This document shows, one piece after another, positions 1 through 64,000 of a stretch of 64,000 bases of DNA; the stretch's first letter is position 1; each line of letters starts with the position of its first letter. The stretch is from NCBI RefSeq assembly GCF_018861905.1, contig NZ_JAHLDU010000012.1, positions 1-64,000 of the forward strand, read 5' to 3'. Made by a program: the position numbers and the translations under genes. The notes under the pieces were generated by a model. That model was not told the origin of the DNA. It made no database searches and was given only the letters and a program-made list of their open reading frames with translations. The stretch comes from Clostridium sp. DSM 17811. GTDB taxonomy: Bacteria > Bacillota > Clostridia > Clostridiales > Clostridiaceae.

Positions 1-354
1 TTTACTCTCTGTTGCTTTTTCAATGACCCTCGTAATTTTCTCTCCAACTACAGATCCCATACTTCCCATCATAAAATTACTATCCATCACTGCAATTAGC
101 GTATCTTGCCCGTTTATCTTTCCTTCTCCGGTTATTACTGCTTCGTTTAATAAAGTTTTATCACGTATAGTTTGAAGTTTCTCCGTATATCCCTTAAAAT
201 CTATAGGGTTACCTGATATCATAAATTCAGCGTATTCTTTAAAAGTACCCTTATCTATAGTATAATCTATTCTTTCGCGACACCCTATTCTGAAATGGGT
301 TCTACAATTATCACAGGTCATTATGCTACTCTCCAAATCCTTTTTATAAAGAAT
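1..354 (-). pseudogene. accD: 5'-truncated acetyl-CoA carboxylase carboxyltransferase beta (AccD)
   Basis: The minus-strand reading frame runs off the left edge of the window and matches the front of AccD: CDNCRTHFRIG, then GNPIDFKGY and MDSNFMMGSMGSVVGEKITR. AccD normally opens with a four-cysteine zinc ribbon. Only the second CxxC (CDNC) is present. Upstream the frame reads YQILYKKDLESS, as in AccD, and then meets a stop at about 368 with no first CxxC. The nearest ATG is at 321; a TTG lies a little further upstream. AccD homology begins at about 354, exactly where a decayed sfp gene ends, so I read this as a deletion junction. The rest of the gene is outside the window. It could still be translated from ATG 321, but it would lack half of the zinc site. 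Confidence 0.7.
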
Positions 355-619
355 TTGATATGTTGAAATTGATTAGTGGATATCCTTTTAAACATGGCTT
401 TCCATATTTATTTTTATGGAATGTTATATATTCATTTGCAATATTCAGTTCCCTAACAACTATAGATCTTATCAATATTTCACCAATTAGGCTTCTAATT
501 TTATCTTCCTTATTAACGAATTTTTCAATTTTATATCGTTTCTATGCACTAATTAATAAACAGAGATTATCTAAATTTTCTTGGGTAATATTTAAAATTT
601 TAACAGCATAAATTTTCAT
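344..619 (-). pseudogene. sfp-type 4'-phosphopantetheinyl transferase relic
   Basis: Starting at ATG 619, the minus strand reads MKIYAVKILNITQ, an in-frame TAG, then KRYKIEKFVNKEDKIRSLIG, EILIRSIV and KYGKPCLKGYPLINFNIS, and a TAA at 344. This is the N-terminal half of an Sfp/AcpT-like phosphopantetheinyl transferase: the RSLIGE...LIR block and the KP(Y/C)L...FN(I)SHS block are family hallmarks. Here the SHS is SNS and the catalytic C-terminal half is gone. The family activates carrier proteins of polyketide, peptide and fatty acid synthases. The internal stop and truncation make it non-functional. Its end overlaps the start of AccD homology. Confidence 0.7.
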
Positions 620-652
620 AAAAAACCTCACTGTAATTTTCAATAATTATTT

Positions 653-1057
653 TTATGATTTACCGGAGTTTAATGCATTTTCAATGGATTTTAGAATTAC
701 CTTACTGCTGTTTGTTGCTCCTGTAACAGTGTCTACTTGCAAGCTTTGAGCCTTTGTTACCTTCTCTGTAATAATTTCTGCTGGTTTTCCTTTTTCATTC
801 TTATGTTTTAGTATAGTTATCTTAACAATTTTGTTATCCTTGACTGTAACTGAAACAGTAGCTGCCACAGCTAAAGCATCACAAGATCCTGTATATGTTC
901 CGTTAGAAACTTTTGATAAATCCACAGAACTAATTTTGATTTCCTTAATTATTTCCTTATACTTCTGAATAGAAATTAAATACTTTACACCAAAAATTGC
1001 ACCGGTAAACACAACAACACAAATTGCACCTAAAATAATTTTTTTTAAATTTAGCAT
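653..1057 (-). CDS. membrane-anchored FMN-binding domain protein
   Basis: The 134-residue protein has one N-terminal hydrophobic segment (about residues 7-26) followed by an FMN_bind domain like the one in RnfG and NqrC. The segment around residues 53-62 (NGTYTGSCDA) and the C-terminal TGATNSS motif (about residues 113-119) are typical. The threonine or serine of an (S/T)GAT motif carries covalently bound FMN in the family. The protein probably faces the outside of the membrane and takes part in electron transfer, but no partner is encoded nearby. It appears intact in a region of gene relics. An RBS (AAAGGAG) precedes the ATG. Confidence 0.75.
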   Translation of the reverse strand: MLNLKKIILGAICVVVFTGAIFGVKYLISIQKYKEIIKEIKISSVDLSKVSNGTYTGSCDALAVAATVSVTVKDNKIVKITILKHKNEKGKPAEIITEKVTKAQSLQVDTVTGATNSSKVILKSIENALNSGKS

Positions 1058-1086
1058 AATTAATTCTCCTTTACTTTTTTAAGTCA

Positions 1087-1509
1087 TTAGCTAAGTCTCT
1101 GCTTACTAGCGTTATACCTGCTCCCAAGTGTATAAAGTTTAGCATCATAAAATTCACTGTTTTTGAGTTCATTAATATTATCAGGATAAATAACCACCTG
1201 GTTTTTGATTACAAATTCGTTTAAATCTTTAATATTTTTTTCTCCATTTATAGAAATATCAAGCACATCTTCAACAACACCTATTGGTGTTAATATAGGA
1301 CAATTTAGATAGACTGCATTATTGTTTCCATCGTCAATAGTATTTTCTAAAATGCTATTGCACGTAAGTTCCTTAATAGCTTGATCTAATGTTATTAATC
1401 CGGTTAAAACTGCCGCGGCAGCAATATCTGTACCTTGTTCAATCATACCATAAATTTTCAAATCAAAACTACTTAAAAGAACACCAAGAGCATACTCAGT
1501 TGCATTCAT
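1087..1509 (-). pseudogene. decayed acyltransferase-domain relic (polyketide synthase/FabD-like)
   Basis: The 140-residue open frame begins NATEYALGVLLSSFDLKIYG, then MIEQGTDIAAAAVLTGLITL and DQAIKEL. This lines up with the acyltransferase block of modular synthases (EYAL..LL.S.G(I/V)KP..MIGHS(I/V)GE..AA.L.G(V/L).SLEDA). The catalytic GHSxGE is replaced by EQGTDI, so the nucleophilic serine is absent. The second half does not align convincingly. The assignment comes from pattern recognition only. An uncharacterised small protein remains possible, but the neighbouring sfp and condensation-domain relics support a decayed synthase. Confidence 0.45.
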
Positions 1510-1745
1510 ATTGTGTATTATTTATTTGAATAATCATAGATTTGTGAAGTGGATGTTTAAAAATATCAAAAGGCTTGTTTATAAGTTCTTCTATAGTTTT
1601 CTTTATTGTCTCATTTCTAACTTCTTCAGATAAATCTCTCATGTCTCGCACTTCAATTTTAGTTAATATAGGATTTGTATATACTTTGAGTTTGTAGTCT
1701 TTAAAGTTTTTTGATTCATCGTATGCTTTAAACTCTGAGCATAAA
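1496..1745 (-). pseudogene. condensation-domain relic of a non-ribosomal peptide synthetase
   Basis: One minus-strand frame reads NPILTKIEVRDMRDLSEE, then TIEELINKPFDIFKHPLH and KSMIIQINN before TGA at 1496-1498. The spacing of D(L/M)R.LSEE..., (N)(K/Q)PFD(I/L)...PL(F/Y)...LI.I... is that of the first part of an NRPS condensation domain, upstream of the HHxxxDG catalytic motif. That motif is missing. No start codon is evident. The fragment runs into the 3' end of the acetyltransferase gene in a different frame and slightly overlaps the acyltransferase relic. Confidence 0.4.
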
Positions 1746-2259
1746 CTACGTCTTCTATTGGATTATTAGGACCTTTAAGCTCTAGTTGATAAAAAACAAG
1801 ATTAAGCCACTTTCCAAATTTATAGCCAGCCTTATTTATAGTACCAGAATACTTGAACCCTAACTTTTCATGCATTCTGATACTTTTATCATTTGAACTG
1901 TCAATTCCAGCTACCATGGTTGCAAATCCCCTTTCATCACAAATTCTTATTATCTCTTTAAGTAGTATGGTCCCTATACCCTTGTTGCAGTGTTTTTCAT
2001 GAACGTAAATAGAATGTTCAATTGTGTATTTAAATGCTGGAAAGGGTCTGAATGATCCAAATGTGGCAAATCCAATAACCTTACTATTTTCTTCAACCAC
2101 AATTATTGGATATCCCTCTTGAATCTTTTTTTCATACCATTGTATTCTCTCTTCAATAGTATGAGATTTATAAGCATATATCGATGTCGTATGTAATATT
2201 GCATCATTATAAATTTCTAAAATATCAGGTAAATCATTTAAGTTTGCGTCCCTTATCAT
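1663..2259 (-). CDS. GNAT acetyltransferase, phosphinothricin acetyltransferase-like
   Basis: The first 170 residues match the Pat/Bar subfamily of GNAT N-acetyltransferases: IRDANLNDLPDILEIYNDAI at the start, the acetyl-CoA loop HCNKGIGTILLKEII, and MVAGIDSSNDKSIRMHEKLG. These enzymes acetylate small amines such as phosphinothricin, methionine sulfoximine or similar compounds in the cytoplasm. The family normally ends soon after the FYQLEL motif. Here about 30 extra residues (DVVYAQSLKHT...) come from reading through into a condensation-domain relic in another frame, so the C terminus is a fusion by-product. An AGGGGG-like RBS precedes the ATG. Confidence 0.75.
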   Translation of the reverse strand: MIRDANLNDLPDILEIYNDAILHTTSIYAYKSHTIEERIQWYEKKIQEGYPIIVVEENSKVIGFATFGSFRPFPAFKYTIEHSIYVHEKHCNKGIGTILLKEIIRICDERGFATMVAGIDSSNDKSIRMHEKLGFKYSGTINKAGYKFGKWLNLVFYQLELKGPNNPIEDVVYAQSLKHTMNQKTLKTTNSKYIQILY

Positions 2260-2504
2260 TTCTATACCCCCTTTTTAATAAAAAATTGTGACATAACATC
2301 TTTTTAATTGTTACCTATTCATAACAGTATACAATAGTTTTACGTTACATATCTCATAAATTCCCCTTTTTTCATTACCAACTTGGTTTAGTCGGGACAC
2401 TTACTTATATTCTATCTACATCAGATTAAATAATCACTTCACTATTAATTATTTTTAAAGTAATATAGTTATTTAATTTTATATTATTATGTTAGGAGGT
2501 ATTT

Positions 2505-2533
2505 GCAAGTATGTTTAAAAAGAATCCATTATA
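2505..2533 (+). promoter_or_regulatory. possible sigma-G (forespore) promoter of the ger operon
   Basis: GCAAG (2505-2509), a 17-base spacer and CATTATA (2527-2533) resemble the sigma-G pattern GHATR-N17/18-CATNHTA, with one mismatch in the -35. Forespore expression is expected for ger operons. The same stretch also contains a strong AGGAGG (2494-2499) followed by ATG 2511 and a seven-codon reading frame ending at 2534. A leader peptide is therefore an alternative reading. Confidence 0.35.
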
Positions 2534-2583
2534 GGTATAAATAACTTCATTAATCACAAAATAGTGAAATGGAGGATGATTTA

Positions 2584-4137
2584 ATGTTAAACTCAATCAA
2601 AAAAATTTTTTCTTTAAGCGAAAAGAGTAATAGAGATCAAGACATAAGTAATAAAAACATTCAAGAACAATACTTAAACTTGAAAATTTCTAATAAATTA
2701 GAAGAAAATAGAAAATATATAAATAATATTTTTGATAAATGTACTGACTTAATTATAAGAGAATTGAAGATTACAAGCAGTTCAAAATTCAGTGCTATTC
2801 TCGTGTATATTGATAATATGATAGAAACAACAATATTTGAAGAATCTATTATTGAAAGATTGATCAATAAAAAGGTCGAATCTTCTTATCCTCCAAATAG
2901 TAAGGAGTATTCACAGTACTTACTTGGGATAAGTGATAACAATATATGTCAAGATATAAGCATAGTTGTGAATTCAATATTAGATGGTAAAGTTGTTTTA
3001 TTTGTAAATGGATTAAATGAAGCAATGATAATTGATATAAACAACCCTCCAGGTAGGGATGTAGCGGAACCTCAATCTGAAACTGTTTTGAGAGGACCTA
3101 GGGAAGGGTTTACAGAGTCTATAGGCTCTAACATAACGCTTTTAAGAAAGAAAATCAAAAGTGCGAATTTCAAAATAGAAGAATTTAGAATAGGAAGAGA
3201 GACTAAAACAAAAGTTACCATTGTCTACCTTTCAAACAAAGCTAATCCTAAGATAGTAAATGAGGTAAAAGAAAGGATAGGTAAAATTGATATAGACTCA
3301 GTATTGGAATCTAACTATATAAAAGAATACATAGGAGATGAGCCTACAAGCAATTTTTCTACCGTATATAGTACAGAAAAGCCAGATGTGATAGCAGGTA
3401 AGTTACTAGGCGGTCGTGTTGCTATTTTAACTGATGGAACTCCCTTAGTTTTAACTGTACCTTCACTTTTTATAGAATTTTTCTTAAATAATGAGGATTA
3501 TTATTTGAATTTTATTGCAGCCACATTTAATAGATGGATTCGCTATATAGCATTTTTTATATCCACGACCTTACCAGGATTTTATGTAGCTATAACAACA
3601 TTTCATCCTGAGCTTATTCCAGATTCTTTAATAGTATCTTTAATAAAAAGTCGTGCTGGTGTACCATATCCAGCTTTAGTTGAGTGTTTATTAATGTTAA
3701 GTGTCTATGAGTTACTTAGGGAAGCTGGTATTAGGATGCCAAGGGCTCTGGGGCAGACGATAAGTGTTGTCGGTGCATTGGTATTAGGTCAGGCAGCAGT
3801 TGAAGCGGGTCTTGCTAGTACACCTATGGTTATAGTGATATCTCTTACAGCATTATCCTCATTTGCTTTACCATCAACAGATATGAGTTTGGCACTTACA
3901 TATCCAAGAATAGTATTTCTTGTTCTCAGTGGAACACTGGGGCTTGTAGGCCTTACTTGCGGAATAATAATACTGTTTTTGAGATTAACATCATTAAGGT
4001 CATATGGTATTCCATATTTAAGCCCTATGGCTCCAATTCAAGGAAAAAAATTGACGGATATATTTATAAGAAGTCCCCTATTAACAAAACTTAAGAAATC
4101 CTGGGTTATTAAAGGAAAGAAGACTACACGTAGATAA
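2584..4137 (+). CDS. gerKA: spore germination receptor subunit A (GerA/GerKA family)
   Basis: This is the GerA subunit of a germinant receptor in the spore inner membrane. The receptor senses small nutrients and triggers germination. I chose ATG 2584 because GGAGG (2571-2575) lies eight bases upstream; an in-frame ATG at 2569 overlaps that RBS. The protein has a soluble N-terminal half with the NPPGRDVAEPQSE and GPREGFTES blocks that are diagnostic of the family. A membrane C-terminal half of about five segments follows (from about residue 285), with TTLPGFYVAITTFHPELIP and PRALGQTISVVGALVLGQAA. Length (517 residues) is normal. It is first in an operon with gerKC and gerKB. Confidence 0.95.
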   Translation: MLNSIKKIFSLSEKSNRDQDISNKNIQEQYLNLKISNKLEENRKYINNIFDKCTDLIIRELKITSSSKFSAILVYIDNMIETTIFEESIIERLINKKVESSYPPNSKEYSQYLLGISDNNICQDISIVVNSILDGKVVLFVNGLNEAMIIDINNPPGRDVAEPQSETVLRGPREGFTESIGSNITLLRKKIKSANFKIEEFRIGRETKTKVTIVYLSNKANPKIVNEVKERIGKIDIDSVLESNYIKEYIGDEPTSNFSTVYSTEKPDVIAGKLLGGRVAILTDGTPLVLTVPSLFIEFFLNNEDYYLNFIAATFNRWIRYIAFFISTTLPGFYVAITTFHPELIPDSLIVSLIKSRAGVPYPALVECLLMLSVYELLREAGIRMPRALGQTISVVGALVLGQAAVEAGLASTPMVIVISLTALSSFALPSTDMSLALTYPRIVFLVLSGTLGLVGLTCGIIILFLRLTSLRSYGIPYLSPMAPIQGKKLTDIFIRSPLLTKLKKSWVIKGKKTTRR

Positions 4138-4210
4138 CCTGATGTTAGAACAGCTTCTATAAATATTGAACAAAAAGAATCTATAAGTAAAAAAAAATGA
4201 GGAGTGCCTT

Positions 4211-5380
4211 ATGAAAAGATTTATTTGTATTTTCATATTAATCATGATTTCAACTTTTACAACTGGTTGTAAGGGAACAAAAGATGAACTTGATAAACTA
4301 GCTGTAGCCGCGGCAATAGGATATGATATAACCTCTGATGGTAAATACATATTAACTGCTCAGATATTAAATCCACAAAAAAACCCAAGTGGGAGTATGA
4401 TGGAAAAAAAAGCTGGGAGTCAGCAGAAAGCTACGGATGTAGTAGTTTTTAACACTATAGGTGACAGTATTTCTGATTGTAAAGGTAAGCTAACCACAAA
4501 GCTTGGTAAGGAACTGAATTATGGTCATATAAATTTTGTAGTCGTAGGTAGGCAACTAGCAGAGTCAGGTATAGCCACAGTATTAGATGCTGCATTAAGA
4601 GGTTACAAAATGGGACCCGATACTCCATTGATTGTAACAAAAGGTAATGCTTTCGATATTATAAGGGCGACCTCAGTTCATGAGAAGATTCCTGCTAATG
4701 AAGTAAATAATATATTAAGGTTACAATCAAGTTTTGGTTTTACAAAGAACGTTTCAATCTTAGATTTTACTAATTCCTTATCTAGTAAGACAGATTCGCC
4801 CGTAACAGGTGTTATTAATTTAAGTAAAAGTAAAAATTCAGATGAAACATTCGAATTGGCTGGCACTGCAATCTTTAAGAAAGATAAGCTTATAGGATTT
4901 ATGGACATGAACGAAACACGTGGTATGCAATGGGTAAATGGTAAGGTTGAACTTGGTTACATAACAACATTATCACTAGATGAAGGCAAAATAACTTTTG
5001 AGATTATTAAATCAAGTAGTAAGATAAAACCCTCACTAAAGATTGATTCGTTTACAATGCTTATTAACGTAAAAGAAGAAAGTAATATATCCGAGATGAC
5101 AGGCAAGTTAAATCCAATGAAGAACTCTGCAATAATGGACAGATTAGAAATTAGACAGAATGATGCTATTACTAATGAGATTAAGTTAGCTATATATGCA
5201 GCACAAAAAAAGTTTGGTGCAGATATATTTGGATTTGGAGAAATGATATATAGAGATTATCCTGAAAAATGGGAGCGCATAAAGGACCGATGGAAGGATA
5301 TATTTCCTAATTTAAATATTGAAATAAAGGTAATTTCTAGTTTGAAGAGACCAGGATATATATCTAAACCTATGGATTGA
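4211..5380 (+). CDS. gerKC: spore germination lipoprotein, Ger(x)C family
   Basis: The 389-residue C subunit of the germinant receptor is anchored to the outer face of the spore inner membrane. It has a lipoprotein signal peptide ending in the lipobox STFTTGC (Cys20). This is followed by KDELDKLAVAAAIGYDI, typical of the Ger(x)C N-terminal domain. The C-terminal domain carries KKFGADIFGFGE and YPEKWERIKDRW, also family signatures. GAGGAG lies just upstream of ATG 4211. It sits 73 bp after gerKA and 31 bp before gerKB. The A-C-B gene order is the one seen in clostridial gerK operons. Confidence 0.95.
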   Translation: MKRFICIFILIMISTFTTGCKGTKDELDKLAVAAAIGYDITSDGKYILTAQILNPQKNPSGSMMEKKAGSQQKATDVVVFNTIGDSISDCKGKLTTKLGKELNYGHINFVVVGRQLAESGIATVLDAALRGYKMGPDTPLIVTKGNAFDIIRATSVHEKIPANEVNNILRLQSSFGFTKNVSILDFTNSLSSKTDSPVTGVINLSKSKNSDETFELAGTAIFKKDKLIGFMDMNETRGMQWVNGKVELGYITTLSLDEGKITFEIIKSSSKIKPSLKIDSFTMLINVKEESNISEMTGKLNPMKNSAIMDRLEIRQNDAITNEIKLAIYAAQKKFGADIFGFGEMIYRDYPEKWERIKDRWKDIFPNLNIEIKVISSLKRPGYISKPMD

Positions 5381-5411
5381 TTAAAAATCCTTTGAAGAAG
5401 GAGGAACCTAA

Positions 5412-6524
5412 GTGAAAACAAAAATATCAGCTTATCAATTATTTGGTGCCATTGTAATGTTGCCTTATGGTACTGCTGCTCTTTTTTTTATAACCCCTGA
5501 AGCAAAGCAGGACGCATGGATATCAATGCTTATTTATGTACTTCCAGGCATTTTACTGCAACTTATTTATACTGAATTATGGAAAAAGTATCCTAAGGAT
5601 ACCATAGTTACATACATGCCCAAAATATTCGGGAAAATAATAGGATATACATTGAGCGTAATATATATTATTTACTTTGCCTATATAGCTGCAAGAATTA
5701 CAAGAGATACTATCGAAATTATACTAATTGCTGTAATGCCTAGAATGTCCATGTACATAATTGGAATAGTATTTATGTCTACAGTTATATATGGGACATA
5801 CACTGGAATTGAAAATTTATCACGAGTGTGTTTCGTTTTTCTGATTTTGTTTGTGGTTATATTTGTGATGAAATGGGTATTATTATTTTCTATGCCAGAT
5901 ACAATAAAATTATATAATTTAAAACCTGTTCTTGAAAAAGGTATATTTTCTGTTATAAAAGAAGGTTGGCCTCTCATTACTTTTCCATATGCTGAGAGTA
6001 TAGTATTAACTATGCTATATCCATCAGTCACTGAATCATCTAGAGTAAGAAAATCAGCAGTGTTAGCTACTATATTTTTAGGAGTACTCCTTACGTGTAA
6101 CACTATAATGTTTATATCAGTACTAGGGTTAAATTTTGCATCCACATCACTCTTTCCCCTTCTTCAGACCTACCGTATAATGAAAATAGGTGAGGTCTTT
6201 AGTAGATTTGGTGTATTTTTTATTCTATTTATGATAATAGGCGGTTTTATTAAGGTGAGTTTTTTTGTCTATGGATCTATGTTAGGTGTCTCTCAACTAA
6301 TAAAATTAAATGACACTAAATATTTAGCTCTACCTTTGGGTATCGTGGTTTTTATTACTTCGCTATTGATATCTTCAAATTATCCTCAGCATATACAGTC
6401 AGGTAAATTCTTAACTACATATACTCATTTACCATTAGCCATAATAATTCCAATCATTGCATTAATTTTGTGTTATTTAAAAGTTTTGTTTTCAAAAAAA
6501 CGTAATGTATATAAAAAAATATAA
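5412..6524 (+). CDS. gerKB: spore germination receptor permease subunit B (GerB/GerKB)
   Basis: This is a 370-residue integral membrane protein with about ten hydrophobic segments, belonging to the spore germination branch of the amino acid/polyamine/organocation superfamily. The start is GTG 5412, placed seven or eight bases after AGGAGG. Family-typical sequence includes the N-terminal ISAYQLFGAIVMLPYGTA and the central GWPLITFPYAESI. It is the last gene of the germination operon. No strong terminator follows, only a weak imperfect inverted repeat near 6560-6630. The germinant is not predictable from sequence. Confidence 0.93.
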   Translation: MKTKISAYQLFGAIVMLPYGTAALFFITPEAKQDAWISMLIYVLPGILLQLIYTELWKKYPKDTIVTYMPKIFGKIIGYTLSVIYIIYFAYIAARITRDTIEIILIAVMPRMSMYIIGIVFMSTVIYGTYTGIENLSRVCFVFLILFVVIFVMKWVLLFSMPDTIKLYNLKPVLEKGIFSVIKEGWPLITFPYAESIVLTMLYPSVTESSRVRKSAVLATIFLGVLLTCNTIMFISVLGLNFASTSLFPLLQTYRIMKIGEVFSRFGVFFILFMIIGGFIKVSFFVYGSMLGVSQLIKLNDTKYLALPLGIVVFITSLLISSNYPQHIQSGKFLTTYTHLPLAIIIPIIALILCYLKVLFSKKRNVYKKI

Positions 6525-6634
6525 TGAGGTACGGCAATGATTAATACAAAGAATAGAAAGTGAATCCTTCAATTAAAATTTTCTGTGTTTTTATAATTGC
6601 AACCATATAATTGTAGGATTACTTTGTACCACTA

Positions 6635-7201
6635 TTAGTCTGCTTTTGTCTTTTTATATTCATCAACCAGTTTATAAAAAGTATTTCTTTTAAGTTTTAA
6701 TAATTCCATTGCGCTAGTCCCTGTTAATTCTCTATCCTTATACTTATTATAAATCTCTTCCCAATTCAATGGATAATTTATCTTTTTACGGCCTTTATAT
6801 TTTCCATTTGCTTTTGCAACGGCAATACCTTTTTTTTGACGTTCTAATAAAGTAGCCTTTTGAAACTCGCTAATTGATTCGATCATAGTAAACATAAGTT
6901 TACCAGCGACAGTACTTGTATCTAAATTCTCATTAACACATCTTAAATTAATTCCTTTACTTTCTAACTGCTTACCTATGTCTAGAAGTTCATTAGTTGA
7001 CCTGGCGAGCCTACTAAAATCTAATACGTAAATTGTATCTCCGGGCCTTATAAAGTCAATCATTGCAGTTAATTGCGGGCGTATTTCGACTGTAGTTAAT
7101 TTCTCATTGAACCATTTTTCTATGTTGTACGTTTTAAGCTCTGAAAATTGTCTGTCGTCACTTTGCTGATTTGAACTTACCCTGGTATAAGCAATGTTCA
7201 T
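6635..7201 (-). CDS. small serine recombinase (resolvase/invertase family)
   Basis: The 188-residue recombinase has the catalytic serine in IAYTRVSSNQQ (Ser9), downstream arginines in DFSRLARS, and the helix E region GKLMFTMIESISEFQKATL. A C-terminal helix-turn-helix (about residues 145-183) completes the resolvase architecture. Such proteins resolve cointegrates or invert DNA at a short two-fold-symmetric site. ATG 7201 is preceded by AAGGGG at good spacing. No transposase accompanies it, and a dyad at 7297-7330 just upstream may be its site. Plasmid- or transposon-derived resolvase and invertase functions are both possible. Confidence 0.88.
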   Translation of the reverse strand: MNIAYTRVSSNQQSDDRQFSELKTYNIEKWFNEKLTTVEIRPQLTAMIDFIRPGDTIYVLDFSRLARSTNELLDIGKQLESKGINLRCVNENLDTSTVAGKLMFTMIESISEFQKATLLERQKKGIAVAKANGKYKGRKKINYPLNWEEIYNKYKDRELTGTSAMELLKLKRNTFYKLVDEYKKTKAD

Positions 7202-7296
7202 ATAAACAACCCCTTTTATTATATTAACTCTATATTCGCCTTATATCTTACTATATATTAACATATTTTCCGTTTAAAGTATACTGTAAAGGACAA

Positions 7297-7330
7297 TTGT
7301 TTGGTAATTTACATATAATTACAAACAAAC
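7297..7330. other. dyad upstream of the serine recombinase, possible crossover/operator site
   Basis: TTGTTTGGTAATT (7297-7309) and AATTACAAACAAAC (7317-7330) form an imperfect inverted repeat with a seven-base centre. A related half-site, TTTGTAATG...CAAACAAAC, follows at about 7360-7380. Small serine recombinases bind dyads of about 28-34 bp and usually autoregulate, and this dyad lies 96 bp upstream of the recombinase start. The functional assignment is inferred. Confidence 0.4.
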
Positions 7331-7392
7331 AGTTTTAACTAATTTATCCCATGTTGCTTTGTAATGTACCTCAAACAAACACATGAACAAAG

Positions 7393-7432
7393 AAAAAGGT
7401 AATCATGTCGAATACATTTCAACATGATTACC
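7393..7432 (-). terminator. intrinsic terminator after glycerol-1-phosphate dehydrogenase
   Basis: A perfect 11-bp stem, GGTAATCATGT (7398-7408) with ACATGATTACC (7422-7432), is followed on the minus strand by TTTTTCTTTG. It lies directly downstream of the minus-strand gene ending at 7464. Confidence 0.85.
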
Positions 7433-7463
7433 TTAAATAGAGCTAAGTAGAGCAATACCTCCT

Positions 7464-8825
7464 TTATTTATAATAAATTTTTGTTATATAATCGGCAGCA
7501 TCATCAAGCTTTCCTATATCTTCAAGAAGTTGAAGAATACCATATCTATTACGCATATCTTTTGCGGCAATAAAACTTTTCCTAAATATTTCTTTATCAA
7601 AGCCCAAATCTTTAGGATTCCACACTGCACCTGCTTTTTTCAAAGTTTTAATTATTTGCTCAGGTTCTGGTACGAATACATCACAAATTTTTTTTATAAG
7701 ATTCCACTTAGATACTATCTTTTGCATACAAAATTCTCTATCCTTCTCATTAAAATTAATACTATCTTGCTTAAATTCAATAATGTTTGCCCCACTTATA
7801 GTAAATACATCTGTTATGTTTTTCATCCACTTATTTTTATCTAGATGTAAATAGTCACCCTTTTTAAGTAGTTCATTAAGATCTATATCCTTTGCATATT
7901 TATATGCATAAGCTACAATGCCAACACCAACACCTACAGTATTACCGTGAAGCCAGTTTGTATTATTCCCACTATTCATAAACATCATCTCAAAACAATG
8001 TGACATATAGTGTTCTCCACCAGAGGCTGGTCTTGAAGCTCCAACCATGCCAATAGCAATCCCTGATAAAATTAATGCTTCAGTTATATTTTCTACAGTT
8101 TTATAATCTCTGCTTGTAACTCCACCTGAAGCCTGCTCGCACTTTTTCAAAGTACTAAGGACTAGTTTTTCAACCTCAGGGCAGAAATATTCACCATTTA
8201 AAATGTTTGCAACATGCCAATCAGCTAAGGCTGTATATTTACCTAAGATATCTCCAAGGCCTGCCTGAAGCATCTGCATAGGAGCCCTCTTCATAATATC
8301 AATATCACAGACAATTGCGAGTGGATAGGCCGCATCATAAGTAACTTTTACACCATCACGAATAAGCGGAGAAACCACTGAGGCATAACCATCCATTGAT
8401 GGTGCTGTCCCTACAATTACATATGGAATACCGATTTTATAACTAAGGAACCTTGAAATATCATTAATAGTACCAGATCCTACTGCAATTATAATTGACG
8501 TATCTATTGGAATTTCTAATAGCAATTTACCAAAAGATAATTCATTAGGATGTAAATGTTCTTCTTTAAATATATATTTGCTTACTTTAAACTTGTTTTT
8601 TAATAAATCTTCCACTTTTTCACCTGCAACATCAGAAGTATGAATATCTTCTATAATGAACACTTTTTTGCCTTCATAACGTTTGATTACAATTGGTAAC
8701 TGACTTATAACTCCACTTCCAACCTTTATAGTTTCTATCCCTACACTATGATTTTTGCCACATGAGCACATGTAATTAAGACCAGTCATTTCTTCTACGC
8801 TTAGAGTTTCTAAATCTATCATCAT
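7464..8825 (-). CDS. sn-glycerol-1-phosphate dehydrogenase (AraM/EgsA family)
   Basis: The 453-residue cytoplasmic enzyme belongs to the iron-containing alcohol dehydrogenase superfamily, G1PDH branch. It is expected to reduce dihydroxyacetone phosphate to sn-glycerol-1-phosphate with NAD(P)H. Seen in the sequence are the nucleotide-binding IIAVGSGTINDISRF (about residues 113-127), VGTAPSMDGYASV, the QAGLGDILGK segment, and the metal-binding histidine motifs HCFEMMF and WLHGNTVG. An N-terminal cysteine pair (MCSCGKNH) is typical of bacterial AraM proteins. The gene is monocistronic, with GGAG six to nine bases before the tandem ATGs and a terminator at 7393-7432. Its lipid or cell-wall role in bacteria is uncertain. 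Confidence 0.9.
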   Translation of the reverse strand: MMIDLETLSVEEMTGLNYMCSCGKNHSVGIETIKVGSGVISQLPIVIKRYEGKKVFIIEDIHTSDVAGEKVEDLLKNKFKVSKYIFKEEHLHPNELSFGKLLLEIPIDTSIIIAVGSGTINDISRFLSYKIGIPYVIVGTAPSMDGYASVVSPLIRDGVKVTYDAAYPLAIVCDIDIMKRAPMQMLQAGLGDILGKYTALADWHVANILNGEYFCPEVEKLVLSTLKKCEQASGGVTSRDYKTVENITEALILSGIAIGMVGASRPASGGEHYMSHCFEMMFMNSGNNTNWLHGNTVGVGVGIVAYAYKYAKDIDLNELLKKGDYLHLDKNKWMKNITDVFTISGANIIEFKQDSINFNEKDREFCMQKIVSKWNLIKKICDVFVPEPEQIIKTLKKAGAVWNPKDLGFDKEIFRKSFIAAKDMRNRYGILQLLEDIGKLDDAADYITKIYYK

Positions 8826-9011
8826 TTTTTTCTCCTTAAATTTTATTTATTCTTTGATTACCTTTTTTAAAAGCACTATTTTTAGTATTTATTATGTTTA
8901 TAAGTTTGTTTTTTTTATTCATATAAATAATCTTTTCTCTCACTAGTATACTACCAAAATCTTTTCCATAAAAACCATTTTATTTTCTTATAGTATAAGG
9001 CTAAGATTATA

Positions 9012-9053
9012 TTGACAAGTAAAATCAATTAATTTAAAATGAACTATGTTCAT
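9012..9053 (+). promoter_or_regulatory. promoter of the tetR gene overlapped by an operator dyad
   Basis: TTGACA (9012-9017), a 17-base spacer and TAAAAT (9035-9040) form a near-consensus sigma-A promoter. The perfect dyad ATGAAC-TAT-GTTCAT (9039-9053) overlaps the -10. The same dyad with a different centre recurs at 9695-9709. This arrangement predicts autorepression by the TetR protein encoded downstream. Confidence 0.8.
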
Positions 9054-9088
9054 GTCAGTTTTATAATCTATTTTAGAAGGTGTTATAT

Positions 9089-9643
9089 TTGTCAAAAATA
9101 ATTGAAAATCCTGAGCAGCTTATATTAAGTAAAGCAAAAGAAATTCTATATAATGAAGGATACACGAGATTTAGTATGAGAAATTTGTCCGCCAAATGTG
9201 GTATTGCACTTGGTACAATATATAATTATTATTCAACTAAAGAAGACCTTATTATTGAAATGATGACTGATTATTGGAAAGAGCACTTCTATATATTTGA
9301 AGATATATTGAATTCAGATGATACATTATATATTAAGTTAAATGAAATATTTAATAAACTAAGCATTTTTATTAAAACATTTAAAGAGGTATGGCTTAAA
9401 CCCGAACTTTACGAAAATCCTGACTGCATTAAAAGAAGCTTAGAAAAACAAAATATTTATATAGAAAAATTAGTAATTATGATAGAAAAAATTTTATTAA
9501 AAGAAGCAGAAAATAATAAAATTAAGCTTAGATTAGATTCTTATGAAGCAGCTAAATTTATATTAATGAACTATATTACAATGGTGCAGATGCCCGTCTT
9601 TAAATATTCATCCTTTGAAAGGATTCTTAAAGAATTACTTTAA
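9089..9643 (+). CDS. TetR/AcrR family transcriptional repressor
   Basis: This regulator of about 184 residues has a classical TetR N-terminal helix-turn-helix: ILSKAKEILYNEGYTRFSMR, then NLSAKCGIALGTIYNYY. A divergent ligand-binding C-terminal domain follows. I prefer TTG 9089, because GAAGG (9076-9080) sits eight bases upstream; GTG 9080 overlaps the RBS. It is probably autoregulated through the 9039-9053 dyad, and the copy of that dyad ahead of the next gene makes the HsmA-like protein its likely target. The ligand is unknown. Confidence 0.88.
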   Translation: MSKIIENPEQLILSKAKEILYNEGYTRFSMRNLSAKCGIALGTIYNYYSTKEDLIIEMMTDYWKEHFYIFEDILNSDDTLYIKLNEIFNKLSIFIKTFKEVWLKPELYENPDCIKRSLEKQNIYIEKLVIMIEKILLKEAENNKIKLRLDSYEAAKFILMNYITMVQMPVFKYSSFERILKELL

Positions 9644-9694
9644 TCAATATATAGATTTTTTAAAATATTGGTTAAAGTAATTTTTTAACTTTAA

Positions 9695-9709
9695 ATGAAC
9701 AGTGTTCAT
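9695..9709. promoter_or_regulatory. second TetR operator dyad
   Basis: ATGAAC-AGT-GTTCAT has the same six-base arms and three-base centre as the dyad at 9039-9053. It lies between tetR and the HsmA-like gene, about 45 bp before the latter's start, so it probably controls that gene. Confidence 0.75.
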
Positions 9710-9752
9710 ATTGAGTTAAATTATAACAAACTCTAATTTAGGAGGTATTATT

Positions 9753-10121
9753 ATGTTAATTTGTGCAATTATTTCTATTTCATTAGCACTTATATTTTAT
9801 ACAATCGGTGTATGGAGTGAAAAAAAGCAAGGTAAATTAAAAAAATGGCATTTGCTGGTTTTTTACTTGGGGTTAGTATTTGATACTTTAGGAACAACAC
9901 TTATGAGTAAAATTGTTAATGAGGGTTTTCAAATTAACTTCCACGCTGTAACAGGTTTATTAGCAATAATTCTAATGCTTTTACATGCACTTTGGGCAAC
10001 AATTGTTTTAATTAAGAATGATGAAAAAGCTAAGGTTAATTTCCATAAATTTAGTATTATTGTATGGATTATTTGGCTAATACCCTTTATTTCAGGCGCA
10101 ATTTTGGGTGTGTCGCACTAA
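9753..10121 (+). CDS. HsmA-like small integral membrane protein (TIGR03987 type)
   Basis: The 122-residue protein has four predicted membrane segments (about residues 3-20, 30-50, 62-85 and 99-118). It is rich in conserved histidines and aromatic residues, including WHLLVFYLGLVFDTLGTTLM, and HALWATIVL, which resemble the HsmA family. HsmA of Clostridioides difficile is linked to haem sensing and protection. Haem as ligand here is inference from the family only. GGAGG lies ten bases upstream of ATG 9753. An operator dyad at 9695-9709 places it under the adjacent TetR repressor. A terminator hairpin follows at 10164-10201. Confidence 0.7.
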   Translation: MLICAIISISLALIFYTIGVWSEKKQGKLKKWHLLVFYLGLVFDTLGTTLMSKIVNEGFQINFHAVTGLLAIILMLLHALWATIVLIKNDEKAKVNFHKFSIIVWIIWLIPFISGAILGVSH

Positions 10122-10163
10122 AGTTAGATTTTATAAAATTATGCTTATAAATCATATTAAATC

Positions 10164-10201
10164 AATAAAACCGACTATGTTAAAACATAATCGGTTTTAT
10201 T
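10164..10201 (+). terminator. intrinsic terminator after the HsmA-like gene
   Basis: AATAAAACCGA (10164-10174) pairs with TCGGTTTTATT (10191-10201), and an inner ATGTT/AACAT extension tightens the hairpin. A short T-rich tail follows. It separates the TetR/HsmA unit from the ABC transporter. Confidence 0.75.
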
Positions 10202-10287
10202 GTCATTCTTAATTTTTAAAGCTGAAATTACATCTTGACAAAAGTCGTGTCTTAAATGATGGATATTCTATATGAGGAGAATGAACA

Positions 10288-11148
10288 ATGAGCAATGTAT
10301 TAGAAGTCTCAGGTTTAAATAAATCTTATGGTGATTTTGCCATTTCTGATGTTGATTTTTCTTTACAGGAAGAGTGTATTACCGGCTTTATAGTCATTAA
10401 TGGGTCCGGTAAAACAACCACTATCAAGACCATACTTGGTCTTATAATGAGAAATTTCGGTACTGTCAAATTCTTTGGTAAAGATATGGATAAACACGAG
10501 CACGAGTTAAAAAACCGTATTGGAGTTGTACTGGATGGTGGTTGCTTTTATGATGAATTGTCAATGAAAGAGATGAAAAGCATTATCGCACCGGCATATT
10601 CTAGTTGGAATGAACGAGATTATAAAACCTATATGGAACGTTTTTCGCTAAATCCACGCCAGAAGATTTCAACACTTTCAAAAGGTATGAGTATGAAGTT
10701 CGCATTGACTTTGGCACTTTCTCATCAGGCAGACTTACTTATTATGGACGAACCTACTAGTGGACTTGATCCCTTAATCCGTAGCCAGCTTATGAATATC
10801 TTGACGGATTATATGAAACAAGGCAATAAAAGCGTCTTCTTTTCAACGCACATCACTTCAGATCTTGATAAAATTGCTGATATGATAATTCTTATTAATA
10901 ATGGCAAGATTTTGTTTGATGAAGAGAAGGATGCATTGATTGATACTCATAAATTAGTAAAAGGTGATAACAAAGATTTGACTGTTGACACAAGAAAACT
11001 ATTCTTAAATATTCAAGAATCAAGATTTGGATTTACTGGTATCACCAATAAATTATCTCAAGTTCAAAATAGCATGAAAGACATATTGATTGAAAGGCCT
11101 ACTATAGAAGATATTATGCTTGGTTATGTAGAAGGAGGGGGAAAATAA
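10288..11148 (+). CDS. ABC transporter ATP-binding protein (YtrB/CcmA type) with altered Walker A
   Basis: The 286-residue ATPase pairs with the downstream membrane protein in a two-gene exporter. Walker B (LLIMDEPTSGLDP), the D-loop and the switch histidine (FFSTHI) are canonical. The signature is LSKGM rather than LSGGQ, which is common in this subfamily. The Walker A region reads FIVINGSGKTTT; the usual first glycine (G-x-N/S-G-x-G-K-T) is replaced by valine while GxGKT is kept, so nucleotide binding is probably retained. The C-terminal 70 residues form a regulatory extension. AGGAGAATGA precedes ATG 10288. No GntR regulator, common next to this type, is present. Confidence 0.85.
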   Translation: MSNVLEVSGLNKSYGDFAISDVDFSLQEECITGFIVINGSGKTTTIKTILGLIMRNFGTVKFFGKDMDKHEHELKNRIGVVLDGGCFYDELSMKEMKSIIAPAYSSWNERDYKTYMERFSLNPRQKISTLSKGMSMKFALTLALSHQADLLIMDEPTSGLDPLIRSQLMNILTDYMKQGNKSVFFSTHITSDLDKIADMIILINNGKILFDEEKDALIDTHKLVKGDNKDLTVDTRKLFLNIQESRFGFTGITNKLSQVQNSMKDILIERPTIEDIMLGYVEGGGK

Positions 11149-11789
11149 TGTTGTTTCATCTTGTTAAAAAAGACTTTTTACTTATAAAAAAATATTTGCT
11201 ACTTATGATACTTATACCAATTGCTATACCAATTCTTATGATGATACAAGCATCCCAGCTTTTGGGTTTAAGTGCTTTTGTTATGTCAGTGATTTTTACG
11301 GTGTTTATGTTGTATCAATATGTTTTGATGGCAGAAATGAAATACCCTAAAGCTGAAGCTTTGCTATGTGCTACGCCTTACTCTCGCAGTACTCTTGTAA
11401 AAGCAAGATATGTGTTTCTATTGTTACCATTTGCTTATTGCTGTGCAGTATATAACGTATTAGCGCTGCTATTTGCCAAAATTGAATACCTTACACTATC
11501 CACTTACCTTATTGCTATGCTGATTTCAGTAATTCTATTTGGTATATATACACCCATACAATATAAATTAGGCTTTGAAAAAACAAAGTATTTCTTCGTC
11601 TTAGTGATTATGGGAGCCCCATCCTTAATGGTTTTATTAATAAAAATCAATATCAAACTCGATTTAACGGGATTGTCTGTAATGCCTATGTTTGCCCAGT
11701 ACCTGATACTGATTGTGGCTATAATTTCTATTATCTTTATTTCCATGAATGTATCTATAAAAATTTACTCAAAGAAAGAATTACTATAA
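11148..11789 (+). CDS. ABC-2 type membrane permease
   Basis: The 213-residue hydrophobic protein has about six transmembrane segments and resembles the ABC-2 permeases paired with YtrB-type ATPases. Its ATG overlaps the TAA of the ATPase gene (TAATG), which indicates translational coupling. The motif EAEALLCATPYSRSTLVKARY is partly conserved as KAEALLCATPYSRSTLVKAR between segments two and three; this cytosolic loop is typical of the family. Substrate is unknown, perhaps an antimicrobial peptide or cell-envelope compound. Confidence 0.8.
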   Translation: MLFHLVKKDFLLIKKYLLLMILIPIAIPILMMIQASQLLGLSAFVMSVIFTVFMLYQYVLMAEMKYPKAEALLCATPYSRSTLVKARYVFLLLPFAYCCAVYNVLALLFAKIEYLTLSTYLIAMLISVILFGIYTPIQYKLGFEKTKYFFVLVIMGAPSLMVLLIKINIKLDLTGLSVMPMFAQYLILIVAIISIIFISMNVSIKIYSKKELL

Positions 11790-11831
11790 CTGCTGCATAA
11801 CTTATTTCATTTCGAGAAAGGAGTCATACCT

Positions 11832-11927
11832 ATGCAAGCTTTACAACCCATAGTAATAACATTATTTGTGCTGCTTCCTTTTGTATATTTAACTTATAAG
11901 CACTTTAAAGATAATCCAAAAAAGTAA
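11832..11927 (+). CDS. 31-residue single-pass membrane peptide
   Basis: A short frame follows the permease gene by 42 bp, with AAAGGAG at 11816-11822 well placed before ATG 11832. It encodes MQALQPIVITLFVLLPFVYL followed by TYKHFKDNPKK: one hydrophobic helix and a basic tail. Such peptides often accompany ABC-2 transporters as accessory subunits. The role is unknown, but the RBS and position suggest it is expressed. Confidence 0.55.
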   Translation: MQALQPIVITLFVLLPFVYLTYKHFKDNPKK

Positions 11928-12046
11928 GACTTAGCTGAAAAAAATTTCTATAAATAACACCTATGAAATATATTATTCTCCTCAGCTTCTATGATTTGAT
12001 TTTTATACCACATTACAATTACTATATCTTTAAATAGAAATTGAAA

Positions 12047-12076
12047 TGGCATTAGCTAATGCTTAGGCTAATGCCA
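12047..12076 (-). terminator. hairpin after the acetyltransferase gene
   Basis: TGGCATTAGC (12047-12056) pairs perfectly with GCTAATGCCA (12067-12076). It lies 37 bp beyond the stop of the minus-strand gene at 12113. The T-tract on either side is weak, so it may end transcription only partly. Confidence 0.55.
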
Positions 12077-12112
12077 CAATTAAAATCTATATTATGATTA
12101 CTGCTTATCTAT

Positions 12113-13015
12113 TTAAGTGTGTGATAACTTTGGAAACATAAATTGATTATTCGCAAGTAACAGTGTACCTTCACCTAGAGCAAATAAAGTACCCTCTCCT
12201 TCTATTGGCATAATTAAATAAGAATCAGTTTCTTTTGGTGTAAAATAAAGTTTTTCCCTTTTTATGTTTTCATCTACCAAATAATCAAGTATTTTATCTA
12301 ACGAAATATCTTCTTTGCAAAAGACATTTAGTACTTCCATTGTATCTCCCTCAAAATTTGCAATTATAACTGCATCATAATCTTGAATATAATAAACACT
12401 GTCAGTCATATCCAAAGTACAATAAAACATAATCAATTCCGCATTACCACACATAGAAATTTTAGCTAATGAAGAAAGAGTATTGGCTTTATCATATACC
12501 AGAGCTCTGTCACATTCATTAGTCATATCTAATTTTTTTACAAGTCCATTTTCACCCCTTTTACTTATCAGTTTTGTACATTGATATTGTTTCAATATAT
12601 CAAACCCAAATTTCGGATAAAAATTGAGTACTGAATCATTAGCAAATAAATAAAGCAAATCGCATTTATCTTTCCATTCTTCAATAATCTTCTCCATTAT
12701 TACTCTACTAAGTCCCTTATTTCTATAGGCAACATCGGTCATAACAGTTCCTAATTGAATATACCGTTTTGATTTTCCAAAAACCTCAAAGTCCATTATG
12801 TTTACTGATACATTAGAAACAACCACGTCTCCATCCATGAGTGAATAAGGTAAAAATTGATTTTTCCAGTATCCGTATTGGTACCACTGTTCAAAATTAA
12901 ATCCAAATGTCTTCTTAGTTAAAGAGTTAAAACTTATTCTAAATTTATCATCTTCACCAGTTCCAATAATAAATTTATACTTTTTATCATTAATTTTTAT
13001 ATATTTATATTTCAA
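12113..13015 (-). CDS. GNAT family N-acetyltransferase (Eis-like, two-domain)
   Basis: The 300-residue protein has an N-terminal GNAT fold with the acetyl-CoA motif region VMTDVAYRNKGLSRVIMEKI (about residues 90-109) and LLYLFANDSVLNFYPKFGF. A second domain of about 140 residues resembles the C-terminal half of Eis/YjcF-type acetyltransferases. Those enzymes acetylate amines, including aminoglycosides in some members; the substrate here cannot be read from sequence. It is transcribed 38 bp after the methyltransferase gene, probably as one unit. Confidence 0.75.
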   Translation of the reverse strand: MKYKYIKINDKKYKFIIGTGEDDKFRISFNSLTKKTFGFNFEQWYQYGYWKNQFLPYSLMDGDVVVSNVSVNIMDFEVFGKSKRYIQLGTVMTDVAYRNKGLSRVIMEKIIEEWKDKCDLLYLFANDSVLNFYPKFGFDILKQYQCTKLISKRGENGLVKKLDMTNECDRALVYDKANTLSSLAKISMCGNAELIMFYCTLDMTDSVYYIQDYDAVIIANFEGDTMEVLNVFCKEDISLDKILDYLVDENIKREKLYFTPKETDSYLIMPIEGEGTLFALGEGTLLLANNQFMFPKLSHT

Positions 13016-13053
13016 TTTATTCCCCCTATTTACTTACAACTTTTATATCTTTG

Positions 13054-13800
13054 TTATTGCATTTTTACAGCTTTAATTAATAAAAAATTTGGTTTATGGA
13101 TATCTTTTTTCATGTTCGGTATAAGTTCTAAAGCTTCCTTGTCTGGTAATGGTTCAAGCATTGTTTCTATTTTAAATCCCGTTTCGATTAGAGTGTTTAC
13201 AATTTCGGAAAATGGTCTATGATATTTTATTACACCTTCAACAAACCATTTCACACTACGTTCACCACTTTCCATATAGTTAGAAAGATTATAAAACAAA
13301 GGTTTTTTATTTTCATCCAACGTCCATATTGGCCCTTGTTTGGGAGCTGTGGTAAGTGGATGTTCTTGTGAATAAATAAGTAAGCCATCATCTTTAAGTA
13401 AATAATTTATGTCTCTAAGTAATTTACTAAAAGATTTAACATAATGAAAAGCAAGGGAACTATATACTATATCAAACTTCTCATGTATTGTGTTTATCTC
13501 ATTCATATCAAGGTGTATGTATTCAATATTTTCAAAGGCATTATCAACTTTTGCAATTGATAGCATTTTTTCTGAGATATCAACACCTACAACCCTTGCA
13601 GCACCCCTATTTAAGAAATCAACACAATTTTCTCCAAAGCCGCAGCCTAAATCAAGTATAGTTTTTCCGACCATATCTGGAAGCAAACTTTGCATTGAAG
13701 GTTTTTCCTGTATGTTGTTATAATTAATTTTATTATTGCGAAGCTTCTTGTATCCTTCGAAAAAGATTTCGTTATCATATATGTTTTGAACATTAGACAT
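13054..13800 (-). CDS. class I SAM-dependent methyltransferase
   Basis: The 248-residue protein has the SAM-binding motif I TILDLGCGFGENCVDFL (about residues 47-63), motif II VVGVDISEKML and a motif IV region FDIVYSSLAFHYVK. It fits the UbiE/YcgJ-like small-molecule methyltransferases. The substrate is unknown. It precedes the acetyltransferase gene on the minus strand with 38 bp between them, and the pair may modify a common compound. A GAGGAG-type RBS precedes ATG 13800. Confidence 0.85.
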   Translation of the reverse strand: MSNVQNIYDNEIFFEGYKKLRNNKINYNNIQEKPSMQSLLPDMVGKTILDLGCGFGENCVDFLNRGAARVVGVDISEKMLSIAKVDNAFENIEYIHLDMNEINTIHEKFDIVYSSLAFHYVKSFSKLLRDINYLLKDDGLLIYSQEHPLTTAPKQGPIWTLDENKKPLFYNLSNYMESGERSVKWFVEGVIKYHRPFSEIVNTLIETGFKIETMLEPLPDKEALELIPNMKKDIHKPNFLLIKAVKMQ

Positions 13801-13914
13801 AAACTCAACTCCTCTTAAAGTATTAAATAAGATTTAGCAACCTATAAATACATTATATACCATATATTCGTATTCTACCATTTAGAAATAGCCGTTAAGT
13901 ATATCTATAAAAAA

Positions 13915-13955
13915 ATAAGTTTACAATCATTTTAATTTAATGATTGTAAACTTAT
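13915..13955. terminator. strong bidirectional terminator
   Basis: A perfect 17-bp stem, ATAAGTTTACAATCATT (13915-13931) with AATGATTGTAAACTTAT (13939-13955), has a seven-base loop. It is T-rich on both strands (TTTTTTTAT on the minus strand). It ends the ClpX-like gene. Confidence 0.9.
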
Positions 13956-14004
13956 TTTATTGAGCGTCCATCCTAAACAAGTATTCAATATATTGCTTTG
14001 AAGC

Positions 14005-15243
14005 TTATAATTGTTCACTTGCTACTTGTGATTCTACTTTAATATCTATATCTGTTATTATAGGCAAATCTTTATTTAGCTTATCATAAACATTAAGTAT
14101 ATATTCTTTGTCTATATAGTAATCTTTAGTGTCTTCAGAAGGAGCATCAAATCTTAAATCTCTTAAAACTCTTGAAACAATACTAACTAGTCCTCTAGCA
14201 CCCATCTTTTCTTCAATAGCAATATCTGCAATTGCTTCAAAACAATTATTGTTAAACTCAAGATTTTTACCCAAATAAGCAAATATCTTTCTATACTGTT
14301 CAAATACACTAGTATCAAGCTTAAGTACTTCAATAAGATTATCTCTTGATAATGGATCTAAATTTGATAATACTTGAAATCTACCAAGTAATTCTGGAAT
14401 TAATCCAAACTCCTGCAAATCTTTTTTAATTATGTTTGATCTAAGATACTTCGTATATTTATAATCTTTTTCATAATTCTCTACAGTAGATTCTACAGTG
14501 CTTGATACATCAAAGCCAACTGATCTAACAATTCCTGGCTTACTAAACTGCTTTAATTTATTATTTGGACTGAATTTAAGACGATTTTCGACAATAGTTT
14601 CAATACCATCAAAAGATCCACCTGCAATAAATAAAATATTAGTTGTATTTATCTCAATCATTTTACTTGTAGGATTTTTACGACCTCCACCTTCTGGTAC
14701 TCTAACAATACTACCTTCAACCATCTTAAGTAAACCTTGCTGAACTCCTTCACCTGATACATCTCTTGTAATAGTCATGGTCTCACCCTTTTTGGCTATC
14801 TTATCAAGTTCATCAATAAATATAATTCCTTTCTGAGCAAGTTCAATATCGCCGTCTGCCCTTACTAAAAGCGAGTATATCATACTCTCAATATCATCAC
14901 CAACATATCCAGCCTCGGTCAAACTTGTAGCATCACCAATAACAAATGGTACTTGGGCAATCTCTGATAATTTTTTGGCTAGTAAAGTTTTTCCAGTACC
15001 TGTTGGTCCAGTTAGTAATATGTTATGCTTTTCTATATCTATACCAGTTGCAATCTTTATCATATGATTATGTAATTCTATAGATAACTCTATTTTAGCC
15101 CCTTCTTGGCCTATTATAGACTGATCTAATAGTTCTTTTATCATTTTGGGTGTTAGTGTTACCCTTGTTTCTTCTGATGTTATATTTTCGCGAACTTCCT
15201 CTCCTTGCTGTGGGTTTATTGCTATACTACGTTTATTTAACAT
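14005..15243 (-). CDS. ClpX-type AAA+ unfoldase lacking the N-terminal zinc finger
   Basis: The 412-residue protein is a full ClpX AAA+ module. It has Walker A GPTGTGKT (79-86), pore loop AGYVGDD (111-117), Walker B IFIDELD (141-147), the GEGVQQGLLKMVEG segment, and sensor II with ELLGRF and GARGL. Typical ClpX opens with a four-cysteine zinc-binding domain that recruits substrates and adaptors. Here it is replaced by about 35 residues without cysteines. A ClpP-docking loop resembling IGF appears as SVGFD. It is therefore a paralogue, not the housekeeping clpX: no clpP or tig flanks it, and sequence outside the motifs is divergent. It could feed ClpP with special substrates or act as a stand-alone remodeller. 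Confidence 0.85.
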   Translation of the reverse strand: MLNKRSIAINPQQGEEVRENITSEETRVTLTPKMIKELLDQSIIGQEGAKIELSIELHNHMIKIATGIDIEKHNILLTGPTGTGKTLLAKKLSEIAQVPFVIGDATSLTEAGYVGDDIESMIYSLLVRADGDIELAQKGIIFIDELDKIAKKGETMTITRDVSGEGVQQGLLKMVEGSIVRVPEGGGRKNPTSKMIEINTTNILFIAGGSFDGIETIVENRLKFSPNNKLKQFSKPGIVRSVGFDVSSTVESTVENYEKDYKYTKYLRSNIIKKDLQEFGLIPELLGRFQVLSNLDPLSRDNLIEVLKLDTSVFEQYRKIFAYLGKNLEFNNNCFEAIADIAIEEKMGARGLVSIVSRVLRDLRFDAPSEDTKDYYIDKEYILNVYDKLNKDLPIITDIDIKVESQVASEQL

Positions 15244-15270
15244 TTAATGCACCATCCTTTTAAATTTATA

Positions 15271-15468
15271 CTACCTTTTAAACTTGCTATTTTTTCTAAA
15301 GTTTTTTTTCATCATTTTCATAGTATTCAGATGTTTAGCAAGTGATTGAGTATTTTTCCTATTCTGTATATTACTTGTGGTAAATAAACCACGTTGAATT
15401 TCTTCGCTTATAGGATATCTAACATCAATTCTATTTATATAGCTTTTAATAATTTTAACATAGACTAC
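15271..15468 (-). pseudogene. start-less reading frame upstream of the ClpX-like gene
   Basis: A minus-strand frame of about 65 codons, open to TAG at 15271-15273, reads KIIKSYINRIDVRYPISEEI, QRGLFTTSN..., then a basic tail ending NFRKNSKFKR. The composition looks like coding sequence. However, I find no ATG, GTG or TTG at its 5' end, and the upstream end runs into the 15462-15508 hairpin. I do not recognise the family. It is probably a 5'-truncated gene. Confidence 0.3.
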
Positions 15469-15508
15469 TAAAAAAGACTAATAAGAACTTCATCTTTTTT
15501 AGTAGTCT
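15462..15508. terminator. long-armed hairpin, terminator-like
   Basis: AGACTACTAAAAAAG (15462-15476) pairs perfectly with CTTTTTTAGTAGTCT (15494-15508), followed on the plus strand by CCTTATTTTTTA. No intact plus-strand gene precedes it. It may mark the edge of a deleted gene. Confidence 0.5.
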
Positions 15509-15571
15509 CCTTATTTTTTATCATAGAATTTATTTCATTAAAGCTTTCTATCCTAAACAAAAAGCCCAAAA

Positions 15572-15593
15572 GCACAGGTTCGATAACCTGTGC
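15572..15593 (-). terminator. hairpin downstream of the deformylase gene
   Basis: GCACAGGTT-CGAT-AACCTGTGC is a perfect nine-bp stem with a four-base loop. On the minus strand it is followed by TTTTGGGCTTTTTG. It lies 97 bp beyond the deformylase stop. Confidence 0.7.
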
Positions 15594-15689
15594 AGTTTTA
15601 TATGTATGATTAACTCTTTCATCAGATAATTTTTTATAGAATATATTATAAACAGTAAGAAGAATATAATGTTTAGTGTTATCTTTTTT

Positions 15690-16100
15690 CTATATGACTA
15701 TCCCATCACAATGGTCTACTTCATGTTGAATAATTTGAGCAATCCATCCTGAGTATTTTTCCCTTCGCTTTTTAAATCCCGAATCAAAATACGCTACTTC
15801 TATCACTTTGAATCTATTAGTTTTTCTAACACCTATAAGTGAAAGACATCCTTCTTCTGTTTCATATTGACCCGATTTATTCACTATCACAGGGTTAATC
15901 ATCGGAACGTTCATATCGCCCATACTGATCACAATAATTCTTTTTTTTACACCAATCATATTCGCTGCCATTCCTACACAGCCTTCTTTATTTGCTTTAA
16001 GCGTATCAAGCAAATCCTGTATCACCTGAACATCTGCTTTTGTAGCAGGTTCTGATTTTTGATTAAGAAAGAATATGTCTTTCATAATTGATTTAACCAT
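15690..16100 (-). CDS. peptide deformylase variant
   Basis: The 136-residue protein belongs to the peptide deformylase family, whose members remove formyl groups from nascent N-terminal methionine using a metal. Motif 2 (EEGCLS) and motif 3 (QHEVDHCDG, HExxH) that hold the metal are intact. Motif 1 is GMAANMIG instead of GLAAPQIG: the glutamine that stabilises the reaction intermediate is methionine. The enzyme is short and looks like the secondary deformylases seen in clostridia, not the housekeeping def next to fmt. It may be a slow or specialised deformylase. The gene is monocistronic, with an AGGAGT RBS. Confidence 0.8.
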   Translation of the reverse strand: MVKSIMKDIFFLNQKSEPATKADVQVIQDLLDTLKANKEGCVGMAANMIGVKKRIIVISMGDMNVPMINPVIVNKSGQYETEEGCLSLIGVRKTNRFKVIEVAYFDSGFKKRREKYSGWIAQIIQHEVDHCDGIVI

Positions 16101-16264
16101 ATGTTATACTCCTTTATATTTATCTTTTTTATTATATCACATTTAATTATATCTTCTTTTATCATTTTACCTATATTCCAGTATAACGATACAAGTTCAT
16201 ATTTTACAGAATACTATCCCCTTTCCTTAGTTATTTCTATCAACGTAGAAATACTATGATATTC

Positions 16265-17473
16265 TTATGGAGATATCATGTTTTTGTGAAAAAAGCAATA
16301 ACTACTTTCCTCTATTTGTTTTGCTTCATACATAGCAAGATCGGCTTGTTCAATCAATATTTCCAAATTCCGCGAACAATCTGGAAATATACTTATCCCA
16401 ATGCTCAAATTATTCTGTATCTCTTGTTTATTAAAAACAAGTGATATCTTAACTAACTCAAATATTCTGACAATCATCGCTTCAATATCAGCTTCTGTAT
16501 AAATATACCTTAGAAGAATTACAAATTCATCTCCTCCAAATCTTCCGATGGAATCTGATTCTCTAATGCAGGCGTTAATTTTCTGCACCAGGCATTTCAA
16601 GGCCTCATCCCCTGCCCTATGTCCATATTTATCGTTTGTAAATTTAAACTTATCGACATCAATCACCAAAATTGCAAATTTTTTTAAATTTTTATCATGA
16701 TCAATGATTGCTTCTGTTATTTTGTTCAGTATGCTTAATCTAGAGTCAGCCCCTGTAAGTGCGTCAAAATTAGCGATTTTAAAATTAATCTCGGATCTTT
16801 TTTCCGCAATTTCCACACTCTGCTGAAGTAGCACATTTTTAGATGAAGACGAAATGCCCGTAAATACTATTACATATCCCAGGATAATAAAAACAAATAA
16901 CAGCATCAAATCATAAACCGTCGATAAATTTCTTAGCTTGATATCCATAACAGTCGTGTTATTAACCAGTAACAAAAATGCAATAATCATATAGATGGAC
17001 ATCAAATTAACTGTATTATCTTGCACAAGCAATAGTATTCTCCTATAATTCTCACGAAACCAAGGCCTAGCTAAGAACAAAAGTAATATTGTTTGAAGCA
17101 AAAATATTATACCGAATTCAAAATAGAGCAGAAATTCATAATCAGAAAACAGTTTAGCAACTTCTACTGAAATAATAAATATCATAGCCGAAATCACCCA
17201 TGTGCTAAACATTACGAATAGCTTTTTAGCAAGAGATTCCTTAAACACCAAGTAAATATACACTATATACAGAAACATTATAAAATAAAAACCGTATTTA
17301 AATAAAGTAATATTAGTTTTAAAATGCTGAAGACCATTAAGCGCAGCCATTACGATGGCGGAATTTATTACAAATGTCACCACGCAAAAGGTAACAGATT
17401 TTTTTCTTGTAAGCATTGTGTGATTCAATAATGTATTCAAAAGAGCAATAGTTATTTCAAATAGTAAATCCAT
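16265..17473 (-). CDS. membrane-bound diguanylate cyclase (GGDEF)
   Basis: Two GTP molecules are condensed to cyclic di-GMP by GGDEF proteins. This one has six to seven N-terminal transmembrane segments (to about residue 215), a short coiled linker, and a C-terminal GGDEF domain beginning FDALTGADSRLSIL. The active-site loop is intact (RFGGDEF, about residue 320). The usual upstream inhibitory RxxD site is not obvious: the residues before the loop are IRESDSIG, with RESD itself matching RxxD at the expected distance, so feedback control is possible. I start at ATG 17473, which follows GGAAGG, rather than ATG 17491, which overlaps that RBS. The membrane part may sense an unknown signal. Confidence 0.88.
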   Translation of the reverse strand: MDLLFEITIALLNTLLNHTMLTRKKSVTFCVVTFVINSAIVMAALNGLQHFKTNITLFKYGFYFIMFLYIVYIYLVFKESLAKKLFVMFSTWVISAMIFIISVEVAKLFSDYEFLLYFEFGIIFLLQTILLLFLARPWFRENYRRILLLVQDNTVNLMSIYMIIAFLLLVNNTTVMDIKLRNLSTVYDLMLLFVFIILGYVIVFTGISSSSKNVLLQQSVEIAEKRSEINFKIANFDALTGADSRLSILNKITEAIIDHDKNLKKFAILVIDVDKFKFTNDKYGHRAGDEALKCLVQKINACIRESDSIGRFGGDEFVILLRYIYTEADIEAMIVRIFELVKISLVFNKQEIQNNLSIGISIFPDCSRNLEILIEQADLAMYEAKQIEESSYCFFHKNMISP

Positions 17474-17742
17474 AAGCGCCCTTCCTTCCATTTTCTTACT
17501 TTAGTTAATCACTTTTGTTTTCTTCAATTATTTTTTACGTTTTTCATGTACCTAAATTAGCTCACCTGCTTCATATTTACTTTCATGCTAACATTATAAT
17601 CAATTTTGGTATTAAAATATATACTACTAAACATTTAATAACTATCTGGCCATAAAAGTTACAACATATTAAATCAATAGCTTTGTTTTAACATACTAAG
17701 TGCATGACACTTAGTCCCATGTTCATTTCTTTAATATCCTAT

Positions 17743-17870
17743 TTAAAATATATTAGGTGAATCTATGTTATCAAAACTTCTATTTATAGACCTTGATATA
17801 AGCCATTTTTTAAATTTATGTTTATTTTCTTTATCATCACAATATTCATACTCTTGATAGTAGAACGACT
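17743..17870 (-). pseudogene. 3' fragment of an unidentified gene
   Basis: A minus-strand frame ending in TAA at 17743-17745 reads AWQSFYYQEYEYCDDKENKH, then KFKKWLISRSINRSF... The composition is protein-like. The frame loses coding character near 17870, where a plus-strand relic begins, so this looks like the tail of a gene cut by rearrangement. I do not recognise the family. Confidence 0.3.
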
Positions 17871-18084
17871 GCCATGCAATACGTCGCAAATGTTGGTGGC
17901 ATATGTAAAAACGGTATTACCAAGGATACAAGTTATCTGATCCTAGGTGACAATTCCTATTGTATTTCAATTAAAGATGGAAAAAGCTCTAAGCAAAAAA
18001 AAAGCTGAAGATATGATTTTAAATGGTCTAGATATTCAAGTAATACCTGAAACTACATTATATCAAATATTAAAGAACGAATAA
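17868..18084 (+). pseudogene. BRCT-domain relic with an A9 frameshift
   Basis: From about 17868 the plus strand reads MQYVANVGGICKNGITKDTS, then YLILGDNS and KDGKSSKQKK. After a +1 slip in a run of nine A it continues AEDMILNGLDIQVIPE...LKNE and stops at 18084. The pattern (GG.(C/V)K.G(I/V)TK.T.YL(I/V)(L/V)GD...K..KA......G..I.I(I/V).E) is that of BRCT domains at the C terminus of exonuclease/DNA polymerase III epsilon-like proteins or DNA ligase. The N-terminal part of the parent gene is absent. Confidence 0.6.
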
Positions 18085-18101
18085 ATTGGGAGGGTATAAG
18101 C

Positions 18102-18149
18102 TTGAGTTTAGAAAATGTAATAAAAGATATTTTTCAAGACATCATTTAG
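18102..18149 (+). pseudogene. start of a truncated gene
   Basis: GGGAGGG (18088-18094) and TTG 18102 look like a genuine translation start 18 bp after the BRCT relic. The frame (SLENVIKDIFQDII) ends after 15 codons, inside the 3' end of the convergent histidine kinase gene. It is probably the second gene of an old operon cut off when the kinase module arrived. Confidence 0.35.
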
Positions 18150-19158
18150 GTAAAAATATAGAAAATTTTGACCCACCATTATTTGAATTTACCTTAATAT
18201 ATCCCCCATGCTGCATTATGATTTCTCTACTTAAATAAAGTCCAATTCCTATACCTTCAGCATCTCCTATATTTCTACCTCTGTAGAACCTTGAAAATAT
18301 CTTAGGAAACTCATCCTCATTTATTCCTATTCCATTATCTTCTATATCAACCCTGCAAAAGACCTCATAGGTTTTAATTGTAATATCAATTCTTCCACCA
18401 TTTTTTGTATATTTAACTCCATTTTCTAAGATATTGAATATTGCTTCTGATAACCAATTTTTATCATGATTAATAATAATTTTATCTACTTCATTTAAGC
18501 AAATAAGTATATTTTTATTTTTAGCTTTTTTCTGAACTTCGCATAAAGCTAATAAAACTGTTTCGTTTAATGAATCTTTTTCTAATTTCAATCCAATAAC
18601 TCCACTTTCAAGCCTTGACATTTTTATCATACTTTCAACTAAAAATGTTAGCTTATTTAATGAAAATAAAACTATAGTATTAAACTCTTTTCTTTCGTCT
18701 TCTTTTAAATTATCATCCTGTAAAAACTCACTATACATTTTTATATTGCTTAATGGAGTTTTTAGTTGATGGGCAATATCTGAAATCAAAGATTTTATTT
18801 CATTTTTTTCTTCTTCTATTTCCTTATTTTGAGATATTAATAAATTAGTTAATTTTGTAGTTTGGCTTTGTAGTTTTGAAAAAATTGTATCTTCCGTTGT
18901 TAAAAAAACTTCTTCACTTTCCATATGACTAATTGTTTCTAGCATATCTGAAAGCTCTTCTAAAATAGATGTCATGTAGTTTTTAAATAATATATCATAA
19001 AGAAAAATAAAGCTTATTATTCCTAAAGAAAATATTGTTGTTATAATTGTTATCTGTATATTTAATGTTTTAAAATAAATTGTTATATTAAATAAGAAGC
19101 AAAATAATATAATTCCAATTTTATAAATTAACATTTTCAAGTTATAGTTTGTCTTCAT
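18142..19158 (-). CDS. sensor histidine kinase of a two-component system
   Basis: The roughly 338-residue kinase has two N-terminal membrane segments (about residues 8-55) with almost no extracellular loop, as in intramembrane-sensing BceS-like kinases. The phosphoacceptor histidine is in DIAHQLKTPLSN. HATPase motifs follow: N box FNILENGVKYT, DNGIGI, and FSRFYRG...GIGIGLYLSREI. ATG 19158 overlaps the response regulator stop region (TAGTGATG). With the regulator and the adjacent ABC transporter it probably forms a peptide-antibiotic sensing and detoxification module. Confidence 0.9.
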   Translation of the reverse strand: MKTNYNLKMLIYKIGIILFCFLFNITIYFKTLNIQITIITTIFSLGIISFIFLYDILFKNYMTSILEELSDMLETISHMESEEVFLTTEDTIFSKLQSQTTKLTNLLISQNKEIEEEKNEIKSLISDIAHQLKTPLSNIKMYSEFLQDDNLKEDERKEFNTIVLFSLNKLTFLVESMIKMSRLESGVIGLKLEKDSLNETVLLALCEVQKKAKNKNILICLNEVDKIIINHDKNWLSEAIFNILENGVKYTKNGGRIDITIKTYEVFCRVDIEDNGIGINEDEFPKIFSRFYRGRNIGDAEGIGIGLYLSREIIMQHGGYIKVNSNNGGSKFSIFLPK

Positions 19159-19160
19159 CA

Positions 19161-19835
19161 CTACTCCCCAAAGGTATATCCAATACCAAACACTGTAATT
19201 ATATATTCTGGTTTTTTAGAATCCTTTTCTATCTTTTTTCTAAGTCTTCTTATATTAACACTTAAAGTATTTTCGTCTACAAAATTACCATTACTATCCC
19301 ATACCTTATCTAAAAGCCTATCCTTTGTAATTACCTTACCTTTATTTTTAGCTAGTATTTCTAATAACTTATATTCAGTAACTGTTAAGTTAACTTCTTT
19401 GCCTTCTATTGTTACTAATATTCTATCAAAATCTATTATTAAATTATTGCAATCAAACTTATTTTTATTTGCTGGCTTATTTCTCTTTAAAATAGCATTT
19501 ATTTTATACTTTAAGACTTCAATAGAAAATGGTTTTGCTAAATAATCATCTGCTCCAACTTCAAAGCCTTTCACCGTATCCTCTTCTGTATCATTTGCTG
19601 TAAAGAAAACTATAGGAAAATCTATTTTTTCTCTAATTTCTTTGCAAAAATCAAGTCCATTTCCATCAGGAAGATTTATATCTAAAAGAAGAAAATCTAT
19701 TTTACTATTTAGCATTTCGTTCTTTCCTTCTAGTATTGAATATGCTGAAATAACCTCATACCTTTCTTTTTTAAGAGCAAATGCAACTCCCTTATTAAGA
19801 TTTTTATCATCTTCAACAATTAATATCCTACTCAC
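19161..19835 (-). CDS. OmpR/PhoB-type response regulator
   Basis: The 224-residue protein has a receiver domain with acidic residues EDD (about 8-10), phosphoacceptor aspartate in LLLDINLPDG and the conserved lysine in DDYLAKPFS. A C-terminal winged helix of the OmpR type follows (ENTLSVNIRRLRKKIE, GIGYTFGE). It is translated just ahead of its kinase. It is expected to activate the ABC transporter genes immediately upstream on the same strand. Confidence 0.92.
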   Translation of the reverse strand: MSRILIVEDDKNLNKGVAFALKKERYEVISAYSILEGKNEMLNSKIDFLLLDINLPDGNGLDFCKEIREKIDFPIVFFTANDTEEDTVKGFEVGADDYLAKPFSIEVLKYKINAILKRNKPANKNKFDCNNLIIDFDRILVTIEGKEVNLTVTEYKLLEILAKNKGKVITKDRLLDKVWDSNGNFVDENTLSVNIRRLRKKIEKDSKKPEYIITVFGIGYTFGE

Positions 19836-19901
19836 TTTACCACCCCTGTATTTATTATACCCAAAAGTGGCATATTTTCAATAACATGCCACTAAGTAAG
19901 G

Positions 19902-22409
19902 TTATTCTATTCCTCTAATTCTTTCCGTTACACTCTTCTTTGTAGAATTAGTAAATAAAATAGCTGGAGTAATTAAACATACTATAAAAATAACTATTAT
20001 TACTGATATTATTTCTATTGCTGGGACGGTAAATACAGCATAGTCTGCAATTTTTATGGTTAAAGTCCCAACTCCATAAATAACAGCCATTCCTACTGTT
20101 AATATTAAGATAGTAGTTATTCCTGCATAATAAAGCCCCTCAAAGGTAAGCATCTTCTTGATTTGCTTTTTAGTCATTCCAATGCTCTCCATAATTGCAA
20201 GCTCTTTTAATCTTACATTTACTCCTGTTATCATTATATTTATGAAATTAAGTATTCCAATTAATATTAGTATTATGGAAATACCTCCACCTAAAACACT
20301 CATTACTATTTGAGATTTATTGAACTCTTCTGTTTTTTCACTTTTTGATTCAAACCAGAGGCCACGTTCACTACTCATTTTCTTTAATTCCATATTTATT
20401 TTCGGTTCATACTTTTTCTCTCCATCAATATATAAAATATAATTATTTGTAGCCTCATCAAGCTTCTCTAAAGCTGAAGTACTCATATAAATAGTTGGAA
20501 GTCCAAGAGATGCTGGTAATCCTGGAGGTAAGAACTCTGTGTTATCTTTGAAAATTTGAACTGGATAGGTTTCTTCTTTTCCAGTCTTAGTATTTTTAAT
20601 AGTTAAGTCACCCTTAATATTTTTATAGTTATCTCCATACGACCAAGATTCGATTAATATTAGTTCTCCTTTTTTAAAAGCTTCAATATCAAATTTTTCT
20701 TTAGCTTCCTTATGAATTCTTTCTATTAAATTATCATCTATTCCAATAATAGAACTAGAAAATAAGCTTTTATTCTTTTTAGCAGATTCTAAAAATTCCT
20801 TTAATTGTGCTTGTGATTGACCAAATCTTTTATATATTTCATTAAATGCTGGTAATAATACGTCATCATTCATTTCTAATTGTAAAAAGGATGTTTTTGT
20901 TCCATAGACTGTATTTACACCTTTAATAGATTTTATTTTTTCTATAAAAGTATCATCTATCTTCCCTTTTTCAGCCTTTATATTTTGTATTGTAAAATCC
21001 TGTTTAACATATTTGTTTATATAATTTTCTACCTTCACACTACCTAAAAAGGTACTTACACTTAAGAAGGTTATTATTCCCATAAATAATGATAAGAACA
21101 CTATTATAGCCCTTTTCTTTTCTCTAAAAATGTTATACCAAGCCATTTTATATAGTTTCCCACCATTAGTAGTCTTTCTTTCCTTCTTCTTTTTAATATT
21201 AGCTCCTGTATATCTAAGTGCCTCTGATTCCGATATATTACCTGCTATTTTAGCTGGTTTTCTACAGCTTAATATAACTGTTGATAAAGAAAATAAAGCT
21301 GCTGCTAAAAATATAAAAGGACTAAAAGAAACATCGGTTGGCATTGCTCCTGCCTCTGCTCCTGAAAATAATATTCTCATTGCCATTGGAACAATTCCAA
21401 ATGAAACTATTGCTCCTAAAATAAGGCCTATTGGAATTCCCATTAAAGAAAGCCTTAAAGCTTGCCCTTTCACTATTTTTTTAATTTGTTTAGGTGATGC
21501 TCCTATAGTTTTTAGTAAGCCATAGAAATTTATGTCCTTATTAACAGCTATATATAAAACGTTGTAAATAAGAAGATATCCACTAAGAACTATAAATAAT
21601 ACTATCATTATAGCAACTCCAGCTGTTGCAATTGCTGTGTCTGATAAACTATCTGTTATATCATAATTAAAAGAAAACTCCTGCTGACCAATTAATTTAA
21701 CTTCTTTTTTAAAAATTTTTGGTGCTGCATCTTTACTGCTTTCTTTTAAAGTAATAAGCAGGTTTCCATCTTTTTCTAAAGATAGTCCATTTTCCTTTAT
21801 AAACTTTTCTGAAACCAATAAATAACCAGTATCTTGAACTATGTCATAAGTTGTATATATTCCACTTAATATAAATGCTTTATTTACTACTTTTCCATCT
21901 ATTTGGGCTGGAAATTCTATTTTATCCCCTATCTTAGCATCACTTTTTCCTAAAAACTCTAAGGCCCTTCTTGATGCCATAACCTCACTTTCTTCTGTTG
22001 GATATTTACCTTTAATATTGCTTATAGCTGGTTTGATTTGCTTTTCAAAATTATCTAAACTGCTATTCTTTATAATAATCTTTGTTCTGTTTTTAGTTAA
22101 ACTATCTAAGTCAACTCTTCCAGCATTAATTTCATATCCAATATCTGTAGCTAAATCTAAATCTTTAATTTTGTTTATTTGAGTCTCAGTTGGTTTTCCT
22201 AAAGCTACACTAGCTGTGGTTCCTTGTATTCTTAAATTCATAATTTTATAATTCTTAATAAAACTAATACCTATACTAAACACAGAGGTAATCATAAATG
22301 TTGTTAGAACAATTGCAAGTATTGCAAATATATTTCTAATTTTATTAGTTTTTAAAGAACGGTTAGTTATTCTTTTAATAACTTCCTTATTATTATTTTC
22401 AAACTTCAT
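19902..22409 (-). CDS. large FtsX/MacB-type ABC transporter permease
   Basis: The 835-residue permease has an N-terminal membrane helix, a large extracytoplasmic region, and two FtsX blocks (about residues 265-380 and 700-820). This duplicated layout resembles the YknZ/BceB-like and LolC-type exporters. A second N-terminal-like helix (about residue 430) precedes the second extracellular domain. Motifs such as GLLKTIGASPKQIKK and AIMESIGMTKKQIKK are the coupling helices of the two FtsX repeats. Its ATG overlaps the stop codon of the ATPase gene (TAATG). Likely role: export of, or protection from, peptides at the membrane. Confidence 0.88.
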   Translation of the reverse strand: MKFENNNKEVIKRITNRSLKTNKIRNIFAILAIVLTTFMITSVFSIGISFIKNYKIMNLRIQGTTASVALGKPTETQINKIKDLDLATDIGYEINAGRVDLDSLTKNRTKIIIKNSSLDNFEKQIKPAISNIKGKYPTEESEVMASRRALEFLGKSDAKIGDKIEFPAQIDGKVVNKAFILSGIYTTYDIVQDTGYLLVSEKFIKENGLSLEKDGNLLITLKESSKDAAPKIFKKEVKLIGQQEFSFNYDITDSLSDTAIATAGVAIMIVLFIVLSGYLLIYNVLYIAVNKDINFYGLLKTIGASPKQIKKIVKGQALRLSLMGIPIGLILGAIVSFGIVPMAMRILFSGAEAGAMPTDVSFSPFIFLAAALFSLSTVILSCRKPAKIAGNISESEALRYTGANIKKKKERKTTNGGKLYKMAWYNIFREKKRAIIVFLSLFMGIITFLSVSTFLGSVKVENYINKYVKQDFTIQNIKAEKGKIDDTFIEKIKSIKGVNTVYGTKTSFLQLEMNDDVLLPAFNEIYKRFGQSQAQLKEFLESAKKNKSLFSSSIIGIDDNLIERIHKEAKEKFDIEAFKKGELILIESWSYGDNYKNIKGDLTIKNTKTGKEETYPVQIFKDNTEFLPPGLPASLGLPTIYMSTSALEKLDEATNNYILYIDGEKKYEPKINMELKKMSSERGLWFESKSEKTEEFNKSQIVMSVLGGGISIILILIGILNFINIMITGVNVRLKELAIMESIGMTKKQIKKMLTFEGLYYAGITTILILTVGMAVIYGVGTLTIKIADYAVFTVPAIEIISVIIVIFIVCLITPAILFTNSTKKSVTERIRGIE

Positions 22410-23089
22410 TATTTTTCACCACCTATAACTGTAACCTTTCCATCTTCGATTCTTATTATCTTATCTGCAAGCTGAGCTATCTCTTCATTATGAGTAATCA
22501 TAACCATAGTTTGATTAAATTTTTCACTAGTTGTTTTTAATAAACCTATTACATCCATACTAGTTTTACTATCAAGATTTCCTGTTGGTTCATCTGCTAA
22601 AATCAAACTAGGTTTTGTAGCTAACGCCCTTGCTATTGCTACTCTTTGTTGTTGACCTCCTGAAAGATTATTAGGCATACTATTTAGCTTTTCTTTTAAG
22701 CCTAAAGTGTTAATTACTGAATCAACATACTCTTTATCTACCTTGGTTCCGTCTAGCTCTATTGGTAAAACTATATTTTCATAAACATTTAATATAGGAA
22801 CAAGGTTATAGTTTTGAAATATAAATCCTATATTTCTTCTTCTAAAAATAGTTAGTTCTTCATCATTCATATTGTTAATATTTTTATTTGATATAATTGT
22901 TTCTCCACTAGTTGGCTTGTCAAGCCCACCTAACATATTTAATAGAGTTGATTTTCCACTTCCTGAAGTACCTATTATGGCAACAAACTCCCCTTCATTT
23001 ACTTCAATGCTAACATTATCTAAAGCCCTAACTATAGTTGGTTCTTGGCCGTACATTTTAACTAATTTTTCCGTTTTTAAAATACTCAT
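22409..23089 (-). CDS. ABC transporter ATP-binding protein (LolD/MacB type)
   Basis: The 226-residue ATPase of the MacB/LolD/BceA family has Walker A IGTSGSGKST (about residues 39-48), Q-loop FQNYNLVP, signature LSGGQQQR, Walker B LILADEPTGNLDS and the switch histidine in MITHNEE. All are canonical. It powers the FtsX-type permease encoded next, with overlapping stop and start codons. The gene leads a run that ends in the two-component system. Confidence 0.92.
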   Translation of the reverse strand: MSILKTEKLVKMYGQEPTIVRALDNVSIEVNEGEFVAIIGTSGSGKSTLLNMLGGLDKPTSGETIISNKNINNMNDEELTIFRRRNIGFIFQNYNLVPILNVYENIVLPIELDGTKVDKEYVDSVINTLGLKEKLNSMPNNLSGGQQQRVAIARALATKPSLILADEPTGNLDSKTSMDVIGLLKTTSEKFNQTMVMITHNEEIAQLADKIIRIEDGKVTVIGGEK

Positions 23090-23255
23090 ATCTTCACCCC
23101 AAAATTTATTTTATTTTCTATACTTTATATTTTACCAATAACTTCTTACAATCTTCTGACATAACTAAAGCAAAAAATATAACCGCCTGTAAGCAGCTAT
23201 TTAAGCACCCTAAAGACGGTCGTTGATATGTATGTGTGTTACATGCTAAGCGTTT

Positions 23256-23283
23256 CTAACTATATCACTGTTCATTGAGAGAT
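23256..23283. repeat. 27-bp repeat, copy 1
   Basis: CTAACTATATCACTGTTCAT followed by TGAGAGA recurs at 41289-41315 with one substitution. Both copies lie in non-coding DNA. It is probably a remnant of the same mobile element. Confidence 0.6.
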
Positions 23284-23400
23284 CTATATTATACAGTACT
23301 AAAAGTAAAAATAAAATGTTTATATCTTGAGAATATGGAGAAATTACTACTTCATACTCTAAAGATAAATCCACCATATAAAAAATATAGTTAAAAAAGA

Positions 23401-23432
23401 GGTTGTAGCAAAACCTAAGTTTTGTTACAACC
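23401..23432 (-). terminator. terminator of the secreted glycoside hydrolase gene
   Basis: GGTTGTAGCAAAAC (23401-23414) pairs with GTTTTGTTACAACC (23419-23432) with one mismatch. On the minus strand it is followed by TCTTTTTTAAC. It lies 39 bp past the hydrolase stop. Confidence 0.85.
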
Positions 23433-23470
23433 CCCTAGAGTACCACCTTAAATTCAATTGTGCCCGAGCA

Positions 23471-25165
23471 TTAATCTATGACAATTCTATCAATATCAGG
23501 TGCACATGTCGCGGAACCATTGTCTAATTTTATGATATTATTCCCGGCATTCAAGTTAATATTCGTTGTTACCGAAGCTACACTGGTCCAATCGCCTGTA
23601 CCCGTGCATGGAACCCCTGAAAATGTGCCACTGTTAGGGGTCACATATATAGTACGTGTATCCGATGAAACATAGTAAATGGTCATCGAATGAGTACCTG
23701 CGGTTGCAACATTGACATTATTTATTACTACTGTTCCGTTGGTCGTTCCAGTTCCACCCAGATATCCAACACATTTTCCGCCTGAACAAGCATTTACACT
23801 TTGTATATTCGCTCCATTGGAAAGCGTTCCATTTTCAGCTTCATAGCTTGTACTGATGCCACTACCTGAAGCCGGAGTAATGTATATACGGTATCCAGAA
23901 CTAGCATTACATCCTGTCATTGCTACGGTAATCTGACCGTTAGATACGGCGTAGTTTGAGGTTGATACTGTGGTTGTTCCTCTACATACAGTATCCTTGC
24001 TTGTCCAGTCAACCTTTTCAACCCTAACCGATGCAGTAGATCCGATAAAAGAAGGTATATTTTTGATTGTTGTATTTACAGTACCACTATTCGATCCACC
24101 CAAAACACAGCTTATATATTTGGCACCCGAATCCACGCAAGCAGCACCATCTATATTTGCACTTGCATCATTTGGCACTGAGACACTGACCATGTTGCCC
24201 GTCATCGAGCCATACCAATTCATAAAATACCAGCCTGCACCCTTTTCAGTATCAGTTGCAAGAAGGCTTCCCAATCTTTGATAAGCTGTAAACCACCAAG
24301 TTATACATGCACTGTCTACCTTATAACGCTCGAATTTCCCAATAAATTCCCCAAGCGATCCAGGCTGCCCTTCAAGGTTATGGTCAGCATCACAGTACTC
24401 GTTTATGCTAATAGGCAATGCGCTTATTCCAAGAGAAGTTTCCAATGCCCTATAATCTTTCAAATTATTAGCTACAGAACCGATTCCACTAAGCTCATGC
24501 CAGCTAATTATATCGGGAATACAGTTGTTTAATTTACAATAGCTCAAAAAAGTACTCATCCTATTATGATCGTAATAACTATAGCAAGGACCTACGATTT
24601 TATAACCGGAAGCATTTGTACGTATAGCACTGTAGGTTTGCTTCCACAATGTGCTATTGAAGTCTCCATTGCTGCTATTCCATGTGCCATCAGGCTCGTT
24701 CCATGGTTCAATCCCATAATAATTGGAGTAACCGGATGCTTTCATGTCGGTTATAAAAGAATTCACCTGGCTGAGCCAGCTTGTCATCCCTGGCCATGTG
24801 TATGGCCAACCTGGTAACATGTCCGCCAAATCAACAGAGACCTTGGCGCCAGCAACTGAGCTAAGCCTTCCCGCAACAGGTATTGCAGCACCAAATGGAT
24901 GCTGGTTGCCAGAGCTCCCCCGAGCCGGATTCCTCATTACATATGGATGGGTCGGAGTTATGAGACCCGCAACATCAGCTGGTTTGGTTTCAGTCATTCC
25001 ATAAAGGGAACCACTTGCGCAATGAGTTACACCCCTTAACGTACTTCCGCAGTCTACAGTTATGGCGTCTGCCGCAAATACTGGTGTCAAAGTGAAAACA
25101 TTTGCAAGTGTAATTGAAAAAACCAATAAGATCGTACAATATTTTTTAGAATTTCTTTTCAACAT
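23471..25165 (-). CDS. secreted glycoside hydrolase (clan A-like) with C-terminal carbohydrate-binding module
   Basis: The 564-residue protein has a Sec signal peptide (residues 1 to about 31, cleaved after VFA). A catalytic domain of about 320 residues with TIM-barrel signatures follows. Probable acid/base Glu157 is in PWNEPDG and probable nucleophile Glu256 is in SINEYCD, the arrangement of clan GH-A families such as GH39, GH30 and GH79. I cannot fix the family. A beta-sandwich region precedes a C-terminal module starting YEAENGTLSNGA (about residue 445), typical of CBM6/CBM35. It likely releases sugars outside the cell for the transporter encoded downstream. Its promoter region carries a motif shared with the binding-protein gene. 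Confidence 0.8.
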   Translation of the reverse strand: MLKRNSKKYCTILLVFSITLANVFTLTPVFAADAITVDCGSTLRGVTHCASGSLYGMTETKPADVAGLITPTHPYVMRNPARGSSGNQHPFGAAIPVAGRLSSVAGAKVSVDLADMLPGWPYTWPGMTSWLSQVNSFITDMKASGYSNYYGIEPWNEPDGTWNSSNGDFNSTLWKQTYSAIRTNASGYKIVGPCYSYYDHNRMSTFLSYCKLNNCIPDIISWHELSGIGSVANNLKDYRALETSLGISALPISINEYCDADHNLEGQPGSLGEFIGKFERYKVDSACITWWFTAYQRLGSLLATDTEKGAGWYFMNWYGSMTGNMVSVSVPNDASANIDGAACVDSGAKYISCVLGGSNSGTVNTTIKNIPSFIGSTASVRVEKVDWTSKDTVCRGTTTVSTSNYAVSNGQITVAMTGCNASSGYRIYITPASGSGISTSYEAENGTLSNGANIQSVNACSGGKCVGYLGGTGTTNGTVVINNVNVATAGTHSMTIYYVSSDTRTIYVTPNSGTFSGVPCTGTGDWTSVASVTTNINLNAGNNIIKLDNGSATCAPDIDRIVID

Positions 25166-25330
25166 TATTACGCCTCCTAAAATTCAAAATATAACCTCAG
25201 CCATTACTAATCTGTCCGTATGTCAGACTACAACCTCCTTTCCCTATGTTTTTATCTTATAGATCATCATAAGATAATCTATAAAGTCTATTTTACCTAT
25301 TTGCCGCAACATTTGTTTTTAAATATAAAA

Positions 25331-25340
25331 TCGTTTACAT
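25331..25340. promoter_or_regulatory. possible cre (catabolite repression) site
   Basis: The minus strand reads ATGTAAACGATTTTA around here, matching the core of the CcpA box (TGWAANCGNTNNCA) except at its last bases. It lies about 170 bp upstream of the hydrolase start. The binding-protein promoter has a similar GTAAACG element at 32147-32160. Confidence 0.4.
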
Positions 25341-25402
25341 AAATAATGTAATCTAATATTCTATCTTAATATTACAACCAGCCTCTCCTTTATAACATGG
25401 AA

Positions 25403-25440
25403 CTATGTCTTCCATATATAGCATAATGTGCTTTAATTTT
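25403..25440 (-). promoter_or_regulatory. shared regulon motif, copy 1 (hydrolase/araC divergent region)
   Basis: CTATGTC, 16 bases, then ATGTGCTTT followed by an AT-rich run (25403-25440) recurs with the same spacing at 32208-32246. Both copies point the same way relative to minus-strand genes: the hydrolase here and the sugar-binding protein there. The region also lies upstream of the AraC regulator gene, which is the likely binding protein. Confidence 0.6.
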
Positions 25441-25590
25441 TAAATTATACTCATTACATCTTCAACGCAAATTAGTAATTAAATAATATTCACAAGTAGT
25501 TGTTCTAACATCATTAATAACTGGGCAACCAGTCATCTTTATATGTTATAATTATTAATATATAAATAATTATAATTGGGGGTAAATCTT

Positions 25591-26478
25591 ATGAACCCAA
25601 AATATACTAATTCAGCAAGATATAGGTGTCTCGAATATTTAAAAAAACAATCTGTTGATTTATATTTAAGTTATTGTGGAATAGAGGAATGTGACCCTGG
25701 TCATTCATATGGTCCTACTATACGTACAGAGTATCTACTCCATTATATTTTAAAGGGAAAAGGCTTTTATAATGTTGATAGTAAAACCTATAATTTATCC
25801 GAACATGAATCTTTTATTATATATCCCAATGAAATAACCTACTATGAAGCAGACAAAGAAGACCCATGGACTTATATTTGGATAGGTTTTAACGGTATTA
25901 AAGCTGAAACTTGCCTAAACTATGCATCCCTTAATAAAGAAAATCGAGTATCTAAATTTGATTGTGAAGATATTTTACTAGAGTGCATAAATGGTATTCT
26001 GAATGCAAGTAAATTAACATATGCAAACGATTTAAAGAGAGAAAGTTACCTATCTATGTTTCTCTCAGCAATAATTCAAGAAAAGCATGACTGCATAACG
26101 CAATTAGAAGACATCCATGATTACCCCTACCAAGTATATGTAGAACATGCACTAGAATTCATTGACCACAATTATCAAAAGAATATTAAGATTAACGATA
26201 TCGCTAACTACATTGGCATTAGTAGAAGTTATCTAACCAATATTTTTAAAAAGAATATTAATTTGTCGCCTCAAGAGTATTTGATAAAATATCGTTTTGA
26301 TAGGGCATGCAGTTTATTGAAAACTACCACCCTTCCAGTAAGTACCGTTGCATCTCAAGTTGGTTATGATGATCCTCTTACCTTTTCAAAAGTATTTAAA
26401 AAGTTTTACACAGTTAGTCCTACAACTTATCGTACTCAACATGAATTAATTAGTTATTCTAATACTAAAGGAAACTAA
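25591..26478 (+). CDS. AraC family regulator of the galactoside genes
   Basis: The roughly 295-residue protein has an N-terminal cupin-like sugar-sensing domain (RTEYLLHYILKGKGFY, IIYPNEITYYEAD) and a C-terminal pair of helix-turn-helices. Its motifs include NDIANYIGISRSYLTNIFKK and VASQVGYDDPLTFSKVFKKF, as in RafR/MsmR-type activators. ATG 25591 follows GGGGG at seven bases; the upstream TTG 25576 overlaps that RBS. It is divergent from the hydrolase and convergent with the alpha-galactosidase operon. I infer that it binds the motif shared by the hydrolase and binding-protein promoters. Confidence 0.9.
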   Translation: MNPKYTNSARYRCLEYLKKQSVDLYLSYCGIEECDPGHSYGPTIRTEYLLHYILKGKGFYNVDSKTYNLSEHESFIIYPNEITYYEADKEDPWTYIWIGFNGIKAETCLNYASLNKENRVSKFDCEDILLECINGILNASKLTYANDLKRESYLSMFLSAIIQEKHDCITQLEDIHDYPYQVYVEHALEFIDHNYQKNIKINDIANYIGISRSYLTNIFKKNINLSPQEYLIKYRFDRACSLLKTTTLPVSTVASQVGYDDPLTFSKVFKKFYTVSPTTYRTQHELISYSNTKGN

Positions 26479-26525
26479 AAAGAGTTGTCGTAAACCTTTT
26501 ATCAAATTTTACGACAACTCTTTTT
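26477..26525. terminator. bidirectional terminator between araC-type gene and alpha-galactosidase operon
   Basis: AAAAGAGTTGTCGTAAA pairs with TTTACGACAACTCTTTT around a 14-base loop. A-runs and T-runs on both sides make it work for both convergent genes. Confidence 0.88.
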
Positions 26526-26536
26526 AAAACTACTTT

Positions 26537-28750
26537 TTAATCTATTTGTGTTAAATTATATAATACGGAGGAAAAATCCATACCCTTGGCACAAAATTCT
26601 TTCTCGTCAATAATAATCCCTATATTCATCAATTCATCTCCATGATATATTCTATTTCCATCCCCATTGATTATATATCTTTTATTGTCATCTAATCCAA
26701 CTAATTTAAATCTTCTAAAAGCTTCATTAGCCGAATTTAACACATTATAGTATGCAGCTATAGCTTCTCTCTTATCTTTTGAAACGACAATCCAGGTTGT
26801 AATATTTTCTTCAAAGGGACTAGAAATACGATAGAATACCCCTTTACTGATAAGTTCTCTATGATCCTTGTAATATTCAACCTGTTCTTTCACTTTTGCT
26901 TTTTCTTGCTCTGGCAAAAGACTTAAATCGAGTTCATATCCAAATGCACCAAAATATGCAACATTTGCTCTTGTTTCAATAGGTGTAACTCTGCCTACCT
27001 GCTGATTAGGAACTGATGTTACATGTGCTCCCATGCAGGCAATTGGATAAACATATGATGTACCGTATTGAATCTTTAACCGTTCTACTGCATCTGAATT
27101 ATCACTAGTCCAAGTCTGAGGTGCATAGTACAGCATTCCAGGATCAAATCTTCCACCACCACTAGAGCATGACTCAAATAAAATATACGGAAATTTAGAA
27201 ATCAAGCGTTCATATAAATTATACACTCCTAGGATATATTTATGAAATACCTTCCCTTGAAACTCCGCATTCTCTGCTGAAGAATAACATTCTGTAATAT
27301 AGCGATTCATATCCCATTTTATATATGATATCTTTGCCTCGCTTAAGATTTTTTCCATTAAACTATATATATAATCCACCACTTCATTTCTAGAAAAATC
27401 TAGTACATACTGATTTCTAGAAGGAGAACTTCTTCTTCCTGGAGTTGCTATAATCCAATCATTATGTGCCTTATATAAATCACTATCCTTATTAACCATT
27501 TCTGGTTCAAACCAAAGACCGAATTTCATTCCCATTCCTTCAACTTTATTTGCTAACCCTGTAATACCGTCAGGTAATTTTTTGAAATTTTTAACATACC
27601 AATCCCCTAAACCGCATTTGTCATTATCTCGGTTACCAAACCATCCATCATCTAATACAAATAACTCCATACCTAAATCTTTTCCAGCCTTTGCAATTTT
27701 CAAAACTTTTTTCTCAGTAAACTCCATTTCTGTAGCTTCCCAGTTATTAATTAGTATTGGCCTTACTTTATCTCTCCATTGGCCTCTAACTAATCTTGTT
27801 CTATACAATTCATGATAAGTTTGGCTCATTTTATTCATACCACAATTTGAATACACCATTACCACTTCCGGTGTCTGGAACACTTCTCCTTCACTTAATG
27901 GCCATTCAAAGGTGTCAGGATGAATTCCTATAATCACCCTTGTCATATCATGGGTACTTACTTCTATTTGTTCTAAATGATTTCCACTATAGACCAAACT
28001 AAATCCATACACTTCACCATTAAATTCATCAACATTTGTTCTCTTTAAAGCAATAAATGGATTATGTTCCGAGCTACTTGCACCTGCCATGCTATAAATT
28101 GCCTGAGTTCCTTGTTCTAGCTTTCTAATTTTGACATGCCTTTCTCTACCCCAAGCACCAGCTAAATGAATCATTTCGAATTTGCTATCTGGAAAATCTA
28201 CAGATACACTCATTGCTCTATTAAGTATAATAGTGCTCTTACCTTTATGAATAAACTTAACATTCCTTGCTATTACCGGTAACTCCTTATAAATAGTATA
28301 GCTAAGTACTAATTCAGTATGTATTAACGAGTCATATAATGTAATTTCAAGGGTCTCTGCTTCATTATCATCTTCTACATATGTAGCTGGTAGCCCTTCT
28401 AATTTCCTTTTTCCCTTAAAAATTTTATGAGATTTAAATTCAAAATTTGTTATTTTGCTTCCATTTTCTTGCTTGATTTCAAAAGCTGGATATCTAAAAT
28501 CTGTACTACCATATGATGGATATTCTTGCTTTGTATATTGAAGCGAAAGCTCATAATTATCTTCAAATATATAGGCTGCTAAAGATCTCAGTTTTCCCTC
28601 CAATAGATAGGAAAAAGAATCTCTATCATGTACCTTCTTTCCATAATATAAATTTCCTAATTGATTATTGTCTAAAATTTTAATAATATAACTTATTTCT
28701 TCATTATATATATGAAATTCCTTTGATCCTTCATGAAAAATAATAGCCAT
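26537..28750 (-). CDS. alpha-galactosidase, GH36
   Basis: This cytoplasmic enzyme of about 737 residues hydrolyses alpha-1,6-galactosides such as melibiose and raffinose. The GH36 signatures are complete: nucleophile aspartate in YIKWDMNRYI, FESCSSGGGRFDPGML, and the acid/base aspartate region TSDNSDAVERL, followed by GAHVTSVPN. I place the start at ATG 28750 because GGAGGAGG lies just upstream. The longer frame beginning at 28804 would overlap the permease gene and swallow that RBS. It is the last gene of the transporter operon, 19 bp after the second permease. No signal peptide is present, consistent with hydrolysis after uptake. Confidence 0.93.
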   Translation of the reverse strand: MAIIFHEGSKEFHIYNEEISYIIKILDNNQLGNLYYGKKVHDRDSFSYLLEGKLRSLAAYIFEDNYELSLQYTKQEYPSYGSTDFRYPAFEIKQENGSKITNFEFKSHKIFKGKRKLEGLPATYVEDDNEAETLEITLYDSLIHTELVLSYTIYKELPVIARNVKFIHKGKSTIILNRAMSVSVDFPDSKFEMIHLAGAWGRERHVKIRKLEQGTQAIYSMAGASSSEHNPFIALKRTNVDEFNGEVYGFSLVYSGNHLEQIEVSTHDMTRVIIGIHPDTFEWPLSEGEVFQTPEVVMVYSNCGMNKMSQTYHELYRTRLVRGQWRDKVRPILINNWEATEMEFTEKKVLKIAKAGKDLGMELFVLDDGWFGNRDNDKCGLGDWYVKNFKKLPDGITGLANKVEGMGMKFGLWFEPEMVNKDSDLYKAHNDWIIATPGRRSSPSRNQYVLDFSRNEVVDYIYSLMEKILSEAKISYIKWDMNRYITECYSSAENAEFQGKVFHKYILGVYNLYERLISKFPYILFESCSSGGGRFDPGMLYYAPQTWTSDNSDAVERLKIQYGTSYVYPIACMGAHVTSVPNQQVGRVTPIETRANVAYFGAFGYELDLSLLPEQEKAKVKEQVEYYKDHRELISKGVFYRISSPFEENITTWIVVSKDKREAIAAYYNVLNSANEAFRRFKLVGLDDNKRYIINGDGNRIYHGDELMNIGIIIDEKEFCAKGMDFSSVLYNLTQID

Positions 28751-28769
28751 AATGTCCTCCTCCATATAA

Positions 28770-29600
28770 TTATAGTTTTCCACCAGATGTAGATATACCC
28801 TCAATAAACTGCTTTTGGAATATAGAATAAATCAATAACATTGGCCATATGGCAAGTACTGAAGCTGCCATTAGCTGTGGATAATTAACTGAATATCCAC
28901 TCTGTATTTTAGCTAAAGCTGATGATAATGTAGCCGCATTTGAGTCTGAATTTATAATCATTGGCCACATTAAATCCTTAAATGCAAATAATGCTGTAAA
29001 AATACTTAGTGCTATTAATCCTGATTTTACTAATGGAAGCATTATTTTAATGAAAATTTGACCAATATTGCATCCATCTAATATTGCCGCTTCTTCCAAT
29101 TCTTTTGGAAGTCCAGCGAAAAATTGTCTTAATAAAAATGTCCCAAAGGCACTAACTAATCCAGGAAATGCTAATGCAAATACGGTGTTTCTCATTCCAA
29201 GCTTATCAATCATTAAAAATTGTGGAATAATGAATATCTGAGTTGGTACCATCATCTGGAATAATACTAAACCAAACAAGAAATTTTTTCCGCGAAATTT
29301 AAGTCTTGCGAAAGCATATGCGGCCATTGCACTAAATGTAACAGAACAAACGACCCTTATAAACATCATTGCAAATGTATTATAATACAGACTTAGAAAA
29401 TTATTTTGCTTTATTACTTCAATATAATTTTGAATTTTCCACTTTCCTGGGAAAATAATAAAAGGATTCATGGAGGTGGATTCAGTTACTGATTTAAATG
29501 ATGTAAGTATCATCCAAATAAATGGCAAAATCATTATACATGCACCTATTATTAACACACTATGAACAAGTATCATTTTCGATCTTTTTTTAGTTTCCAT
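28770..29600 (-). CDS. carbohydrate ABC transporter permease (MalG-like)
   Basis: The 276-residue protein has six transmembrane segments and the binding-protein-dependent permease EAA loop ELEEAAILDGCNIGQIFIKI, which contacts the ATPase. It belongs to the CUT1 sugar transporter family (MalG, MsmG, RafG). It follows the first permease by 13 bp, with GGAGGG before ATG 29600. The matching ATPase (MsmK-like) is not encoded in this operon, as is common in Firmicutes, where one shared ATPase serves several importers. Confidence 0.92.
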   Translation of the reverse strand: METKKRSKMILVHSVLIIGACIMILPFIWMILTSFKSVTESTSMNPFIIFPGKWKIQNYIEVIKQNNFLSLYYNTFAMMFIRVVCSVTFSAMAAYAFARLKFRGKNFLFGLVLFQMMVPTQIFIIPQFLMIDKLGMRNTVFALAFPGLVSAFGTFLLRQFFAGLPKELEEAAILDGCNIGQIFIKIMLPLVKSGLIALSIFTALFAFKDLMWPMIINSDSNAATLSSALAKIQSGYSVNYPQLMAASVLAIWPMLLIYSIFQKQFIEGISTSGGKL

Positions 29601-29613
29601 TTATTCTTCCCTC

Positions 29614-30558
29614 CTACATATAATTAACCCATTTTTTCTGTACTTTCATTTGAATTACCGTAATAATCATTATAATTACAAGTAATAACATAACTATTGC
29701 AGCTCCATATCCCTTATTAGAATATTTAAATGAATTGTTATAAAATAAATAAACTAAAGAAACTGTTTTATTGTATGCAGGATTAGTTACATCAATCATC
29801 ATATAAATAACATCAAATACCTGCATTGATTGAATAATTGATGTTACCATAACGAAAAACAAAGTTGGTGAAATTAGTGGCAATGTAATATTAAAAAACT
29901 GTGCAAATATATTTGCACCATCGATATTAGCTGCCTCATAATAATCCTTTGGTATTTCTTGTAATCCTGCTAATAACAATACCATGTTATAACCAATTGC
30001 ACTCCATATACCAATAATTGCTATCGAATAAATTGCCACCTTGGGATCACTTATCCAATCTATCCTTCCCAACCCAATTTTCTTTAAGAAAACATTTAAT
30101 AGACCAAATTGATTATTGTATAACCATTTCCACACCATTGTTACAGCTGCTGGAGCAGCCATCATAGGGATAAAATAAATAGTACGGTAGAGTGATTTCC
30201 CTCTTAGTTTACCATTTAATAGAACTGCTACAACCATTGATAATACAATTGTAAGTGGAACAACAATTATTGTATATTTTAGTGTATTCACTAATGCATA
30301 CCAAACTTGAACATCTGATAACATCGTTTTGTAATTATCTAAACCTATAAATATATTACCTCTTCCAAACGCTCCATTTTTAAAAAAACTCAAATATAGA
30401 TTCTGAAAAATCGGAATTATGTTCAATACTAAAAGTCCTATAATTGTTGGAGCAACTAAAAACCATCCCCAGAGACATTCGTTTATTTGTGGTTTCGTTG
30501 GCTTCATTTTAAGTTTTATTGGCTTTATCTTAAATTTCACCATGCCTGAATTAATCAC
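29614..30558 (-). CDS. carbohydrate ABC transporter permease (MalF-like)
   Basis: The roughly 314-residue CUT1 permease has six transmembrane segments after a basic N terminus. Its EAA loop is EIPKDYYEAANIDGANIFAQ, with a downstream FFNITLPLISPTLFF. The first ATG (30567) lies one base after AGGGG; GTG 30558, nine bases further, is better spaced and is my choice. It pairs with the MalG-like permease. The substrate is presumably an alpha-galactoside because of the neighbouring GH36 enzyme. Confidence 0.9.
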   Translation of the reverse strand: MINSGMVKFKIKPIKLKMKPTKPQINECLWGWFLVAPTIIGLLVLNIIPIFQNLYLSFFKNGAFGRGNIFIGLDNYKTMLSDVQVWYALVNTLKYTIIVVPLTIVLSMVVAVLLNGKLRGKSLYRTIYFIPMMAAPAAVTMVWKWLYNNQFGLLNVFLKKIGLGRIDWISDPKVAIYSIAIIGIWSAIGYNMVLLLAGLQEIPKDYYEAANIDGANIFAQFFNITLPLISPTLFFVMVTSIIQSMQVFDVIYMMIDVTNPAYNKTVSLVYLFYNNSFKYSNKGYGAAIVMLLLVIIMIITVIQMKVQKKWVNYM

Positions 30559-30772
30559 TAATATCATCCCCTAATCTATATAAATTCTGTTCTAAATATA
30601 AGAATTTATCTATCAAAACCAATTTTAACTTTAAAACATACAATCCTAATTATCTTGTTATTTGTTAGTTCTACCTTTATTTTGAATCTTTGTATACTAT
30701 AATTTAAATATCACATTTAGATTCTCTACTTACTTTATTTTGTTCCTTACCCGCTACGCAATTGAAAAACTA

Positions 30773-30798
30773 TGCGACAACCATAATTGGTTATCGCA
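30773..30798 (-). terminator. attenuator hairpin between binding protein and permease genes
   Basis: On the minus strand TGCGATAACC and GGTTGTCGCA pair (one G-U) around six bases and are followed by TAGTTTTTC. It sits just after the binding-protein stop. This is the usual place for a leaky terminator that keeps binding protein in excess over permeases. Confidence 0.7.
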
Positions 30799-30808
30799 AA
30801 ATATATAA

Positions 30809-32092
30809 TTATTTTTCTTGTACCAAACTTTTATTCATTACAGCTGCTGCATCCGTGCAGGCTTGTTCAACTGTTTTTTCTCCAGTAAAAGCTCCCTTTA
30901 ATACCTCATATGCCTTATCTTCCCAAACACCAGTTGTATTAGAATATGGTCTAATTTGAGCATATTTTACCATATCAATAAATACCTTTACATTAAACGT
31001 TTTGTTTGAGGCAACCCAAGCATCGGCAGTTCCATCATACGCTGATATAGCTACACCAAGTTGTGCCTGCCTTGTTTGCCCCTCTTTAGAACTTAAATAT
31101 TCAATCCATTTAAATGATTCATCTGGATGTTTAGTTCCTTTTGCTATTGCATTTCCAAGGCCATTAAAAATAGTGGCTCTCCCTCCATTGTTAGAACTTG
31201 GTAATACTGCTACATCAAAATTTTTCTTCATATAATCATTTGAAGAAAACCCTGATAAATTCCATGATCCAAAGAATCCCATTGCACATTTTCCACTTTG
31301 CATATCAGTAGCACGTTCTGCATCCCCAAATTCTTTAGGTGAAAGACCATCTTTTACAAAATTCACATAGTACTTCATAGCTTCAACTGTTTTTGGATCA
31401 TCATAACCTGATTTTTTATCCTTTGTAATTATTGTCCCACCATTTTGATATACAAAATTGTAATATCCCTCTTGATTATGAAGTGGGGTAAGAATTCCAT
31501 ACTGTGAACCATCAGCTTTTGTTAACTTTTTAGCTGTTTTTTCCAAATCAGTCCATGTCCACTTATCATTTGGATAAGTAATACCTGCCTTATCAAACAT
31601 TGTCTTGTTGTACCAAAGAGCTATAGTATCGTAATCTTTCGGAATTGCATATTGATTTGACTTATAATTATATATAGATTTTAATCCACTAGGAAACTTA
31701 TCCATTTCTATCTTCTTACTTGCTTTTATTCTATCATTCAAGTTCATCAACTGATCATTTGATGCATATTTGTAGATTTCGTTTGAATGCATCCAGAAAG
31801 TATCAGGTAATGACCCTCCAGTTGCACCGGCCTCAAGAGCTGTCCAATAATCTGCCCAACCGGTAACTTGAATCTTAATTTTAATATTAGAATTTTCTTT
31901 TTCAAATTCATCAGCAATTGTTCTTAATCCCTTTTCTTGATTAGAATCCCAAATTGCATAGGTAATAGTGACTGCCTTACTCTTTGTAGTATCAGTACCT
32001 ACTGCAGCTTTTTTTGTCTGCGTTCCACACCCCGTAAATGTTGCTAGTGTTAATAATAAACCTAGTGTTAGAGCTAATGCTTTTCTTTTCAT
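30809..32092 (-). CDS. sugar-binding lipoprotein of a CUT1 ABC importer
   Basis: The 427-residue extracytoplasmic solute-binding protein (family 1) has a lipoprotein signal with lipobox LATFTGC (Cys22). Family signatures include VTITYAIWDSNQEKGLRTIA near the mature N terminus, LPDTFWMHSNEI, and KTVEAMKYYVNFVKDGLSP with FGSWNLSGF later. It captures the sugar on the outer face of the membrane. The RBS GGGGGG precedes ATG 32092. It is first in the operon, under a promoter with cre-like and AraC-motif sequences. Confidence 0.93.
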   Translation of the reverse strand: MKRKALALTLGLLLTLATFTGCGTQTKKAAVGTDTTKSKAVTITYAIWDSNQEKGLRTIADEFEKENSNIKIKIQVTGWADYWTALEAGATGGSLPDTFWMHSNEIYKYASNDQLMNLNDRIKASKKIEMDKFPSGLKSIYNYKSNQYAIPKDYDTIALWYNKTMFDKAGITYPNDKWTWTDLEKTAKKLTKADGSQYGILTPLHNQEGYYNFVYQNGGTIITKDKKSGYDDPKTVEAMKYYVNFVKDGLSPKEFGDAERATDMQSGKCAMGFFGSWNLSGFSSNDYMKKNFDVAVLPSSNNGGRATIFNGLGNAIAKGTKHPDESFKWIEYLSSKEGQTRQAQLGVAISAYDGTADAWVASNKTFNVKVFIDMVKYAQIRPYSNTTGVWEDKAYEVLKGAFTGEKTVEQACTDAAAVMNKSLVQEK

Positions 32093-32146
32093 AAATACCC
32101 CCCCTATTAAATTTTAGAATTAACTTATTAAATAAATGACCGCCTT

Positions 32147-32160
32147 TGTAAACGTTATTA
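32147..32160. promoter_or_regulatory. possible cre site of the binding-protein promoter
   Basis: TGTAAACGTTATTA matches the CcpA box core closely, with the last bases off consensus. It is 55-68 bp upstream of the start codon, a position suited to catabolite repression. Confidence 0.5.
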
Positions 32161-32207
32161 TTACTACTCCTCTATAATAATACAACCTACTTATACTTAA
32201 AATAGAC

Positions 32208-32246
32208 CTATGTCCTTTACACATGGAATGATGTGCTTTTATTATT
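32208..32246 (-). promoter_or_regulatory. shared regulon motif, copy 2 (binding-protein promoter)
   Basis: CTATGTC, 16 bases, then ATGTGCTTT plus an AT-rich run has the same spacing and orientation as at 25403-25440. It lies about 116 bp upstream of the binding-protein start, where an AraC activator would bind. Confidence 0.6.
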
Positions 32247-32394
32247 TAAAGAGAGTTCCTATTTGTATATAATCAATATAGTCTAAATTAATTGCATCAA
32301 TCACCTCATATTTATCCCTTTGTTGCTCCTTCTATAATTTTAACAATAAAAAAGCACCCACAATATAATGTAGATACTTCCTAAATTACATATG

Positions 32395-32481
32395 TTATTT
32401 TAGGTTTGAAGCTACAAAAACACCTAATTCATCTAATTCAACAGCCCTACTTATTTGTTCTAATTGACCTTCGTCCATCAT
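32395..32481 (-). CDS. 28-residue small open reading frame
   Basis: AGGAG lies ten bases before tandem ATG codons, and the frame encodes MMDEGQLEQISRAVELDELG followed by VFVASNLK. The RBS quality and acidic, helix-prone sequence suggest a translated peptide or the surviving start of a truncated gene. I do not recognise it. The surrounding 32250-32680 stretch otherwise holds only a dispersed repeat. Confidence 0.3.
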   Translation of the reverse strand: MMDEGQLEQISRAVELDELGVFVASNLK

Positions 32482-32547
32482 AATTAAGCTTCTCCTACCC
32501 CTATGCTCTTTATACTACAGCCTATGAGAAACAGCCTGATTCTATAA

Positions 32548-32661
32548 GCATGTCCAACATAAAAATCTAAGGAGTTAATCTGTAAACCTTAAAAATTTCT
32601 ATATCAAAATCATCAAAAAACAACGAAAACCCTTGAATTTCAAGGGTTTCTCATTGTATCA
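32548..32661. repeat. dispersed repeat, copy A
   Basis: GCATGTCCAA...ATAAAAATCTA..., then AACGAAAACCCTTGAATTTC and AAGGGTTTCTCATTGTATCA match copies at 38459-38590 and 41101-41275. The core is a hairpin (AAACCCTTGAA/TTTCAAGGGTTT), which may also act as terminator for adjacent genes. Confidence 0.75.
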
Positions 32662-32684
32662 ATATTTGTGAATTCACAAATCAT

Positions 32685-34433
32685 CTATTTACTTATATGC
32701 TGAGTTTTATAAAGTTCAGCATAGACACCGTTTTTTTCCATTAAACATTCGTGATTTCCATCTTCAATAATATTTCCACTATCAAATACAAGAATTCTAT
32801 CTGCATTTCTAACAGTAGATAATCTATGAGCAATAACAAAAGTTGTTCTTCCAATTATTAGGTTGTCAAAAGTTTCTTGTATTTTAGCTTCTGTAACACT
32901 ATCAAGGGCAGAAGTTGCTTCATCTAAAATTAGGAATGGTGGATTTTTTAGGAATATACGTGCTATAGAAATACGTTGTTTCTGTCCACCAGAAAGCATT
33001 GCACCACGTTCTCCAACAAAAGTATTAAATCCATCAGACATAGCAATAATATCATCATAAATCTCAGCCTGTTTTGCTGCCATTGCAACTTCCTTAGGAG
33101 TAGCCTCAGGTCTACCATATCTAATGTTTTCAAGAATACTATCAGCAAAAAGGAACACGTCTTGTTCTACAACTCCAATATTTTTATGCAATGATTCTTG
33201 TGTAATATTACGTATATCTACGTGGTCAAGCAAAATTTTTCCTTCATCAACATCATAGAACCTGGGAATCAATTTACATAATGTTGATTTCCCTCCACCC
33301 GATTGACCTACGACTGCAATTGTTTCACCAGGGTCGACGTGAAGAGAAATATTGTGTAATACTTGAATCCCTTTTTTATAAGAAAAACTAATATTTTCAA
33401 TATCTAATTCGCCTTTTACTCTGCCTATCTCTATAGCATTAGGATCATCTTTCATTTCAGTTTCAGTACGCATCATATCTACAAAACGTACAAGTCCAGC
33501 TCCACCTGTTGCAAATAGTTCAGCAAAGTTTGAAAGTTTTCTAATCGGAGTTATAAAAGTGGCAATATATAAGGTAAAAGTAATTAAATCAATTTGATTC
33601 ATCTGTCCTTTCATAATTAATATACCACCTACTAAGATAACTGTTGCTGGCAGAATACAAAGAAAAAATTCCATTGAAGCGTTGAAATATCCCATTGCCT
33701 TATAAAATTTAGTTTTGGATGTTTTGAAAGCATCATTTGATTCACTAAATTTATTAAATTCTGAATTCTCATTTGCAAATGCTTTCGCTGTTTTCATGCC
33801 TGAAAGCCCTGATTCAATATTTACATTTATAGAAGCAGTTTTTTCTTTCACTTCAAGAGAAGCTTTTGACATTTCAGAACGTCTATACCATACAACTAAT
33901 AGAAATATAGGCAAGATTAAAGCAATAACCAAAGTTAATTTCCACTGAATAGTAAATAAGATACCTAGTGATCCTATTATTGTCAAGGTGGATATAAAAA
34001 CATCTTCAGGACCATGATGAGCAAGTTCAGTTATATCAAATAAGTCTGCGGTAAGTCTACTCAGTAGTTGACCTGTACGGTTTCTATCAAAGTATCCATA
34101 AGACAATTCCTGCATATGCTTAAATAAATCGCTTCTTATATCCGCTTCTACTAATACGCCAAAAGTGTGACCATAGTAGGTTATTACATAGTAGAAAAAA
34201 GCTCTTAATGTATAAGCAATTAACATTATCACCATAATAGTTATAAATGTTTTATAAGCATTAACAGGTAATAGCTCATTTAGAGAATAACGAGTTATTG
34301 CTGGAAACGATAAGTCAATAACTGCAATTAAGAATGCACATGACATATCTAATATAAATAAATTTTTGTGTGGTTTAAAATATGAGAAGAATATTGAAAC
34401 TAGAGATCTTTTTTTAAATTCTTTTGTATCCAT
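32685..34433 (-). CDS. MsbA/LmrA-type ABC exporter (fused permease-ATPase)
   Basis: The roughly 582-residue half-transporter has six transmembrane segments (about residues 20-310) and a C-terminal ATPase. The ATPase carries Walker A VGQSGGGKST, signature MLSGGQKQR, Walker B FLILDEATSALD and the H-loop IAHRLSTV. It probably homodimerises to export lipids, drugs or peptides. ATG 34433 follows AAAGGAA at good spacing; the earlier ATG (34460) does not have an RBS as good. It is monocistronic, flanked by two copies of a dispersed repeat. Confidence 0.92.
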   Translation of the reverse strand: MDTKEFKKRSLVSIFFSYFKPHKNLFILDMSCAFLIAVIDLSFPAITRYSLNELLPVNAYKTFITIMVIMLIAYTLRAFFYYVITYYGHTFGVLVEADIRSDLFKHMQELSYGYFDRNRTGQLLSRLTADLFDITELAHHGPEDVFISTLTIIGSLGILFTIQWKLTLVIALILPIFLLVVWYRRSEMSKASLEVKEKTASINVNIESGLSGMKTAKAFANENSEFNKFSESNDAFKTSKTKFYKAMGYFNASMEFFLCILPATVILVGGILIMKGQMNQIDLITFTLYIATFITPIRKLSNFAELFATGGAGLVRFVDMMRTETEMKDDPNAIEIGRVKGELDIENISFSYKKGIQVLHNISLHVDPGETIAVVGQSGGGKSTLCKLIPRFYDVDEGKILLDHVDIRNITQESLHKNIGVVEQDVFLFADSILENIRYGRPEATPKEVAMAAKQAEIYDDIIAMSDGFNTFVGERGAMLSGGQKQRISIARIFLKNPPFLILDEATSALDSVTEAKIQETFDNLIIGRTTFVIAHRLSTVRNADRILVFDSGNIIEDGNHECLMEKNGVYAELYKTQHISK

Positions 34434-34525
34434 TTTTGCTAATTCCTTTCTTTTATGCATCTTTATTTTTCTCTAAGTATAACATATTTATATCGTGGTC
34501 AATCTAAATTATCCTTATTTATCAG

Positions 34526-34570
34526 TAATTCAAGGGTTTTACATTACATCAAACATTTTGTTTTCTTATG
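34526..34570. repeat. dispersed repeat, copy D (partial)
   Basis: AATTCAAGGGTTTTACATTA, then CATCAAACATTTTGTTTTCT and TATG correspond to the 3' core of copies A-C. A second element (GATACAATTTAGC at about 34590) follows, as it does after copy B. Confidence 0.65.
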
Positions 34571-34698
34571 TCTAATGACTATGATTTTGATACAATTTAG
34601 CGATTATTCTAACCAGTCAGTATATAAATTGCTCCGGCAATCTAACCACTATAGATTTTATAGTTAGAAATAAGAACAATTTTTTCATTAGTTCCTCC

Positions 34699-35640
34699 TC
34701 ATTTTTTTGTTACTTTTATGCACAATTTAAAGCAAATAGTGAATTTATACTTTTCAGAGTTTAACGATTCTTTATCAACAATACTAACTTCCAATATTCC
34801 TCCCATCTCTTCTGCTAGCAATTTTGCAACTGTCAACCCTAACCCTGTACCACCTTGATTTCGGGAACTATCTTGCATATAAAATCTATTAAATAAATGT
34901 GGAATATCATCTTCAGAAAGCATATTTGTATCATTGATAAATGAAATTAATACATTTCCGTCATCTTCTTTCATTGAGATTCTTAAAAAACTATTGGCAT
35001 ATCTACCAGCATTTTGTAATAAATTGAGAAATATCCTTACTAGTGCGGACTCTTCCCCCATTACCCATATCGGATGCTCTGGTATATTAACCTCTATTGC
35101 TAAATGCGATCGCTCCAAGATTTGGTAATTACCCATAAGAGATTCCTTTAAAGTTCTGGAAATATCTACATTATTCAGTGTCAATCCAAAATCTCCTGCA
35201 TTTAAGCGGGAAAAATCATAAAATTGAGTTACCAATATTTTCATAGTTTCCGCTTTATGCTCGATAATTTGTAACGCTTCTGCCAGTTCTTTGTCCATGT
35301 TAAGTTCTTTATCCGTTTTTTTGATAAGTTTTAAATAACCCAGGATTACAGTTAAAGGAGTTCGTAAATCGTGACTGATATTTTCTATTTGCTTCTGGAA
35401 CCCTTTTTCTCTTTTTTCATAATTCTGCCGTTCTTTTCTGATTTCCTCTAAAGTATAATTAAAGGAACACAAGACCTTCTCTAAATCCCTATTCGGTATC
35501 GGCAAATGAAGAATTTGGTTTTGTGTAAGATCTTTTTGTATTTCCCGTATATCTTTTGTTATCTCACGAAACGCATATAGGATTGAAAAATAGTGAAATG
35601 CAAAATAACCCCCTATAATAGCTAAAATAATATACAGCAT
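34699..35640 (-). CDS. sensor histidine kinase (lantibiotic/BceS-like module)
   Basis: The roughly 313-residue kinase has a single N-terminal membrane segment, a HAMP-like linker, phosphoacceptor histidine in ENISHDLRTPLTVILGY, and HATPase motifs NLLQNAGRYANS and FYMQDSSRNQGGTGLGL. ATG 35640 follows AGGAGG directly; the TTG at 35658 overlaps that RBS. It is the last gene of a run of regulator, ATPase, permease and kinase. This order is seen in bacitracin- or lantibiotic-resistance clusters. Confidence 0.9.
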   Translation of the reverse strand: MLYIILAIIGGYFAFHYFSILYAFREITKDIREIQKDLTQNQILHLPIPNRDLEKVLCSFNYTLEEIRKERQNYEKREKGFQKQIENISHDLRTPLTVILGYLKLIKKTDKELNMDKELAEALQIIEHKAETMKILVTQFYDFSRLNAGDFGLTLNNVDISRTLKESLMGNYQILERSHLAIEVNIPEHPIWVMGEESALVRIFLNLLQNAGRYANSFLRISMKEDDGNVLISFINDTNMLSEDDIPHLFNRFYMQDSSRNQGGTGLGLTVAKLLAEEMGGILEVSIVDKESLNSEKYKFTICFKLCIKVTKK

Positions 35641-35673
35641 TTCGCTCCTCCTATCCAAAATCAGACATATAAA

Positions 35674-36450
35674 TTACAATTCTCTTTTTCTCAATAATAT
35701 GACACCCACTAAGGAAAAAACAACGGTTCCAATTATGCCGGACATTAAGCATTTAGCCATTCCTTCTGCTGTACCCCATGCAGTAATACTCTGTGACATA
35801 TTGACGCTCATTCCATTTGTACCAAAAAAATTATCGGGCATCCACATAGCAATGTTGCGAATCATATCAAAACGAAGACCCAAGTAAAAAAAGATTTTAG
35901 GAATAATAAACCAAATTGTAACCCAAATAATAATCCCGGTAGAAGCTTTCTCAAATGCTTCTATACATACAATTCCCGAAATCAACGAAGCGACAGCTAT
36001 AAAAAATACGGCTGGAATTTCTGTCAATAAAGCCATCAGATTTACGGGGCCTGTATGTTCCAAAAAAACAACTGCACTTATAATATAAACACTTATGACT
36101 ATAATCAAAGAAAAGATAGCTGTAACAGTGGCTACAATACATTCTCCGGCAAAGACCTTAGTTCTTGGAATACCAAAAGCAATCGTATTTTTTAAATTGC
36201 CATATTTTCTGTTCCCCTCATAGAGAAAAATCCCAATAACAGCACCCATAACACAAAACAACATTGGATTTGCTACTAAATTTGAATATGAAAACGAAGT
36301 TGTATCATATCGAAAACTTGAACCGTCCATTCTTCCAAACCAGCCTAATACAGCATTCAACAAAAATGACAAAATTACTAAAATTGCAGTTAAACAATAA
36401 ATACCTCTGCTGTGGGATACCCGATAAAATTCACTTTTTATATAATTCAT
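35674..36450 (-). CDS. ABC-2 permease (BcrB/LanE-like immunity type)
   Basis: The 258-residue protein has six hydrophobic segments and the length typical of MutE/EpiE/BcrB permeases. The start KSEFYRVSHSRGIYCL and the loop RKYGNLKNTIAFGIPRTKVF are typical of this family. Its ATG overlaps the ATPase stop (ATGA), so they are translationally coupled. It probably expels a peptide antibiotic from the membrane. Confidence 0.85.
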   Translation of the reverse strand: MNYIKSEFYRVSHSRGIYCLTAILVILSFLLNAVLGWFGRMDGSSFRYDTTSFSYSNLVANPMLFCVMGAVIGIFLYEGNRKYGNLKNTIAFGIPRTKVFAGECIVATVTAIFSLIIVISVYIISAVVFLEHTGPVNLMALLTEIPAVFFIAVASLISGIVCIEAFEKASTGIIIWVTIWFIIPKIFFYLGLRFDMIRNIAMWMPDNFFGTNGMSVNMSQSITAWGTAEGMAKCLMSGIIGTVVFSLVGVILLRKREL

Positions 36451-37373
36451 AATTTTTCTTCACCTCGTTTCTTCAATCCCATATAATAATCTTCCAAAGA
36501 AGATTGAATTGTTCTCATACCTGTTATATAAATCCTGTTTTCAGAAGCTAATTTACTGTAGGCTTCTGCTTGTGCCTGTGGTCTATAGATACGAATATTG
36601 TTTTCTGGAAGAACTTTGTAGGTTTCTTTTGGGAAATCCCTTTCCAATAAAACCGAATATTCTTCCACATCCGATACTGTAATTTCAATGCAATCCGAAC
36701 ATTTCTCAAGTAATGCATGTGACGAGATTTCTTCAATCAAAATACCTTTGTTTAAAAAACCATATGCGGTAGCAATTTGTTGAAGTTCAGACAATATGTG
36801 GCTCGACAGTAGAATTGTAATATTCTTTTCCTCATTCAAGCGATGTAGCAAATTACGAAATTCGATAATACCGCTAGGGTCTAGTCCGTTGATAGGCTCG
36901 TCCAGAACTAAAAGCTGTGGTTCTCCCATCATGGCAATCGCAAGACCTAATCTCTGTTTTTGCCCCATTGAAAGATTTTTGCATTTACTGTTTCGCTTTT
37001 CTGTAATACCCATTAGTTTTACCATTTTATCAACTTTTTCTCTATCTGGAATACCCTTTTGAATACAATAATACTTTAATATTTGTTCTACTGTCATGTT
37101 GGGAAAAAAACTAGGCTGTTCAATCATGCACCCTATTTTTTTCCTGGTACTTTCCAACTCCTTTTCTCCATATTTTCCAAAAAGCTGTATTTCTCCATCT
37201 GTTGCATAGCTATGTCCAGCTAACAATTTTAAAAGGGTACTTTTTCCGGCACCATTATCACCAACTAGTCCATAAATACTTCCTCTTTTCACATGAATAT
37301 TTACATGATCTAATGCAAGGAGCGAACCATATGCCTTTGTAACTTGTTTTGTTTCTATAATATAATCATTCAT
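36447..37373 (-). CDS. ABC transporter ATP-binding protein (BcrA/LanF-like)
   Basis: The 308-residue ATPase of the BcrA subfamily has Walker A VGDNGAGKSTLLK, the variant Q-loop IEQPSFFP, signature LSMGQKQRLG, Walker B LLVLDEPINGLDP and switch histidine LLSSHIL. The C-terminal extension ends SLEDYYMGL, as in lantibiotic immunity ATPases. It is coupled to the following permease by a four-base overlap. Confidence 0.9.
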   Translation of the reverse strand: MNDYIIETKQVTKAYGSLLALDHVNIHVKRGSIYGLVGDNGAGKSTLLKLLAGHSYATDGEIQLFGKYGEKELESTRKKIGCMIEQPSFFPNMTVEQILKYYCIQKGIPDREKVDKMVKLMGITEKRNSKCKNLSMGQKQRLGLAIAMMGEPQLLVLDEPINGLDPSGIIEFRNLLHRLNEEKNITILLSSHILSELQQIATAYGFLNKGILIEEISSHALLEKCSDCIEITVSDVEEYSVLLERDFPKETYKVLPENNIRIYRPQAQAEAYSKLASENRIYITGMRTIQSSLEDYYMGLKKRGEEKL

Positions 37374-37494
37374 TTATCTACCTCCATATAAAAATAAGTT
37401 TATCAATTGTTGGATTTCCTCATTGAACAAACATATTATAACAGTCCATTCTTTAATAAGTCATAAAAAACTTTTAAAGAAGTCATAAAGTTTT

Positions 37495-38178
37495 TTATTG
37501 GAGTTTAAATCCAATGCCATATACGGTACGAATATAGTCTTCTTCGGAATCCGCTTCTTTTAATTTTTTTCTTAAATTGCTAACATGAACATTTACAGTG
37601 TTATTTTCACCGTAATATCCACCATTCCACACCGATTCATACAAACTTTCTCTGGAATACACTTTCTCTGGGTTTTGCATTAAAATGTAAAGAATATCAT
37701 ACTCATGAGCTGTTAATACGATTTCTATTCCATCAATTGTTACTTTTCTGGACTCAGGATAAAGTTGTAAAGTCTTATATGTTAGAATTTTTTTAGAGCT
37801 AAATTCTTTTCCTGCACGTCTTAAAGCCGATTGAACTCTTGCAATCACTTCCTCTGGTTCAAAAGGCTTAGTGATGTAATCATCTGCACCATTCTTTAAT
37901 AAAGATACTTTATCCCCTAAAGAATTTTTTGCTGAGAGTACCAGAACAGGAACATTATAATGTTTATTCTCCCTAATATCATGCAATAATTCCTCTCCTG
38001 ATATTCCAGGAAGCATAAGGTCAAGTAAAATAAGGTCTGGAATTTCTTTCTCTAATAATAATTTTGCTTCTGTACCCGAAAAAGCTTGTACAGTCTGATA
38101 TTCTGCTTTTTCTAATATCTTAACCAACAATCCATTAATATCTGATTCATCTTCTACAATCAGTATCTTGTATTTCAT
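37495..38178 (-). CDS. OmpR-type response regulator of the second ABC module
   Basis: The roughly 228-residue regulator has receiver motifs VEDES, LLDLMLPG (phosphoacceptor Asp) and DDYITKPFE. The winged-helix DNA-binding domain carries NTVNVHVSNLRKKL and TVYGIGFKL. Of three clustered starts, ATG 38178 lies nine bases after AAAGGA. It leads the regulator-ATPase-permease-kinase cluster and presumably activates it. Confidence 0.92.
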   Translation of the reverse strand: MKYKILIVEDESDINGLLVKILEKAEYQTVQAFSGTEAKLLLEKEIPDLILLDLMLPGISGEELLHDIRENKHYNVPVLVLSAKNSLGDKVSLLKNGADDYITKPFEPEEVIARVQSALRRAGKEFSSKKILTYKTLQLYPESRKVTIDGIEIVLTAHEYDILYILMQNPEKVYSRESLYESVWNGGYYGENNTVNVHVSNLRKKLKEADSEEDYIRTVYGIGFKLQ

Positions 38179-38424
38179 TTTCATCAATCCTTTCTAAATT
38201 GCCATCTCCACGATGTCACATATGATGAGTCCGTCATTCCTTCTCTTGAACCATGAAATTATGTATTTAATTATTTTATATCTCCTCTATTTATCTGATA
38301 ATTATACTATATATCTAGTAATCTGTTAAAGAATATTTCTTATTATTTTTATTGGAACACTTAGATCAATCAGTCTCACTTCCCATTTCTTTGCTATACA
38401 CCCTCACATAATTCTGCTAAAAAG

Positions 38425-38461
38425 TGCACACCCCTAACTTCAAAATCCATAGGGGTGTGCA
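38425..38461. terminator. hairpin at the edge of repeat copy B
   Basis: TGCACACCCCTA (38425-38436) pairs perfectly with TAGGGGTGTGCA (38450-38461). A similar but imperfect hairpin (GTGCACACCCCCTA/TAGGGTGTG) lies at the same place in copy C, near 41106-41140. It is therefore part of the repeat. Confidence 0.65.
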
Positions 38462-38650
38462 TGTCCAATATAAAAATCTATAAATTTAACCTCTAAACCT
38501 AAAGATTCTACTCTTTTATCTTCAAAAAATAACGAAAACCCCTGAATTTCAAGGGTTTTCTATTGTATCAAACTTGTTGTTTTCTTATGAGATGTTTAGG
38601 CTAAAACTCAATTTTAATACAATTTAGCAAAAATACACGTTATATCATAA
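38459..38650. repeat. dispersed repeat, copy B plus second element
   Basis: It contains GCATGTCCAATATAAAAATC, AACGAAAACCCCTGAATTTC and AAGGGTTTTCTATTGTATCA, then AACTTGTTGTTTTCTTATG. A second element follows, GAGATGTTTAGGCTAA...TACAATTTAGCAA (38589-38635), which recurs at 39884-39945 in front of the recombinase. No convincing gene lies in 38651-38839. Confidence 0.75.
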
Positions 38651-38839
38651 AATCGCATACTGAAAACAGTGAATTGTAGCGAGCAATGTATACTTAATAA
38701 TGTTGAAATTGAAAGGCAACTACTCAAGGCTGCCTTTATTTTATCATATATGAATATTGTGAATTCCCACATAAGTAGCATAACCCCGAACATTGAGCAA
38801 GTAAAAATTATAAACTCAACAAGCGTTTCATTTGCAACG

Positions 38840-39721
38840 TTAGAGGTTTAAATCGTTGTTTTGATTAGATTTAATCCTTAGCGTATTATTTTCGCGTTTT
38901 GATGGCAGTACCCCTTTAATATCAAAGCCGAATAAGATTTTAATAACCCAAGCAAAAATTAGTATTACAACTATCGGAATAACACAAGAGGTTACGATCA
39001 GAACAGCAATTGTACCTATGAAAGTACTAAGTGTATCTTCTCCCTTTTTAGTTATTTCAGATATTCCATTTCCTATTTTAGAAGTGAAATTGGATATATG
39101 ATCGCCAATTTTTTCAATCCAGTTTTCGTCTTCTTTAGAAAATTCTTTTTTCTTTTCTTCTATATATTCTTTGTTTTGTTTTGCAGTTTCAACCGTTTGT
39201 TCTATTGAAGTTTGGTAAGAAGAATAAATTGAGTCACTTACTTTTATACTTGCGGGAATTGCTATAAATAGAATAATTCCAAATATAGTTAGTTTTATTG
39301 CAAGATTTTTTAATGCAACTTCGTTTTTGTATAAATAAAAAGAACCTAAAATACAAGCAAAAGGAATAATAAAGGTAAATGACACATAACCAACTACTGC
39401 AATTAACATCTTTTCTAATAAAATTGCACACAATACAACAATGAAATAAGAACTTAATTCTGCGATCTGATTAGCTATTGGCGTTGCAACATCTCCGGGT
39501 AGTAACGATAAAGCTGTTGAGGATGCTGCCGCTGATGCTGCGAGTTTCATAACTATAACTTTTTTATCGTCCAATGATTTTATGTTTGCTGCATTAAAAC
39601 TTGGGGATGTTACTATTTTTGATACAACCAAAATTGAGAATAATGCTATTGCGAGTAATGTTATCAGCATCATAGTTCGTTTAGAAAACTTTATTTTTGT
39701 TTTTTTTATTATACTTATCAT
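38840..39721 (-). CDS. uncharacterised multi-pass membrane protein with cytosolic coiled region
   Basis: I do not recognise this 293-residue protein. It has about six hydrophobic segments: near residues 16-36, 58-75, 85-105, 108-125, 133-155 and 228-258. A charged, coiled-coil-like stretch (about 170-215) lies between the last two. A good RBS (AAAGGAGAGG) precedes ATG 39721. It sits alone between two copies of the GAGATG(G/T)TTAGGC element, next to a decayed serine recombinase. This suggests it was carried in as cargo. No enzyme motif is visible. Confidence 0.6.
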   Translation of the reverse strand: MISIIKKTKIKFSKRTMMLITLLAIALFSILVVSKIVTSPSFNAANIKSLDDKKVIVMKLAASAAASSTALSLLPGDVATPIANQIAELSSYFIVVLCAILLEKMLIAVVGYVSFTFIIPFACILGSFYLYKNEVALKNLAIKLTIFGIILFIAIPASIKVSDSIYSSYQTSIEQTVETAKQNKEYIEEKKKEFSKEDENWIEKIGDHISNFTSKIGNGISEITKKGEDTLSTFIGTIAVLIVTSCVIPIVVILIFAWVIKILFGFDIKGVLPSKRENNTLRIKSNQNNDLNL

Positions 39722-39883
39722 ACGTTACCTCTCCTTTGTAAATTCCACGTTAATAATTAAAAGTCCGAACTAACTCCATTATACAACAAAAGGATAATAT
39801 TGGCTATAATTGGTGTGTATAATTTTCAACACTACTCTTTAACTACTCTTCAACATAGGCTAAATATAAATCTAATTCCAAAG

Positions 39884-39945
39884 TGAGATGGTTAGGCTAA
39901 TTATTTTATTACAATTTGGCAATAATCATTATATTGAATGAAATT
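39884..39945. repeat. second-element repeat, copy E
   Basis: GAGATGGTTAGGCTAATTAT followed by TACAATTTGGCAATAATCAT matches 38589-38645. Weaker similarity exists at 34590-34605. The two better copies bracket the membrane protein gene, and this one lies 60 bp upstream of the recombinase. Confidence 0.6.
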
Positions 39946-40007
39946 TCCATTTAAGCTATCTGCGAGTAGGGCAATTTTATCTTTTCAATCTTTTTTAAAG
40001 GAATGAT

Positions 40008-41002
40008 GTGAAAATGAGTAATGAAAGAAAAGTCACCAAAATTGAGAGAATACATCTCATGCTAAAAGTGAAGGTTGCAATATACTGCAGAGTCAGCAGG
40101 TTGCATGCTGACCAAATAGAGAGCCTTAAAACCAAATCCACCAATATAAGCAGATGGTTAAGCGGCACCTTGATTGGGAACTGGTTGATGTATATGCAGA
40201 TATTAAATCCGGGAAAAATACTGAAGGCAGAGTAGAATTCCAAAGAATGCTCTCAGATTGCTATGACCACAAAATTGACTTAATAATTACCAAATCAGTA
40301 AGTCGCTTTGGACGCAATACAGTGGATACACTAGCTGTGATAAATAAATTGCGTAGCCTGCTTGTTGATGTGTACTTTGAAGTTAAAAACATTAGTATTT
40401 CAGAGACAAGTAAGACTTTTCTATTATCTATTCTCAACGCAGTGGCACAAGCTGATAGTGAATCAAGAAGTCAAAATATTAGGTGGGGTATTCAGCGTGG
40501 CTTTGAGACCGGAAACTCAAAATTTTATAATCGCAAGTGTTATGGGTATATTAATGCTTATGATGGAAATATTGTTATAGATGAAGATCAATCCAAAGTA
40601 GTACAAAAAATTTATGAGTTATATCTTAGTGGATATAGCATTCTAGCAATAATTCGTTACCTTAAAGAAGAATGTATAAATTCTCCAACTGGCAAAGATC
40701 ATTGGGCCAAGCGTACAATTGATACAATGCTTTCAAATGAAAAATACACGGGCAATGTGGTGGTTGGGAAAACTTATGGCCTTGAATATCCTAGCACTAA
40801 CAGTAAAATCAACAAAGGCGAATTTCAGAAATACTTATCAATGGACCGCCACCCACCTATTATTTCACAGGAGCTGTTTGATAAAGTTCAGTTGAAAAAA
40901 ATAAGACGTAGCAATATTCAAGTAGTTGAAGATACCGTGATTCGCAGAACTACTCACTACAGTATGAAAAGATCAACAATAACAGAAACCAATAATGAGT
41001 AG
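40008..41002 (+). pseudogene. large serine recombinase, inactivated by a one-base deletion
   Basis: The first frame (from ATG 40014, about 36 codons before the shift) contains the catalytic motif VAIYCRVSR. The reading then shifts near 40130-40140; adding one base in the ACCAAATCC run joins it to QIHQYKQMVKRHLDWELVDV, YADIKSGKNTEGR. This continues through KSVSRFGRN, QADSESRSQNI and a recombinase domain (YGYINAYDGN, SILAIIRYLKEE) to the stop at 41002. The order matches large serine recombinases/TnpX-like integrases. It is shorter than usual at the C terminus, lacking most of the zinc and coiled-coil region, so it is doubly impaired. Confidence 0.85.
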
Positions 41003-41100
41003 GCTAAATATATTATGAGATAACGATTGCTGAGAGAATTGTTGTATTTATTTGGTAATCATACTCAAAGCCGCTAAAACACTGGCTTTCTACTTCTACT

Positions 41101-41275
41101 AAAAAGTGCACACCCCCTACACTAAATTTCATAGGGTGTGTTCATTTATTCCATTCTAACCTATAATTCATGACTTTCATCTCAAATTACAGCTTGCATT
41201 TCATCCAAAAAACAACAAAAACCTCTAAATTCAAGGGTTTTCCATTGTATCAAACTTGTTGTTTTCTTATGGTGG
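41101..41275. repeat. dispersed repeat, copy C
   Basis: AAAAAGTGCACACCCCCTAC...TAGGGTGTG, then CAAGGGTTTTCCATTGTATC and AAACTTGTTGTTTTCTTATG correspond to copies A, B and D. It lies about 100 bp downstream of the recombinase, so the repeat is likely the 3' flank of that mobile element. Confidence 0.75.
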
Positions 41276-41288
41276 AGGAGAACCGTGC

Positions 41289-41315
41289 CTAACTATATCA
41301 CTGTCCATTGAGAGA
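41289..41315. repeat. 27-bp repeat, copy 2
   Basis: CTAACTATATCACTGTCCAT followed by TGAGAGA is identical to 23256-23283 except at one base. Between here and 41587 I see no gene. Confidence 0.6.
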
Positions 41316-41587
41316 ACTTCATTATATAAATGAAATAAGTAATGCCTATTGTTTTTTCTTTAAATCTACTCAAAATAAAAACAGTTATAATAAAATACTA
41401 CTTTTTATGATTAATAAGTTTAACATTATTTAATTCACACTTATATCTCTTATATCAAATACGGCATCTTTGTTTAACCCAATTACCAGGATATCTAAAT
41501 GAATAATACGAAAACAGTCATAACCTTAAACAAAAGACTATTCTAGGCTTGATGAAAATAAAATAAAAAAAATCCCTCTTATCTTCC

Positions 41588-41710
41588 ATGGAAAATCTCA
41601 AAACTGAGCATCCAGAAGTTAAAAGGAAAGTTATTGAAACATTTGCACATAAAATTATAATTTATGATTTTATTATCACTAAATTGTATGGGATTTCTGC
41701 TGGAAGGTAG
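41588..41710 (+). pseudogene. C-terminal relic of a second serine recombinase
   Basis: The frame reads MENLKTEHPEVKRKVIETFA, HKIIIYDF and ends at TAG 41708-41710. The pattern LK...(N/H)P..(K)(R/K)K.IE.F..K.I(I/V)YD is the conserved tail of large serine recombinases, where a beta strand and coiled region follow. Nothing of the catalytic domain is present upstream, so it is debris from another copy of the element. Confidence 0.5.
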
Positions 41711-41736
41711 ACACCCTTATACAGATACCCCTTAGA

Positions 41737-42258
41737 TTATTTTTTATTTTTTATATCTTCTAACAATCCTTCAAACCATTGAACATTTACTGTATGATGA
41801 GAAAGTGAATTTTCCAACATTTTTTTAAAATAAGTAGGCATTGTTTCACAATGTTCAAGAGATTCTTCTAATAAAGAAATTTTCTTTTTAGTTTGTTCGA
41901 TTTGTATTTCTATTAGTTTTGTTGACTCCTCGCTTTTATATTCATTAACAAATAGCATTGCTGCATAAAAAGATAAGTTTATATAGTCTGTCTTAGACCC
42001 ATACTTATACATCAATTTTTCAAATTCTTTATCCCCTAGATCAGTAATGATATAATTGCGCGTCTCTCTAGTATTTTCTAATTGTTCGATTTTTTTAATA
42101 TATTTTTTTTCTTCCAATTGTTGAAGATTATAATAGAATGACCCTTTAGTGAAATTTACTATATATGTATAGTGTCGCTCTTCCATTAAGGCTAATAATT
42201 CGTATCCGTAGGAACCTGAGTTTTCTTTTAATAAACCTAAAATTAGTAATGGTATCAA
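41737..42258 (-). CDS. PadR family transcriptional regulator
   Basis: The 173-residue protein has a PadR winged helix (LILGLLKENSGSYGYELLAL, FTKGSFYYNLQQLEEKKYI) followed by a helical dimerisation domain of the Vir_act_alpha_C type. PadR proteins repress efflux or detoxification genes in response to small molecules. The start is TTG 42258 after AGAAGG. No obvious target gene lies beside it; it may have lost its partner in the surrounding rearrangements. Confidence 0.85.
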   Translation of the reverse strand: MIPLLILGLLKENSGSYGYELLALMEERHYTYIVNFTKGSFYYNLQQLEEKKYIKKIEQLENTRETRNYIITDLGDKEFEKLMYKYGSKTDYINLSFYAAMLFVNEYKSEESTKLIEIQIEQTKKKISLLEESLEHCETMPTYFKKMLENSLSHHTVNVQWFEGLLEDIKNKK

Positions 42259-42320
42259 AAAACACCTTCTTTATATTCTTCATCAAAATTGAGCTGGTAG
42301 TTATTCCGTAGTTATAAGGT

Positions 42321-43040
42321 TTAACCATTATTGATTTGTATAAATTGAGATTCAAATTCATTATACGATATTTTTCCTAACGCAAAATCCATACTTTTTA
42401 TATATATCTTTTCTGCTTTTGAATGTGTTCTAGTATTATTAATATTTATCAACTCATTTTCATTAATCAATGGCTTCAACACATGTTGCTTATTAGAAAA
42501 TGCTTCAAAATATCGCATCCCAAATTTTCTTTGAGAAATTGCATCAATATGAATACCATCAGGATTAGATGTTAAACCTGATGCTGTGACAAAGTAACAA
42601 TTATCTTGTTCAACAGTAAATTTCTGTAACTCTTGATTAATAAAGTTATATTCAATACAGCCTTTTCCGAATCCTTTTTTGCCTAAAAAATCTCCTAAAC
42701 CACCAATAATAAAAGGAATATCTGGAGCGTTCAACTCCTTTCTAAGAGCCTCAATAATTAAAAGTAATTTTTTATAATAGCCTTTGTAGTTACCATTCAT
42801 ACTATCAGTTTCTCCTTGATGCCATAAAATTCCTGTTATCTCACTACTTTGCATAGCAAATTTAGCTTCAGTTATTGCATGTCTAAAAAGCACTTGATCT
42901 ACTGCCCATTCATCCAGAGTGCTTCCACCTTCAGCACAAGGAATTAACCCAATAGTATCTTCTTCATTTTGACGACACCATGCATCTGTAAATGAACCAG
43001 CCAGACTTATTCCTGAAACAGGACGGTCATAATTGATTGG
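42321..43040 (-). pseudogene. 5'-truncated SASA-type carbohydrate esterase
   Basis: The frame is open from just inside TAA 43041-43043 and reads PINYDRPVSGISLAGSF, GLIPCAEGGSTLDEWA and ITGILWHQGETDSMNG, through NPDGIHIDAISQRKFG. These are the SGNH/SASA motifs of acetylxylan or sialate O-acetylesterases. The catalytic serine block (GQSNM) that should precede PINYDRP is missing, as is any start codon. The truncation coincides with the IS1182-like relic beginning near 43081, which probably removed the 5' end. A GTG at 42893 could start a shorter but inactive product. Confidence 0.8.
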
Positions 43041-43080
43041 TTAAGTCATCATTTGCCATCTACCATTACGCAACATTTGA

Positions 43081-44337
43081 CTTCTTAAGATAATTTATGA
43101 TATTTCTGATTTGGATGTGGTAGAACGTTCACGTTATGATATGTCCTTTAAATATTTTCTGGATATGACACCTGAACAAGATGTAATCGATTCTAGTTCA
43201 CTTACTAAATTTAGGAAACTAAGACTGAAAAATGCAAACCTATTAGATCTTCTAGTTAATAAAACTGTTGAAATTGCGATTGAAAAGGGAATCATAAAAA
43301 GTAAGTCTATTATAGTCGATTCAACACATACAAGAAGTAGGTACAATCAGAAGTCTCCTTGTGAAATCTTAATGGAAGCATATGAGAACCTTAGGAAGTC
43401 AGTCTATAAAATAGATGAGGCAATGAAAACTCAATTTCCTATAAAAATATATAATGGAAATTTAGAGGACCAAATGGAATATTGTAAAGAACTACTAGAA
43501 GTAGTAAAAGGTAATGAGGTTTTATCTGCTTATCCTGTTATTATAAGTAAAATAAATACCATAAATGAACTACTAGAGGATGATGTAATTAACTTAATTT
43601 CTGCGAATGACACTGATGCTAAGATAGGACATAAAACATCCGACACCTCTTTCTTTGGATACAAGACCCACTTGGCTATGACAGAAGAAAGAATAATTAC
43701 AGCTGCAATTATTACAAGTGGTGAAAAAAGTGACGGTAAACAATTAAAAAGTCTTATAGAAAAAAGCAAGAAAACTGGAATGAAAATTGATAATGTAATA
43801 GGTAATAAAGCATATTCTGAAAAAGAGAACATAGAATATGCCTGCAGCGAGAAGCTACAACTAATTTCAAAGTTAAACTCCTCTATTACGCAAGGCCTTC
43901 GTAAAAAAGAGGATGAATTTCTGTTTAACAAAGATGCTGGTATGTATGTTTGTAAAGCTGGTCATATAGCATATAGAAAAATATTGGACAATAGAGACAA
44001 AAAAAGAAATCAAAGAATTACATATGATTTTAACATAAATAAATGTCGTGTTTGCCCTATAAGAAAATGATGCTATAGAGAAGGTGCTACAAGAAAAACT
44101 TATTCTGAAACAATAAAATCGCATATTCATATCGAACATGAAATGTTTCAAGAAAGTAATTTTTTAAAATCAAAAGTAAAGGAACGGTATAAAATCGAGG
44201 CTAAGAATAGCGAGTTAAAACATAGACATGGATATGATATTGCATCATCTTCAGGTCTTGTTTGTATGGAATTGCAAGGTGCAATAACAATATTCGCTGT
44301 AAATTTAAAAAGGATATTGAAGCTAATAGATAAATAA
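43081..44337 (+). pseudogene. IS1182-family transposase relic
   Basis: The plus-strand frame starts without its N terminus at IYDISDLDVVERSRYDMSFK. It contains DSSSLTKFRK, the first catalytic aspartate in SKSIIVDSTHTRSRYN, the second in the FGYKTHLAMTEERII region, VIGNKAYSEKENIEYA, and a cysteine-rich stretch (YVCKAGH, CRVCPIRK). A TGA at 44068-44070 interrupts it, after which the same frame continues CYREGATRKTYSETIK... and ends ...LKRILKLIDK at 44337. Both the 5' truncation and the stop make it inactive. Flanking inverted repeats are not evident. Confidence 0.85.
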
Positions 44338-44363
44338 TAGACATGTATATCAATAAAAGGATA

Positions 44364-44413
44364 AAATCTAGAAGTTTACAGAGTAATTACTCTATAATAT
44401 TTCTAGATTTTTT
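44364..44413 (+). terminator. terminator after the transposase relic
   Basis: AAATCTAGAA (44364-44373) pairs with TTCTAGATTT (44401-44410), enclosing a second stem AGAGTAATTACTCT. A run of T follows on the plus strand. Confidence 0.65.
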
Positions 44414-44489
44414 CTATGTAAACTCAAACGTCAAATATAAGCACTCTTTTTCAGTGGCCTCATTGCACCCATGCTGGGCGCACCACAAA

Positions 44490-44525
44490 AAAAGCTCCAA
44501 GGTTAATTTATCCTTGGAACTTTTT
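44490..44525 (-). terminator. terminator downstream of the MglB relic
   Basis: On the minus strand GTTCCAAGGATAAATTAACC, TTGGAGC forms a stem of about ten pairs followed by TTTTTTTG. It would serve the binding-protein gene now reduced to a relic at 44660-45145. Confidence 0.7.
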
Positions 44526-44659
44526 AGCTTATGAATTTTATTAATAAGTAAAATTATTTACAACATTTGTAGTTGTTTCAACATAGCTATCAGCAACCTT
44601 ATCAATTCCATATACCTACACATCTATCAAGATAAACTTATTTTACCTCATTGTAAATT

Positions 44660-45145
44660 CTATTTTTCTATATATTCCTGGTAAGATATTGGAATCACAA
44701 TTGAACCATTTTGAATTTTATAATTTGCATTTTCTATAGGATTTTCATTATTTATTAAGTTCATTCCAATAATATAAACCCCTTCTGCAAAAGATCTTGG
44801 ATAGTGACAAATAGTCCCCATCATATATCCGTTATCAATTAAATCTTTTGCTTCTAGTAATGCATCAATACCAAAAACTGATACATATTTTGATTTGTCC
44901 TCTTTGTTATATCCATACTTTTGTAATGCTTCAACAGCACCAATTGCCATTGCATCATTATTGGATATTATTGCTTCTATCCTACCATTATACGTAAGAA
45001 TTAATGATTCTATAGAATTTTCAGCAAATTCTTTACTCCAATTTGCATTTACCATAGCAAGCTGTTCAGTTTTTATTCCAGAATCATTGATCGTCGAAAT
45101 TACATATTTTTACCTTTCAATAGCTCCTTGATTACTAGCTTCCAC
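44660..45145 (-). pseudogene. C-terminal relic of a galactose-binding protein (MglB-like)
   Basis: The minus strand reads EASNQGAIER, an in-frame TAA, then KYVISTINDSGIKTEQLA, IEAIISNNDAMAIGAVEALQ, VFGIDALLEAKDLID and GTICHYPRSFAEGV. These match the second lobe of the periplasmic/galactose-binding MglB family (E.......R..YVI..LND.GI.T..., ANNDAMA.GAVEAL, VFG(V/I)DAL.EAL.L(V/I)). The N-terminal half and signal peptide are missing and a stop interrupts what remains. ATG 45055 could allow a short product, but it would not form a binding site. No mglA or mglC is nearby. Confidence 0.75.
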
Positions 45146-45223
45146 ACTTAGTAAAATGTACGACAAATAACTTTGCATTTAAATATGTAACATATGTTAC
45201 ATTGCTAATTCTAAATTTAATTA

Positions 45224-45715
45224 TTATTCCCTTCCACAATTAGATACTTCTCCTTTTAATATTCCTAATGCATGGTTTAATTCTGTAATTATATATTCTA
45301 AACACTCGTTAACTGCCTTCGGACTTCCTGGTAAATTTATTATTAATGTGCTCTTACGAATTACAGCTACTGCACGGCTTAACATTGCTCTTTTAGTAAA
45401 TTGTAAACTAAAGCTGCGCATAGCTTCTGGTATCCCTGGAACTATCCTTTCACCTATTTCCAAAGTTGCCTCTGGCATACAATCTCTTAGTGAAAAGCCT
45501 GTCCCTCCTGTTGTAAGAATAAGATCCGCAGCTCTTTCATCACAAATCCTCTTCATTTCAGCACTTAGAATATCTTTTTCATCTGGTAGTAATATTGCCT
45601 GTACAACTTCATATCCATTTCCTTCAACAATTTTTCTAATAGCTAAACCACTTCTATCTTCTCGTTCCCCTTTATATCCACTATCACTTGAAGTAATTAT
45701 TGCTACTTTGAACAT
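45224..45715 (-). CDS. mogA: molybdopterin adenylyltransferase (MogA)
   Basis: The 163-residue enzyme adenylylates molybdopterin before molybdate insertion. Family motifs are TSSDSGYKGEREDRSG, LTTGGTGFSLRDCMPEAT and INLPGSPKAVNECL. It is the last gene of the molybdenum cofactor run, overlapping the MOSC gene by 13 bases, with GGGAGATGAG before ATG 45715. The size and the TGGTG loop distinguish it from MoaB/MoeA fusions. MoaB is a close alternative name. Confidence 0.9.
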   Translation of the reverse strand: MFKVAIITSSDSGYKGEREDRSGLAIRKIVEGNGYEVVQAILLPDEKDILSAEMKRICDERAADLILTTGGTGFSLRDCMPEATLEIGERIVPGIPEAMRSFSLQFTKRAMLSRAVAVIRKSTLIINLPGSPKAVNECLEYIITELNHALGILKGEVSNCGRE

Positions 45716-46134
45716 ATTAACTCATCTCCCACTTTGATTTTTCCACCATGGATAACCTTTGAAAAAACACCTTCTCTAGGCATAATACAATCTCCAACTC
45801 TCTTGTATATTTCACAATGAGCATGGCACTCTTTACCTACTTGAGTAAGCTCTAAAATAACATCATTACATTTAAATAATGTACCAATAGGTAATGTTTT
45901 AAAGTCAATACCTTCAACTAATATATTTTCTCCAAAGGCTCCATCTTCTACTGCTCCCCCTTTGTCATTAAATTCAAGTACTTTATCATAAGATAATAAA
46001 CTAACCTGCCTATGCCAATTCCCACCATGAGCATCATTATCTAATCCAAATCCTTCAATAACATTACATTCTCCTATATTTTTCTTTTCAGTTCCTCTTT
46101 TCTCACTTATACATATGGCAATAATTTTTCCCAT
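45703..46134 (-). CDS. MOSC domain protein
   Basis: The roughly 143-residue stand-alone MOSC domain (as in YiiM and the molybdenum cofactor sulfurase C terminus) has GFGLDNDAHGGNWHRQVSLL near the start and FGENILVEGIDFKTLPIGT, then QVGKECHAHCEIY with the conserved cysteine of the family. MOSC proteins bind or hand over sulfur and cofactor. AGGAGG lies nine bases before ATG 46134; longer starts lack an RBS. It lies between moaA and mogA and overlaps the latter. Confidence 0.88.
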   Translation of the reverse strand: MGKIIAICISEKRGTEKKNIGECNVIEGFGLDNDAHGGNWHRQVSLLSYDKVLEFNDKGGAVEDGAFGENILVEGIDFKTLPIGTLFKCNDVILELTQVGKECHAHCEIYKRVGDCIMPREGVFSKVIHGGKIKVGDELICSK

Positions 46135-46162
46135 CTTTGAGTTCCTCCTTATGTCTTTATAA

Positions 46163-47143
46163 TCAACCACCGATTTGTGACATTATATTTTGTTCAAAAT
46201 TCTCATAATCCTCAGCTTCTAAAAATCTATTTTCTCTTGGCTTATTGTAAATAGTCTTCTTAATGATTTCTATAATTTCTTCATCATTTTTACCACTTCT
46301 TATTAATGTGTTAAGATTCTGACCTTCACTATATTGTAAACAAGTTTTCAAAAATCCATTGGAGGTAAGTCTAGCTCTATTACACTTTTCACAGAACTTA
46401 TGACTAACTGCACTTATAAAGCCTATTTTCCCTTGAAAATTATCTAAACTATAATAATTACTTGGTCCATTACCTATAGATTTATTGAAGACTGTCAGCT
46501 TACCAAAATTTTCTTCAATAATCATCTTTATTCTATCTTCGCTTATCCCTTTAATTTTCTTACCAAGTCCAATAGGCATTAGTTCAATAAATCTAATACT
46601 GATATTTTTATTTTGTGCCATTTTAGTTATATCTAAAATTTGTTCATCATTTACACCTGCTATTGGAACACAATTTACTTTAACAACAATATGCTTATAT
46701 TTTAATGTTTTATTAATACCTCTCATGACCTTGTTTACATCACCAATGCGTGTAATACTTTTATATGCAATTTCATCTAATGAATCTATGCTTACATTAA
46801 CTGCATCTAATCCTGATTTAACTAAGGAGTCAATTTGTTCTTCTAATAAAATTCCATTAGTGGTTAAAGTAACATTGTTAATACCCTGTATACTTTTTAT
46901 TTTCTTAATGAGATATGCTAAATTATCTCTTACTAAAGGTTCTCCCCCTGTAATTTTAATTTTACTAATCCCTATTTTTGCAAAGTTTTCACACAAATAT
47001 ATAATTTCTTCATAAGATAATATATCCTTATGGTCTATACTCTGTATTCCTTTTTCTGGCATACAATAAATGCATCTTAGATTACATCTATCAGTAACTG
47101 AAATTCTTATGTAATCGATTTTTCTATTATAAATATCAAACAT
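46163..47143 (-). CDS. moaA: GTP 3',8-cyclase (MoaA)
   Basis: The 326-residue radical SAM enzyme performs the first step of molybdenum cofactor synthesis, converting GTP to 3',8-cyclo-GTP. The N-terminal cluster motif is CNLRCIYC (about residues 20-27) and the C-terminal cluster motif is CEKCNRARLTSNGFLKTC (about 252-269). Between them KITGGEPLVR and a conserved RFIELMPIG are seen. The terminal GG tail (MSQIGG) needed for activity is present. It is in line with the other cofactor genes, followed at 28 bp by the MOSC gene. Confidence 0.95.
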   Translation of the reverse strand: MFDIYNRKIDYIRISVTDRCNLRCIYCMPEKGIQSIDHKDILSYEEIIYLCENFAKIGISKIKITGGEPLVRDNLAYLIKKIKSIQGINNVTLTTNGILLEEQIDSLVKSGLDAVNVSIDSLDEIAYKSITRIGDVNKVMRGINKTLKYKHIVVKVNCVPIAGVNDEQILDITKMAQNKNISIRFIELMPIGLGKKIKGISEDRIKMIIEENFGKLTVFNKSIGNGPSNYYSLDNFQGKIGFISAVSHKFCEKCNRARLTSNGFLKTCLQYSEGQNLNTLIRSGKNDEEIIEIIKKTIYNKPRENRFLEAEDYENFEQNIMSQIGG

Positions 47144-47213
47144 TTCTTATGCCTCCTCTATGTACTTATATTTCAGTTAACAATTCACAATTAACAGTTA
47201 AAAAGATACAATT

Positions 47214-47717
47214 TTAATTAGAATCTATATATTTTAATAATACTTCTATAATTTCATCAACATCGTTTATATTGATAGTTTTAATCCCCTCAAACTTGAA
47301 GAACAAATCAGTTGCTATGGCAATTAGTGTTTCTTTTTTACAAACATAATTTCTTGAAATCTCTTTTTTTATAACTTCAACCTTGGGATAATTAGAGTAT
47401 TTAAAACCCTCTAGCAAAATAATATCTGCTTCTTTGAAATAACTAACTAATTCTCTTTCAGAAACTTCATCCTGTTCTTTAACCATCATAAATTTTGTTT
47501 TGGAAAATACAGCTGTTCCATATGCCCCAGCTTCTTTATGTCTATAAGAATCCGTTCCTTCTACGTCACCTTCAAAATCATGTCCATCATGTTTAATTGT
47601 AGCAACCTTATAACCTAAGTTTACTAATCTTGGTATTAGTTTTGTTATAAGGGTTGTCTTTCCGGAATTTTTAATCCCACTTATTGCAATTAAAAGAGGC
47701 TTCTCTCTATTTTTCAT
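47214..47717 (-). CDS. mobB: molybdopterin-guanine dinucleotide biosynthesis protein B (MobB)
   Basis: The 167-residue P-loop GTPase assists MobA in attaching GMP to molybdopterin. It has Walker [11 protein letters not shown] (about residues 14-23), [20 protein letters not shown] and [16 protein letters not shown], all characteristic. Its ATG lies inside the end of moaC (11-base overlap). MobB together with MobA shows that the pathway makes the bis-guanine-dinucleotide form used by the DMSO reductase family, such as the enzyme encoded upstream. Confidence 0.92.
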
Positions 47718-48189
47718 TTATGAATTCTCCACTTTTTCCACCTGTTTTTTTTGCTAAATATACTTCAGAAATTTCCATGGTTTTGTCTATTGCCTTGCAC
47801 ATATCATAAATAGTAAGAAGTGTTACATTAACTCCTGTTAAAGCTTCCATTTCTACTCCTGTTTTCCCCTCCACCTTAACTGTACAAATAGCTTCTATGT
47901 AATATTTTTCTTTATTTATTTCAAAATCCACTGTACATTTACTAATCATAAGTGGATGACACATTGGAATTAAATCAGAAGTTTTTTTTACACCCATTAT
48001 GCCAGCAACTCTCGCTACTCCAAGTACATCTCCCTTTTTAACAGTTTGATTTAAAATAGCCTCCATTACGTGATTATTAACAAAAATTTTTCCTTTTGCA
48101 ATTGCTATTCTTGATGTTATATTTTTTTCTGAAACATCAACCATAACTGCATTTCCATTTGAATCAAAATGACTAAACTCTGTTTCCAT
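47707..48189 (-). CDS. moaC: cyclic pyranopterin monophosphate synthase (MoaC)
   Basis: The 160-residue enzyme works with MoaA to form cyclic pyranopterin monophosphate. Signatures are [51 protein letters not shown] and [20 protein letters not shown], ending KTGGKSGEF. All catalytic regions are intact. It lies 123 bp after moeA; that gap holds no gene, only AT-rich sequence with an imperfect inverted repeat (AAGGCATA/TATGCCT, about 48273-48308). Confidence 0.95.
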
Positions 48190-48312
48190 TCACTACACAT
48201 CCTTAAAAATTCATCTTTTTATAATTGATTATTATTTATTATTTATTGGATAACATTAACTAGTGTAATAATTAAGGCATATTGATTTGTTATTTTTTTG
48301 ATTATGCCTAAC

Positions 48313-49518
48313 TCAAAGTAAAACAACTTCTACATTATCACCTTTATTTAATTTTGTGGTTCCTTTATGTACATCTATTAAACAGTTACAGCCAACCATA
48401 GATGCAAGCATTCCTGAAGAATGTTTATTTTTAGGTAAACTAACTTTTCCATTATTAAAATAAGCACGTATAAACCTTCTCTTCATACTTGGTTTATTAA
48501 ATTCATCCTCCATAGTTCCTGTAACTTGTTTAGGCTGCAAAGTTTTATTGCCACTTAGTTTAGCTAAAACTGGCTTTCCTAAAAGTTCAAAAGTTGTAAG
48601 AGCCGCAAATGGATTTCCTGATAAAGATAATATAGGTTTATTTTTATACAAAGAATACATTGCTGGAGTTCCAGGCTTTAAATTAACCTTCCAGAAGATT
48701 CTATTTGCATCTATTAACTGAAGTACATTATGTAAAATATCCTTTTGACCTACTGAAACTCCACCTGTGGTTATTATTAAATCTACATCCTGAATAATTT
48801 CACATATTCTTTTCCCAACTTGTTCTTCACTATCTCCAATTATTTCTGCAATTACTGGTCTTAATCCAAATTCATTTAATCGAGAATATATTAAATGCAA
48901 ATTGCTATCGTAAATTTTTCCTATCTTTAATTGATGTCCTGGCATTCCAACTTCATCACCAGTAACAATTAATGCAATTCTTGGCTTAGCTTTAACTTTA
49001 ATCGTTGAAATTCCCATGCTTGAAATAACACCCTGATGTACATAAGTAATTAATTCACCTTTTTTTACTAATAACTCTCCTTTTTTTATATCTTCACCAG
49101 TAAAACAATAATTATCATATTCACTAAGTTCTTCATAAATTTCAACTTCATTTTGACCGTAATTAGTTTTCTCTTGCCTTATAACACAATTTGCACCTGT
49201 AGGAATCTTTGCACCTGTCATAATTCTCATTGCCTCACCTTTTTGAAGCACTTTTTCACTATATCCACCTGCAAATATGCAATCTACAACAGTTAGCTTT
49301 TTCATGTTTTCTTTGCTTGCACCTTTAGTATCTTCTGAAATAAGTGCATATCCATCAAGAGGTGACCTATCAAAAGGAGGATTATTCATAGGTGCATAAA
49401 TATCTTCAGCAATTATCCTTCCGCCGGCTTCAATTAATTTTATTTCTTCAGTTTCTTTAATTTCTTCTATGCTTTCAACCATTAGCTTTATAGCTTTTTC
49501 TAGTTCTATATTAAACAT
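48313..49518 (-). CDS. moeA: molybdopterin molybdenumtransferase (MoeA)
   Basis: The 401-residue enzyme inserts molybdate into adenylylated molybdopterin. Motifs include PPFDRSPLDGYAL near the N terminus, RIMTGAKIPTGANCVIRQE, VTGDEV, the TTGGVSVGQKD loop and SLSGNPFAALTTFE. The domain order and length match MoeA. It is three bases downstream of a second molybdopterin-binding gene. Two MoeA-type proteins in one operon may reflect separate molybdenum and tungsten handling. Confidence 0.93.
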   Translation of the reverse strand: MFNIELEKAIKLMVESIEEIKETEEIKLIEAGGRIIAEDIYAPMNNPPFDRSPLDGYALISEDTKGASKENMKKLTVVDCIFAGGYSEKVLQKGEAMRIMTGAKIPTGANCVIRQEKTNYGQNEVEIYEELSEYDNYCFTGEDIKKGELLVKKGELITYVHQGVISSMGISTIKVKAKPRIALIVTGDEVGMPGHQLKIGKIYDSNLHLIYSRLNEFGLRPVIAEIIGDSEEQVGKRICEIIQDVDLIITTGGVSVGQKDILHNVLQLIDANRIFWKVNLKPGTPAMYSLYKNKPILSLSGNPFAALTTFELLGKPVLAKLSGNKTLQPKQVTGTMEDEFNKPSMKRRFIRAYFNNGKVSLPKNKHSSGMLASMVGCNCLIDVHKGTTKLNKGDNVEVVLL

Positions 49519-49521
49519 GAA

Positions 49522-50547
49522 CTATACTCCCTTTCCAAATCCGCAGTTTGGATATGTGCAAACTTTACAGCTAAGACATAATCCCCCGTTTCCCATTCTT
49601 GCAATATCCTTTTTCGTTATCTTAACACCTGCTGCTACTCTTGGTAGTATTAAATCAAAAATTGTTGCTTTAGCATACATTACGCAGCCTGGCAAACCCA
49701 TAACAGGTGTTCCATCTTCAAAATACCCAAGTAAAAACATAGCTCCTGGAAGTACCGGTGCACCATATGATACAATTTTTGCTCCACTATCTCTAACAGC
49801 ACTTGGTGTTAAATCATCAGGATCAACACTCATCCCTCCTGTACAAATAATAAGATCTGCACCATTTTTCTTTAATTCATTAATAGCATTTACTATCATA
49901 TTACTTTCATCCTTTACTATTTTGTGCCCACAAACACTAATTTTATATTGACTAAGTTTATCTATAACAACAGGTGTAAATGTATCTTTAATTCTTCCAT
50001 AATAAACTTCACTTCCTGTTGTTACTATGCCTGCTTTCATATTCTTATAGGGTAATAATTCCATAAGAGGATTATCTCCTGCAATTTCTTGTGCATTCTT
50101 TAACTTTTCTTCTTCAACAATAAGAGGTATAACTCTTGTCCCAGCTAATTTTTCACCTTTTTTCACTGGATAATTTGTATGTCTTGTAGCAATCATTATT
50201 TCATCTAACTCATTAATTTTGTTTAGTCTTTCTACATCGACTCTAAATAAACCATCTATGTCTGCAATTAATTCAATCTTACCCTCTTTAACTTTTGAAG
50301 GTTTAATATTTTCATTTTTGCAAATATCATATAGAATTTCTGCTGCTTCATTTTCATGAAGCATTCCTTCTGTTTTTTCCCAAACATAAAGATTCTCTTT
50401 CCCTATAGATAATAGGACAGGAATATCTTCTACTCTAACTATATGCCCTTTTTTAAAAGCTATATCCTTTACTACGTCTTTTATGATTCTAGTAATATCA
50501 TGACATATTACATGCCCTACCGCATCAACTGTAGCTATTTTTTTCAT
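49522..50547 (-). CDS. MoeA-like molybdopterin-binding protein with cysteine-rich tail
   Basis: This roughly 341-residue protein has a molybdopterin-binding fold (VTTGSEVYYGRIKDTFTPVV, IICTGGMSVDPDDLTPSAVR, MGLPGCVMYAKATIFDLILP) in its C-terminal half and a divergent N-terminal half. It ends with CLSCKVCTYPNCGFGKG: four cysteines in 12 residues, which suggest a metal or iron-sulfur site. I start at ATG 50547 (GGGG eight bases upstream) rather than TTG 50556. It follows a long structured leader with a terminator hairpin (50685-50935). It is probably involved in metal insertion, or is specific for the adjacent reductase. Confidence 0.8.
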   Translation of the reverse strand: MKKIATVDAVGHVICHDITRIIKDVVKDIAFKKGHIVRVEDIPVLLSIGKENLYVWEKTEGMLHENEAAEILYDICKNENIKPSKVKEGKIELIADIDGLFRVDVERLNKINELDEIMIATRHTNYPVKKGEKLAGTRVIPLIVEEEKLKNAQEIAGDNPLMELLPYKNMKAGIVTTGSEVYYGRIKDTFTPVVIDKLSQYKISVCGHKIVKDESNMIVNAINELKKNGADLIICTGGMSVDPDDLTPSAVRDSGAKIVSYGAPVLPGAMFLLGYFEDGTPVMGLPGCVMYAKATIFDLILPRVAAGVKITKKDIARMGNGGLCLSCKVCTYPNCGFGKGV

Positions 50548-50684
50548 AAACAACACCCCTTTTTTCAGTTATGAGTTAAGAATTAAGAGTTAAAAGTTGT
50601 AGTTGAAAGTTTCTTTTAATATCTTATCTTTTCACTTCTTAATTCCCAATTAAGAAAAACTCACATATATTAAAAAACGCAAAA

Positions 50685-50732
50685 AAGCTGTATTATTTCA
50701 TCCATATAAAAAGGTATGAAAAATACAGCTTT
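50685..50732 (-). terminator. leader terminator in front of the moeA-like gene
   Basis: On the minus strand AAGCTGTATTTTTCAT (50732 side) pairs with ATGAAATAATACAGCTT and is followed by TTTTGCGTTTTTT. It lies between mobA and the moeA-like gene. It would stop transcription unless the upstream leader folds otherwise: GGTAT...ATACC gives an alternative pairing within the same bases. Confidence 0.7.
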
Positions 50733-50734
50733 AT

Positions 50735-50935
50735 ACCTAAGTATTTTGCTCTAAATATCATTCATTATTTACCAAAAGATAGAATATCCCCTTGTGCAAA
50801 TAATGCTCCTTCTCAAATACAGAAGGCTAAATGGTTTCCCACGTAACCCTGAAAGTAATTAAGGCATATGAAAAATTTAATATGCTTAATTTCACTTTGG
50901 CTCAATATCATAGATTTTACTCCTTAGATATTTTT
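50735..50935 (-). promoter_or_regulatory. structured leader, candidate molybdenum-cofactor riboswitch
   Basis: Read on the minus strand, the 200 bases between mobA and the terminator hairpin contain several paired elements. There is a long-range pair (TATCTAAGG at about 50930 with TTAGGTA near 50737), a long hairpin (AAATTAAGCATA/TATGCCTTAATT), GGTTACGTGGGAAACC, and AGCCTTCTGTATTTGAGAAG followed by GAGCA. An aptamer-like fold immediately before an intrinsic terminator and a moeA-type gene is the layout of a Moco riboswitch. I cannot confirm the consensus by eye, so the class is inferred from context. Confidence 0.5.
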
Positions 50936-50970
50936 GCACGGAGACTATTAAATTAATTCTAAATTTCCAA

Positions 50971-51543
50971 TCATTTCCTAAGTTTATCATAATCCCTTAA
51001 GTCATTTACATTATCCAAAATATTTTTATTAAAATTAGTCTCAGATAAAGGTATAATTTTTGAGTTTGCTCTTCTTATTAAGTTTAAAAGCTTATAATCC
51101 TTTTCCTCTATCATGTTTTCAATTTTACCAATTAAGTCTTTAGAATATATTCCACCTAAAGGACAGATTCTGCCTTTTTCATCTTCAGTCACAATGCACT
51201 CTATATTTTCTGTAATAGAATCACAAAGAAAATCTATAAACTCTTTTTTTATCTTAGGCATATCACAGGCGATTACAACGATATACTTTTCCTCAATCAT
51301 TTTTAATGCTGAATATATACCTCCCATTGGTCCAATATCCTTGTACATATCCTCTACTAACGTGAAGTTCAAATTTCTATATTTCTCTTTATTATCTACT
51401 GAAATATAAATATTCTGAAAACCTGTTAATTGATCAATTATACTTTCAATAAAACTCTTATTCTCATATTTAAGAAAAGCCTTGTTGTTTCCATTCATTC
51501 TTCTACTTTTACCACCCGCAAGGACCAATGCTCCAATTTCCAT
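50971..51543 (-). CDS. mobA: molybdenum cofactor guanylyltransferase (MobA)
   Basis: The roughly 190-residue nucleotidyltransferase transfers GMP from GTP to molybdenum cofactor. The nucleotide-binding LVLAGGKSRRMNGNNKAFL near the N terminus, MGGIYSALKMI and VIACDMPKIKKEF are family motifs. ATG 51543 fits AAGGATGG; ATG 51552 overlaps it. It starts 19 bp after the TorD-DmsA fusion gene, so it is cotranscribed with the reductase and links it to the dinucleotide cofactor. Confidence 0.92.
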   Translation of the reverse strand: MEIGALVLAGGKSRRMNGNNKAFLKYENKSFIESIIDQLTGFQNIYISVDNKEKYRNLNFTLVEDMYKDIGPMGGIYSALKMIEEKYIVVIACDMPKIKKEFIDFLCDSITENIECIVTEDEKGRICPLGGIYSKDLIGKIENMIEEKDYKLLNLIRRANSKIIPLSETNFNKNILDNVNDLRDYDKLRK

Positions 51544-51561
51544 ATGAACCATCCTTCTGAT

Positions 51562-54375
51562 TTATACTGATACTATGCTTTTTGCGACTTCCACTAGATT
51601 TGTATGTTGGGGATTACCCTTCGCCAGCGGTGTTGGCGTAGTATGGGTAAGTACATTAATGCACCCGCGCAAATCTGTTCCCTCTTTATCTGGGCTATAC
51701 CATGCACCTTCACTGAGTGCAACTATACCTTTTGTAATCCTAGTAGTTACTTTCGCAGGAATTCGCACTCGTCCTCGGCCATTAAACACATCAATCATCA
51801 TACCATTGCTAATACCGCGTAGCCTTGCGTCTTCCGGATGAATCCACAACCCTTGAGGATCCACTTCTTCCATCCATTCATTATTGTCATGGATAGAATG
51901 ACATCTTCTCTTCGAATGATAACCTATAAGCTGTAACGGATATTTATTTTTCAATGGATCCGCCGGACCTTCCACACATGGTGTATAAGATGGAATCCCT
52001 GGAATTAGCTCATGCTGATTCATGTCATACAAAGTTTTACTAAAAATCTCGATTTTTCCCGAAGGTGTTTTAAACGGAATTTTATCTTTAATCTGTTTTT
52101 CAAAAGCTATACGTATCTTATTGTTCTTATACTGATACCCGCCGCGTTTCTTAAATTTCTCATAAGAAGGCAATTCCCCTTCAAACTTTCTAATTTCCTC
52201 ATAACTATCACTTAACCAATCTTCTACCGTTTCATGTCCGCATGTGAATTCTTCATACAATTCCAGTTTACGGGCAACTTCCTTCAACCAGTCATATTCA
52301 AATCTGCACTCAAAAATAGGCTCCATCATTTTGGCATTATATAAGAAATAGTTACCATCACCCACCCACGGCATTGTAATATTATTTCCTTCAAATACAG
52401 AAGTAGCAGGAAGCACTAAATCGGAATATCTAGCACTTGACGTCATAAAAATATCTGAGGTAACAATAAACTCACATTTGCTCGTATCCTTTAATATCCG
52501 TATTGTATCGTTAATATTACTGTGCTGGTTAATCAAGGTATTACCGGCCAAATTGACAACCATCTTAATATTGCTTTCCAAACGCTCTACCCCTTTTAAA
52601 CCATCTTCAACAGGTTTCAACTCTGTACCATGTTCGATGGCTTTTGTCCAAAGAAAGTTAGGAATAGTACCAGAATATGGATTTGTAGGCTCAGGTATCG
52701 ACGGCATCTTATGCATAGGAGGACATATATTGTCTCCTGCAGATCCACCTGATATTCCTACGTTGCCTGTCAGGCAACATAACATGGCTATACCTCGATA
52801 AGTCTGTTCTCCATTACCAGTACGTTGTATGCCAAGACCTGGCAGAATGCATGCTGGTTTTGTTAAAGCATATTCCTTAGCCAGACGCTCTATAGTATCA
52901 GCTGGGACACCACATATGAGTTCCGCCCATTCTGGCGTCTTTTCCACACCATCTTTTTTACCAAACAGGTAATCGCTATAATTTTCTTCTTCAGGAATCC
53001 CTTCCGGCATATGTTTTTTATCAAAACCGATACAATACGTATCCATAAACTTTTGATCTTCTAATCCCTCTTTTAAAATCACATATGCCATGGCATCTAT
53101 AAGGGCGCCATCAGTCGATGGACGTATACCAACCCACTCATCACCATAAGCAATTACAGAATCACTTTTTCTTGGATCAATCACAACAATACGAACGCCT
53201 TTTTTATGCAATTGTGAAATATAATAATTTGTATGTGGCCCATATATTGTTTCTGCAGGATTATGTCCCCATAAAATCAATAATTTAGTATTTAAAACAT
53301 CTTCCATGGAATTGGAATTAAAGTTATCTCCATATATAGTTGGCATAACATAACCAGCACAAGCGTTGCTATAGCTATTGTGGAATCCTAGATACCCTCC
53401 ATCCAGTGCAAACAGGTTTCGTATCATATTTTGTGGACGCATAAGGGCTGTTATTCCAGTTGCATTCATCACAAAACGGGAAGCTGCACCATACTTTTCC
53501 CTTATTCGTTTCGTCTCACTTGCTATAATATCAATAGCTTCTTCCCAACTGATCCTTTCAAATTTTCCACTTCCGCGTTCCCCTGTACGCTTCATTGGAT
53601 ACCTCAGACGATCTGTACTCAAAAAAGTTTTCTTATAACCTTTTCCTCGCACACATGAACGAATCTGTGGATTTTCATCCGCAGCATTATCCGTATCCAG
53701 GTTTATGATGCATCCTTCCTGTACAGAAGCATTAATTCTACATCTTCCGCCACAGTCATTAATACCTGCGCTGCATATATATTTTTCTTCTTTGATTGTA
53801 ATCTCAGGTTGTTTTTCCCATGAATAACTATCAAATTCCATTATGTCTTTCGAAGTTAACTGAAGTTCTAATCCACCAGACTGCAAAATAGTTTTCATAT
53901 CTTCTAAAATGCCAGTAAAACTAGGGCTACAATCGTACTTCGCAACAGCCATAATCATAGACTGGACAGTATCTATCGTAAAGGCTTGGATAAATTGATT
54001 TATCACTTTGCTATAATCATCAACGTTTCTCAGTGTCAAACTGCTTAAATACTCTAAGAAGCGAAATTGTTCCCCGATATAGTCGGCTGGATTTCCATCC
54101 ATACCAATTGCTTCATATCCATACTTTTTATAAAACTTAATTACTTCCAGCGTAACTTCATTTTGCAAGATTTTCCCGCTGTTTTTGCATGCTGATGCCC
54201 AAAGCGGTATAAATATATTTGCATCGGTGCCTTTTAAACAGTTCTCATACTCTGTTTTTGTTAGGTTACATTCTCGACCAAACTCGCTGCATTCTGCTTT
54301 CCAACAATCATATGAGTTAAAAAACGAAACTACCATATGGCAACTCGCATAAAAAGATTCTAATAAATTAAGCAT
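51562..54375 (-). CDS. TorD-like chaperone fused to a DmsA-type molybdopterin oxidoreductase
   Basis: This 937-residue protein joins two usually separate proteins. Residues 1 to about 165 resemble the TorD/DmsD maturation chaperones (NEVTLEVIKFYKKYGYEAI, NPADYIGEQFRFLEYL). From about residue 195 it is a catalytic subunit of the DMSO reductase family, closest in pattern to DmsA/YnfE: iron-sulfur cysteines 201, 208, 212 and 241, then CVRGKGYK, RLRYPMKRTGERGSGKFERI and SWEEAIDIIA. Cofactor-binding and cap regions are complete to the C terminus. No Tat signal exists, so it is cytoplasmic. ATG 54375 follows AGGAGG exactly and overlaps the previous stop by eight bases; the longer frame (from 54426) lacks an RBS. 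Its substrate is unknown: sulfoxide, N-oxide or another oxidant. Confidence 0.9.
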   Translation of the reverse strand: MLNLLESFYASCHMVVSFFNSYDCWKAECSEFGRECNLTKTEYENCLKGTDANIFIPLWASACKNSGKILQNEVTLEVIKFYKKYGYEAIGMDGNPADYIGEQFRFLEYLSSLTLRNVDDYSKVINQFIQAFTIDTVQSMIMAVAKYDCSPSFTGILEDMKTILQSGGLELQLTSKDIMEFDSYSWEKQPEITIKEEKYICSAGINDCGGRCRINASVQEGCIINLDTDNAADENPQIRSCVRGKGYKKTFLSTDRLRYPMKRTGERGSGKFERISWEEAIDIIASETKRIREKYGAASRFVMNATGITALMRPQNMIRNLFALDGGYLGFHNSYSNACAGYVMPTIYGDNFNSNSMEDVLNTKLLILWGHNPAETIYGPHTNYYISQLHKKGVRIVVIDPRKSDSVIAYGDEWVGIRPSTDGALIDAMAYVILKEGLEDQKFMDTYCIGFDKKHMPEGIPEEENYSDYLFGKKDGVEKTPEWAELICGVPADTIERLAKEYALTKPACILPGLGIQRTGNGEQTYRGIAMLCCLTGNVGISGGSAGDNICPPMHKMPSIPEPTNPYSGTIPNFLWTKAIEHGTELKPVEDGLKGVERLESNIKMVVNLAGNTLINQHSNINDTIRILKDTSKCEFIVTSDIFMTSSARYSDLVLPATSVFEGNNITMPWVGDGNYFLYNAKMMEPIFECRFEYDWLKEVARKLELYEEFTCGHETVEDWLSDSYEEIRKFEGELPSYEKFKKRGGYQYKNNKIRIAFEKQIKDKIPFKTPSGKIEIFSKTLYDMNQHELIPGIPSYTPCVEGPADPLKNKYPLQLIGYHSKRRCHSIHDNNEWMEEVDPQGLWIHPEDARLRGISNGMMIDVFNGRGRVRIPAKVTTRITKGIVALSEGAWYSPDKEGTDLRGCINVLTHTTPTPLAKGNPQHTNLVEVAKSIVSV

Positions 54376-55567
54376 CGTGTACCTCCTTTTCATTGAATAT
54401 CTGCTTACGTAGAGCATCAATTCCAACCAAACTACCTACTCTGATAGCTCCTTTAAGTTTACCGTTACAATACCATCGCTTTTCCTTACTTTTTGTAAAG
54501 TGCGGATTGATTGCAAATATAGGAGCATCATTATTTTCTACCGTTTCCACTTCATATTGCAAATCCGGATTCTTTCCAGCATCGCCCACAGCAAATATGG
54601 CAAATTCAGGGCTATTTAGCAGCAATGAGCTGTCAATCATTCCATAGCGCAATCTTTTGCCGCATGCATTGGCTCCAGCGACTTGCCCCTGGACTTTTGC
54701 CTGGGACCAAAGCGAATAATTTATGCCATTGTGCTGCGCACAATCTCCACAGGCATACACTCCGCTTACAGACGTTTCCATGTGTTCATTTACTACAACA
54801 GCCCGATCACATTCAATACCAGCCTCTTTAGCTATTGATGTATTGGCACGTACTCCACAAGACATAATTACAAAATCAGCAGGAATTATTGTTCCATCTG
54901 CTAATCTCACATCGGCTGCTTTTTCCCCAGGTGCTATACCTGACACATTAGCACCAGTAATGACCTTAATAGGGTTTAACAATTTTTCTAAACTCTTGGC
55001 AGTTTCTTCATCTAGTAATCTTGGCATTAGATAAGGTAGAGTTTCTACCACTGTAACTGTAATGCCAAGGTGCGAAAGTTCCAAGGCCATCTCAAGACCG
55101 ATCACTCCTCCACCTATTAGTACTGCAGAAGTTGCTCCCAGTATAAGCTTCTTAATCCCTTCAATATCCTTATATGTCCTGACACTTACTACCTGCTTCA
55201 TGTCAGATCCAGGAATAGGAGGTATAAAGTTACCCGCGCCTAATGCGTAAATGCATTTATCATACTGATAAATTCCCTTGCTGGTAATTACTTTTTTATT
55301 TTCCACATCCAGTTTTTCTATTTTCGCATCTAGTACTACTTCTATACTATTCTCTTGATACCAACTTTCTGGATAAAGAAAATTCTTTTTCAAATCATAG
55401 GATAACAGGGGTGTTTTGCTTAACATTGGCCTTGAATAGGATAATACATCTTCATCAGAAATCATAACAATGTGGCAGTTACTGTCATAAATTCGGATAT
55501 TCTCCGCTGCGCTTATGCCAGCCATTCCGTTTCCTAAAATCACGTAATTTTTCCTTCTATTTTCCAT
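54368..55567 (-). CDS. FAD-dependent NAD(P)H oxidoreductase (NirB/rubredoxin reductase-like)
   Basis: The 399-residue pyridine nucleotide-disulfide family reductase has an FAD-binding motif YVILGNGMAGISAAENI (about residues 8-24), an NAD(P)-binding motif AVLIGGGVIGLEMALEL (about 144-160) and the second FAD motif GVYACGDCAQ. It closely resembles the reductases feeding rubredoxin, nitrite reductase or similar acceptors. It lies between the iron-sulfur protein (11-base overlap) and the TorD-DmsA gene (eight-base overlap). I infer it passes electrons from NAD(P)H to the iron-sulfur protein. It takes the place of the quinol-oxidising DmsC anchor. Confidence 0.88.
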   Translation of the reverse strand: MENRRKNYVILGNGMAGISAAENIRIYDSNCHIVMISDEDVLSYSRPMLSKTPLLSYDLKKNFLYPESWYQENSIEVVLDAKIEKLDVENKKVITSKGIYQYDKCIYALGAGNFIPPIPGSDMKQVVSVRTYKDIEGIKKLILGATSAVLIGGGVIGLEMALELSHLGITVTVVETLPYLMPRLLDEETAKSLEKLLNPIKVITGANVSGIAPGEKAADVRLADGTIIPADFVIMSCGVRANTSIAKEAGIECDRAVVVNEHMETSVSGVYACGDCAQHNGINYSLWSQAKVQGQVAGANACGKRLRYGMIDSSLLLNSPEFAIFAVGDAGKNPDLQYEVETVENNDAPIFAINPHFTKSKEKRWYCNGKLKGAIRVGSLVGIDALRKQIFNEKEVHDA

Positions 55568-56141
55568 ACTGTTCTCCTTCCTGATGGTTTAAAAATTCAT
55601 CGTTTAAATCCTTTGGAACACTTATTTTAATTGAAGGCTTGGTTTGTTCTGGTGACGGAAGAAATGGCAATGTTTGTACTGATGATTCTTCTCCCAACTC
55701 ATCTAATTTTCCAAATTTTAGCGAATGGGTAATACAGGCTGCAACACATGCTGGTGCCAGCCCTTTCTCACGCCGTTCATAACATGATTCACATTTTTGT
55801 GAGACACCCTTTGTTTTGCTAAAGGATACTGCACCATACGGACAGTTCCAAACACAGGCCCCGCAGCCAATGCATTTCCCATCATCATGCCTAACTGTCC
55901 CATCTTCTGCAACATACATGGAACCAACAGGGCAGACTTTTACACACGCTGGTTCCGCACAGTGATTGCAGGCACCAGAATAATGATAATGTTCTTCATT
56001 ATCTCTAACATCCATTGATATAGTTTCTACCCTACGATAAAACTCACCAGACCTCAGCTTATTTACGTCCTTGCACGCCACCTGACAGGCACTGCAACCT
56101 ATACAAGTTGTCATACCATAATAAAATCCAAGACGTTCCAT
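55557..56141 (-). CDS. DmsB-like ferredoxin subunit with four [4Fe-4S] sites
   Basis: The roughly 194-residue electron-transfer protein has four cysteine groups: CIGCSACQVACK, CNHCAEPACVKVCP, CIGCGACVWNCP, and CESCYERREKGLAPACVAAC. This is the DmsB/NrfC pattern. ATG 56141 follows AGGAGG; the upstream in-frame start (56165) lacks one. It is the first gene of the reductase operon and should link the FAD reductase to the molybdoenzyme. No DmsC is encoded on either side. The C-terminal 45 residues are not ferredoxin-like. Confidence 0.92.
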   Translation of the reverse strand: MERLGFYYGMTTCIGCSACQVACKDVNKLRSGEFYRRVETISMDVRDNEEHYHYSGACNHCAEPACVKVCPVGSMYVAEDGTVRHDDGKCIGCGACVWNCPYGAVSFSKTKGVSQKCESCYERREKGLAPACVAACITHSLKFGKLDELGEESSVQTLPFLPSPEQTKPSIKISVPKDLNDEFLNHQEGEQYGK

Positions 56142-56230
56142 ATTCGACCTCCTTATATTTTTCATATATAAAATTAGCTTCTTCTATCATATTTTATTGA
56201 CTTTTACTAGCTAGTCTATTTAAAATCTTC

Positions 56231-56701
56231 TTAGTTTAATTTCTCTATTTGAGCCTCCAAGTATTTGTTATATTTACTTAGGAACTCACTTACAATGTGC
56301 GAATCATTATCATCAAATTCTTCAAAAAACTTTTTATCTCTTTCTCTCCCGGAAGAATGTATTTTTAAATGTTCATCAAATAATTCTTGACCTTTTGGGG
56401 TTAATTGGTAATAAATCTCTTTTTTATTACATTCTACTTGGTAACTTTCAATATCTCCATTATCTAATAGTTTTTTTGCTATTCTACTAATAGCACTTTT
56501 AGTCATTGCTAATTCTAATGATATTTTTGTAACATTTGGCTGTTCCAATTTACCTATTAGGTGAATGCAGTGAATTTCAGAATGTCCATAGTTATATAAA
56601 ATTTCTCTAGAGTTTAATTTATCTAATGCATCGTGTTTTTCAAAAAATTCTGTAAATTGAACCAGTAATAATTCTGAATACGACATATATTTTTTGTTCA
56701 C
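56231..56701 (-). CDS. MarR family transcriptional regulator
   Basis: The roughly 150-residue winged-helix regulator reads LNSREILYNYGHSEIHCIHL, then ISLELAMTKSAISRIAKKLL and YYQLTPKGQELF, as in MarR proteins. The start may be GTG 56701 (AAAGGAA only one base before it) or ATG 56686. It lies directly upstream of the dmsB-type gene and 44 bp after a flavin-reductase-like gene, so it may regulate either. A broken second copy of this gene lies at 57404-57458 and 58366-58448. Confidence 0.85.
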   Translation of the reverse strand: MNKKYMSYSELLLVQFTEFFEKHDALDKLNSREILYNYGHSEIHCIHLIGKLEQPNVTKISLELAMTKSAISRIAKKLLDNGDIESYQVECNKKEIYYQLTPKGQELFDEHLKIHSSGRERDKKFFEEFDDNDSHIVSEFLSKYNKYLEAQIEKLN

Positions 56702-56744
56702 TTCCTTTCAACAAATACATTTTTTGAATTTACACAGGTTTGAT

Positions 56745-57308
56745 CTATTGTTTTAGTGCCAATCCATCACGGTACGCATTGCCGACCTTTCCCCCTACTT
56801 TCAGGTAATCCTTACTCATCCAATCGTAAATAATCGGGTCAAACTTCGTCAAGGAGACCTTACCATTTTCACCCAGAATGCGCTCATCTATGCTGACGTT
56901 GACGATCTCTCCCACCATTCTCCAGGTCTCTTCGTCATAGCTTTTCATTCTGCACTCAAGGGCCATTGGCAGTTCCTCAATCAAAGGTGCATCTACAAAT
57001 TCCGACTTCACAGCATGGAAACCCGCTTTTTCGAATTTGTCAGATACTTTATTACCGGATTCAATTCCTACATAGTCACAGGCTGCAACGTGCGCCGCAT
57101 CCGCCATACTAACGGTGAACGCTCCACGGGAAAGGATATTCTTCACAGTCTTACGTTGTGTACTGAGGCATATGGATATTTCGGTTTCATTACTGATGCC
57201 CCCCCATACGGCAAGCATTGCATTTGGCTTACCGTCTTCACCATAGGTGGAAATGATAAAAACCGGCTGCGGTAATGTGTACGGTTTTGCTCCAAAATTC
57301 TTTCTCAT
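56745..57308 (-). CDS. flavin reductase-like FMN-binding split-barrel protein
   Basis: The 187-residue protein has the flavin reductase domain pattern PQPVFIISTYGEDGKPNAML, FTVSMADAAHVAACDYVGIE, KAGFHAVKSEFVDAPLIEEL and WRMVGEIVNVSIDERIL. Such proteins use NAD(P)H to reduce free flavin or act as FMN oxidoreductases. It is very similar along its whole length (by eye roughly two-thirds identical) to the protein at 61833-62405. AAAGGAG precedes ATG 57308. Its base composition is richer in GC than its neighbours, which suggests that it was acquired or duplicated from the 61-63 kb block. Confidence 0.85.
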   Translation of the reverse strand: MRKNFGAKPYTLPQPVFIISTYGEDGKPNAMLAVWGGISNETEISICLSTQRKTVKNILSRGAFTVSMADAAHVAACDYVGIESGNKVSDKFEKAGFHAVKSEFVDAPLIEELPMALECRMKSYDEETWRMVGEIVNVSIDERILGENGKVSLTKFDPIIYDWMSKDYLKVGGKVGNAYRDGLALKQ

Positions 57309-57403
57309 CGTTTTAATTCTCCTTTACTACATTTGATTTAACTCTTTTATCAGTGTTATATGTTTTGCCTCATCATTATTTAAAACATTTTTATTGGATT
57401 CTT

Positions 57404-57458
57404 TGTGAATGCAATGTATTTCCGAATGTCCATAGTTATGAAAAATCTCCCTAGAGAT
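57404..57458 (-). pseudogene. marR relic, internal fragment
   Basis: The minus strand reads TCTAGGGAGATTTTTCATAA, CTATGGACATTCGGAAATAC and ATTGCATTCAC. This aligns with the codons for SREILYNYGHSEIHCIH in the intact marR gene at 56231. It is the continuation of the fragment at 58366-58448, from which it is separated by the MBL-fold gene. Confidence 0.75.
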
Positions 57459-57513
57459 AAATAATATACTAAAAATCATAAAGACCGACTAAGCTGGTGT
57501 TTATGATTTAATA

Positions 57514-58233
57514 TCAGTACTCTGTGCTATTAATTATTTCTACTATTCTTTCCTTAGGTCTATCTGTAAATATTCCACCGTGATAGCATATTACTGTTTT
57601 TATATCATAATTCAATAATTTCTTGAGTGATTCTATCGCTTGCTTCATATCTAATGTAAATGTCGGATTAGGACCAACTAACTTGCCATCCATAACATTC
57701 ATTGCATCTCCAGCCACTAGAGTTTTATACTTTCTCAAGTAAAAACAGGCATGTCCAGGAGTATGACCTGGTGTATGTATTACATCTATTACTCCGCAAT
57801 AATCAAGTATCTCACCATCTTCAATTGTTTTAGTAACATTGGCTTTAGCCTTGTTAAACATATCTATCCTTGAATTACGTTCCTCTTCTGACATAACATT
57901 GAGTTTTTCTGGAGTCATTTTTATTGGTGATTTATCTCCTTGGATATAAGGCTTCTCATCAATATGAGCTAATACTTCTATATAATTTTCAGTATTTTTA
58001 ATGATACTAGCTAAATTTCCAATATGATCTAAATCTTGATGTGTTAATATTATCTTATTAATATCTTTAATTGATACTCCAGCTTTACTTACTTCTTCAG
58101 CTATTTTTCCTAACTGCTCCGGCAACCCAGTATCTATCAGAATTAATTTTTCTTCATCTAAAATCAATATAGGATTCATATTAATTACATCATTGCCTAA
58201 TTCAATTATATTTAATCCTTTAGAAACGACCAT
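57514..58233 (-). CDS. MBL-fold metallohydrolase (glyoxalase II-like)
   Basis: The 239-residue protein has the metallo-beta-lactamase fold motifs ILIDTGLPEQ, THQDLDHIG (HxDxDH variant), HTPGHTPGHACFYL and the later AGDAMNVMDG. It is likely a zinc hydrolase of thioesters or lactones. The second metal-site residue is Asp rather than the usual His, as in many Firmicute members. AAAGGAGG precedes ATG 58233. Its surroundings are unusual: both sides carry pieces of a second marR gene, so the gene lies inside a duplicated, broken copy. Confidence 0.85.
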   Translation of the reverse strand: MVVSKGLNIIELGNDVINMNPILILDEEKLILIDTGLPEQLGKIAEEVSKAGVSIKDINKIILTHQDLDHIGNLASIIKNTENYIEVLAHIDEKPYIQGDKSPIKMTPEKLNVMSEEERNSRIDMFNKAKANVTKTIEDGEILDYCGVIDVIHTPGHTPGHACFYLRKYKTLVAGDAMNVMDGKLVGPNPTFTLDMKQAIESLKKLLNYDIKTVICYHGGIFTDRPKERIVEIINSTEY

Positions 58234-58365
58234 TATATTGGCCTCCTTTCATTACTTATATGCAGAATTTATCCAAATAAAAAATATACCTACTTTTATA
58301 TATACCTTAAAATTACTTATACTTAATTTTATAAATTAGAATAATGGCTGCTAAAATAAAGTTTA

Positions 58366-58448
58366 ATTTATCTAATGCATCGTGTTTTTCAAAAAGTTCT
58401 GTAAATTGAGCCAGTAATAATTCTGACTACGACATGTATTTGGGTTCA
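58366..58448 (-). pseudogene. marR relic, N-terminal fragment
   Basis: The sequence matches codons 1 to about 30 of the intact marR gene (SYSELLL.QFTE.FEKHDALDKLN) with a few changes (AATTGA(A/G)CCAGTAATAATTC). Homology stops at AAATTAAAC, precisely where the fragment at 57404-57458 resumes with TCTAGGGAGATT. About 900 bp containing the MBL gene therefore split this copy. Confidence 0.8.
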
Positions 58449-58479
58449 CTTTCTTTCAACAAGTATAATCAGAATATTT

Positions 58480-58533
58480 TTGTTGCACATGCAACAATAT
58501 AAATATAGCACATTATTGTTGCGTATACAACAA
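58480..58533. promoter_or_regulatory. two MarR-type operator dyads
   Basis: TTGTTGCACATGCAACAA (58480-58497) and TTGTTGCGTATACAACAA (58516-58533) are 18-bp dyads, 36 bp apart from start to start. They sit just upstream of the broken marR copy. An 18-bp TTGTTG...CAACAA dyad is typical of MarR operators. A TATATT between them could be a -10. They probably belonged to marR autoregulation and may still be bound by the intact protein. Confidence 0.75.
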
Positions 58534-58611
58534 TATTTTTTTACTTATTACAAATACACTAATGTAAAAATGCAAGCAGGCGCTAAGTCTAGCTGTTTCT
58601 AAAATAAAAAA

Positions 58612-58688
58612 AGCAGAAGAGCTGTATCCTTTGGGAATCCGCATTTTCCTAAAATCAACGAGAATTTATCATTATCCACTCTTCTGCT
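58612..58688 (-). terminator. terminator with a 57-base loop after the 2-hydroxy-acid oxidase gene
   Basis: On the minus strand AGCAGAAGAG (58688-58679) pairs with CTCTTCTGCT (58621-58612), followed by TTTTTTTATTTTAG. The unusually long loop could hold further structure. Confidence 0.7.
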
Positions 58689-58814
58689 ATCTTGGTGATA
58701 ATGGATCTAATGTTAGCATCATTAATCTTATCATAACTTTTTATATTTTGTTTATTTTTGTATTAATTATATAGAATTTTAGTAAAACAAAAAGAAGAAC
58801 AATAAGTTCTTATT

Positions 58815-59837
58815 TTACCAAGGAATTGAAATCATATCACGAATAATTTCATCTAGACTATGTGCTCCGCACATTGCCATCGTTTCTTTTAATTCATTTC
58901 CAATTTTATCAATATATGTTTGAACACCTTCATCTTCTCCACCATATAGCGCTGTTACAAATGGCCTAGCAATTAAAACACCATCCGCTCCTATAGCAAG
59001 TGCTTTAAAGACATCTACACCACTACGGATACCACCATCAACAAAGATTTTCATATCATGACCTACGGTGTCAACAATATCTTTTAATACTTCAGCCGTT
59101 GATAAACATTGATCTAAAACTCTTCCTCCATGATTAGATACAACAATGGCACTTGCACCAGCTTGTTTAGCTTTTAATGCTCCTTGAACAGTCATGATTC
59201 CCTTAACAATAAATGGCTTATCACACGCTGCTATGATTTGTTTTAATTCTTTTACAGATTTACTTCCAGCAGGAGGTGTCATATTTTTCAAAAAAGGTAA
59301 CCCTGCTGCATCAATATCCATAGCTATAGCAATGGCATTTGATTCTTTGGCATATTTCATTTTTTCTAAAATAGTTTCATAATTCCAAGGTTTAATTGTT
59401 GGAATACCCAGACCATTTTCTTTCTTGATCGCGTTTGTTGCTGCTTCCATAACTTCTGGATTCGTCCCATCACCAGTAAATGCTAGTATCCCATGTTTTG
59501 CACAAGAGGAAACGAGAATATCATTGTATGACATATCATCATATTTATCACCATAATGAAGATTCACTGCTCCTACTGGTCCAGCAAAAATTGGGTATTT
59601 AAATTTTTGATTAAATAATTGAACACTTGTATCAACTGGTTTATTTTCTACTAAAGTATCCATATCAATTCGTATTTCTTTCCATTTATCATAGTTTCTT
59701 ATGGCTACATCACCAATCCCTTTAGCTCCAGGTCCTGGAATTTTGTTTTTACAAACTCTTCCATTACATTCATGACAAGCTTTACAATAATCTCCTATAC
59801 ATGTTCTTGCTTTTTCTAATATTTCATTGTACATCAT
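58815..59837 (-). CDS. FMN-dependent 2-hydroxy-acid dehydrogenase/oxidase with cysteine-rich N terminus
   Basis: The 340-residue enzyme is of the lactate oxidase/glycolate oxidase/IPP isomerase 2-like TIM barrel type. Motifs are FAGPVGAVNLHYG, PFIVKGIMTVQGALKAKQAG, the active-site histidine region SNHGGRVLD, and FVDGGIRSGVDVFKALAIGA for FMN phosphate. Residues 13-29 carry five cysteines (Cys13, 18, 21, 24 and 29), which would suit a metal or iron-sulfur centre; canonical members lack them. It probably oxidises L-lactate or a related acid with a non-oxygen acceptor. It is cotranscribed with the RpiR regulator, 12 bp upstream. Confidence 0.85.
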   Translation of the reverse strand: MMYNEILEKARTCIGDYCKACHECNGRVCKNKIPGPGAKGIGDVAIRNYDKWKEIRIDMDTLVENKPVDTSVQLFNQKFKYPIFAGPVGAVNLHYGDKYDDMSYNDILVSSCAKHGILAFTGDGTNPEVMEAATNAIKKENGLGIPTIKPWNYETILEKMKYAKESNAIAIAMDIDAAGLPFLKNMTPPAGSKSVKELKQIIAACDKPFIVKGIMTVQGALKAKQAGASAIVVSNHGGRVLDQCLSTAEVLKDIVDTVGHDMKIFVDGGIRSGVDVFKALAIGADGVLIARPFVTALYGGEDEGVQTYIDKIGNELKETMAMCGAHSLDEIIRDMISIPW

Positions 59838-59849
59838 TGTGATTCTCCT

Positions 59850-60725
59850 TTACTCCATAATAATTTCATTTGATGAAAAATGTGTACTTTCTACTTTTTT
59901 TGAATGTTTAATTTTATAATCTAAATTCTTTTGATAATTTAATCTAAAATAACAAGAATAGAGAATATCTAGTACTAAAGTAACTGAATATTCTGCTGTA
60001 TAATTCGCAATTTTTGAAAAGAACTTTTCACGCGTTGACATATAAAGTAAACACATTGCATATGAACTCAAACTATTTTCTCCTATACTTGTTATAACAA
60101 TGATAGGAATATTATTTTCTTTAAGTAAAGATGCAACACTTATTAAACTAGAATTTTCTCCTGAATAAGAAATTATAATCGCACAATCATCTTGATTTAA
60201 CATATCAGCTTGATATTTATCTTCGCCTACAAAACTTTGAACAACAACATGTTTTTTAATACGCGACATTTTCATTTGAAATGATGTAGCAAGAGGTACA
60301 TATGCACCAAATCCAAATACATAAATATGCTTTGATTTATGTAATATTTTTATAGCCTGTTGTAATGAATCATGATGAATAAGTGATAACGTATCATTTG
60401 CTGATTCAATCATAACTTCTTTAATTGCACCAGCAACGCTCATTATATTATTATCTTGGCTAAATGGAATATTGGCATCTATATTTTGAAAATGAGAATT
60501 TAAATAAGCTTGTTCTTCAAGATGTTGCTTTTTTAAATCATTATATCCTTCAAAGCCTAGTTTATGTGCTAATCGAATAACAGCAGATGATGACGTATAT
60601 GTAGCTTTTGCGATAGCACGTGTTGATAATTTTTCTAACTCTTCTTGATGTGAAATAATATATTGAACAATATCTTCTTCAATCCTTGTTAGATTTGCAT
60701 TCTCCATCTTATTTATTAATAACAT
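59850..60725 (-). CDS. RpiR/MurR family regulator (HTH plus SIS domain)
   Basis: The roughly 291-residue regulator has an N-terminal RpiR helix-turn-helix (LSTRAIAKATYTSSSAVIRL, AHKLGFEGYNDLK) and a C-terminal SIS phosphosugar-binding domain (IYVFGFGAYVPLATSFQMKM, AIIISYSGENSSLISVASLL). ATG 60725 follows AAGGAGAAGG; the upstream ATG 60758 has no RBS. It leads the 2-hydroxy-acid oxidase gene, which it presumably controls in response to a phosphorylated sugar or acid. Confidence 0.9.
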   Translation of the reverse strand: MLLINKMENANLTRIEEDIVQYIISHQEELEKLSTRAIAKATYTSSSAVIRLAHKLGFEGYNDLKKQHLEEQAYLNSHFQNIDANIPFSQDNNIMSVAGAIKEVMIESANDTLSLIHHDSLQQAIKILHKSKHIYVFGFGAYVPLATSFQMKMSRIKKHVVVQSFVGEDKYQADMLNQDDCAIIISYSGENSSLISVASLLKENNIPIIVITSIGENSLSSYAMCLLYMSTREKFFSKIANYTAEYSVTLVLDILYSCYFRLNYQKNLDYKIKHSKKVESTHFSSNEIIME

Positions 60726-60972
60726 ATAACCTTCTCCTTTAAAACAATTATAGAACATTTTGCATCAGTGTTCCATTTTTTTGTGATTATTTTAAAGCAT
60801 ATTTAAAGCATTGATTCATTACACATACAACCTTCAAGATTCTATCATCTGCACTATAGATAAGTAGAAAAAAACCTTATTGATACGGTTTCTCATTTGA
60901 ATTATCAAAACATGCGTAATTGAGTTTCTAGTCAAATTTATTTTTTAATGTATTGGAAAAAGACATATTTCC

Positions 60973-61188
60973 GCTTTAGGACAAAAAAACACCCACAGAC
61001 ATTCTCCGAAGAGAAAATCCGTGTGTGTACCAGTGTGCAGAAATGGCAAGAATCACTTTCGGTTTTCCGAACTATTCAATAATTCTGTGTCCTGTTTCTG
61101 CCATACCTTCTGTAATTTCATTGTTATCTAATGCCAACATCGGGCTCCCATGTCAGGCAAAAACGACCGGCATAATTTTATCGTTCAT
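60973..61188 (-). pseudogene. relic of a DODA/YgiD-type extradiol dioxygenase
   Basis: From ATG 61188 (after AGAGG) the minus strand reads MNDKIMPVVFA, TGA, HGSPMLALDNNEITEGMAET, GHRIIE, TAG, then FGKPKVILAISAHWYTHGFS. This is the N-terminal part of the class III dioxygenase family (MP..F.GHGSPM.A......T......P(K/R).I(L/I).ISAHW.T). The stops fall where glycine and tryptophan codons would be expected (one-base changes). The rest of the gene is gone. It was probably in line with the two flavin-reductase-like genes. Confidence 0.75.
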
Positions 61189-61243
61189 CTTTAACCTCTC
61201 GTATTAATCTCTTATAAATGGAAATCTCATGCAAAACAAAAAT

Positions 61244-61825
61244 TTACAGATATTTTTTTCCTTCGACCCATGCATTTCCGGCTTTCTCACCTAATGAAAA
61301 ATAGCTGTTGCTGAACGAATCAAAAAATAACATTCCTGTTTTCTTGGCATCAATTATGCCGGTTTTATCTAACACTGACTCATCTGCTGCTACATTGATA
61401 ATCCTGGCAAGTACAGTAGTGAAATTATTTGCTCTTACAAACTCTATGAGTTCGCATTCGATGACTAGTGGACCGCCTTCGATGATAGGGGCATTGACGT
61501 GTTCGCTCTTTACAGCCTTCAAGCCTGTTTTTGAAAATTTATCAGGAACTCTATGGCCGGTTACAATTCCAAAGTAATCCACTTCATTTATCAAATTCTT
61601 ATTAACTAGTGCAACAGTAAATGCGCGTCTCTTTTTAATGTTCTCATGCGTCTTACTACGTGGACCAATACATAATGCGAGATCACCGGCATTCGTCCTT
61701 GTACACTCATGCAGATTCATCACGTTGACTGTTCCATCATCATTATAAGTGCCGACCATTAAAACCGGTGCTGGATAACCATATGAAAAAACGTTTGGGC
61801 CTAAATTTTTCATCATAATAAACAA
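61244..61825 (-). CDS. flavin reductase-like protein, second paralogue
   Basis: The 193-residue split-barrel protein reads GPNVFSYGYPAPVLMVGTYN, FTVALVNKNLINEVDYFGIV and GLKAVKSEHVNAPIIEGGPL, all typical of the flavin reductase (FMN-binding) domain. It is more distant from the other two than they are from each other. It follows the 61833-62405 gene by seven bp, so both are translated from one transcript. Tandem ATGs exist; ATG 61813 (second) is near an RBS-like sequence, and the first ATG at 61825 also has AGAAGAGG. Confidence 0.83.
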   Translation of the reverse strand: MFIMMKNLGPNVFSYGYPAPVLMVGTYNDDGTVNVMNLHECTRTNAGDLALCIGPRSKTHENIKKRRAFTVALVNKNLINEVDYFGIVTGHRVPDKFSKTGLKAVKSEHVNAPIIEGGPLVIECELIEFVRANNFTTVLARIINVAADESVLDKTGIIDAKKTGMLFFDSFSNSYFSLGEKAGNAWVEGKKYL

Positions 61826-61832
61826 CCTCTTC

Positions 61833-62405
61833 TTAGTTCTTCTCTCTCAATTGAAGTCCGTCGCGGTAAGCATCACCGATCTTCTCACCAACGGACAGAT
61901 ATGACTTATTCATCCAATCGAAAGTGATCGGATGGAATTTTTCAAATGATACCTTGCCATCTTCTCCAAGAATCCGTTCATCCAGACTTACATTGACGAT
62001 TTCGCCTACCAGTCTCCAGGTTTCCTCATCATAGCTCTTCACTCTGCACTCAACGGCAAAAGGAAGCTCATCGATAATCGGTGCATCTACGAATTCGGAC
62101 TTTGTTGTATGGAATCCGGACTTCTCAAACTTATCTTCCACTTTATTTCCTGTTGTTATACCAAGGTAATCACAGGCAACTTCATTTTCCACATCCGCCA
62201 TACTTACAACAAAGGAACCTCTGGCAAGAATTCCCTTTAACGTATTTCTCTGGGATGCTACAGTAATAGTAATTTCTGTCTCATTCGTGATTCCGCCCCA
62301 TACTGCTAACATGGCGGTCGGCTTTTCAGCCTCATCATAAGATGAAATCATCAAAACCGGCATCGGTGTGATGTATGGCCTTGCTCCAATATTTTTTCTA
62401 GACAT
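61833..62405 (-). CDS. flavin reductase-like protein, third paralogue
   Basis: The 190-residue protein nearly duplicates the one at 56745-57308. The two share GFH..KSEFVDAPIIDELP and YDEETWR(L/M)VGEIVNVS blocks and the YRDGL C terminus. It likely binds FMN and reduces it with NAD(P)H. AAGGAGG precedes ATG 62405. It lies 54 bp downstream of the alcohol dehydrogenase gene in the GC-richer block. Confidence 0.85.
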   Translation of the reverse strand: MSRKNIGARPYITPMPVLMISSYDEAEKPTAMLAVWGGITNETEITITVASQRNTLKGILARGSFVVSMADVENEVACDYLGITTGNKVEDKFEKSGFHTTKSEFVDAPIIDELPFAVECRVKSYDEETWRLVGEIVNVSLDERILGEDGKVSFEKFHPITFDWMNKSYLSVGEKIGDAYRDGLQLREKN

Positions 62406-62459
62406 ATTTATCCTCCTTAAATTATGTAATAAATCACAGTTATCACATGCATTATGCTC

Positions 62460-63623
62460 TTAACGATATGATTTCTTATAGATTTCAAGATAATCTTCAT
62501 CCGTAAGCGGTAACGGGTCTGCGGTAATGTCGCCGCCGAGCACCTCGTGTATTCTCTTCGGATACTTTGCGAGCTCTTCTTCCTTGATTCCTGCATCACT
62601 CATGCGGATATCTTTACATCCGACTGCTTCGATCAGTTCATCCAATGCTCTGATAAAATCTTTTCCGGATGTCGGGTTCTCCACTCCCATTGCTATTGCC
62701 ATTTTGATCATCTGTTCTTCTGCAGCCTTACGTTCTGCAAAGAAATCATAATAGGCATGAGCAATCATAATCAAACCAGCACCGTGGACCAGATTTTCGT
62801 GGCAGGATCCCATGGCATGTTCCATTGTATGTGCTGATGTGATGAGCATGTAGTAGCCCGCAAGTGAATTAGCCAGTGCCATATTTGCTCTTGCTTCCTG
62901 ATTGCTTCCATCACGATATACAACCGGGAGATTGGCGGCAATCAGTTCGATAGCTTTCAGAGCAAACATTTCTCCCATCGGATGCTCATTCTTATTAATC
63001 ACAGATTCAGCTGCATGGAAAAAAGCATCCATTCCCTGAAAAGCTGTAAATTTAGGCGGTACACTCATCATCAGATTGGAATCAACAACAGACAGTACCG
63101 GGAACATTGATGGAACTAAAAAACCAGATTTTTCACTTACTTCGTCGTTGCTGAGCACAGCGCAACAATCCACTTCACTTCCCGTTCCTGCTGAAGTTGT
63201 AATAGCGACAATTGGAGCGGCATCTTTTTCTGGATTCTTTTTTCCTCCGTTTACCGAATAACTGTAATCCCATATATCACCCGTATTGGTCATCATGAGT
63301 GCGATACATTTGCTGGAGTCCATGACAGATCCTCCCCCAAGTGCAACGACAAACTCACAGCCTGTCTCCTTTGCTTTCGTTGCACCATCCATAATATTGC
63401 GGTTTGTCGGATTTGGACGGATCTCATCAAAGATCTCATAGGTAACTCCCGCAAGATCCAGTTCTTTCTCAAGCGCGTCCAGATATCCGAACTTCTTCGT
63501 AGATGAACCGTTGGATGTCACGATCAGGGCTTTCTTTCCCGGAAACACTTCTGTATGCAGTTCCTGAAGTTTTCCTGCTCCAAATAATACTTTTGTCGGC
63601 ATATAAAAATCAAAATTATACAT
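62460..63623 (-). CDS. iron-containing alcohol dehydrogenase (BdhA/YqhD-like)
   Basis: The roughly 387-residue metal-dependent alcohol dehydrogenase acts on butanol, aldehydes or similar substrates. NAD(P)-binding ALGGGSVMDSSK (about residues 95-106) and TTSAGTGSEVD are seen. Metal-ligand histidines lie in FHAAESV, HTMEHAMG and HGAGL. ATG 63623 follows AAAGGA by nine bases; the first in-frame start (63689) would add 22 unrelated residues. GC content is clearly higher than in the rest of the window, as is that of the flavin-reductase gene downstream. This suggests a shared, acquired operon. Confidence 0.9.
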   Translation of the reverse strand: MYNFDFYMPTKVLFGAGKLQELHTEVFPGKKALIVTSNGSSTKKFGYLDALEKELDLAGVTYEIFDEIRPNPTNRNIMDGATKAKETGCEFVVALGGGSVMDSSKCIALMMTNTGDIWDYSYSVNGGKKNPEKDAAPIVAITTSAGTGSEVDCCAVLSNDEVSEKSGFLVPSMFPVLSVVDSNLMMSVPPKFTAFQGMDAFFHAAESVINKNEHPMGEMFALKAIELIAANLPVVYRDGSNQEARANMALANSLAGYYMLITSAHTMEHAMGSCHENLVHGAGLIMIAHAYYDFFAERKAAEEQMIKMAIAMGVENPTSGKDFIRALDELIEAVGCKDIRMSDAGIKEEELAKYPKRIHEVLGGDITADPLPLTDEDYLEIYKKSYR

Positions 63624-63774
63624 ATGTACCATTCCTTTCAATTTGAACTTTCTTGTTACTACTCCATCATATAGATTTTCACCTTCCAAATCAGCGCTAA
63701 ATATTAACTTGAATTGTGGCTTATTTTAACCTACAATTAGATATAAGCATATCTGATTTACCAAAAACGTTGCA

Positions 63775-64000
63775 ATGCTTGAAATAATTGCTCAAAAATC
63801 TGAAGAAAGGACTGTTGTTATGTCTTGGAATTGCGATACCGAAATCGATCACGCATTAGAAAAACTAGGTCAGGACTTTCCGCACCTCAATTGGGACTTT
63901 AGCCCGGATCCGTCCTCAGGAAATAACGAACTGATTTCGCATTGGTTGGGAGAGAAATCCGAGGAAGTTATGGTGTGTGCATTTAAAGGGAAAAAAATTG
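63775..64000 (+). CDS. 5' end of a probable AraC-type regulator (partial)
   Basis: A plus-strand frame runs off the right edge, divergent from the alcohol dehydrogenase. It can start at ATG 63775 or, with AAAGG nearby, ATG 63820, and reads SWNCDTEIDHALEKLGQDFP, HLNWDF..., LISHWLGEKSEEVMVCAFKG. The sequence is higher in GC like the adjacent dehydrogenase gene. The style (a short sensing domain start ahead of an expected helix-turn-helix) recalls AraC regulators next to flavodoxin and alcohol dehydrogenase genes. The DNA-binding domain is outside the window, so the family is uncertain. Confidence 0.5.
   Translation, partial: MLEIIAQKSEERTVVMSWNCDTEIDHALEKLGQDFPHLNWDFSPDPSSGNNELISHWLGEKSEEVMVCAFKGKKI

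Follow-up and report, generated by a model that had tools for sequence, protein, structure and literature searches.

The locus raises the question of whether three overlapping genes, read in the earlier note as encoding a DmsB-like protein, a reductase and a TorD-DmsA fusion, specify a soluble, NAD(P)H-linked DMSO-reductase-type system with a built-in chaperone. This gene arrangement was confirmed in the window, which is the whole stretch of 64,000 nucleotides that was analysed, and its features are listed in the table together with those of neighbouring genes. Promoter and terminator scans gave chance-level results only. The trio probably encodes a cytoplasmic NADH:S-/N-oxide oxidoreductase that carries its maturation chaperone permanently as part of the catalytic chain. 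The interpretation in the earlier note is supported overall.

Table. Features of the TorD-DmsA locus and adjoining genes (positions in the window)
Feature	Positions	Strand	Remarks
MarR-type regulator gene, just upstream of the trio	56231..56701	(-)	Matches to MarR-type models, all below cut-off
DmsB-like electron-transfer subunit gene	55557..56141	(-)	194 aa; 16 Cys set out for four [4Fe-4S] clusters
FAD/NADH reductase gene	54368..55567	(-)	399 aa; NADH:rubredoxin-reductase / NirB N-terminal type (Pyr_redox_2)
TorD-DmsA fusion gene	51562..54375	(-)	937 aa; ATG start at 54375
TorD-family chaperone domain	53866..54375	(-)	About residues 1-170 of the fusion
Low-confidence linker of the fusion	53788..53865	(-)	About residues 171-196; pLDDT <50 at 170-182
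DmsA-type bis-MGD S-/N-oxide reductase domain	51565..53787	(-)	Residues 197-937
[4Fe-4S] (FS0) motif	53653..53775	(-)	C201-x6-C208-x3-C212 ... C241; extra Cys222
Ser336, predicted Mo ligand	53368..53370	(-)	Alignment with 1eu1, E. coli DmsA and YnfF
MobA-like nucleotidyltransferase (bis-MGD synthesis)	50971..51552	(-)	9 nt downstream of the fusion gene
Moco/W-cofactor riboswitch (RF01055), in front of the cofactor genes	50790..50955	(-)	61.4 bits (gathering 36)
MoCF_biosynth (MoeA/MogA-like) protein	49522..50556	(-)	Profile matches
MoeA	48313..49518	(-)	Profile match
MoaC	47707..48189	(-)	Translation, judged by eye
MobB	47214..47717	(-)	Translation, judged by eye
MoaA	46163..47143	(-)	Translation, judged by eye
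MOSC-domain protein	45703..46170	(-)	PRK14499 MoaC/MOSC model, 168 bits, below cut-off 457
MogA-like	45224..45715	(-)	By eye; 56% identity to the gene adjoining G333 dmsA

The DmsA domain scored 885 bits with TIGR02166 (DMSO/selenate reductase A subunit), above the cut-off of 777.7 bits. Its best fold matches in the PDB were methionine sulfoxide reductase MtsZ and then DMSO reductases, and DMSO and TMAO reductases were among the best. Ser336 aligned with Ser147 of 1eu1, which we take to be the Mo ligand of that enzyme, and with the corresponding Ser of E. coli DmsA and YnfF. Ser is also given as the Mo ligand of DmsA in one table of PMC10100899. At the FS0 motif, the first ligand position of the E. 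coli four-Cys spacing was occupied by Gly204, with a Cys three residues earlier. No Cys was present within seven residues upstream at 31 of 96 readable loci, while the window has one at a different spacing. Because the window protein lacks the Cys that comes first in the FS0 motif of E. coli DmsA, the FS0 cluster could be altered.

The cysteines of the DmsB-like protein fall into four groups, each forming a four-Cys cluster motif, and its TIGR02951 score (163.7 bits) was below the equivalog cut-off of 214.1. The flavoprotein matched Pyr_redox_2 with 205.6 bits and contained two Rossmann motifs, but scored 172.4 bits against a NorW equivalog cut-off of 392. A Glu ended the second Rossmann strand in all six flavoproteins examined, and Glu at this position is a mark of NADH-type enzymes. 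Of the NAD(P)H link proposed earlier, the nicotinamide-linked reductase stood, and the second-strand Glu narrowed the nucleotide to NADH, probably. The nearest relatives of the window flavoprotein in 200 genomes of the family were the flavodiiron-rubredoxin-NROR fusions of Clostridiaceae (44-47% over about 385 aa), which differ in that the reductase domain shares its chain with a flavodiiron protein and a rubredoxin (domain assignments by eye).

DmsB and flavoprotein genes beside dmsA loci were counted in a tblastn census of 104 loci, and because 80 of the dmsA-type loci are the best 80 of a longer match list, the following counts are not prevalences: TorD was fused to DmsA in the window and at 20 further loci, and a flavoprotein was present at 16 of the 104, with TorD fused at 16 of 16 and an RR motif at none. 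Separate-gene trios were found in three further genomes (L032, L137 and L138), so that the cross-genome search suggested earlier recovered both the fusion and the trio. A single flavoprotein-TorD-DmsA chain (triple fusion) was encoded in 12 of 272 genomes from the family to which the Erysipelotrichaceae MAG G580 belongs; the chain was complete in 10 of them and truncated at a contig end in 2. In all 10 uncut cases the DmsB gene immediately preceded the fusion gene, overlapping it by 10 or 4 nt. Such chains provide Rosetta-stone evidence that the molybdoenzyme would be wired to NADH. Some relatives that join chaperone, enzyme and NADH module in one chain come from the rumen.

The neighbouring genes of distant loci pointed to no substrate. 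Those shared were the genes for DmsB, the flavoprotein, MobA and common ABC-transporter ATPases; beyond these, sharing was limited to a few sets of two or three loci, with genes, part of them named by eye, for flavoredoxin-like, alpha-hydroxy-acid dehydrogenase-like, iron-alcohol-dehydrogenase-like, aldo-keto-reductase-like, flavodoxin-like, RpiR-like, MogA-like, glycosidase-like and hydrolase-like proteins. Relatives with less than 60% identity were found in 134 plasmid records, and the best 8 of the 134 begin after the TorD domain.

The N-terminal part of the fusion folds like TorD, as the earlier note had expected: it is all-helical, and in both the Foldseek and the VIA-align comparison the 12 highest-ranked PDB rows were TorD-family chains (including, presumably, 1s9u and 2idg, the titles of which are silent on family). 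The domain is divergent, with a short N terminus and reduced N-terminal helices. It scored 25.6 bits with PF02613 against a cut-off of 22.2, and 22.2, just at the cut-off, when the longer ORF was used. Among other fusions, one of two triple fusions scanned fell below the cut-off (18.9 bits) and L038 gave no PF02613 match, while a profile built only from stand-alone TorD proteins missed two of three triple fusions at E 10 and found the third at a domain E of 0.02. In the Asp-His motif of the substrate pocket, Asp98 aligned with Asp126 of E. coli DmsD, and His127 of DmsD was replaced by Tyr99. Purifying selection acts on the TorD domain of the triple fusions, with dN/dS values of 0.03-0.23 (24 of 28 pairs with estimable dS) that are rough, because dS was mostly near or above 1.

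No RR motif or Tat signal was found in the window fusion protein, and no DmsC-like multi-helix gene at the 16 flavoprotein loci (flanks of at most 4.5 kb, shorter at several), so the absence of Tat signal and anchor noted earlier holds at all of them. In the genome there was no match to TatC, to DmsC (PF04976) or to the futalosine-pathway marker PF02621, and none over the cut-off to the menaquinone marker MenD; six MenD matches that reached at most 69 of 244.2 bits are presumably other thiamine-diphosphate enzymes. PF00384 matched one protein, and PF02613 one, the fusion itself, although the profile could miss a second TorD that has diverged strongly. A Tat system, DmsC, a second TorD and a menaquinone pathway elsewhere in the genome were thus rejected, each on one or two marker families. 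Because TatC, PF02621 and, above the cut-off, MenD were not found and PF02613 occurred once, the cytoplasmic location and quinone-free donor proposed earlier look enforced by the genome, and the host seems incapable of exporting folded proteins or of synthesizing a respiratory quinone. A piece of TatC was seen at a contig edge in G583, another genome with a fusion.

The system was compared with known ones. E. coli DmsABC with DmsD (also YnfEFGH-DmsD) shares with it a DmsA domain (44% identity across 790 aligned positions), the Ser at the ligand position, a four-cluster DmsB and a TorD-family chaperone, whereas the window system lacks the Tat signal, the DmsC anchor and a separate DmsD, and the NADH flavoprotein replaces the menaquinol link. 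Clostridial anchorless dmsA-dmsB-torD loci, such as that of Clostridium luticellarii (L059, the same as L020), likewise have a DmsA homologue, DmsB and TorD and no detected Tat signal, but their TorD is separate and downstream and no NADH flavoprotein is nearby. Because anchorless DmsA-DmsB with separate TorD was common among the Clostridia examined (L019-L024, L059), solubility alone is not the novelty. Clostridial NADH-linked nitrate reductases resemble the trio in having catalytic, Fe-S and FAD genes beside Moco genes, but are set apart, as generally described, by a NasA/NapA-type chain with a Cys ligand and no TorD fusion; the window chain scored 133 bits against the NasC cut-off of 1100 and 79 against the NapA cut-off of 904. 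Aromatoleum AorABC (8c0z) also joins an FAD/NAD reductase and a four-cluster protein to a pterin enzyme, and 8c0z was among the matches of both the flavoprotein and the DmsB-like protein, the best of neither (E 2.3e-29 and 4e-10). Excerpts of PMC6365974 describe activity with NAD+ and not NADP+, which makes this enzyme an experimental precedent for such an NAD module; it differs as a W enzyme of the AOR family that oxidises aldehydes, and TorD is not mentioned in those excerpts. BisC, a biotin/methionine sulfoxide reductase, is likewise a cytoplasmic Mo S-oxide reductase, but according to excerpts of PMC7759655 it is not encoded with electron-donating proteins and its physiological donor is unknown.

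We propose that the three modules would form a complex in which the FAD of the flavoprotein takes electrons from NADH. The DmsB-like subunit, by way of its four [4Fe-4S] clusters, and then the DmsA-domain cluster would relay them to a Mo-bis(MGD) with a Ser ligand, where a small sulfoxide or N-oxide would be reduced. The TorD domain, which occupies the position of the Tat signal in exported relatives, would keep the apo-domain open in cis until insertion of the cofactor, which would be supplied by the adjoining riboswitch-controlled Moco genes. No direct energy conservation would be expected. The benefit may lie in re-oxidation of NADH during fermentation, allowing more substrate-level ATP, and/or in repairing and salvaging oxidised metabolites, for example methionine sulfoxide. 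Weighing against this proposal are the sub-cut-off score of the DmsB-like protein, the departure from the E. coli FS0 spacing, the short and divergent TorD domain, the lack of a flavoprotein next to DmsB in L036, the TatC piece in G583, the unstarred grouping of the flavoproteins and the neighbouring genes, which name no substrate. On balance, we lean towards a history in which a fermenting lineage of Bacillota returned an exported respiratory S-/N-oxide reductase to the cytoplasm, exchanged its signal for the chaperone that reads it, rewired it to NADH and fused all but the Fe-S subunit, producing a self-maturing, soluble two-protein route from NADH to sulfoxides or N-oxides with the maturation factor in cis.

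Other explanations were considered. The TorD domain may have lost its chaperone role and become a structural adaptor, docking or covering the molybdoenzyme to seat the flavoprotein or DmsB. This would suit its placement in the triple fusions, where the flavoprotein and DmsA parts flank it, its reduced N-terminal helices and the Tyr found at the DmsD His127 position in five of five flavoprotein-clade seeds compared (a Tyr that the stand-alone TorD of L019 has too). We regard it as unlikely, since the Asp126 equivalent was retained in 17 of 17 seeds, Trp59 and Asp98 were invariant in a 19-row alignment, the genome search gave no other PF02613 protein that could mature the enzyme, and TorD fusions without a nearby flavoprotein exist (L016, L017, L036, L038 and L039). 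An assembly or frameshift artefact, for which no favourable point was found, is refuted and its probability is negligible: the frame is unbroken, and the conservation of the fusion across loci argues against two separate proteins, an outcome that the earlier note had allowed for.

The same cytoplasmic NADH-linked enzyme could instead detoxify an oxyanion (selenate, tellurate or chlorate), as the DMSO/selenate name of the family model and the near-equal scores of the E. coli DmsA, YnfE and YnfF models (675, 669 and 652 bits) might suggest; we consider this improbable, because MtsZ and DMSO/TMAO reductases were the best fold matches, although no selenate-reducing YnfE-type structure was among the PDB matches listed, and because relatives lacking the flavoprotein adjoin MetQ/MetN-like transporters. 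It is less probable still, and would be quite surprising, that the flavoprotein is a bystander serving elsewhere while ferredoxin or another carrier reduces DmsB. Fused TorD-DmsA with DmsB but without a nearby flavoprotein does occur in G005, G023 and L036, the last of these in the same clade as the flavoprotein loci. The single-chain fusions, however, make a stray flavoprotein unlikely, the genes overlap or adjoin in the trios, and the sampled flavoproteins, which group with 87/89 support (not starred, long branches), are compatible with a single lineage on one DmsA clade (support 100).

The reading of the TorD domain as an in-cis chaperone touches on published work. TorD aids cofactor insertion into apoTorA even without a signal peptide, and in vitro experiments have served to argue that TorD-type chaperones act on the mature part of a molybdoenzyme independently of the Tat signal, according to excerpts of PMC10609526. 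Because the chaperone is here kept covalently, with no Tat signal and no TatC match in the genome, the question of its action on the mature part becomes directly testable. The triple fusions represent compact, soluble candidates for an NADH-driven S-/N-oxide reductase that would suit structural work and biocatalysis, would contrast with BisC, the cytoplasmic sulfoxide reductase whose donor is given as unknown in PMC7759655, and would provide anaerobic fermenters, in the rumen and elsewhere, with a further electron sink. No TorD-DmsA fusion or NADH-linked DmsA was described in the titles and abstract openings of the open-access papers listed, or in the excerpts of PMC10609526 and PMC10100899.

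Genes for a four-cluster Fe-S subunit (DmsB), an FAD/NADH reductase (flavoprotein) and a TorD-DmsA fusion were confirmed to overlap in the window, by 11 nt (DmsB/flavoprotein) and 8 nt (flavoprotein/fusion). The earlier note had read them as a soluble, NAD(P)H-linked DMSO-reductase-type system with a built-in TorD chaperone, and our analysis supported this interpretation for a probably NADH-linked enzyme. The system is a DmsA-family enzyme, not a DmsABC system, and its Erysipelotrichaceae relatives combine the NADH module, the chaperone and the enzyme in one protein.

Features of the TorD-DmsA region
Feature	Position	Strand	Remark
DmsB	55557-56141	minus	after MarR-like gene
Flavoprotein	54368-55567	minus	after DmsB
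TorD-DmsA fusion, 937 residues	51562-54375	minus	after flavoprotein
Moco riboswitch RF01055	50790-50955	minus	between mobA and moeA-like gene; 61.4 bits vs 36

The DmsA domain scored 885 bits with TIGR02166 and was 44% identical to E. coli DmsA across 790 positions, and the predicted full-length structure (pLDDT 87, pTM 0.87; 21-row alignment) best matched H. influenzae MtsZ, followed by Rhodobacter DMSO reductases. The expected Mo ligand is Ser336. Gly204 occupies the place of the first cysteine of E. coli for the [4Fe-4S] cluster FS0 (site 53653-53775). Among 96 loci with a readable FS0 motif, 31 lacked this cysteine and had no Cys within seven residues upstream, including G333, whose DmsA bears a Tat signal; an extra Cys222 was confined to 19 of the 96, namely all 16 loci with the flavoprotein together with L036, L038 and L039.

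DmsA matches at E 1e-60 or better were found in 14 of 206 family genomes, with fusions only in the window's genome, G005 and G023 (G104, G106 and G107 were classed as unfused from short frames alone), and at E 1e-150 in 7 of 391 class genomes; the scan of named genomes retained the best 80 loci. In the 104 loci classified (one genome twice, as L020 and L059; RR motif readable in all but 8; some flanks short), TorD was fused in 21 and the flavoprotein was present in 16, as a separate gene in four (window, L032, L137 and L138) and within a flavoprotein-TorD-DmsA triple fusion in twelve (L033, L034, L035, L122, L124, L129, L132-L136 and L139). The remaining 88 showed no flavoprotein within 3.5 kb, L016, L017, L036, L038 and L039 among them having fused TorD. 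DmsB was directly upstream in all 14 flavoprotein loci uncut by a contig end.

The lack of a Tat signal and of a membrane anchor, also claimed earlier, held throughout the flavoprotein loci: all 16 had fused TorD and no RR motif, and none had a DmsC-like ORF (200-480 aa with at least six hydrophobic stretches, against eight counted in E. coli DmsC) in flanks of up to 4.5 kb. TatC was not found in the window genome. Across 26 further genomes, it was found in 1 of 9 fused genomes (G583, as a fragment at the edge of a contig), in 6 of 6 where DmsA has a Tat signal, and in 4 of 11 with no fusion and no signal, L057 being counted here though its signal was not assessable; the absences are weaker for genomes reached via named loci, which lack a completeness figure.

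The flavoprotein belongs to Pyr_redox_2. Of the 200 family genomes searched for relatives, 109 gave a match; the nearest were reductase domains (44-47% in the 12 best) of proteins about 850 residues long, recognised by eye as flavodiiron-rubredoxin-NROR fusions. All ten sampled flavoproteins of the system lay on the same side of one branch, whose support was 87/89 without a star, in a tree with several very long branches. The Aromatoleum AOR structure 8c0z was among the PDB matches of both flavoprotein and DmsB, being the best match of neither; this enzyme is described, in an excerpt of PMC6365974, as coupled to NAD+, not NADP+.

The DmsA tree, a quick LG+G4 run with an outgroup that was not one-sided, used 81 of the 104 rows, with 23 near-duplicate or truncated rows left out. 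L036 grouped with the flavoprotein-linked rows in one clade (100), and the triple fusions likewise formed a clade (100). Both lay within a clade of 26 rows without a signal (100); the sister of this clade (93, not starred) was G333, which has a Tat signal and, directly upstream of its dmsA, a separate TorD gene. Fused and unfused states require at least two changes, and the number of fusion events is provisional, given long branches (those of L038 and L039) and forks that the tree leaves open. We infer that an exported DmsA with an upstream TorD gene would have undergone TorD fusion and signal loss, then rewiring to NADH, and lastly joining into a single chain. In Bacillus marasmi (L041:8400-8470), the ATG of a Tat-signal dmsA directly follows the torD stop codon in the same frame, the kind of layout that could give rise to a fusion.

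Simple Nei-Gojobori dN/dS over 28 pairs of eight triple fusions, rough since many dS exceed 1, was 0.03-0.23 for the TorD domain in 24 pairs with estimable dS (four were saturated), comparable to the values for the flavoprotein domain (0.10-0.25) and higher than those for DmsA (0.03-0.11). By these values the TorD domain is being maintained rather than decaying.

Other arrangements were also seen. Acetivibrio ethanolgignens (L048:103-2850), from the same clade, shows another kind of fusion, in which a DmsB-like Fe-S domain is attached to the C-terminal end of DmsA; L018, L028, L037, L040 and L042 encode DmsA homologues that lack a signal and share 51-57% identity with the one in the window, with no DmsB or TorD detected nearby; and the dmsA relative of L022 (G147), interrupted by three in-frame stop codons, is apparently decaying.

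Judged by redox potentials, reduction of a sulfoxide or N-oxide with NADH is strongly downhill, and the plain role would therefore be that of an electron sink; the alternative is repair or salvage of oxidised metabolites. Substrates of E. coli DmsABC named in an excerpt of PMC12096835 include methionine sulfoxide, nicotinamide N-oxide and pyrimidine N-oxide. Anchorless clostridial dmsA loci without flavoprotein adjoin MetQ-/MetN-like transporter genes (L016, L023; in L017 assigned by position and look), and L020 and L023 adjoin NifH/NifD/NifK-like genes, most of these matches being under model cut-offs and NifH over. These neighbours hint at organosulfur substrates in the relatives without flavoprotein, possibly in sulfur salvage of the methylthio-alkane-reductase type; neighbour genes in the flavoprotein clade gave no such hint.

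The mobA gene starts 9 nt beyond the fusion gene, and the riboswitch is followed by MoeA-like, MoeA, MoaC, MobB, MoaA, MOSC and MogA-like genes (MoaC, MobB, MoaA and MogA-like named by eye). This molybdenum cofactor cluster probably serves the fusion, because the fusion is the sole match in the genome (5.19 Mb, completeness 100%) to PF00384, one molybdenum-enzyme family. Three flavoredoxin-like paralogues (by eye) lie near the system (56745-57308, 61244-61825 and 61833-62405), with relatives near the triple fusions of L135 and L136, and an FMN-dependent alpha-hydroxy-acid dehydrogenase-like gene lies nearby in two loci (window 58815-59837 and L138:65-691).
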